Positions 1 through 22,960 of a stretch of 22,960 nucleotides of DNA are shown here, one piece after another; within the stretch, counting starts at the first letter, position 1, and each line of letters opens with the position of its first letter. A program made the position numbers and the translations under genes. A model generated the notes under the pieces. The model worked only from the letters and a program-made list of their open reading frames with translations, ran no database searches and was not told the origin of the DNA. Source of the DNA: a virus. The DNA lies in the IMG/VR virus record IMGVR_UViG_3300003324_000143, positions 1 through 22,960 of that record; one strand, 5' to 3'.

Positions 1-1
1 C

Positions 2-373
2 ATGGGTAAGGCAAGAGACTGGTCAGTCTCACATGGTCTGGACGGCTTTCACGTTCGGCTGATCGAAGTGCCTCGTACGGCACGGTGGTTTACCTCGTTC
101 GTGGAATTTCTCGACCGGGTGACCAACTGTCAGTTGTGTGGAGCCAAGTCACCAGAGTTGTTCTGGAAGATCCCGCTCGGTCGTCCGAAGCGTGACGAGG
201 ATGGCTACCTGGAGAACAGCCTGGCTGGTGGTATGTACAGCCTGTTCAACCGTCTTCTGGCATACGAGTGGAAGCGTGAGGTCGTCCGGCTGACGTTCCC
301 GGTTTCAGATGAGGTCGGTAAGGACCTGTGGGGCGAGGACACCTTCGGTCTTTTTGACGACGAAGACGACTAG
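2..373 (+). CDS. Hypothetical protein, 5' end possibly outside window
   Basis: This encodes a 123-aa protein of unknown function. The first ATG is at the second base of the window, so no ribosome-binding site can be seen and the true start may lie further upstream. The protein is soluble-looking, with one Cys pair (NCQLCG, near residues 42-47) and a very acidic C-terminus ending DDEDD. A single CxxC could be half of a zinc site, but no second pair is present. It is the first of a run of rightward small genes and is closed by the strong hairpin at 385-418. I do not recognise a family. The reading frame is convincing because it is open throughout, its codon use matches its neighbours, and it stops just before a terminator-like stem. 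Confidence 0.7.
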   Translation: MGKARDWSVSHGLDGFHVRLIEVPRTARWFTSFVEFLDRVTNCQLCGAKSPELFWKIPLGRPKRDEDGYLENSLAGGMYSLFNRLLAYEWKREVVRLTFPVSDEVGKDLWGEDTFGLFDDEDD

Positions 374-384
374 CCAAATGGGAC

Positions 385-418
385 GAAGCGGTGTTCACTC
401 TCGGGTGAGCACCGCTTC
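385..418 (+). terminator. 14-bp stem-loop after the first gene
   Basis: The left arm is 385-398 and the right arm 405-418, with a six-base TCTCGG loop. All 14 positions pair, one of them as G-T. There is no good T-tract after the stem, so it may be a weak terminator, an mRNA-stabilising 3' end, or a structure limiting readthrough into the gene at 436, whose Shine-Dalgarno begins only eight bases later. Confidence 0.6.
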
Positions 419-435
419 AGTCTCTGGGAGGACAT

Positions 436-948
436 GTGGGCAAGCACGTTCCGCCTGCCAACGACGGCAGCAACTACTACGCCGCACGGCAGTACAACAC
501 TGCTCAGGATTTCATCTACGAAGACAATGTTGGCGGAACGTACGCCCGTCAGAATTCTTCTTACATGCAACTGACGTCTTTTACGGACACCTTCGTTGGT
601 GCCGACATCAACAGCAATAGCAACTGGCAGCCGATCCCGATCACATTCGTTGCTGCGCCTAAGTACGGCAAGAGTGTCTGGAGTCATTCCGGAACCATCG
701 AGTTCACGCTGGAAGCCAGCATCAACGAACCGATCTCCTGGATCTCGGGTGACGGACGACCGTTGACCCTGGAGGAACAGGCCGCACTTCAGGAGCAGTA
801 CACCCGAGTGCCAGATCACCCGTACAGGGAGAATTTCTGGGGTCAGTGTGAGGACTGTCCATCCCACAACCTGTACCGGCGAGAAATGAACGCTCATCTG
901 TTCGTAATCGAAGAAGAGACGGACTGGCTGCGAGAACTTGCATCCTGA
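436..948 (+). CDS. Hypothetical protein with CxxCP motif and VIEEE tail
   Basis: This is a 170-aa protein of unknown function. The chosen start is GTG at 436, preceded by GGAGG at 427-431 with a four-base spacer. An ATG two bases earlier is in another frame. The N-terminal half is polar and aromatic (NYYAARQYNTAQDF). Near the C-terminus it has CEDCP, then an Asn/His segment and HLFVIEEE. The same order (Cys pair, His, VIEEE) recurs in the next gene and, less fully, in the leftward gene at 20299-20661, suggesting a shared small module, possibly metal-binding. No catalytic motif is visible. It is followed after 24 bases by the gene at 973. Confidence 0.75.
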   Translation: MGKHVPPANDGSNYYAARQYNTAQDFIYEDNVGGTYARQNSSYMQLTSFTDTFVGADINSNSNWQPIPITFVAAPKYGKSVWSHSGTIEFTLEASINEPISWISGDGRPLTLEEQAALQEQYTRVPDHPYRENFWGQCEDCPSHNLYRREMNAHLFVIEEETDWLRELAS

Positions 949-972
949 CTCTCTGGAGCCGATTCATTACAT

Positions 973-1161
973 GTGAGCCGTTTCGCCGACCTTGCGCTTG
1001 ACGAAGGCCGGATGAGGTTGGCACTGGCTCTCTGTCAGGTCCAGGGACCCAGCCATGCGTATGTCCCCACTGCCCGGGGTTGTGCGCATTGCCCGGACTT
1101 GTCTCCGTTCCTCTGGAACGAGTCCGCACACCCCTACGTCATCGAGGAGGAGCCTTCGTGA
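973..1161 (+). CDS. Small Cys-containing protein with VIEEE tail
   Basis: This is a 62-aa hypothetical protein starting at GTG 973. The upstream ribosome-binding site is poor (a CTCTGGAG stretch about 15 bases away), so the start is uncertain. The second half reads GCAHCP, then about 13 residues, then HPYVIEEEPS at the very C-terminus. This matches the C-terminal module of the preceding 170-aa protein (CEDCP, HLFVIEEE), so the two look like related modules, one free-standing and one fused to a larger N-terminal part. The CxxC plus downstream His residues could bind zinc. I cannot assign a function. Confidence 0.65.
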   Translation: MSRFADLALDEGRMRLALALCQVQGPSHAYVPTARGCAHCPDLSPFLWNESAHPYVIEEEPS

Positions 1162-1216
1162 TCTACGTCCGACATAGGAGTCTGCCGCCCTTGACCTAGG
1201 GGGTGATCCGATCTCG

Positions 1217-1244
1217 ACGGGGACTGGCTTCGGCTGGTCCCCGT
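1217..1244 (+). terminator. Hairpin in the 140-bp gap before the gene at 1303
   Basis: ACGGGGAC (1217-1224) pairs perfectly with GTCCCCGT (1237-1244) around a 12-base loop. No T-tract follows, so termination is unproven. It may instead be a regulatory stem in the leader of the gene at 1303. The rest of 1162-1302 holds no convincing gene. A 13-codon reading frame beginning GTG at 1158 has no support. Confidence 0.45.
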
Positions 1245-1302
1245 TCGGTGTCCATCCGAAGACGAGCAAGTCCGACCTTCTGTGACAGACAGGAGGCCCG
1301 AT

Positions 1303-1596
1303 ATGACGCACCGTGTTCGGATTCTGCGCTGTGGTGAGATCGCATCTGCTGTTGACATTGATGACTACGAGGTCGCCTACCAATGGGCTATCGACCGTAT
1401 GCAACTCGAACGGGCTCTTGACGCGGACGGGATCTGGGCCGCAACTATTGAGACTGGGTGGCTGTTCATCGACCCGATTGGCAGCGCCCGAGACATCTTC
1501 ATTTCCGATCACCAGGTGTATGAGGGTTTGGTGTTGGACAAGAGTCTGTTGCACAATCCGAACGTTGACCTGCAACATCTGTTTGGGATGCACTGA
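1303..1596 (+). CDS. Hypothetical protein, 97 aa
   Basis: The start is ATG 1303, set by AGGAGG at 1291-1296 with an ideal six-base spacer. An in-frame GTG at 1282 lies upstream of that site and is rejected. The protein is acidic and globular-looking, alternating beta-type and helical stretches (THRVRILRCGEIASAVDIDD, YQWAIDRMQLERAL). It has no Cys pairs, membrane segment or family signature that I recognise. Its stop codon overlaps the next start (TGATG), so the two genes are translationally coupled and probably act together. Confidence 0.8.
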   Translation: MTHRVRILRCGEIASAVDIDDYEVAYQWAIDRMQLERALDADGIWAATIETGWLFIDPIGSARDIFISDHQVYEGLVLDKSLLHNPNVDLQHLFGMH

Positions 1597-1853
1597 TGGA
1601 TCAGGTGTACGAAGTAGGCGAGGAGGCGCTTCTGACTGCCCTCATGGGCGAGACTCTTGACCCACCCGCCCGTGTACGGATCGTGTCGGCAACTCCAGGC
1701 AAGGGGTTGTTGGAGTACGAAGTCTCGATCCCACGGGTCAAGGCCATTGAGACAGGCCGAACCGTCGATGACCTGCACGTTTGGGCTATGGCGAAGTGGC
1801 TGGCACCCGTCCAGATCGTCATCCAGGAGATGCCAGAGTCGCCATTTGACTGA
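1596..1853 (+). CDS. Hypothetical protein, 85 aa, coupled to upstream gene
   Basis: The ATG at 1596 overlaps the preceding stop by one base, the usual arrangement for coupled translation in phage operons. The protein is short with mixed alpha/beta character (ARVRIVSATPGKGLLEYEVS, then AMAKWLAPVQIVIQEM) and no Cys. No recognised motif is present. It is followed three bases after the stop by a perfect 7-bp hairpin that likely ends the two-gene unit. Confidence 0.75.
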   Translation: MDQVYEVGEEALLTALMGETLDPPARVRIVSATPGKGLLEYEVSIPRVKAIETGRTVDDLHVWAMAKWLAPVQIVIQEMPESPFD

Positions 1854-1855
1854 AA

Positions 1856-1876
1856 GTGGCTCACAGAAAGAGCCAC
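1856..1876 (+). terminator. GTGGCTC/GAGCCAC hairpin after the two-gene unit
   Basis: GTGGCTC (1856-1862) pairs with GAGCCAC (1870-1876) around a seven-base loop. No T-tract follows. The same stem sequence is reused in the better terminator at 7022-7045, which supports a 3'-end function here. The remaining gap to 2032 shows no gene. Confidence 0.5.
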
Positions 1877-2032
1877 CTGTTGGAATCAGGTCCAATTTGG
1901 TCATTTGGGACGGTAGACACCAGTTCGAACGTTTGTTTACCGTGAAGTTTGGTAGATGAGCGGCGTACAAGGAGCGCATCTGTCTAAAGTCAGGTCGATC
2001 AACAGGCATTTCAGGCCGAATATCCCTACAGG

Positions 2033-2054
2033 ATTTCAGATACCTGTCTGAAAT
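2033..2054 (+). promoter_or_regulatory. 8-bp inverted repeat just upstream of a Shine-Dalgarno
   Basis: ATTTCAGA (2033-2040) and TCTGAAAT (2047-2054) form a perfect inverted repeat with a six-base centre. It ends four bases before AGGAGG (2059-2064), which serves the ATG at 2070. It could be a protein operator or an RNA stem that controls access to the ribosome-binding site. The sequence alone cannot decide. Confidence 0.5.
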
Positions 2055-2069
2055 TCTTAGGAGGTAGTC

Positions 2070-2492
2070 ATGGACCATTCGCCTCCGGTCCTTACCGGAG
2101 AACTATCTGGTCCTCACGCGGAGGATGCACAGCGCATTCTCTCTATGAGCGCCAAACTCACTGAGCGTCAGGCTCAGGAGTTGGCCGACGTCTGGGAAAA
2201 AGACACCAACCCGGACTACGACGAACACTGTGAGGCCATCCAGGCTGCACTCCAGCGCACCGAGCGCACACTGCCTCTGGGTTGGTTCGAGGCTGTTTTT
2301 TCTGAGCGAGACTGGGTTTCTTCCACCAAGGCCCTCCATGCCATTGCCGATGCCGTGGTGGCAACCTTGGTCAAAGATGAAATCCCCCATTGCGTGTTTT
2401 TTTCGATTGTGCGGCCCTGGTGGCAGTACATGAGCACGCATACATCAACAAAGGTGGATCTCCGTAAAATCAAAGAGATCTGCCTAACTTGA
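2070..2492 (+). CDS. Hypothetical protein, 140 aa
   Basis: The start ATG 2070 has one of the best ribosome-binding sites in the window (AGGAGG, five-base spacer). The protein looks largely helical and polar: TERQAQELADVWEKD, then a central aromatic stretch (LGWFEAVFSERDW) and another helix (TKALHAIADAVVATLVKDE). There are two scattered Cys residues and no zinc or catalytic pattern. I do not recognise the family. A short gap separates it from the gene at 2506, so the two are probably co-transcribed, possibly under control of the inverted repeat at 2033-2054. Confidence 0.8.
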   Translation: MDHSPPVLTGELSGPHAEDAQRILSMSAKLTERQAQELADVWEKDTNPDYDEHCEAIQAALQRTERTLPLGWFEAVFSERDWVSSTKALHAIADAVVATLVKDEIPHCVFFSIVRPWWQYMSTHTSTKVDLRKIKEICLT

Positions 2493-2505
2493 GTGAGGTC
2501 TCGGC

Positions 2506-2901
2506 GTGCCGACTGAAGAGCAAGTTCAGAACGCAGTAGGCTTGCTTTCAACGGTTTCTGCCGAAATTCTGTTGAAGGAGCCGTACTCCACTCAACGGTT
2601 TGTAGTGACCGCACTAGCCAACATCCTTGAGTACTGGGAGAGGAACGGATGCGTCCTCGACCCCATCCAGCGAGAGGTAGTGCTCGACAGCCTTGTTGCA
2701 ACATTCTGTGCGACCGCCCGCTCCTTTTCCAGGAAAAATGATGCTGGGGAAGCCAGCGGACCTCCGGACACGGGAGTCGAAGGCGGCTCAGGAGTACATG
2801 TCGAAGAAGGGGTACGAGGAAATTCGACCCTTGGGAGTTGCTTCGGTCGAGGACGACGAATGCTTCTACTACTACTACGAGGTGCCGGAGGGGATTCTTG
2901 A
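2506..2901 (+). CDS. Hypothetical protein; 3' part doubtful, possible frameshift partner
   Basis: The start is GTG 2506 (MPTEEQVQNAVGLLSTVSAE). The first roughly 78 residues look like a normal helical protein (FVVTALANILEYWERNGC, QREVVLDSLVATF). After about residue 78 the translation becomes Gly/Arg-rich and ends in a run of leucines, while the +1 frame becomes convincingly coding from about 2738. So the last 160 bases are probably a shadow of the next gene. Either the two genes overlap extensively, or ribosomes shift +1 near the A-run at 2733-2737 to make one fusion protein, or there is a sequence or mutational frameshift. No function is assigned. Confidence 0.55.
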   Translation: MPTEEQVQNAVGLLSTVSAEILLKEPYSTQRFVVTALANILEYWERNGCVLDPIQREVVLDSLVATFCATARSFSRKNDAGEASGPPDTGVEGGSGVHVEEGVRGNSTLGSCFGRGRRMLLLLLRGAGGDS

Positions 2902-3001
2902 ACTTGAAGTCGCCTACGACCTCCCTACACAGCGTTACTCTCGTCAGGTAACCGCGTTCGTTACCGACCCAACTGAGGTCAAAAAACTCCTGGAGAAGTG
3001 A
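2738..3001 (+). CDS. Hypothetical protein, 87 aa
   Basis: I take ATG 2738, preceded by AGGA about five bases away, rather than the ATG at 2693. The sequence before 2738 in this frame is Pro-rich and unlike a protein. The product (MMLGKPADLRTRESKAAQEY) continues with a stretch of four tyrosines (DDECFYYYYEVPEGILEL) and beta-type segments, and ends KKLLEK. It lies in the +1 frame relative to the gene at 2506 and overlaps its 3' end by about 160 bases. Its stop codon overlaps the next start by one base, so it belongs to a coupled string of genes. No family is recognised. Confidence 0.7.
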   Translation: MMLGKPADLRTRESKAAQEYMSKKGYEEIRPLGVASVEDDECFYYYYEVPEGILELEVAYDLPTQRYSRQVTAFVTDPTEVKKLLEK

Positions 3002-3156
3002 TGGGTGAGGTCATTCCTGTGCTGTTCGGCGGCACAGACGACCAAGACGGCACCATCACCTGCGCCTGTGGTGAAGAGTTCACGGGCCTGAACTTTGCTG
3101 ATCGTTGGGCTCAGTGGGTTGAACATACTGAGACTTGCGAGGTCAGAAGCCGATAA
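3001..3156 (+). CDS. Small Cys-rich protein, 51 aa
   Basis: This short gene starts at ATG 3001, overlapping the upstream stop by one base (TGATG), and ends at TAA 3154-3156. The product begins MGEVIPVLFGGTDDQD and contains TCACGEEFTG, then HTETCEV. A Cys-x-Cys pair followed by His and a third Cys is consistent with a tiny zinc-binding fold, like several other products in this window. The overlap and the clean end support a real gene despite its size. No function can be named. Confidence 0.65.
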   Translation: MGEVIPVLFGGTDDQDGTITCACGEEFTGLNFADRWAQWVEHTETCEVRSR

Positions 3157-3205
3157 CTCCTGGTGTTGGCCAACACATGTTGCGACACCAGAGAGGAGGA
3201 CCGAA

Positions 3206-3400
3206 ATGGCTGCTGACGCTTACCAGGGCCACGTCTCGTACGGCGCTTTCCGTGTTGCTGCGGAGAACCCGGACGACGTTGCTCCCGCTGACAGCCCGAC
3301 GTACGACTACACGGCGTACGCTGACCAGCCGGGTGCCGCCGCTCGCGCGAACGGCTATCCGCGTTCGGACGGGCAATCTGCGCCTGCTGGTGCTCGCTAA
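3206..3400 (+). CDS. Small Ala/Asp-rich protein, 64 aa
   Basis: The start is ATG 3206, chosen because GAGGAGGA lies at 3192-3199 with a good spacer. An upstream in-frame start at 3095 falls inside the preceding gene and is rejected. The product is rich in Ala, Asp, Tyr and Pro (AENPDDVAPADSPTYDYTAY) with no Cys or hydrophobic core, so it is probably disordered. The very strong Shine-Dalgarno and the terminator immediately after the gene suggest abundant expression, perhaps as a minor structural or host-interacting protein. This is inference. Confidence 0.7.
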   Translation: MAADAYQGHVSYGAFRVAAENPDDVAPADSPTYDYTAYADQPGAAARANGYPRSDGQSAPAGAR

Positions 3401-3412
3401 GTCGTAAACCCG

Positions 3413-3455
3413 AACGGGGCGGTGTGGGGAAACCTGCATCGCCCCGTTGGTTTTT
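3413..3455 (+). terminator. Rho-independent terminator
   Basis: AACGGGGCG (3413-3421) pairs perfectly with CGCCCCGTT (3440-3448) around an 18-base loop and is followed by GG and five T residues (3451-3455). It ends the unit formed by the small genes from 2070 to 3400. It overlaps a GTG (3422) that would be an upstream start of the next gene, which argues against that start. Confidence 0.75.
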
Positions 3456-3469
3456 CCGACATTACTTAC

Positions 3470-3844
3470 ATGCCTCCTGGGAGCCTGGCACCGTACAAGA
3501 TCGAGAAGCGCGGCAATAAGTGGGCCGTGGTGAACAACGCTGGGGAGACCAAGGCAACCTTTGACGACCGCGAGAAGGCGCTCGCCTACCAGCGTGCGCT
3601 GTACGTGAACGTCAAGGGTGCGGCCAAGAAGGCGGATCGGGTCAAATTTACGGGTAAAGAAAAGCCCCCAAAGACGGACCGTGCAGATCTCGCCTTCGAG
3701 GACTGGGCAGCCGCGAAATGTACATGTGGCCGTTTGTTCGCCACCGAAGATGGCTTCCACGCTCACTTCGTGTCGCTACATGACGCTGAGCCGGACCCTG
3801 TAGAGAACGCGAAGAACGACGCCAGCCTCCTCCAGGGAGGGTGA
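3470..3844 (+). CDS. Protein with DUF2188-like N-terminus and a C-terminal zinc finger
   Basis: I choose ATG 3470 (MPPGSLAPYKIEKRGNKWAV), because the in-frame GTG at 3422 lies inside the preceding terminator. No Shine-Dalgarno is visible before 3470. Residues about 8-50 (IEKRGNKWAVVNNAGETKAT, then FDDREKALAYQRALY) resemble the short DUF2188-type domain found in many phages. Near residues 84-104 a CTCGRLF, H99, H104 arrangement gives a compact C-x-C / H-x4-H zinc finger, shorter than classical C2H2 in its Cys pair. Nucleic-acid binding is possible but unproven. The domain assignment is from memory of the pattern, not a search. Confidence 0.7.
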   Translation: MPPGSLAPYKIEKRGNKWAVVNNAGETKATFDDREKALAYQRALYVNVKGAAKKADRVKFTGKEKPPKTDRADLAFEDWAAAKCTCGRLFATEDGFHAHFVSLHDAEPDPVENAKNDASLLQGG

Positions 3845-3845
3845 T

Positions 3846-3876
3846 TTGACACCCATGTCGAACATCTCGGTATGGT
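3846..3876 (+). promoter_or_regulatory. Candidate sigma-70-type promoter
   Basis: A perfect TTGACA -35 element lies at 3846-3851, and TATGGT at 3871-3876 resembles a -10 element. The 19-base spacer is longer than ideal, which weakens the call. It begins immediately after the stop of the upstream gene and would drive the gene at 3915. Confidence 0.5.
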
Positions 3877-3880
3877 GGCT

Positions 3881-3898
3881 CCGGCTTTGAGCCGGTTT
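3881..3898 (+). terminator. Short CCGGCT/AGCCGG stem in the leader of the gene at 3915
   Basis: CCGGCT (3881-3886) pairs with AGCCGG (3890-3895) around TTG, followed by TTT. It could be a weak terminator of the upstream gene or, if the promoter at 3846-3876 is real, a 5' stem on the new transcript that shields the mRNA end just before the AAGGAG ribosome-binding site (3902-3907). Confidence 0.4.
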
Positions 3899-3914
3899 CC
3901 TAAGGAGAAGACCC

Positions 3915-4148
3915 GTGACGCAAGACAACGAGTACATGGACACCGGTGCCCTCACTGACGACGCGGTTCCGCAGCCGCCAGTCGAGGCTCCCGACTCCCC
4001 GGCAGACAGCGAACTGACTGGTCCTGAGAAGGCTGCTCTTCTCGCTGACAAGGAAGGTCAGCCACAGCCTGCCGACTCGGAGAAGCCTGAGAGCATCCTC
4101 CCCGAGGGTGCCTATGCCGTCCCGGCTGAGGACGCCACAGACAAGTAA
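3915..4148 (+). CDS. Small acidic, disordered protein, 77 aa
   Basis: The start is GTG 3915, with AAGGAG at 3902-3907 and a seven-base spacer. The product ([20 protein letters not shown]) is rich in Asp, Glu, Pro and Ala with no Cys, no hydrophobic segment and no repeats. It should be intrinsically disordered. It probably has its own promoter (3846-3876) and a strong terminator (4160-4198), so it forms a single-gene unit that could be highly expressed. In composition it resembles the 64-aa product at 3206. Acidic disordered phage proteins sometimes mimic DNA or bind host factors, but nothing here proves that. Confidence 0.7.
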
Positions 4149-4159
4149 ACTTTCGCAGG

Positions 4160-4198
4160 GAGATCGCGCCTGCCCCCGTGGGCGCGGTCTCTCTTTTT
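4160..4198 (+). terminator. Rho-independent terminator
   Basis: GAGATCGCGCC (4160-4170) pairs with GGCGCGGTCTC (4181-4191), with one G-T pair, around a 10-base centre. TCTTTTT follows. It ends the gene at 3915 and isolates it from the Rpf-type gene that starts 12 bases later. Confidence 0.8.
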
Positions 4199-4210
4199 GC
4201 CTGGAGAGCC

Positions 4211-4780
4211 ATGCTTTTGCGTAGAGTTGTCCATTTTCTTGCCATTTTTCTGGTGCTCGCTCTAGCAACCACGCTGGGACTACACCAGAACCGTCAGGCT
4301 CAAGTTGAGGCCGCAAGTTATCCACAGGTTCGGTCCACAGGGGTGGACAACCTGGATCTGTTCAAGAAGATCCAGCATCGCCAGGTGAAGGAGCGCGCCA
4401 ATCGTTCGGCTCGTCGTGCGGCTCTTCATCGCAAGGAGATTGCTCGTGCCCGCGCTGCCCGTGCCGCACAGCAAAACGTACAGCCGTCTGTTTCACGTGA
4501 AACGGGTGGCATCCCCGCGATTTGGGCAGCGATGGCGCAATGTGAAGCAGGTGGGAACTGGGCGTCGAACACCGGTAATGGCTACTACGGCGGTCTTCAG
4601 TTCACGATGGGGTCTTGGACGTCGTATGGCGGAACTGGGTCCCCGGTGAACGCTTCTCCATCTGTTCAGATTGCCGTCGCCCGTCGTATCCTGACAACCG
4701 GCTACGGCAAGTATCCCCCGCAAGGTGTGAACGCCTGGCCGGTATGCGGTCCGAGAGTGGGGCTTCAACCAGGCGACTAA
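4211..4780 (+). CDS. Rpf-domain (transglycosylase-like) cell-wall hydrolase with N-terminal membrane anchor
   Basis: This is a 189-aa protein starting at ATG 4211 (CTGGAGAG just upstream). Residues 5-24 form a hydrophobic signal peptide or anchor after two Arg. Residues about 45-90 are very basic and probably helical. From about 101 to 185 there is a clear resuscitation-promoting-factor domain: [14 protein letters not shown] with the family's catalytic-position Glu (E112), the [12 protein letters not shown] core, and the closing WPVCG (C179), which would form the family disulfide with C111. The family cleaves the glycan backbone of peptidoglycan. Actinophages use this domain in lysins or in virion/tail proteins. 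The export signal here favours a secreted lytic factor rather than a tail part. The stop comes right after the domain, so there is no separate binding domain. Confidence 0.85.
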
Positions 4781-4864
4781 TGCCGACACGCCGAACGAAT
4801 GCTCCATTCCCGAACGTGTCATGTCGAACATCTACAGTGACCGGACGGGGCAGAGGGAGCAGAC

Positions 4865-5137
4865 GTGGCGCGTCAGTCACTGTACGAATACAAACGGGAT
4901 GGAATTCTTGAAGCCATCCAGTCCTTGACCAACGCCAAGGGCCGCGCACCCTCGTTGCGCGAAATTGCCAGCGTTGCTGACGTGTCCGTCGCCACTCTGC
5001 ACTCCTACCTCCGTCGTATGCAGGAGGAAGGTGTGGTCACATGGGAGAGCAAGCATCACCGTTCGCTGAAGGTGGTTGGCTCCAGCCCGAATGGGTCAGG
5101 GCTGGGAATGTCGCCTCCTTCTCCTTCGTCGCCGTAG
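4865..5137 (+). CDS. LexA-type winged helix-turn-helix protein without a peptidase domain
   Basis: This is a 90-aa protein starting at GTG 4865, with GAGGGAG about eight bases upstream. Residues 9-70 (YKRDGILEAIQSLTNAKGRA, then SLREIASVADVSVATLHSYL, RRMQEEGVV) match the layout of the LexA N-terminal DNA-binding domain, including the recognition helix after the VADVS turn and the wing. The LexA self-cleavage domain is absent. The last 20 residues are Ser/Pro-rich and overlap the 5' end of the RusA gene in another frame. It is probably a phage regulator or a helix-turn-helix competitor of host LexA; its target is unknown. Some 97 bases overlap the next gene, so one of the two boundaries may be imprecise. 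Confidence 0.8.
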   Translation: MARQSLYEYKRDGILEAIQSLTNAKGRAPSLREIASVADVSVATLHSYLRRMQEEGVVTWESKHHRSLKVVGSSPNGSGLGMSPPSPSSP

Positions 5138-5559
5138 GCAAGCCGGTGCCTAAGGCGCGTCCTCGTGTGGTTCGTAACGCCAAAACTGGCTTCACGCAGA
5201 CGTTCACGCCTGACAAGACTGTCAACTGGGAGCAGGCTGTCGCGTGGCAAGCCAAGCAGGCTTTGGCCCACGTTGCAGTCAACTTCCCGGGTGACATGGA
5301 CCTATTTCCCTGCACGGGGCGAGTGGCTGCCACGCTGCGATTCAACGTGGTCCGACCGCAGTCATTGCCAAAGAAAGTGCTCTACCCGGTGCGTGGAGCA
5401 GATGTCGACAATCTGGCTAAGTCTGTCCTGGACGCGCTACAGAACATGCAGGTCATTGGCGACGACAAGACGGTCACGGACCTCCAGGTCTGCAAGCGAT
5501 TTGAAGAGCCTGGACATCCCGAAGGTGTCGAGATCGACTTGACGATGTGGTTTGGCTAG
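5041..5559 (+). CDS. rusA: RusA-family Holliday junction endonuclease
   Basis: This is a 172-aa protein in the RusA superfamily, which resolves four-way DNA junctions. Visible hallmarks are GKPVPKARPR (33-42) and the active-site block with D121, D123, N124, K127 and D131 (DVDNLAKSVLDAL), followed by GDD (140-142), in the expected order and spacing. The family's usual length is about 120-140 aa, so about 25 residues at the N-terminus are extra. The start is therefore uncertain, but no later in-frame start fits before the conserved beta strand VASFSFVAVG. ATG 5041 has AAGG nine bases upstream inside the previous gene. It likely clears branched replication DNA before packaging. Confidence 0.88.
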   Translation: MGEQASPFAEGGWLQPEWVRAGNVASFSFVAVGKPVPKARPRVVRNAKTGFTQTFTPDKTVNWEQAVAWQAKQALAHVAVNFPGDMDLFPCTGRVAATLRFNVVRPQSLPKKVLYPVRGADVDNLAKSVLDALQNMQVIGDDKTVTDLQVCKRFEEPGHPEGVEIDLTMWFG

Positions 5560-5560
5560 T

Positions 5561-5606
5561 CGTGACGGCTTGGGAGGGACTGGCCGGAGTGGGATGGGCT
5601 TGTCGT
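5561..5606 (+). repeat. Single-unit copy of the G-phased pentamer pattern
   Basis: The 84-base gap after the RusA gene is G-rich and splits into blocks starting with G (TGACG, GCTTG, GGAGG, GACTG), ending in GCTT-GTCGT at 5598-5606. It is followed by the same AGCCGTATC element that closes the two large arrays at 20291 and 22270. It is therefore a minimal version of the patterned DNA at 17.5-22.3 kb, here inside a rightward operon and on the sense strand. Confidence 0.6.
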
Positions 5607-5625
5607 AGCCGTATCAAGAACCGGC
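5607..5625 (+). promoter_or_regulatory. Array-end element AGCCGTATC with short hairpin
   Basis: AGCCGTATC (5607-5615) is identical to the elements at 20291-20299 and 22270-22278. GCCG (5608-5611) can pair with CGGC (5622-5625). It stands about 20 bases upstream of the start at 5644. The function is unknown; possibilities are a processing, folding or termination signal of the repeat element. Confidence 0.55.
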
Positions 5626-5643
5626 GTTGACCAGGAGTATTCC

Positions 5644-5817
5644 ATGAACGGAACCTACGCACTCGCTGACGAAGACATGCTCTGCTTGGAGTGCGACCGG
5701 CCCATTATGACCGGCACGCCGTACGCAGAGCGTCTCGACGGCTTTGCGGGTGACACACCGGTTGTCGAAATCATCTGCGTCTACTGTGCCTACGACTCGA
5801 AGGAGAAAGTGTCATGA
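5644..5817 (+). CDS. Small zinc-ribbon-like protein, 57 aa
   Basis: This short gene starts at ATG 5644 with CAGGAG about eight bases upstream. The product has CLEC near residues 14-17 and CVYC near 45-48, a two-knuckle arrangement typical of a zinc ribbon, with an acidic N-terminus (NGTYALADEDM). Its stop overlaps the next start (ATGA at 5814-5817), so it is translationally coupled to the C2H2 protein downstream. The role is unknown. A structural zinc site and protein or nucleic-acid contact are the likely themes. Confidence 0.75.
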   Translation: MNGTYALADEDMLCLECDRPIMTGTPYAERLDGFAGDTPVVEIICVYCAYDSKEKVS

Positions 5818-6089
5818 CCAAAGGTGTTGCTGTTGCCGATCCTGAGGTAGTTCGCAGCCTCGTTGAGAAGCATGGGATCTCCGAAGCCCTGCTACCGAAG
5901 GTGTCGAAGAACTCCCTGGAGGTCGAGGACCAGCGTCTGCTTCGTGAGCAGCGCGACACCCTCGCCTACCAGTGGGCCACCGAGTTCGCCAAGGTCGAAC
6001 AGTTGAGCCGCACGTGCTTGTACTGCGACTTCGTGGCCAAGACTCGGGTGTCCCTCAAGGCTCATATGAAGCGTCACGGTGCCAAGTAA
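5814..6089 (+). CDS. C2H2 zinc-finger protein, 91 aa
   Basis: The ATG at 5814 overlaps the upstream stop by four bases. The N-terminal 65 residues look helical and acidic. Residues 68-88 form one classical C2H2 finger (C68, C71, H84, H88: CLYCDFVAKTRVSLKAHMKR, then H), with the hydrophobic and Leu positions in place. A basic tail follows. The next gene encodes a related protein with the same finger layout, so the pair arose by duplication. Single-finger phage proteins may bind DNA or RNA weakly or mediate protein contacts. The role here is unknown. Confidence 0.82.
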   Translation: MTKGVAVADPEVVRSLVEKHGISEALLPKVSKNSLEVEDQRLLREQRDTLAYQWATEFAKVEQLSRTCLYCDFVAKTRVSLKAHMKRHGAK

Positions 6090-6304
6090 TGCCGTATCGC
6101 GTCACCGGTGAAGAAGAAGTTCAGGCACCCATCCAAATCCGGGTTCCGTCACGGATGTTGAAGCACGGCGAGGAAGTCGACTACTGGCGACTGATCGCCG
6201 ATCACTTCGAGGAACTGACGCGTTCCTGCTTGTTCTGCTCTTTCACGGCCAAGCACCGTGGGTCGCTCAAGCGCCATATGGTGAAGATGCACAGCGTGAA
6301 ATGA
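6089..6304 (+). CDS. C2H2 zinc-finger protein, 71 aa, paralogue of the previous gene
   Basis: The ATG at 6089 overlaps the previous stop by one base. The product carries a C2H2 finger at residues 47-68 (C47, C50, H63, H68). Its sequence runs ELTRSCLFCSFTAKHRGSLK, aligning with QLSRTCLYCDFVAKTRVSLK of the upstream protein. The helix before the finger is also alike (DYWRLIADHFEEL against AYQWATEFAKVEQL). This is a tandem duplication that has diverged in its N-terminal half. Its 3' end overlaps the glycosyltransferase start by four bases, tying all four genes into one translational unit. Confidence 0.82.
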   Translation: MPYRVTGEEEVQAPIQIRVPSRMLKHGEEVDYWRLIADHFEELTRSCLFCSFTAKHRGSLKRHMVKMHSVK

Positions 6305-6999
6305 TCCTCGTCGGCGCACCCGTCCATGAGCGCGCCTGGGTGCTCCAGGACTGGTTCGAGCATCTCGCTGCCCAGGAAGATTTCCCTCCGGACGGCCTTG
6401 AGATCGTCTTCAACTACGGGCCGTCGAGTGACGCCACCCTCGCTGTCATCCAGGAAGAAGCACAGCGTGGGCGTTTCGCCGCAGTTCGATGTCTGACAGA
6501 TGTACATGGCGGTCACGTGGGGAAGCGGCTGTGGAACCTCGACAGGTACGCCACCATGGTCAGGCTCAGGAACACCTTGCTCGATGAGGTTCGTAGGGTC
6601 GGTCCCGACTTCTACTTGTCCTGTGACACGGACATGCTCCTGCCGCCCCATACCCTCCGTACGTTGTTTCGGAACATAGACGGCTACAACGGCATCGCGC
6701 CGCTTACGTTTATGACCGATCATGGCGAGGGCTTCCCTAACTGCATGAACATCGACAACCAAACGAGGGATCTTCCACTCATAACATCGCAGCAATACGC
6801 GGTCTTCGGCACCGTCCTTATGGATCAAGATCTCTATACGAACGTTGATTACGCCGTGCATGGCATGGGCGAGGACTTGGGCTGGGCCAGGAACGCCTGG
6901 GAAGCAGGAATGAAACTCGCCCTGTGTCCCGATGTTCGGGTAAAGCACGTCATGTATCCGGCGATGCTCGGAACGTTCGATAATCGCGTTGGCTTTTAG
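6301..6999 (+). CDS. GT-A fold glycosyltransferase (family 2-like)
   Basis: This is a 232-aa protein beginning MILVGAPVHERAWVLQDWFE, the usual first strand and helix of a GT-A nucleotide-sugar transferase. A DxD metal/nucleotide motif is at D109-T-D111 in FYLSCDTDMLLPP. Near the C-terminus MGEDLGWARNAWEAG supplies the acidic base-like ED, followed by LCPDVRVKHVM. The length suits a single catalytic domain without a membrane anchor, so it should act in the cytoplasm. Phage enzymes of this type decorate DNA bases, virion proteins or host envelope. The substrate cannot be told here. It is the last gene of the coupled 5644-6999 unit and is closed by a terminator. Confidence 0.8.
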   Translation: MILVGAPVHERAWVLQDWFEHLAAQEDFPPDGLEIVFNYGPSSDATLAVIQEEAQRGRFAAVRCLTDVHGGHVGKRLWNLDRYATMVRLRNTLLDEVRRVGPDFYLSCDTDMLLPPHTLRTLFRNIDGYNGIAPLTFMTDHGEGFPNCMNIDNQTRDLPLITSQQYAVFGTVLMDQDLYTNVDYAVHGMGEDLGWARNAWEAGMKLALCPDVRVKHVMYPAMLGTFDNRVGF

Positions 7000-7021
7000 C
7001 CGAACGTTCAGAAAGAAAAAG

Positions 7022-7045
7022 GTGGCTCTTCAATAGAGCCACTTT
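7022..7045 (+). terminator. Rho-independent terminator
   Basis: GTGGCTCT (7022-7029) pairs perfectly with AGAGCCAC (7035-7042) around TCAAT, with an A-rich run before and TTTCATCACTTTT after. It ends the glycosyltransferase unit. The stem repeats the GTGGCTC/GAGCCAC stem at 1856-1876. Confidence 0.75.
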
Positions 7046-7054
7046 CATCACTTT

Positions 7055-7060
7055 TATGAT
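7055..7060 (+). promoter_or_regulatory. Candidate -10 element for a leaderless endonuclease mRNA
   Basis: TATGAT lies 12 bases before the ATG at 7073, directly after the terminator. No good -35 is visible at the right distance. No Shine-Dalgarno precedes the ATG, so a transcript starting about seven bases after TATGAT would have almost no leader. This is plausible in actinobacteria, where leaderless mRNAs are common, but unproven. Confidence 0.35.
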
Positions 7061-7072
7061 TCACTGCTCCAC

Positions 7073-7531
7073 ATGGCAACAGCAGCGGTCGACGCATATG
7101 CGATTCGGTCGTTCCTGAAGGACGCTCCAGTGCCTACTGAGGGCTCTCTTTGGTGTGGTCGATGCCGTTCGCAGAAGCCTGTAGAAGAGTTTTCCCGGAA
7201 CAACCGCAAGAAGCGTGGGTACCAGGCATATTGCAAGCCATGTGCACGTCAGGCAACCGATCCCGAGTACAAGGCTGATCGGCACTACAAGGACAAGTAC
7301 GGGCTCTCCAAGGCCGAATACGACGCACTAGCCGAACAACAAGCAGGACTTTGCGCTATCTGCAAGGAAGAACCAGCCAAATTGTTCGTGGATCATGATC
7401 ACTCGACTGGTCAGGTGCGCGGACTTCTCTGTCGGCCCTGCAACCTGTTCCTTGGTTTTGGGAAAGACAATCCCCACCGGCTACGTGCTGGTGCCGAGTA
7501 CTTGGAGGGCCATCTTGGCCACCGCTGTTGA
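7073..7531 (+). CDS. Recombination endonuclease VII-like (HNH/zinc) nuclease
   Basis: This 152-aa protein has the endonuclease VII (T4 gp49-like) pattern. It has YGLSKAEYDALAEQQAGLCA, with a Cys pair C94/C97, then FVDHDHSTGQVRGLLCRPCN, with the catalytic-type D107-H108-D109-H110 and second Cys pair C120/C123 before N124, and finally a helical LRAGAEYL. An extra N-terminal zinc knuckle (C28, C31, C54, C57) is seen in many actinophage versions. The enzyme cuts branched DNA, clearing junctions before or during packaging, which suits its place just upstream of the terminase genes. It starts a new transcription unit after the terminator at 7022-7045. Confidence 0.9.
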   Translation: MATAAVDAYAIRSFLKDAPVPTEGSLWCGRCRSQKPVEEFSRNNRKKRGYQAYCKPCARQATDPEYKADRHYKDKYGLSKAEYDALAEQQAGLCAICKEEPAKLFVDHDHSTGQVRGLLCRPCNLFLGFGKDNPHRLRAGAEYLEGHLGHRC

Positions 7532-8153
7532 AGTGGAGAACCCTTACGGGCTACAACTGTGGACCGTTGTTTCTCCCACTGGTTCTCCTTTTCACCTGCA
7601 AACCGAACAAGAAGCACAGTGGTACGAACGCCAGCGAGACCAATATCTGACGCATAACCGGTTCACCAACGTCAGTGACATGGAGGACCTAGCGCGGCTC
7701 CTCACACTGGAAATCATGGTCTACCGGTGGACCACATGGCTTACTCAGGGATTCGACTATCTGGCCGGTCGGGTCAATGAGACCGAACTCAAGAACGCCA
7801 TCAAGGAATACTCAGTAGAAATTCGTCTCGTCAAGGCCAGCCTGGGTATCGACCGCGTAACCCGTGAGCGCGACAAGGGGGAGACGGTCGGTGACTACAT
7901 CGCCAACCTGCTGGAGCGTGCAGCAGAGTTTGCTGTTCATCGCAACGATCAATACGCGCTCTCCGTCACATTCATCTGGGAATTGATCTCCATGATCGAG
8001 ACCTATGACCGTTGTGACGACCAAGAGCGTCGGGAACTCGACCTCAGCCCGGAACAGATCCTGGAATGGGTCCGCACACGAGTCATGCCGTCGTGGGATG
8101 AACTCAATGAATCCTTCCGTGCGGTGCAGACCGTCTGGATCGACGAACTCTGA
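7515..8153 (+). CDS. Hypothetical protein upstream of terminase, 212 aa
   Basis: I choose a TTG start at 7515 because GGAGGG (7504-7509) lies five bases upstream. GTG 7533 is the alternative, and an ATG at 7395 lies deep within the endonuclease gene and is rejected. The protein is mostly helical and acidic: LTLEIMVYRWTTWLTQGFDY, then NAIKEYSVEIRLVKASLGID, and an aromatic C-terminal part ending VWIDEL. In its position, just before a second gene and TerL, a packaging role such as small terminase subunit is possible, but I see no recognisable helix-turn-helix. It overlaps the previous gene by 17 bases. Confidence 0.75.
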   Translation: MATAVEVENPYGLQLWTVVSPTGSPFHLQTEQEAQWYERQRDQYLTHNRFTNVSDMEDLARLLTLEIMVYRWTTWLTQGFDYLAGRVNETELKNAIKEYSVEIRLVKASLGIDRVTRERDKGETVGDYIANLLERAAEFAVHRNDQYALSVTFIWELISMIETYDRCDDQERRELDLSPEQILEWVRTRVMPSWDELNESFRAVQTVWIDEL

Positions 8154-8167
8154 TTGGTGCCCTAACG

Positions 8168-8752
8168 GTGACAGTCAAGGAGAAGAAACCCACCTACGAC
8201 ATTGAGGATCTCCAACAGCAATATCCCAGCCTAAAGACCCTTGCGGCCCCACCCTCGAAGGCATGTGAACGTGCCTGGGTGGCGGCATTTACCGAGAAGC
8301 CAGAAGCCCTCGAAGCACTCATTTCAGACCTCATCAAGCAGGCTTATGCAACTCCAGGACGTATCGGCCAGCGTCCGATGCCCAAGGAAGAAGACGTCAA
8401 TCTCGACGCCCTTCTTCGTGGCGAGTTTTCCGACGACCCCATCCACGTGGTTCTTCCACCGCTCATCAAGGTTTCCGAGCGTGCGTTCGTCATGAAGATT
8501 CACATGAACCGTCGTACGTACCAGCGGATGTTGCTGTTGCCTGAGGACCCGTTGAAGTACCACCCAGACATGGAGATTCTGGTTCGAATCGCTGATGCGG
8601 TGAAGAAGCCACCGTCCTTCTTCCTGGAGTACCGGCTTCTGGCTGCACAAGCAGCCTTCGTTCGACTCATCACCGAGCGCCCTGGTGTGGCGACCAAGTT
8701 GTACCGAGACTGGATCGTGACAACGAAGAAGTCACCGTTTGTCAAAAACTAA
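8168..8752 (+). CDS. Hypothetical protein immediately upstream of TerL, candidate small terminase
   Basis: This is a 194-aa protein starting at GTG 8168. The upstream ribosome-binding site is weak. The product begins MTVKEKKPTYDIEDLQQQYP and is largely helical and basic, with YQRMLLLPEDPLKYHPDMEI and a C-terminal LLAAQAAFVRLITERPG. It ends 37 bases before TerL. Small terminase subunits usually sit exactly here and are 140-200 aa with an N-terminal DNA-binding helix bundle, so this is the better of the two candidates. The evidence is only position and size. No motif confirms it. Confidence 0.75.
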   Translation: MTVKEKKPTYDIEDLQQQYPSLKTLAAPPSKACERAWVAAFTEKPEALEALISDLIKQAYATPGRIGQRPMPKEEDVNLDALLRGEFSDDPIHVVLPPLIKVSERAFVMKIHMNRRTYQRMLLLPEDPLKYHPDMEILVRIADAVKKPPSFFLEYRLLAAQAAFVRLITERPGVATKLYRDWIVTTKKSPFVKN

Positions 8753-8789
8753 CGGCTATCTGAACAGCCACTTGTCCGATACCTAGTTC

Positions 8790-10493
8790 ATGGCTGTCAA
8801 GGAAGCACTAACCGACGCTGAGAAAGCGTTGGTTGCGATTCTGTCGGACCCCAGCGGTATCGACATCGCAGAGTTCATCTGGAAAGACCCCGACGCCAAG
8901 AATGCCAAGGGTCGTCGTGACGGTTTGTTCCGTTGTTGGTCCTACCAATATCCGTGGTACCGCAACGACACGAAGAAGCAGATCGACCAGTGTGGTCGTG
9001 CCATCGGCAAGTCGGTCGGCATCCAGATGCGTGCTTTTGCCTTCCCGTTCGTCAATCCAGGTCAGGAAATGCTTATCACCGCACCGGAGATGATTCACCT
9101 TGATCCGGTGACCAAGAACATTGAAGACCGACTGCTGGCTTCCCGCATCTCCACCGAGATGCTCAACAAGCGCAACAACGCCTCCGGCATTACTCACCGT
9201 CCGTTCGAGGCAAAGTTCGTCAACGGCGCGAAGATTATTGGCCGTATCCCGCAGAAGGATGGCAAGGGTGTCAAAGGTATGCACCCTCGCATGCTGGAAA
9301 TGGACGAGGCGCAGGACTACCCGGCAGCAGGTTGGGTGGAACTGACCGAAACTCTGCGGTATGGCGATGAAACTTCTCGGTGGCGTGCACATGGCGTGTC
9401 CCGAGGTGTGCGTGACCACTACTACAAGTTGACACAATCCGACGACTGGCACACTCACCGCTATACGGCCATGCATCGTCCGGACTGGACGCCTGCTGAG
9501 CGGTTGGCCAAGGCCGAGTTCTACGGCTCTCGGGATCACCCGGACTACCGACGCAACATCCTGGGCCTACACGGTGACGCGCTGTCGGCGCTGTTCGTGC
9601 TTCACCGACTCATGGCGTGTGTCGATTCTCAGCCAGAGAGCGACTACAACACCAACGAGTATTTGCACGTCCGTCTGAATGACGAGTTCGTCCGGGACAT
9701 GGGCATGCCCATCGAGTCGCACATCGACATCCCGGGCAGCCACAAGACGTACAAGAAGTTCTGGATGGGCATGGACGTTGGTCTCACCAATCACCCATCC
9801 GAGATCTTGGTCTTCGCCGAAGAGGCAGTACACAGCAAGCAGGAGCCGATGAAAATTCGGCTCAAGTGTCTTGCTCGCATTCACCTGGAGCGCATCAGTG
9901 CTCCTGAGCAAATCAAGGTCATGGAGTTCTTGGTCGAGCATTACCGACCCGAAGGCTTCGGCATGGACCGCACCGGTCTTGGTCTGCCGATCTACCAGTA
10001 CGCCATCGACCCACAGAAGGCATCGCACGAACTGAACAAAGCGATCCGTGGCTATAACTTCTCGGAGAAGATCCCGGTGGCCTTCGAGGCACCCGATGAG
10101 GATCTGAACGAGTGGGAACAGATGGAAGACGATCCGATGGACCGCGCCGTCTTGGGCAATGTCCTGGAGTACTCGTCGGACACACTGCGGCTTCTTGTCG
10201 ACCAGGGTCGGCTGCGACTGCCGTGGGACATTGACATGCTCAAGGAGTTCCAGGGCCAGGCGTACTACACCGCTCGGTCCTCCACGAACCCCTACGGCAA
10301 GAAGGAGTTCAACAAGGGCAAGTTCCACGCCCTCGACGCAGCGCGCATGGCTGCCCTGGCCTATGTCCAGGCTCCCATCGAGGAGTTGCTTCGCAAGAAG
10401 CAGGACCAGGATGCTGTTCCGCTGCTGTGGATGGACGATCCGTACACGGCTGACTTGGGCTTCGACGGCTTTGGCGACGCCATCGGCTTCTGA
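8790..10493 (+). CDS. terL: Terminase large subunit (packaging ATPase-nuclease)
   Basis: This is a 567-aa protein, full length for the family. The ATPase half shows a Walker A-type loop CGRAIGKS (residues 68-75) and Walker B plus catalytic Glu in MLEMDEAQ (168-175). The C-terminal RNase H-like nuclease half shows WMGMDVGLTN (D329), GFGMDRTG (D393) and FHALDAARMA (D516), the three acidic residues in order. It uses ATP to translocate DNA into the prohead and cuts the concatemer. The start ATG 8790 has no clear Shine-Dalgarno, and the upstream gap is 37 bases. The portal follows one gene later, the normal order. Confidence 0.93.
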   Translation: MAVKEALTDAEKALVAILSDPSGIDIAEFIWKDPDAKNAKGRRDGLFRCWSYQYPWYRNDTKKQIDQCGRAIGKSVGIQMRAFAFPFVNPGQEMLITAPEMIHLDPVTKNIEDRLLASRISTEMLNKRNNASGITHRPFEAKFVNGAKIIGRIPQKDGKGVKGMHPRMLEMDEAQDYPAAGWVELTETLRYGDETSRWRAHGVSRGVRDHYYKLTQSDDWHTHRYTAMHRPDWTPAERLAKAEFYGSRDHPDYRRNILGLHGDALSALFVLHRLMACVDSQPESDYNTNEYLHVRLNDEFVRDMGMPIESHIDIPGSHKTYKKFWMGMDVGLTNHPSEILVFAEEAVHSKQEPMKIRLKCLARIHLERISAPEQIKVMEFLVEHYRPEGFGMDRTGLGLPIYQYAIDPQKASHELNKAIRGYNFSEKIPVAFEAPDEDLNEWEQMEDDPMDRAVLGNVLEYSSDTLRLLVDQGRLRLPWDIDMLKEFQGQAYYTARSSTNPYGKKEFNKGKFHALDAARMAALAYVQAPIEELLRKKQDQDAVPLLWMDDPYTADLGFDGFGDAIGF

Positions 10494-10532
10494 CGGCGTG
10501 GCACCTGCGTAAAACAGCCGGTCGTCCGTAAG

Positions 10533-10563
10533 TTCGGTCTATCTCATTTGGACTTAGACCGAA
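10533..10563 (+). promoter_or_regulatory. 9-bp stem that includes the start of a ribosome-binding site
   Basis: TTCGGTCTA (10533-10541) pairs perfectly with TAGACCGAA (10555-10563) around a 13-base loop. The right arm overlaps the GAAGG (10561-10565) that serves the ATG at 10576, so folding would partly hide the Shine-Dalgarno. It could equally be a protein-binding palindrome or a weak terminator after TerL. Confidence 0.5.
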
Positions 10564-10575
10564 GGTAACGGTGTC

Positions 10576-10968
10576 ATGCCAGTGCTCAAGTTGGAGTCCG
10601 CGCAGGCTAACCCCGACCAAAACGGAGTTAGCCCGCAGCCCATGGACCAACTTCGACTTACGGTCGAGGTTCCCGGTCTCGGGTCGATCATCAGTGTTCG
10701 GAAAGAGATCGACGACGTTCTGGCTGACATGCAGGACTTCCACCGTGCTGAGCCAGACATGGTGATGTCGGCGGTGAGTGCTCACGGCGCTCGTCTCACC
10801 GAAATCATTGTTCGTATTCAGCGCATCGAGGTTGTCCGGCGCGAGTGGAAGCCGGTGCGTGAAGAGGCAGACAAGGTGCTGGGCGAACTCAAGTCGCAGT
10901 TCCAGATCGCCAGCCGTCAGATTGCCATCCGTCAGATGGACTGGGACATGGTGCGAGGTCAGACGTGA
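10576..10968 (+). CDS. Helical protein between terminase and portal, 130 aa
   Basis: The start is ATG 10576 with GAAGGT about ten bases upstream. The N-terminal 25 residues are polar and Pro-containing. After a short beta segment (LRLTVEVPGLGSI), the rest is highly helical and charged (ARLTEIIVRIQRIEVVRREW, then EEADKVLGELKSQFQIASRQ) with heptad-like hydrophobics, so a coiled coil is likely. Its stop overlaps the portal start (GTGA), indicating coupled translation and a likely head-assembly role, for example a portal partner or packaging accessory. I do not recognise a named family. Confidence 0.78.
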   Translation: MPVLKLESAQANPDQNGVSPQPMDQLRLTVEVPGLGSIISVRKEIDDVLADMQDFHRAEPDMVMSAVSAHGARLTEIIVRIQRIEVVRREWKPVREEADKVLGELKSQFQIASRQIAIRQMDWDMVRGQT

Positions 10969-12716
10969 CGATCCAGCGGTTCTTCAACGACTACCCGACA
11001 GACATCGGTGCTGACACCGATGGGGTGGACAACGCCTCTCCTGGCACAATTTCTTACGTCAATGAGGCCGGTGTACCGGAAGAAATCGCGCAACAGGCCC
11101 TTCGGAAAACAGATATTGCGTCAGCCATCGACCAATGGTCACGCAATCTGAGTGGTCAGTCGGCACAGGGATCGCTGTTCTTCCGCAACCGGTACAACCT
11201 CACCACCAACATCTACGACCAGATGATGCAGTGCTCCGACGCTGTGGAGTGGGACGAGATCCTCTCGGCTACCTGCGACGCCACTGAGGGCCTGGCTTTC
11301 CAGAAGATGTCCTTCGAGTGCGTCGATCCCGACCAGGAAGACGTGTGGAACCAGGTGGCGGCTGACCTGGATATGGACAGCCGTCTACGTGAGATCTGGC
11401 GTGAGTTGTTCAAGGTCAGCCAGGTCTACATCGCCATCGACTGGATCGAGAAGGTCTACAAGGTCCGGACCAAGGCGTTCCCGGACATGCACGCGGATGA
11501 CACCGAGAACGTCACCGTGCCGCACCCTGGCGCTGAAGACCTGCACCCGACTGGTATCCCGAACCCGGGACCGAAGAAGCGTGCTCGCCGCAAGCAGTTC
11601 GCGCTGACTGTGCCTGGACGGCTGTCCATTCTCGACCCGACCAAGGTGCTGCCGGTGGGGCAGTTGATGTTCGGCCAGGAACGCTTCGCCTACATTGCTG
11701 AGCAGCAAGAGCATGAGGCGTTCATCGAGGTCTTCCAGGGCCGCAGTCAGGACCCGTTGGTGCTGAAGATGTTCGACGGACCGTACACGCCGACACCAAC
11801 GGAACTCGCTCAGTTGTCCGAGGCTCACCGTGGTCCGACGAACAAGGTCTTCCTCTGGATGTTCAAGAAGGAAGCCGTCTTCCGTCACACTCTGTCACGC
11901 GCTCAGTACGAACGGTTCGCAGCCATCCGACTGAAGTCCTTGCTTCCAGTCCTGGACATGAAGAGCCATCTGCGGGCGTCTGACCGTGCAGCACTCATCG
12001 GCTCGACCAACTTCATCGTTGTGCTCAAGCGTGGTTCGGACAAGTACCCAGCGCGTCCGGCTGAGATCGAGCAACTCCGTGAGCAGGCTCGTGTGGTCGC
12101 ACGGATGCCAATCCTTGTGGGCGACCACCGCCTTGAGGTCGAGATCATCACGCCGAAGACCGACTTCGTACTGGATGAGACGCGGTACGACACGCTCGAC
12201 CAGCGCATCATCATGCGTGCGCTCCAGACGTTCACATTGACCAGTCGTGGTAACCAGGGCCAGGCAGAGACGTTCCATAACGATGTCATCGCTCGTGGCA
12301 TCGAGGCGCGTCGCCATGAGGTGTCTCGCACCATCGAAGAGCACCTCCTCAAGGCCACGGTGGACCGCAACCCCACCGCACTGACGGACACGCCGAGCCT
12401 GTCGTTCCACCCGAAGCGCGTCGTGATCACTACGAACACCGACGTGATCAACGGTGTCATCAAGTTGCGCGCCTCAGGCGACATCTCCCGGGAAACCATG
12501 CTGGAAGAGTTCAACTACGACCAGGAGATCGAGTACATCCGCCGCAAGCGGGAGAAGGCAGTCGACCCGACGTTCAAGTCTTCGGTGCCGTTCTCCTCGC
12601 CCGACTCCAACCCGTTCACCACCGGTGGCCAGGGTGGCCGTCCGGCTGGTGGCGGTGGGGCCGATGCGCTCAACCGGGACCCGTCAGGTGCAACTCCACC
12701 GTCGCCGAAGGGCTAA
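10965..12716 (+). CDS. Portal protein
   Basis: This is a 583-aa protein starting at GTG 10965 with a four-base overlap with the previous gene. Size, position directly after TerL and before the protease/scaffold/capsid genes, and content all fit a portal, the dodecameric DNA channel at one capsid vertex. Visible features are an N-terminal helical part (IAQQALRKTDIASAIDQWSR), a mixed alpha/beta core (VYIAIDWIEKVYKVRTKAFP), and a long helical crown-like region with RREQ/RRKRE segments. It ends in a Gly/Pro-rich disordered tail (TTGGQGGRPAGGGGADALNR). I did not identify family-specific residues, so the call rests mostly on synteny and length. Confidence 0.82.
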   Translation: MTIQRFFNDYPTDIGADTDGVDNASPGTISYVNEAGVPEEIAQQALRKTDIASAIDQWSRNLSGQSAQGSLFFRNRYNLTTNIYDQMMQCSDAVEWDEILSATCDATEGLAFQKMSFECVDPDQEDVWNQVAADLDMDSRLREIWRELFKVSQVYIAIDWIEKVYKVRTKAFPDMHADDTENVTVPHPGAEDLHPTGIPNPGPKKRARRKQFALTVPGRLSILDPTKVLPVGQLMFGQERFAYIAEQQEHEAFIEVFQGRSQDPLVLKMFDGPYTPTPTELAQLSEAHRGPTNKVFLWMFKKEAVFRHTLSRAQYERFAAIRLKSLLPVLDMKSHLRASDRAALIGSTNFIVVLKRGSDKYPARPAEIEQLREQARVVARMPILVGDHRLEVEIITPKTDFVLDETRYDTLDQRIIMRALQTFTLTSRGNQGQAETFHNDVIARGIEARRHEVSRTIEEHLLKATVDRNPTALTDTPSLSFHPKRVVITTNTDVINGVIKLRASGDISRETMLEEFNYDQEIEYIRRKREKAVDPTFKSSVPFSSPDSNPFTTGGQGGRPAGGGGADALNRDPSGATPPSPKG

Positions 12717-12754
12717 TTTCGAATTCGACGGGTGTCTGAACCGATACACCAAAC

Positions 12755-13243
12755 ATGGCCCACGAGTGTTCCGATTGCGCCCGGACATTTGTTGAGGAGC
12801 GTCTGCTCACCAACCATTTCCTCACGGTGCATGAAGATCTTGCCGCCCGATTTGCTGGTGACGGCACGGTAAGTCGTGCCGGAGAAAGCCAGTCGTCCAT
12901 TGCGGCACGCGGCAATACGGCTCGGGGTTCGATCTTCGCCCTCGTCCCTGATCTCCAGGACCGCAAGCAGGTCGTAGAGATCTCCGGTGAGCCTGGCAAT
13001 TACCAAACAAAGGTCGTCACCGACTACAACACCATTGCTCGCCTTGGTGAAGAGATCAAGCAGGTCTCCGACAAATTGGCTGGGGTCAAGCAGACCGACC
13101 GGCCCGATGACATTGCCGCTGACACCTCATACGAGTGCTCGCAGTGTGACCGCACCTTCTCGACGCAGGCGGGCCTGGACAACCACCTCAAGCAAGTACA
13201 TGCCGACGACAAGCCAACCGCGATGAAGCCGGAGCGAAACTGA
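12755..13243 (+). CDS. Protein with two terminal C2H2 zinc fingers
   Basis: This is a 162-aa protein with one C2H2 finger at each end. Finger 1 has C5, C8, H21 and H26 (CSDCARTFVEERLLTNHF). Finger 2 has C129, C132, H145 and H150 (CSQCDRTFSTQAGLDNHLKQ). The middle is polar and includes a helical stretch (TIARLGEEIKQVSDKLAGVK). Both fingers keep the RTF and Leu spacing of classical DNA-binding fingers. The gene sits inside the head operon between portal and the next structural-type gene, overlapping the latter by one base (TGATG), so it may be virion-linked or help assembly. There is no Shine-Dalgarno before ATG 12755. Confidence 0.82.
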   Translation: MAHECSDCARTFVEERLLTNHFLTVHEDLAARFAGDGTVSRAGESQSSIAARGNTARGSIFALVPDLQDRKQVVEISGEPGNYQTKVVTDYNTIARLGEEIKQVSDKLAGVKQTDRPDDIAADTSYECSQCDRTFSTQAGLDNHLKQVHADDKPTAMKPERN

Positions 13244-14046
13244 TGGTTGCCCCCGGAGAGACGCTAGAAGGCGCAATTCCTGTTCCCAGCACCTATCCCA
13301 ACCCGTTGTCGAACAACGTCAACATGCAGCCGATGGGCTGGACGCGCGGCGAGGGTGAGCGTTGGGCACAGAACGTTGCAGTGGGTTCGTCACCCGATGA
13401 CACGCCTGAGACGCCACCCGAGGAGGGTGGTGGTGCGGGGTTCTCCGACGACTTCACTCGTAGTAACCGCGCACTCGACGGCGACAACGGTTGGTTCAAG
13501 TCCGACGACGCCAACACGGCTGACTTCCAGATCAACAGCAACAAGGTTGTCGTGCCGACCGGCGCAACCATTCCTTACGGCTTTGCGCCAATTCTGCACA
13601 CCCGCGATGACAGCGACCCGAACGTTGCCGACGTGTCGTTCACCGTTGGTCGGTCCTCGACTGCTGGCAACACTGGTCTCTACGTGGTGTCTGACGACAC
13701 CTTCCAGTTCGCTCTTGGCCTGGAGTACGACGGCTCTGCTGGTTACACCGGTCTGGACATCATCACCAACGGTGCTGGTGGCCCAAGCAACTGGGACACC
13801 AACAGTGGTTGGTCAGGTTTTGTTGGCAGCACAAGCGTTGTTCGTCTGACGTACAACAACACCACCAAGATCTTCACGGTTTACCAAGGTGGAGTTCAGA
13901 TCGCCACGGTCGATGTCCAGGCTGCTCTGGATGACTACTACGGCCCAGGAACTGACTTCCCGGACATCACGGCAGTGCCCAATGCAGGGTTCATGGGCAA
14001 TGCCGACGTCAACGTGGAGTCCTTCGACAACATCATCTGCGCCTGA
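13243..14046 (+). CDS. Beta-rich, lectin-like head-operon protein
   Basis: This is a 267-aa protein with its ATG overlapping the previous stop. An N-terminal Pro/Gly/Glu-rich linker (to about residue 65) leads to FSDDFTRSNRALDGDNGW. This is the typical opening of concanavalin/LamG-like jelly-roll domains found on secreted and phage surface proteins. It is followed by repeated beta strands (VVRLTYNNTTKIFTVYQGGV) and closes with NVESFDNIICA, again common at the end of such domains. Position between portal and protease suggests a capsid-surface or carbohydrate-binding decoration. The fold assignment is by pattern, not search. There are no Cys except the penultimate region. Confidence 0.72.
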   Translation: MVAPGETLEGAIPVPSTYPNPLSNNVNMQPMGWTRGEGERWAQNVAVGSSPDDTPETPPEEGGGAGFSDDFTRSNRALDGDNGWFKSDDANTADFQINSNKVVVPTGATIPYGFAPILHTRDDSDPNVADVSFTVGRSSTAGNTGLYVVSDDTFQFALGLEYDGSAGYTGLDIITNGAGGPSNWDTNSGWSGFVGSTSVVRLTYNNTTKIFTVYQGGVQIATVDVQAALDDYYGPGTDFPDITAVPNAGFMGNADVNVESFDNIICA

Positions 14047-14846
14047 TGGACACGCTTCTCATTGAGCGGAACAACCGCCTCATCCTTGCGAACACTGCAC
14101 GGGTGGTGCGGGCAGTTACCGATGTCACTGAGGACATGGCGGCAGCCACCAACTGGGAAATCGAACAAGCATCCCCGTTCATCAAGTGGATCGCCGGGGA
14201 TTTTGTCGAGGCTGACAACCCCAACCAGAACAAGCAGTTCTGGACCAAAGAAGACCTGGCGATGGGCGAGTACTCCATCAAGTACGCCCCGCTGAACATG
14301 CTCCATAAGCAGCGCAACCCGGTGGGTTTCTTCGCGGCCACCCGGTCAGTGAATTTGGCAGATAAGGCAAGCAAGAACGGTGGCTCGATGAAAATCGAGG
14401 CCCTTTCCGGGATGTGGTCCCATGTCTTTCCTTTTGAAGCCGCCCTCATTGACCAGGCTGATGAGGCTGGTTCCTTGTTCTACTCAATGGAAGTTCGAGG
14501 AACCCATGTGCATTGTGCTGGCCCGACTGGCTGTGACCAGTACTTCGACTACATGAAGGTCGAGGACCACTGTCAGCACATTCTCGAACGCTCCAGCATT
14601 CGACACCTCGTCAACCCCACATTCCGGGGTGGCGCGCTCATCATTCCGCCCGTAAAGCCCGGGTGGTCCAGTGCGCATGCCGAGGTTTATGAACAAGCCG
14701 TCCGAGACGAAGCCAGCCGTTATGCCGAGATGACCGAAGTGGCATATCGCCAGGTCACAGACGGTGGCGCGGACATTACTCCGGCTGCCTGGGAGCACCT
14801 CATGGCCACGGTTTTGACGATGGCCGGACCGAATTCTTCAAACTGA
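14046..14846 (+). CDS. Putative capsid maturation protease
   Basis: This is a 266-aa protein with its start overlapping the previous stop. The layout resembles prohead proteases: APLNMLHKQRNPVGFFAATR, where H87 sits where the family places its catalytic His before a VG strand, then IEALSGMWSHVFPFEAAL, and SLFYSMEVRG with S147 as a possible nucleophile. Downstream, C157, C163, H175 and C176 form a Cys/His cluster that could bind a metal, an uncommon addition. It lies directly before the scaffold-bearing gene and two genes before the major capsid gene, the standard protease position. It would cleave scaffold and capsid termini during head maturation. Catalytic assignment is inferred. Confidence 0.65.
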   Translation: MDTLLIERNNRLILANTARVVRAVTDVTEDMAAATNWEIEQASPFIKWIAGDFVEADNPNQNKQFWTKEDLAMGEYSIKYAPLNMLHKQRNPVGFFAATRSVNLADKASKNGGSMKIEALSGMWSHVFPFEAALIDQADEAGSLFYSMEVRGTHVHCAGPTGCDQYFDYMKVEDHCQHILERSSIRHLVNPTFRGGALIIPPVKPGWSSAHAEVYEQAVRDEASRYAEMTEVAYRQVTDGGADITPAAWEHLMATVLTMAGPNSSN

Positions 14847-14884
14847 CGACCGTCCGAAACGAAAACCCAAAGCAAGGAGGTGCA

Positions 14885-15943
14885 GTGAACGAGTCGCTGT
14901 TGGACATCCACGACGGCCTGCTTCGGCAGACCCCAGCGGGTGCACGGCACGACGCGTCGCTGTGCCCCTTCTGTACGGACTGGGCCATGAGCGAATCCGG
15001 AATCCCTTCCGGTTACGACCGTCTGGATCTCGCTGATGCAAAGGCTCCGTATGGAGATGTGGAGTACGCCGATCCAGGTCTTCTCGAAGACGGGGTGAAG
15101 CGTTTTCCCATCGACACCGTGGCGCACGCGGAAGCGGCATGGAAATTCATCCATGAAGCCTCGGTGGCCGAGATGTATTCGGCAGACGATCTCGCCGAAA
15201 TTCGGGCCAAGATCTCGAAGGCCATGGAGCAATTCGGGACCGAAGCCAAAGACGACGAGGTTGAACACACGAAGAAATTGGCCGAAGCCAAGAACGCCGG
15301 GAAGCCGGTGCCGGGGCAACGACCAGCATCTTCGACCCCCAAAAAGAAGAAAGCCACTACCGACGCTGCATCGGAAGGAGGAACAACGCACATGGAAACC
15401 GACGAGACCATCTCCAAGGAGACTCATGAGGCCCTGCTTGACAAGGCCGTGAAGGACGCAACCGCGCTTCTCACGGTCGAGCGGGACAACCTCAAGGCTC
15501 AGGTTGACACTCTGACGACTGACAAGGCTTCGGTAGACACCGAACTTGAAAGTCTCAAGAGCGAGAACGAGCGCCTCAACGGCGAACTCGACACCGCTCA
15601 GGTGTCACTGAAGGCCGCGCAGGACGAGGCGGAGGCTCTCAAGGCTGACATCGCATCACGCGATGAAGCAGCGGAGAAGGCCACCATCGCCTCCGACCGT
15701 GCAGCGCAGGTGCGCAACCTGGGTCTGTTCCCGGAGGAGTACATCACCGACAAGGCCAGCAAGTGGGCCGAGGTCGATGACGAGTCCTGGAATGACCGTC
15801 TCGATGAGTGGAAGGCGCTCAAGGGCACTTCCGCAACCACAACCGCAACCACAACGGACACCGCATCCGCGTTGACCGGAACCCGCGAGGGTGGCACCGG
15901 CCACGAGTCTTCGGCTCGCCGCGCCATCCTCGGCCTCGTGTAG
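14885..15943 (+). CDS. Long head-assembly protein with DUF6582-like domain and scaffold-type coiled coil
   Basis: This is a 352-aa protein starting at GTG 14885 with AAGGAGGT at 14873-14880. It has CPFC at 27-30. Residues about 58-120 (YADPGLLEDGVKRFPIDTVA, then AWKFIHEASVAEMYSADDLA) match a small domain common in phage head operons, which I recall as DUF6582. A Lys/Pro/Ala linker follows (140-168). Residues about 170-300 form a long charged coiled coil of scaffold type (RDNLKAQVDTLTTDKASVDT). The end is Thr-rich. An internal start at 15392 with a strong Shine-Dalgarno would give the coiled-coil part alone. This is a candidate scaffolding protein with a longer, N-terminally extended form. Confidence 0.78.
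   Translation: MNESLLDIHDGLLRQTPAGARHDASLCPFCTDWAMSESGIPSGYDRLDLADAKAPYGDVEYADPGLLEDGVKRFPIDTVAHAEAAWKFIHEASVAEMYSADDLAEIRAKISKAMEQFGTEAKDDEVEHTKKLAEAKNAGKPVPGQRPASSTPKKKKATTDAASEGGTTHMETDETISKETHEALLDKAVKDATALLTVERDNLKAQVDTLTTDKASVDTELESLKSENERLNGELDTAQVSLKAAQDEAEALKADIASRDEAAEKATIASDRAAQVRNLGLFPEEYITDKASKWAEVDDESWNDRLDEWKALKGTSATTTATTTDTASALTGTREGGTGHESSARRAILGLV
15392..15943 (+). CDS. Nested in-frame scaffolding protein (alternative start)
   Basis: ATG 15392 is in frame with the 352-aa protein and corresponds to its Met170. It is preceded by AAGGAGGA (15375-15382) with a nine-base spacer, one of the strongest ribosome-binding sites in the window. The nested product would be 183 aa, METDETISKETHEALLDKAV followed by the whole coiled coil. 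Its size and composition are typical of phage scaffolds. The arrangement parallels lambda C and Nu3, where the scaffold is made from an internal start within the protease gene. Here the N-terminal extension lacks obvious protease residues. Whether both forms are made is inference. Confidence 0.55.
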   Translation: METDETISKETHEALLDKAVKDATALLTVERDNLKAQVDTLTTDKASVDTELESLKSENERLNGELDTAQVSLKAAQDEAEALKADIASRDEAAEKATIASDRAAQVRNLGLFPEEYITDKASKWAEVDDESWNDRLDEWKALKGTSATTTATTTDTASALTGTREGGTGHESSARRAILGLV

Positions 15944-15961
15944 GGGAGGAGGTAAGCAAAC

Positions 15962-16498
15962 ATGGCGTACACCCGTAACTTCGGGATGCGGTCCTTCGAG
16001 AACATTGTTCGAGACGGACGCAACAAGGTCCCGGCGACCGGAAACCCGTTCCTGATCGGCACCGCTGTTCAGGTTGACCCGGCTAACCCCGGTCAACTCA
16101 AGCGTCCGGCTGCGGCCTCTGCCCCCACGGCACTGAGTGGCATCGTGATCTACGAGCACATTCAGTACCAGGGCGTGGACCCGTTCCTGACCTCACCGCA
16201 GGACTTCCCGTTCACCGTGGTTCCGCTGGGCCGCTTCGCTCAGATGATCCATGGTGTCGGCACCAAGGTGTGGTTCAAGAACACCGCCGACAAGCCGCTC
16301 TACGACGGACGCGTGCAGCCGGGGGCAACCCTCGTTGCCGGTCTAGGTGGAGCAACGCCATCCATCGCCGTGGGTGACTTCCTCACTCCGGCAGCGGATG
16401 GAACCTGGCAGGAGACCAGCGACGCCTCTCTGGCGTGGCTCCAGGTGGAACAGGTCGTCAACTCAACCGGGCTTTGCGAAGCCCGCTTCACCTTCTGA
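15962..16498 (+). CDS. Capsid decoration/stabilisation-type protein
   Basis: This is a 178-aa protein starting at ATG 15962 with GGGGAGGAGG about seven bases upstream, indicating strong translation. It sits between the scaffold and the major capsid gene, the position of lambda gpD-like decoration proteins. Its content fits: NPFLIGTAVQVDPANPGQLK, PTALSGIVIYEHIQYQG, a Val/Phe-rich beta core, and a Gly-rich VQPGATLVAGLGGATPSIAV. It lacks membrane segments and zinc motifs. Decoration trimers clamp the expanded capsid. The family assignment is by position and pattern only. Confidence 0.72.
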   Translation: MAYTRNFGMRSFENIVRDGRNKVPATGNPFLIGTAVQVDPANPGQLKRPAAASAPTALSGIVIYEHIQYQGVDPFLTSPQDFPFTVVPLGRFAQMIHGVGTKVWFKNTADKPLYDGRVQPGATLVAGLGGATPSIAVGDFLTPAADGTWQETSDASLAWLQVEQVVNSTGLCEARFTF

Positions 16499-16515
16499 GA
16501 GGGGGTGGATCACTA

Positions 16516-17454
16516 ATGTCGGACATCACCAAGAAGTTGGTTGACGCTTTCGGGCGTTCCGCTGAGGACAAGCGAGTCAAGCGGGAACTGACCGAGCGCG
16601 CCAACGATGAGGCACGCCAGTACTGGGGCGACCCTAAGTGGCGTGCAGACTTCGCTGCCGAGATGACGGAATCCATCCTTCTCGGCTTCGAGTACGAGAC
16701 GCTTGTTGACCGTTGGATCGAGACTGAGACAACGGACTTCAACGGACGCATCTTCGTCCGTGAGGCAGGCGGCCTCAAGGCGTTCTACATGGCACGTGGT
16801 GGATACATCGAGGCGAGCCAACTCGTCAGCGAGGTCTCCGAGATTCCGCGTGACATGGTTGGTGTGCACGTCTGGGAGTTCGAAGACAAGTTCACCAACA
16901 ACTTCGCGGAGAGCGCGCAGACTCTGCGTGACCTCAGCACCCAGCGCATGGACGCGGAGATCAACCGCCGCATCCACACGGTCCTGTCTCAGGCCATCCC
17001 GGTTGGTAGCCCGTACTACGTGGCAACTCCGGGTCTGAGCAAGGCTGCTCTGGACAACGCCATCCGCAATGTCCAGGACTCCACTCGTACCGGCGAGGTT
17101 GTGATCGTTGGTCGTCCTTCGATGGTCGACCAGATCGTTGACTTCGAGGGTTACGGCATGGAGACCCTGGAAGAGATCCGCCAGAAGGGTGTCCTCGGCA
17201 CCTACCGTGGTTGCACAATCGTGCGCCTGAAGAATTTCAAGGACGAAGACGGTACTCCTTACCTTCCGGGTAACGAGATGTGGGTTATGGCCCGCGACAC
17301 CGGCAAGTTCGCATTCTTCGGCGGGCTCAAGAGTAAAGAATTCGAGGATTTGGACAACTGGTACTGGCACTACATCGCGCGTCGTGACACGGGTCTTCTC
17401 GTGCACCACCCGGAGCGTGCCCGTCTGCTGGTGGACAGCAACCAGCCTGCCTAG
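16516..17454 (+). CDS. Major capsid protein (HK97 fold)
   Basis: This is a 312-aa protein. I choose ATG 16516 (MSDITKKLVDAFGRSAEDKR), with a G-rich GGGGGTGG site about 8-12 bases upstream. An in-frame ATG at 16435 lies inside the preceding gene. Features fit an HK97-type shell protein: a charged helical N-arm with a long spine-like helix (RINRRIHTVLSQA region), a beta-rich domain (GEVVIVGRPSMVDQIVDFEG, TYRGCTIVRLKNF), and a P-domain/A-domain ending DTGLLVHHPERARLLVDSNQ. It is the last gene of the head operon, directly followed by a strong terminator, which is expected for the most abundant product. Confidence 0.85.
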   Translation: MSDITKKLVDAFGRSAEDKRVKRELTERANDEARQYWGDPKWRADFAAEMTESILLGFEYETLVDRWIETETTDFNGRIFVREAGGLKAFYMARGGYIEASQLVSEVSEIPRDMVGVHVWEFEDKFTNNFAESAQTLRDLSTQRMDAEINRRIHTVLSQAIPVGSPYYVATPGLSKAALDNAIRNVQDSTRTGEVVIVGRPSMVDQIVDFEGYGMETLEEIRQKGVLGTYRGCTIVRLKNFKDEDGTPYLPGNEMWVMARDTGKFAFFGGLKSKEFEDLDNWYWHYIARRDTGLLVHHPERARLLVDSNQPA

Positions 17455-17460
17455 TCCTAC

Positions 17461-17499
17461 AAAAAGAACCCCCATCCATTACGGGTGGGGGTTCTTTTT
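17461..17499 (+). terminator. Strong bidirectional terminator after the major capsid gene
   Basis: The 17-base arm 17461-17477 pairs with 17483-17499 around ATTAC, with one G-T pair. An A-run opens and a T-run closes the stem, so it could work in both directions. It ends the 7-17.5 kb head operon and separates it from the patterned non-coding DNA. Confidence 0.92.
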
Positions 17500-17503
17500 A
17501 TTG

Positions 17504-17531
17504 GCGTGACGTGTTCCGGAACAGCGTGACG
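17504..17531 (+). promoter_or_regulatory. 12-bp palindrome flanked by direct repeats at the array's left edge
   Basis: TGTTCCGGAACA (17512-17523) is a perfect palindrome. It is bracketed by two copies of GCGTGACG (17504-17511 and 17524-17531). It lies between the terminator and the first GTCGT header (17548). It may be an operator, a nuclease or recombinase site, or part of the array. No function is shown. Confidence 0.45.
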
Positions 17532-19473
17532 CGACTCGACAGGGCGTGTCGTGCAGGCTAGGCCAGGATTGGATCGGCAGGCTGTCGGTTCGGAAAGACT
17601 CCACTTGTCGTGACGGCATGGCGTGGCCGGGGTTAACAAGCAAAAGACTTGGCAAGTCGTTTTGGCTGGAACTGAAACAGACGGGTGTCAGAACTAGGCA
17701 AGTCGTAATGGCGAGGACAGCAACAAGGCCGGGTCAGGCTAGTCGTCCAGGTCCGGCAAGTTGGGTGTGGGCAAGAGTGGGTGTGTCGTCGTGGCATGAA
17801 CTGATGTGGCAAGACAAGAAATAGGCGAGTCATAAAGGCATGGCAGGTTCCCGGCGAGGTGGAGGCGCGGCGCGTCGTTCCGATCAGGGATGAGCGGTCT
17901 TGACTTGGCACGTCGAGTAGAGAAGTCGTGGCCAGACACGGGTCGTCGTCCTGGGCGGGTATGGAGTGTCGGTGCGGGATGGCCGGTACGCGACTTGAGC
18001 AGATGTGGTTAGTCGGCGTTTAGGCATGACGAGACATGGGCTGCAATGTCGGTCCGGGTAGATGTCGGGTCGGCACGAACTGAGTCGGGAACGGACTAGT
18101 CGTCGTGGCCAGGCGCGGTGTTGACATGCAGCGGACCTGGCTAGTCGTCATGGTTAGACGTGAATTTGGTTGGGCTAGTCGTCAGATGGCTGGGGGCGTC
18201 TTGTCTGGACTAGGCGCGGCAAGTCGGTTCGATTCGGAAAGGACCGGGTTGTCGTTCGGCTCGGAAGGGTCTGTCACGGTGAGGCAAGTCGGCAGAGGAT
18301 GGACGGGAGTTGTCGAGGATCGTCGTATGGGCCGGTAAAGGCAGGTCCGGACCCGGCTCGACTAGTCGCCGTGATGAGGCAAGTGGTGGGTTGGGACGGA
18401 TCGTCGGTGCGACGAGGGCGAGTGTGGGGCTGTGGCTGCTCAGGCTAGTCGGGCGGGCGCGAGTAGTTCTTGTGTCGGGATGACTCGAACAGAAAAGTCG
18501 TGCTGGCTCGTTATGGCGTGACGTGGACCGATCAAGACTTGTCGGGCGCTGTCGTCCAGGGTTGGCTTGGTCTCGTTTATGTAGCCGACTTGTCGTGGGT
18601 GGGCACGTCGGTGAGGCGGGACGGGATGTTGACTGGATGGCGGCAAGACAAGGCCCGTCGAGTAGACATGACGAGAGTTGGCGAGATAAGTCGTGCTGAC
18701 GAGGCTAGTTGTGTCATGGGTGGACGAGATAAGAAAAGTCGCCATGGGGTGACGAGACTTGGGCATGCCGAGGCAAGTCGAACCGGTTCGGGTGGACTCG
18801 AACAGACAAAGGTCCGGACAGACCTGGCATGTCGGTCAGTTGTGTCCAGGGAAGGCATGGCAAGTCGGTCCGGGCGGGCTGGTAAAGATCCAGTGATGAC
18901 TTGACTTGTCGCCAGTTGAGAAACGTCGGGGCAAGAAAAGTCGCTCCGGCCTGAGTAGGGCTGGCAGGTCGAGTAGGCGTGCGCGGTCTCGACACGGAGT
19001 GACGCGGCTTGACCCGGCTAGTCGCTGTGCGATGAGAAGGCTCGAAAAGACTGGTCGTTCTGGACAGGGACGATTTGGACGCGTATTTGTTCTCGTTGCG
19101 GCGCGGCACGACTTGTCGTGGTGGCGGGACAAGACCCGGCGTGTAAACGGCATGGCTAGTCGGCTTGACCTTGGTTAGACCTGGCCAGGCGTAGGCAGGC
19201 ACGTCGTTGTGACCTGGGCTGATGTGAGCACGCAGTAGACAAGGCAAGTCGGTGGGACATGGATGGCAGTGACACGACTCGTTCTGGCTCGTCGGTTGGG
19301 CACGTAGAGCAGGGTGCAAGACAAGGCATGTCGCGTGGATAGGGCATGACTGGTCGAGGCTGGAATAGTCGCACGGTTGTAGGCCGGTAATGGCGCGAAA
19401 AGGCTCGTCGCAATGTCGGGGTTGGACAAGACCTGGATAGTCGCATGGAAATGGCGAGCACAGACAAGAACAT

Positions 19474-19511
19474 GGCGTGTCATGTAGGCAAGGCGTGTCA
19501 TGTAGGCAAGG
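19474..19511 (+). repeat. Tandem 18-bp duplication inside the array
   Basis: The 20-mer beginning GGCGTGTCATGTAGG occurs at 19474-19493 and again at 19492-19511, giving an exact 18-bp tandem copy (8 + 2 blocks of 5). It keeps the header grammar, so it looks like a recent whole-unit duplication. Confidence 0.8.
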
Positions 19512-19826
19512 AGTCGAGACGACCGGGCCGGTTCCGACGAGGCGCGACTTGTCCAGGGCATGTCACGCTGGCTTGTCCTGTGATGGCAAGAAAAGTCGTT
19601 GCGGCTAGACGAGTTTCGATCAGACCAGGCGAGTTGCTGACGCGGCGAGAGTTGTCGTGTGGACATGGGGTGGCTCGTCACGGCACGAATAGACAAGGAA
19701 AAGTCGTACAGGGAAGTGCCGGAGCGGACCCGGGTTGTCGTCACGGCCAGGACAGAAGTAGCAGGGGTTGGGTGTGTCGGAACCGAAGCGGGGCGACTTA
19801 GACACGCGCTTGTCCAGGCTCGGCTG

Positions 19827-19860
19827 GTCATGAGGGTTAGAGAGTCATGAGGGTTAGAGA
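19827..19860 (+). repeat. Tandem 17-bp duplication inside the array
   Basis: GTCATGAGGGTTAGAGA occurs at 19827-19843 and again, exactly, at 19844-19860. It is a second recent unit duplication with a GTCAT header. Confidence 0.85.
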
Positions 19861-20142
19861 CAGGTATGGATGGTCGTCTGGATAGTGGTTGGGTCAGTCG
19901 TGGCACGTCGGACTGTCGGGGCGGGGCATAGGTCCGTTGCGTCCAGGCACGTCGAACTGGCTCGAACTGATCCGTGCGCGGCAAGAAGCGACGATGGGTT
20001 GAACTGTCATGTCGGTGCGGTCAGGGGAAGAATCGAAAAGACTGGACGCGACAAGGAGTAGTCACAGTGGCAAGACAGGCACGGAGTCGGAAAGTCGTTG
20101 GGGCAGGGCTTGTGCGCGTCCGGAGTTGAGAAGGCCAGTCGT

Positions 20143-20169
20143 CAGGAGTTGGGTCGCCAGGAGTTGGGT
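20143..20169 (+). repeat. 15-bp spaced repeat inside the array
   Basis: CAGGAGTTGGGT occurs at 20143-20154 and 20158-20169, a 15-base period (three blocks of five). It is consistent with growth of the array by slippage in whole blocks. Confidence 0.7.
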
Positions 20170-20290
20170 TGGGTCGTCGTTGTGAGTGGGCTGGTTCTCG
20201 ACGGGGGTGGGCGAGTCAGCGGGGTCGGCCAGTCGTCCTGGAGTGATGAGGTATGGCGAGGATCGCAAGGAAACGGTAAGTCGTTTGCCT

Positions 20291-20307
20291 AGCCGTATCT
20301 ATACGGC
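20291..20307 (+). promoter_or_regulatory. Array-end element AGCCGTATC with perfect 7-bp hairpin
   Basis: AGCCGTATC (20291-20299) is shared with 5607 and 22270. Here GCCGTAT (20292-20298) and ATACGGC (20301-20307) form a perfect stem with a CT centre. It overlaps the stop codon of the leftward gene at 20299-20661, so it could also act at that gene's 3' end. Confidence 0.65.
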
Positions 20308-20661
20308 GTCGGGTTCTTCTTCGATTACGTTTTCGGTTGGTACGTTGCCACCCCAGTGGTTGATGATGCCGAGTGGTCGTTCTTTTTCCGCTGGGCACGT
20401 CATTTTTGTTGGGTCGTTGCCTCCTGTGAAATTGATGCCCCATGCTTCGCGTAGTTCTTGCCAGTCGGGATGGGCGTCACAATATTGGCAATGTCCTGGG
20501 GCGTGAAGAACTCGTTGGTCACAGTGGGGAAACTGTGAAATTGTCGGTTGCGGAACTCCGAAACCCATCGCGTTGATGTCAGCCTGCGCTTTTTGGCCAC
20601 GTTTCACGAAGTCCTTGATCGTGTTGAGTTGCCATGACTGTGCACGTCCGTGTTCCTCCAT
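20299..20661 (-). CDS. Leftward Cys-containing hypothetical protein embedded between two arrays
   Basis: This 120-aa protein is read on the minus strand. It begins MEEHGRAQSWQLNTIKDFVK with a helical, basic N-terminus. The middle has FPHCDQRVLHAPGHCQYCDA, giving three Cys and several His that could bind zinc. It then runs DWQELREAWGINFTGGNDPT, MTCPAE, and a C-terminal tail ENVIEEEPDAV that echoes the VIEEE tails of the products at 436-948 and 973-1161. The composition is ordinary protein, unlike the surrounding array, so it is a real gene. The array starts within ten bases of its ATG, and no Shine-Dalgarno is visible, so its promoter must lie within patterned DNA. The function is unknown. Confidence 0.82.
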   Translation of the reverse strand: MEEHGRAQSWQLNTIKDFVKRGQKAQADINAMGFGVPQPTISQFPHCDQRVLHAPGHCQYCDAHPDWQELREAWGINFTGGNDPTKMTCPAEKERPLGIINHWGGNVPTENVIEEEPDAV

Positions 20662-22269
20662 GGGGTCAGGTTAGTCGGACTGGCAGGACGAGGCTAGGAC
20701 CGGTGGGGAAGGACATGAGGAGTCGCGGAGGCATGCGGCTGACTAGGCCGGGAAGTGGTAGGGCTGGTCGGGCGGTCTAGAGCCGGTTGGACATGCGACA
20801 GGCAAGTCGAAAAGAAGAGGCGCGTGCCGACAAGAATTGGCAAGTCGTCAGGAAGAGGGTGGAAACGGTCGAGGTGTGAATGGACATGTCGGATCGAGCA
20901 AGGCATGACCAGGAGTGCTCGCGGCGAGACGCTGGCAAGTCGTTCCAGGAAAGGTGCGGGTCGACATGCAGTGGTGTGGGACGTCGGTCGGAGTAGAAGA
21001 GTGAAGACTCGAATCGGCACGAGTAGTCGGCTTGGTGAAGGACAGGTCTGGTGTGAAATTGGACAGTCGGTTTGACTTGCCGAGCAATGAAAAGTCGTGA
21101 TGGCCGGTCCGGTTCGTGACAAGAAGAGGCGTGTCGGACTGACGTGGCGTGTACGGACACGATGGGACCTGTTTCGACACGCTCAAGAACAGTGCATGAT
21201 AAGGCCAGTCGTTGAGGCTTGAGCCGGATGGACCTGAATTGTTCTGGTGTGGCGTGGGTCGGGATGTCGTTCAGGCGAGGTGCGTGTGGGCGTGGGTGGG
21301 TCGGACAGGTGCTCGGGTGGCTAAGTCGTTCCGGCCAGGCGAGATCGTGACAAGGACTTGACCCGACAAGCGACCGGGCGCGGCTGGGGGCGTCGTATTG
21401 GCGAGAGCGGACAGGGCCAGTACGGGCACGACATGACGTGGCGCGACTCGGGGCCATGACCAGGCGTGTCGTTCGGGGCTGACCAGACAGGGATTGTTCC
21501 GACAAGCGTCTGAAACGGAGTGTCGCATCGGTTGGTGCTGGTGAGGATTGCAGCGGAACGTCGGATCGGATTCGGACGGGGTTGACACGAGGATGCGACG
21601 CGAGCCAGGCGAGAACTGTCGGGTTCAGTCGTTGAGGAACGGGCGGGCCGGGTTGGTGCGAGTAACGGACTGTCGTACAGGCGAGTCCTGACCTGGATGC
21701 GTACGCGTCGGGGCTTGTCCCGGCTGGGCCAGTCGCATGGGGTTGAACCGGCGCGTGATGACTTGATGGGGTGGGCCAGAAATAGTCAGAGCGGTGAGGA
21801 AAGTACGGCTAAGACGTGTCGCGTAGGCGAGTCATGACCGGTGCAAGGTAAAGCCGGACGGGGCGTGTCGAACCGGGTGGACTCGGCGGGGGCAGTACCG
21901 CGATGGGCCAGGAAAGTCGGACGGACCCGATCCGCGCCGGACAAGAGTTGACTAGTCGGTGGGGAGGGATTTGCACCGTGTGAGGGCGGGGCCGACATGT
22001 CGAACGGTCGAGTGATGGCGTAGCAAGTGAGGGCACGTCGTGTTGACGTGAGACGCCGAGAAATGACGTGTTCAAGGCGGGACAAGGTGAAGTCGCAGTG
22101 ACTTGACGTGTAGAACAAGGCGCGACCCGCACGGGCTTGGCATGTCGTACCGACTGGATTAGACACGCGCTCGACGTGAGTAGATAAGTCGTGATGGACG
22201 GTTCTGGACCAGCAAGAAACGGACGGTACGTCGCGTAGGTCGAGAGCAGTCGATGAGTTGACTTGTCGT
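20662..22269 (+). repeat. Non-coding G-phased pentamer array, segment 2
   Basis: About 1.6 kb with the same + strand grammar as segment 1, with roughly 40 GTCG headers by hand count. The clearest stretch is 21392-21449: header GTCGT, three bases (ATT), then ten consecutive 5-nt blocks that all start with G (GGCGA, GAGCG, GACAG, GGCCA and six more). The orientation is the same as segment 1 although the gene between them is leftward. It ends in GACTT-GTCGT and the shared AGCCGTATC element at 22270. No gene is supported on either strand. Confidence 0.85.
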
Positions 22270-22289
22270 AGCCGTATCTCATTCACGGC
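22270..22289 (+). promoter_or_regulatory. Array-end element AGCCGTATC with 5-bp hairpin
   Basis: GTCGTAGCCGTATC at 22265-22278 is identical over 14 bases to 5602-5615. GCCGT (22271-22275) pairs with ACGGC (22285-22289). It is the third instance of the array-end element, with a different stem length at each site. Confidence 0.65.
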
Positions 22290-22308
22290 GTTCGGTGAAA
22301 GACTGCCT

Positions 22309-22342
22309 GAGCGGGGCCAGCCCGTCAAGACTGACCCCGCTC
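22309..22342 (-). terminator. Terminator-like hairpin after the leftward gene
   Basis: GAGCGGGG (22309-22316) pairs perfectly with CCCCGCTC (22335-22342), with a few more possible pairs inside (CAG with CTG). On the minus strand it follows the stop at 22357 and is trailed by a weak pyrimidine tract. It would stop leftward transcription before the array. Confidence 0.65.
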
Positions 22343-22356
22343 GAAACAGACGGTCG

Positions 22357-22960
22357 TTAGTTCTTGGTCTTGGCTGCTTTCACGGGCTCGACCTTCTCGA
22401 ATGCAACGAGGTCGAACTGGCCGTCAGAGCGGCCACGGTCAGCACCGAGACCGATGTCCTCGCCACGTTCGAGGATGCGTGCCCATGCTGCGAGTGGAAG
22501 GAAATCGTCGTGAACTTTCAGCGTGAAGGTGAGCGTCGGTTCCTTGATGACCTCGACACGGTTCAACGCCGATTTTGGCCCTTGTGGCGTCATCACGTGC
22601 TTGATTCGTTCTTCTACCCAAGCCTGGCCAACACCTGGAGTTGACGAAACCTCGTCCGACTTGACGCCGGTGCCGATGAAGACTTCCTGGACGAACGCAC
22701 GCTCGGCCAGGGTTGCCATCAGGCCCTTGCGGAAACCCTTGGCGACGTCGGTCTTACCGGGCCACTCGGTGCCCGGGTAGGCGCTGTTGGCCCATTCCTT
22801 CAGGCCAGCCTTGATGCAGCGACCTTCGACCATGAGTTCACCGGTCTGCGGGTCACGCTTGAAGCCGTTGACGGAAACCGTCTCCTGCTTCTCCATGAGT
22901 GCGTCGAGTGCCTCGTCGGTGGTCTTGAACTCCGACTGGCCGCGCTCAGCGAGCGTCTGC
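22357..22960 (-). CDS. Hypothetical protein, partial at the window edge
   Basis: This reads on the minus strand. The frame stays open from the ATG at 22896 back to the window end, and that upstream part (QTLAERGQSEFKTTDEALDA) looks like protein. I therefore call the gene partial, with at least 200 aa, its start lying outside. After the ATG position it reads GFKRDPQTGELMVEGRCIKA, then ANSAYPGTEWPGKTDVAKGF, then a beta-type segment (TLTFTLKVHDDFLPLAAWAR), ending in a Lys/Ala tail. There are no zinc or membrane features. I do not recognise the family. Transcription converges on the array and a hairpin terminator follows the stop. Confidence 0.8.
   Translation of the reverse strand, partial: QTLAERGQSEFKTTDEALDALMEKQETVSVNGFKRDPQTGELMVEGRCIKAGLKEWANSAYPGTEWPGKTDVAKGFRKGLMATLAERAFVQEVFIGTGVKSDEVSSTPGVGQAWVEERIKHVMTPQGPKSALNRVEVIKEPTLTFTLKVHDDFLPLAAWARILERGEDIGLGADRGRSDGQFDLVAFEKVEPVKAAKTKN

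Follow-up and report, generated by a model that had tools for sequence, protein, structure and literature searches.

Pentanucleotide arrays with a shared 3' tail in a soil phage: probable guide arrays of a VIPR system

Why should three loci of one phage genome, a short one behind rusA and two long arrays, end in the same nine nucleotides? The question was raised by an earlier note on this DNA and is followed up here in the window, by which we mean the whole stretch of 22,960 nucleotides that was analysed. It belongs to a virus record of 24,199 bp (IMGVR_UViG_3300003324_000143) from a tailed soil phage, in which the following genes serve for orientation:

5041-5559: rusA
8790-10493: terminase large subunit
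10965-12716: portal, assigned from its position and from relatives
16513-17454: major capsid, assigned from its position and from relatives

Exactly three copies of the 9-mer AGCCGTATC are present in the window, always on the + strand (5607-5615, 20291-20299 and 22270-22278) and always as the 3' end of an array, while dinucleotide shuffles contained a mean of 0.04 copies and never three. Besides these three copies, the earlier note had pointed to a 14-base identity between the small copy and the end of the second array. Both observations hold, as GTCGTAGCCGTATC is present without mismatch at 5602-5615 and 22265-22278, i.e. in the miniature array and array 2 only, and no further copy was found in the window with two mismatches allowed. 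As a diagnostic marker on its own, GTCGTAGCCGTATC was rejected: more than 100 IMG/VR contigs contain it, which is about the chance level for a collection of such size, and these matches are mostly chance occurrences without arrays. Specificity resides in the combination of tail and array and not in the 14-mer alone.

The 9-mer is the 5' half of a conserved tail containing a hairpin, which takes the following form at the three loci:

20290-20310, + strand: tail of array 1, TAGCCGTATCTATACGGCGTC, with a 6-bp hairpin GCCGTA/TACGGC
22265-22293, + strand: tail of array 2, GTCG-TAGCCGTATC-TCATTC-ACGGCGTTC, with a 5-bp hairpin GCCGT/ACGGC
5606-5615, + strand: TAGCCGTATC in the tail of the miniature array, with a 4-bp inner stem GCCG/CGGC formed by 5608-5611 and 5622-5625

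Stems of 4, 7 and 5 bp had been proposed; the stems of 4 and 5 bp were recovered, and that of array 1 has to be shortened to 6 bp, as a seventh pair would leave a loop of 2 nt. In relatives, the tail follows the consensus GGCTAGCCG[TC]ATC-N-[AG]CGGCGTCGC, with TAGCCGYATC..RCGGC across 15 array ends. In the inner stem of these 15 ends, 94.7% of the cells are paired, and the last stem pair (pair 5) is changed on both sides, from U-A to C-G, in four sequences (GCCGT/ACGGC to GCCGC/GCGGC). Support for the outer tail helix did not go beyond that obtained with shuffles. The proposal that the three loci share an element with a definite 3' boundary, which may act as RNA, and are not drifting low-complexity DNA, is supported in two ways: within the window, the 9-mer is confined to array ends, and its stem is conserved in relatives with changes on both sides.

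The two long arrays and the reading frame between them are located as follows:

17520-20289, + strand: array 1, about 66 GTC-punctuated putative guide units of the form (G-R-C-N-N)n, supported by autocorrelation, HMM and parse
20662-22268, + strand: array 2, about 36 GTC-punctuated putative guide units, supported in the same way
20299-20661, − strand: Cys/His-rich ORF of 120 amino acids without family, its 3' end overlapping the tail of array 1

The arrays are built of 5-nt words, G-R-C-N-N, which are interrupted every ~40 nt by the 3-nt word GTC. An explicit parse divides arrays 1 and 2 into about 100 units and gives a single one for the miniature array; a unit starts with GTC, continues with 7.9 words on average and is most commonly 44 nt long. 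In array 1, the autocorrelation of G reaches z values of 9.0, 4.9 and 3.9 at lags 5, 10 and 15; it recurs in array 2 and is absent at these lags in a coding control. Alignment on [AT]GTCG places G at −14, −9, −4, +1, +4, +9, +14 and +19. A six-state HMM trained on the arrays returned G (0.98), A/G/T, C (0.51), N and N together with the frequent 3-nt word; for array 1, the gain was 0.21 bit/nt. Positions 4-5 of the words are near uniform, while positions 1-3 (G 0.98, purine, C) are conserved, a contrast that speaks against decayed slippage repeats and in favour of sequence-specific reading. We found no tandem array of identical units of the kind formed by CRISPR direct repeats, the separators being the 3-nt word GTC. 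A coding origin of the arrays was set aside because their period is 5 and not 3. As a separate observation, the position of the Cys/His-rich ORF, precisely between the two arrays, gives the impression of an insertion into a single array. In addition, a perfect palindrome, TGTTCCGGAACA, is present at 17512-17523 as the sole copy in the window and lies in front of array 1, after the hairpin that follows the capsid gene; it is possibly an operator or promoter element for array 1. A search of the window against Rfam returned no family and no hammerhead ribozyme.

The gap downstream of rusA had been described as holding about one unit of the pattern, and one complete GTC-bounded unit was indeed found there:

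5554-5631, + strand: putative miniature vrRNA, consisting of GGCTA-GTC, eight pentamers, GTC and the tail

In this parse, GTC at 5559-5561 is followed by eight pentamers (5562-5601), a second GTC (5602-5604) and the tail, giving the guide code AC TT AG CT CG TG TG TT; the start of the guide falls on the stop codon of rusA. A sister phage is represented by L172, an 8.9-kb fragment with a terminase that is 93% identical. There, the next gene follows directly after rusA and the insert is absent; relative to L172, the window carries the miniature vrRNA and an ORF of 57 amino acids (5644-5817) inserted behind rusA. The miniature array therefore looks like a single-guide cassette, apparently aimed at the homologous locus of the sister phage, ~500 bp upstream of its own site.

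Words with three conserved and two free positions, followed by a conserved 3' tail, are known from VIPR (Viral Interference Programmable Repeat), in which a RAMP protein, Vipr, acts together with vrRNAs composed of GGY/NN words (PMC13142463, 2026 preprint). These vrRNAs bind DNA through their NN pairs with one base skipped between them, the published guides comprise 9-16 words with one tail each, and the system has been proposed as an ancestor of CRISPR (PMC13142463). As a control, we read the SUSP1 phage locus and recovered the published type of tract beside its vipr gene. In the record analysed here, two genes lie beyond array 2:

22357-22960 and past the window end, − strand: Vipr-like RAMP gene, C-terminal 200 amino acids, convergent with array 2
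23144-23554 of the record: coiled-coil ORF of 136 amino acids upstream of vipr, with a counterpart in relatives

The Vipr-like protein ends in a RAMP-like glycine loop, GEDIGLGADRGRSDGQF, with the pattern GxxIGxGxDRxRxDG. An 'nn' assembly gap at record positions 22961-22962 interrupts the gene, the N-terminus of which is readable only from a separate piece of the record past the window end; the apparent frame break at this point is probably an assembly artefact. Relatives with 44-67% identity were found in prophages of Nonomuraea, Sphaerisporangium, Actinomadura, Thermoactinospora and Spongiactinospora as well as in metagenomic phages, and more distant relatives exist. One of these distant relatives (34% identity; L259, 5990-7800, − strand) was seen together with a long array of the type found in the window. 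AF2 models reached a pLDDT of 78-79. A complete relative, modelled with a pLDDT of 78, had 115 matches at E ≤ 0.001 in the PDB, the 50 listed being without exception CRISPR effectors of the Csm3/Cas7 type (E 7e-7; Z 11.4, 159 residues, 4.0 Å). The 200-residue fragment of the window itself also matched Csm3/Cas7 first, though more weakly (E 1.6e-4; Z 8.2), and the top matches from Foldseek and VIA were all Csm3/Cas7. Hence, the protein of the window is predicted to adopt the Csm3/Cas7 RAMP fold. Pfam and PHROGs recognised neither the RAMP protein nor its upstream neighbour, a search of PDB sequences returned no relative, and hhalign detected no sequence similarity between the RAMP protein and SUSP1 Vipr; RAMPs share little sequence similarity according to the authors of the VIPR study (PMC13142463). 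The coiled-coil ORF is a candidate accessory gene (vap), with no match to the named vap families.

Array, tail and Vipr-like gene also occur together in relatives. In eight of the nine relatives found first, a GTC-punctuated array with the tail lies directly downstream of vipr on the opposite strand. All three genomes with Vipr contain the tail motif at the Vipr locus, plus one other site each that is probably due to chance, and the 15 records of phage relatives without a detected Vipr, many of which are fragments, are also without the tail motif.

Potential targets were searched with 90 guides of the window in 1.3 Mb of sequence from phages related through their capsid or terminase, comparing readings with skips of 0-3 bases plus reversed controls. 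E-values were corrected for the sub-windows per guide, and the multiplicity of 90 guides was covered by shuffles. With a skip of one base, 3 of the 90 guides gave matches at E < 0.005, whereas the other seven readings gave none in 630 (no corrected E < 0.01) and 14 word-order shuffles (1,260 guides) yielded none either. The targets of these three guides, followed by that of a fourth, shorter guide (12 nt), are:

Miniature guide: 16/16 in L172, at the end of the wHTH (regulator) gene where rusA begins, target site ACCTTGAGGCTCCGATGATGCTT
17610-17655, + strand: guide with the code AC AT GT CG TT AA AA TT AA; capsid gene, 17/18 in L122 and in the phage itself
21269-21324, + strand: guide with the code GC TG GT TG CG AG TC TG AA (9 of 11 words); 18/18 to the FHDLRHTQA catalytic motif in the tyrosine integrase gene of L143
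17551-17580, + strand: guide with the code CA TA CA TT TC AG; antisense strand of the capsid gene, 12/12 at 27 relative loci, some of which overlap on the same contig

All 4 targets have the skip on codon position 3. Weaker skip-1 matches (E 0.03-0.5) are mostly off codon position 3 and were treated as chance. The matches of the miniature guide and of the guide at 17610 start and stop at GTC words, suggesting that the GTC-bounded segment is the functional guide. In arrays of relatives, the skip-1 reading gave matches at E < 0.01 for 3 of 138 guides and for none in the controls, with the codon pattern not present in every case. For most of the ~90 usable guides, no target was present among the related phages searched (1.3 Mb); one 22-nt guide code of the window had no exact match in IMG/VR, and one 24-nt guide from Actinomadura had none within two mismatches in 200 genomes of its family. 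On a side note, the integrase-like ORF of L143 (5832-7049, − strand) is located between the portal and capsid genes, which is an unusual place.

The phage itself carries near-targets of three guides:

5051-5073, − strand: wHTH/rusA overlap, near-target of the miniature guide, 14/16; peptide KHHRSLKV, with Ser TCG here and AGC in L172
17215-17240, + strand: capsid gene, 17/18; peptide TIVRLKNFK, with Leu CTG where the guide specifies TTN
17350-17366, − strand: capsid gene, 11/12; peptide LDNWYW, with Leu TTG here and CTN at the 27 relative loci

At all three own sites the peptide is the same and a single dinucleotide is mismatched, each time through a synonymous six-fold codon of Leu or Ser; the integrase target of L143 has no counterpart in the phage. 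A code that ignores the wobble base sees synonymous changes only in Leu, Ser and Arg codons, and the pattern at the own sites is thus the expected signature of self-sparing. With three cases, the recoding is suggestive of self-sparing and not a proof.

We hypothesise that a phage-encoded VIPR system with a RAMP partner has its vrRNA arrays at the three loci, finds skip-1 targets in related phages and spares its own genome; we regard this explanation as very likely. Alternatively, in such a VIPR system, guides that match own genes (capsid, wHTH/rusA) almost perfectly might serve to regulate these genes and not to spare them. The own capsid sites at 17215 and 17350, with only one mismatch each, and the location of all three near-targets within own homologous genes would fit such a role. 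This is nevertheless unlikely given that, in the two cases where another target is clear, the relatives match better (16/16 in L172 versus 14/16; 12/12 at the 27 relative loci versus 11/12), that the mismatch always falls in a synonymous six-fold codon, as avoidance predicts, and that the integrase target has no own counterpart.

TRAP reads triplets spaced by two free nucleotides. The arrays share this spacing and have a hairpin at their end, so that the tail could be conceived as an intrinsic terminator or processing hairpin and the array as a decoy RNA that titrates a host TRAP-like protein with a 5-nt step. The triplet is a different one, though, no TRAP gene was seen and a RAMP gene adjoins the array instead; furthermore, no U-run follows the hairpins and gapped, on-codon-frame matches to genes of sister phages are not predicted, which makes a decoy very improbable. 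Least probable of all is a degenerate pentanucleotide microsatellite, i.e. slippage-born drifting DNA with the shared 9-mer marking a duplication: the strong G bias, the lack of long ORFs and the lack of a match among INPHARED phages would agree with it, but slippage would leave a consensus at positions 4-5, and tail covariation, linkage to the RAMP gene and the target signal contradict it.

Under the VIPR explanation, the grammar, the tail, the predicted fold, the linkage, the target matches and the codon pattern are what was computed, and from these we infer transcription, RNP formation, repression and selection for self-sparing. The + strand of the arrays would be transcribed, with AGCCGTATC as the start of the tail hairpin that closes each array transcript at its 3' end. 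Vipr from the convergent gene would bind each run of ~8 G-R-C-N-N words, presumably with one subunit per word, and each GTC word would form the boundary between two successive guides. Between the NN pairs, one base would be skipped in reading (NNxNNx...), the skip falling on the wobble base of codons. The bound target would be double-stranded DNA of competing, related phages, in which transcription of the target gene would be blocked. The phage itself would be spared since its own copy differs by a synonymous swap of a six-fold codon (Leu CTN/TTR, Ser TCN/AGY) at one dinucleotide.

The proposed system has much in common with SUSP1-type (type II) VIPR: both are phage-encoded with a single small protein of RAMP fold (here predicted), both have noncoding arrays whose 5-nt words keep positions 1-3 conserved and NN hypervariable, as well as a conserved 3' tail hairpin, and in both the targets lie in competing phages (probably competing in the present case) and follow the 1-nt skip rule only, with the skip on codon position 3. 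In contrast, the words are G-R-C here and GGY there, guides average ~8 words (7.9) compared to 9-16, ~100 guides stand under three tails instead of having individual ones, 3-nt GTC separators and the convergence of vipr and array are found here, and the Vipr proteins have no detectable sequence similarity. Class 1 CRISPR-Cas (type III-A Csm3/Cas7 RAMP) shares the predicted fold, the C-terminal glycine loop and the arrangement of many short guides in an array, but here the array lacks identical direct repeats and a neighbouring cas operon, and the guide code is gapped. The GTC-punctuated architecture might correspond to the 'staggered arrays' of the VIPR preprint (PMC13142463). More tentatively, and with somewhat less than even confidence, we propose a GTC-punctuated VIPR variant with ~100 guides under shared tails, cassettes that can be inserted as single guides, and discrimination between self and sister phages by recoding of Leu and Ser. 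If true, this would be a large natural example of VIPR in actinobacterial phages, including the target of a single guide that was inserted recently, and a concrete solution to the problem of self-targeting in the fight against near-identical relatives; its GTC-punctuated array would illustrate the number of guides that fit under a single tail.

Arrays of related appearance were also seen elsewhere. In the related phage L191 (526-1555, + strand), a 1-kb GGCNN array lies directly downstream of rusA with 4-nt GGCA words in place of GTC; the contig has no A3-type Vipr and the array possibly belongs to another VIPR type. In L141 (~11100-11700), another relative with no match to A3-type Vipr, a tRNA-Met gene located downstream of the capsid gene is surrounded by GGYNN arrays in both orientations. 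Finally, the closely related arrays downstream of vipr in L223 and L245 have some guide units that are identical and others that have been gained by insertion, lost or altered, suggesting that guides turn over unit by unit.

Follow-up and report, generated by a model that had tools for sequence, protein, structure and literature searches.

Two non-coding arrays in the window, the 22,960-nucleotide stretch analysed here and part of a 24,199-base record of an uncultivated virus, very probably form a bank of about 100 guide RNAs of the VIPR type (vrRNAs), and the neighbouring gene for a protein of predicted Cas7 fold very probably encodes the Vipr that binds them. According to the VIPR preprint (PMC13142463), such systems pair ancestral RAMP proteins encoded by phages with guide RNAs built from GGY/NN pentamers. 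Each vrRNA is described there as a tract of repeats that ends in a structured 3′ tail, DNA is recognized through the NN letters with one target base skipped, and a minimal locus comprises vipr and one vap gene, of which vap1–6 are known; related consensus sequences, staggered arrays with overlapping vrRNAs and seven types are also mentioned. The window carries a divergent, punctuated and very large VIPR array, and the original prediction that no phage element of this kind had been described does not hold, since VIPR arrays are the subject of this April–June 2026 preprint. The evidence bearing directly on this reading comprises the array grammar, the link to one gene, the predicted fold of its product, the tail hairpins and the guides that can be decoded in relatives. 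The features of the locus are as follows.

16510..17454, plus strand: capsid-like (major head) gene, from PHROG matches, upstream of array 1
17521..20286, plus strand: array 1, about 65 GTC-headed units with 438 GRCNN pentamers on the G-rich, putative vrRNA strand, from lag-5 autocorrelation and HMM
20287..20312, plus strand: hairpin tail closing array 1 on its 3′ side, GCCTAGCCGTATCTATACGGCGTCGG, from tail conservation and stem pairing
20299..20661, minus strand: 120-residue Cys/His-rich ORF between the arrays
20660..22268, plus strand: array 2, about 35 units with 260 pentamers in the same grammar as array 1, from lag-5 autocorrelation and HMM
22266..22295, plus strand: hairpin tail closing array 2 on its 3′ side, TCGTAGCCGTATCTCATTCACGGCGTTCGG, from tail conservation and stem pairing
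22357..22959, minus strand: Vipr-like gene, C-terminal 200 residues, with predicted Cas7/Csm3 fold

Array 1 begins just past the terminator of the capsid-like gene. The Vipr-like gene extends to about position 23143 of the virus record, with two N just past the window, and directly upstream of it, in the window as in its relatives, lies a conserved small coiled-coil-like gene that is a candidate vap partner. The 120-residue ORF between the arrays has no family match, and its homologues occur in phages without arrays. No similarity of the array DNA to phages was found, and an Rfam search of the array returned nothing credible.

Both arrays are written in a period of five. On the plus strand of array 1, the autocorrelation of G at lag 5 reaches z = 12.7 over Markov resamples that keep the dinucleotide content, with harmonics at lag 10 (z = 7.8) and lag 15 (z = 5.0) over the same resamples; C at lag 5 gives z = 10.2, and the lag-5 signal of array 2 also reaches z = 10.2. 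The same autocorrelation shows no lag-5 signal in two neighbouring coding genes, those for the capsid and the terminase. Aligned on GTCG, the array shows G recurring with a 5-nt step between −25 and +23. An HMM of headers and pentamers, trained on the whole set of arrays and with a first-order Markov model as baseline, yields an LLR of 441 nats for array 1 (shuffles −518 ± 21) and 187 for array 2 (shuffles −303 ± 23), and parses 97.6% of the bases in both arrays as GRCNN pentamers in GTC-separated units, with a modal unit length of 5–6 clean blocks. Position 1 of the pentamer is G in 98–99% of cases, position 2 is mostly G or A and position 3 mostly C, while positions 4 and 5 are near uniform in composition.

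These results bear out the original prediction of a non-coding, period-five array in which phase and not sequence is conserved: the NN letters are hypervariable and the GRC phase is kept. The exact parse claimed for 18657–18738, with header distances of 33 and 48, was reproduced. Several details require revision. GRCNN blocks do account for nearly all bases, but their middle letters are loose, GGC and GAC together making up 42% of the blocks in array 1. The proposed header spacing of 8+5n is the largest class but is not universal (mod-5 residues 3:36, 4:32, 0:31, 1:13, 2:9), much of the remainder departing from it because of slips of 1–2 nt within units. A header is present, as claimed, but its last two letters behave like guide letters, and what had been parsed as GTCG-N plus three free bases is therefore better taken as a triplet, GTC, with an ordinary block, G-NN-NN, behind it. 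The extent given as 17540–20290 matches a signal that fills 17521–20286, but array 2 was missed; overall, the facts about the array stood, whereas neither the tail hairpins nor the Cas7-like gene next to the arrays had been noticed. The NN pair directly before GTC is A/T in 71% of cases versus 49% elsewhere, which suggests that WW-GTC delimits each unit or serves as its minimal handle. Short tandem duplications in array 1 at 19474–19515 and 19829–19865 (GTCATGTAGGCAAGG... and GTCATGAGGGTTAGAG...) are a possible trace of unit gain; apart from short tandem duplication, the arrays contain no identical repeats.

A hairpin of the form GGCTAGCCGY...RCGGCGTCGC closes the window arrays, and most actinobacterial ones, on the side nearest the gene, once per array and not once per unit. 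Among 11 distinct tails, five stem pairs are formed in all (100% paired), and the fifth covaries from U-A to C-G, on both sides, in 5 of the 11. The tail of one relative (L080) is a diverged form. The position of the hairpin, 3′ of the repeats on the G-rich plus strand, makes this strand the likely RNA.

The Vipr-like protein has zero sequence matches in Pfam, NCBIfam and the PDB, and its assignment comes from predicted structures. For a homologue (L073; pLDDT 74), the best 50 Foldseek matches in the PDB are all Cas7-type (best E-value 2.8e-7, probability 1.00), and structural comparison gives Z-scores of up to 11.4. The model of the C-terminal 200 residues from the window, a protein left incomplete by the N gap, has a best Z of 8.0, marginal alone, and its matches are all of Csm3/Cas7 type. 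Viral structures matched in BFVD include proteins of archaeal viruses and a phage protein whose annotation is Cas-associated RAMP. The models thus place the protein in the Cas7/RAMP fold. It also carries a glycine-rich loop, GxGADRGRSDG, and such loops are typical of RAMPs. Profile comparison with SUSP1-type Vipr is not significant (HHalign prob 0.3, E-value 0.22) and aligns only the region of this loop.

The gene and the array travel together. The Vipr-like gene led to 15 contigs, and in all 15 a lag-5 array lies directly downstream of it; these are nine viral contigs and six genomes (Nonomuraea, Sphaerisporangium, Actinomadura, Thermoactinospora, Spongiactinospora), some of them being one and the same element represented twice (L076/L085, L077/L088). 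The relatives' arrays begin at the 3′ end of the gene and are G-rich on the strand opposite to it. The gene of Microcystis phage Mae-JY09 is 36% identical and has at its 3′ end an array with GTCG headers, likewise G-rich on the opposite strand. This array lies in the unannotated genome end (20705–21225 of L089), and the hairpin tail was not seen in it. The expectation of homologous arrays in other actinophages was borne out.

Guides were decoded in relatives of the window. A 16-letter pattern from one unit of a related prophage array (L078), read with one base skipped per block, matched 26 viral stretches, 12 of them in one protein family, whose matched sequence, N(R/K)(L/I)EQRFGRIHRIG(Q/R), is motif VI of SNF2-type helicases. 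In eight viral helicase genes the unit agrees at 20 of 20 letters, including four outside the query, and the base skipped in each of these eight full-length matches falls on the third, wobble position of the codon. Three of the eight viral genes and one genomic match that were fully classified are HmaA (bit scores 1290–2139), and a second genomic match is DISARM DrmD (NCBIfam 1213.9, cut-off 610); both are anti-phage defence helicases. In 61 genomes searched with 2 mismatches, skip 1 gave 19 matches, 16 of them in the QRxGR motif of HmaA/DrmD-type helicases (a count that includes the L189 match, counted from its sequence), as against one match for skip 0, none for skip 2 and 12 scattered matches for skip 3. 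The raw counts for skips 1 and 3 are close, and it is the concentration on one catalytic motif that sets skip 1 apart.

A neighbouring unit of the L078 array and a unit from another genus (L087) also read as QRxGR motifs, giving three such units in two genera against 0.15 expected, a number reached in 0 of 200 shuffles; the motif was picked after the first match, however, and the count is therefore not a clean prediction, and common ancestry of the three units is possible. Comparison of L078 with L087 shows agreement in 18 of 20 guide letters and in 8 of 16 scaffold letters, which fits selection acting on the guide letters. The second guide of the L078 array, at 588 in array coordinates, reads [IM][DE]QR[NK]GRVG and comes near an IEQRNGRID-type motif recurring in Streptosporangiales genomes (16 of 18 letters).

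For the window itself, four units were searched, three of them as exact patterns in viral contigs; for one unit, 198 Actinomycetes genomes were also scanned, allowing up to 3 mismatches. None of the four gave a match beyond chance. A local target search over 1.1 Mb with skips 0–4 showed no excess over shuffled guides, and the longest unit of the L085 array, of 11 blocks, gave one chance match in 347 genomes. Treating NN as codon positions 1–2 beat the other two frames and equalled a uniform model, so the frame test is uninformative.

Set beside VIPR as known from SUSP1 and P. fulva type II in the preprint, the window has in common a RAMP-fold phage protein flanked by non-coding pentamer arrays with hypervariable NN, a structured 3′ tail, found here at the level of the array, and a candidate small partner gene, and its relatives share guides readable with a 1-nt skip on codon wobble. 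The conserved triplet, GRC in the window and GGY in VIPR, can be taken as one of the related consensus sequences. The window further differs in its GTC punctuation with one tail per array, in its shorter units (mode 5–6 blocks versus 9–16) and in their number, about 100 against four vrRNAs in SUSP1. The arrays run antiparallel to vipr, whereas SUSP1 vrRNAs lie on the vipr strand, and the window protein has no detectable sequence similarity to SUSP1-type Vipr. Relative to the preprint, the punctuation, the size and the defence-gene guides may be new, although the locus may equally be one of its seven types, for example the 'staggered arrays'.

Type III and VII CRISPR Cas7 proteins (Csm3, Cas7), which align along the guide RNA, are the best structural matches of the family, but the period of 5 nt with three fixed letters contrasts with the free spacers of those systems. 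The identical repeats and several cas genes of class 1 CRISPR-Cas are lacking: no cas-like gene besides that for the Cas7-fold protein was found among the window proteins scanned. RNA anti-CRISPRs (Racrs; PMC10651486) are likewise phage-encoded guide-like RNAs, but they mimic CRISPR repeats, which the window arrays do not, and the latter have a RAMP protein of their own.

Points against the VIPR reading are the want of a credible target among the window units searched, the insignificant HHalign comparison with canonical SUSP1-type Vipr, the modest Z of the window protein alone and, against VIPR as the preprint describes it, the GRC scaffold, shorter units and absence of a tail per unit. The first of these would suit an RNA scaffold or sponge, in which the Cas7-like protein coats the arrays, for instance sequestering host Cas7 or an RNA-binding factor, and NN holds no target information; that NN composition fits the uniform model as well as the codon-1-2 model points the same way. 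We nevertheless consider it improbable, because helicase motif VI can be read from units in L078 and L087, with the skip on wobble, and guide letters are better kept than scaffold letters.

Two further readings are far less probable still. A degenerate pentanucleotide microsatellite or compositional artefact would agree with the strong GC skew and with two duplications, a recent tandem one in array 1 and one of a unit in L073, but it is scarcely credible given that NN is hypervariable while phase is kept, that grammar, GTC punctuation and tail recur in many genomes and that the tie to one gene is invariable. The minus strand of the arrays, about 40% C at regular spacing, could act as a long Rho-loading (rut) zone buffering transcription termination downstream of minus-strand genes; such a role is just as implausible an explanation, as it accounts for neither the GTC headers, the plus-strand tail hairpins, the Cas7-fold partner nor the decodable units.

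Under the VIPR reading, and by analogy with experiments in the preprint, the plus strand would be transcribed toward the vipr gene. Each Vipr protomer would grip one pentamer through its GRC triplet, stepping five nucleotides and leaving the two variable letters free, and GTC, usually after A/T-rich letters, would mark the unit boundary and shift the register by three. The NN pairs would base-pair with double-stranded DNA, one target base per block being skipped at the codon wobble, and the complex would block transcription of the matched gene; with the skip on wobble, synonymous changes would not help the host to escape. Competing elements would be the likely targets, joined in at least two related prophages by SNF2-type anti-phage defence helicases. 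Guides against defence helicases suggest counter-defence, but helicases of this type may also be carried by rival elements, and some of the matches lie in contigs classed as viral. It is thus a possibility, short of a probable one, that the locus belongs to a distinct VIPR lineage of actinobacterial phages with up to about 100 punctuated guides per locus, some of which Streptosporangiales prophages use as RNA-guided counter-defence against motif VI of HmaA/DISARM-type helicases.

The VIPR principle was here recovered independently from raw sequence and is extended to a divergent format, punctuated by GTC, that occurs in uncultured actinophages, in prophages of Streptosporangiales and in a cyanophage. 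The results suggest that phages direct non-contiguous guides against anti-phage helicases of the host as well as against rival phages; if so, the guides of any phage carrying an array like this could be decoded from sequence alone.

The capsid gene proved a poor route to homologous arrays, most of 50 capsid relatives being without one. Only a 147-kb relative (L028; capsid 68% identical) has an array, of canonical type. Behind its capsid gene (10980–11460 and 11750–12430) lies a canonical SUSP1-type vipr, 40% identical to ALH47069, and GGCNN arrays in both orientations flank a tRNA-like element, so that the window and this relative hold two different VIPR lineages in one genomic slot. In the annotated actinophage MakoManhole of Gordonia (L215, 1640–3240, genes 77–78), gp78 is a SUSP1-like vipr homologue and gp77 a 'DNA binding protein', and the arrays consist of GGC-type pentamers interleaved with repeated tRNA-like elements.
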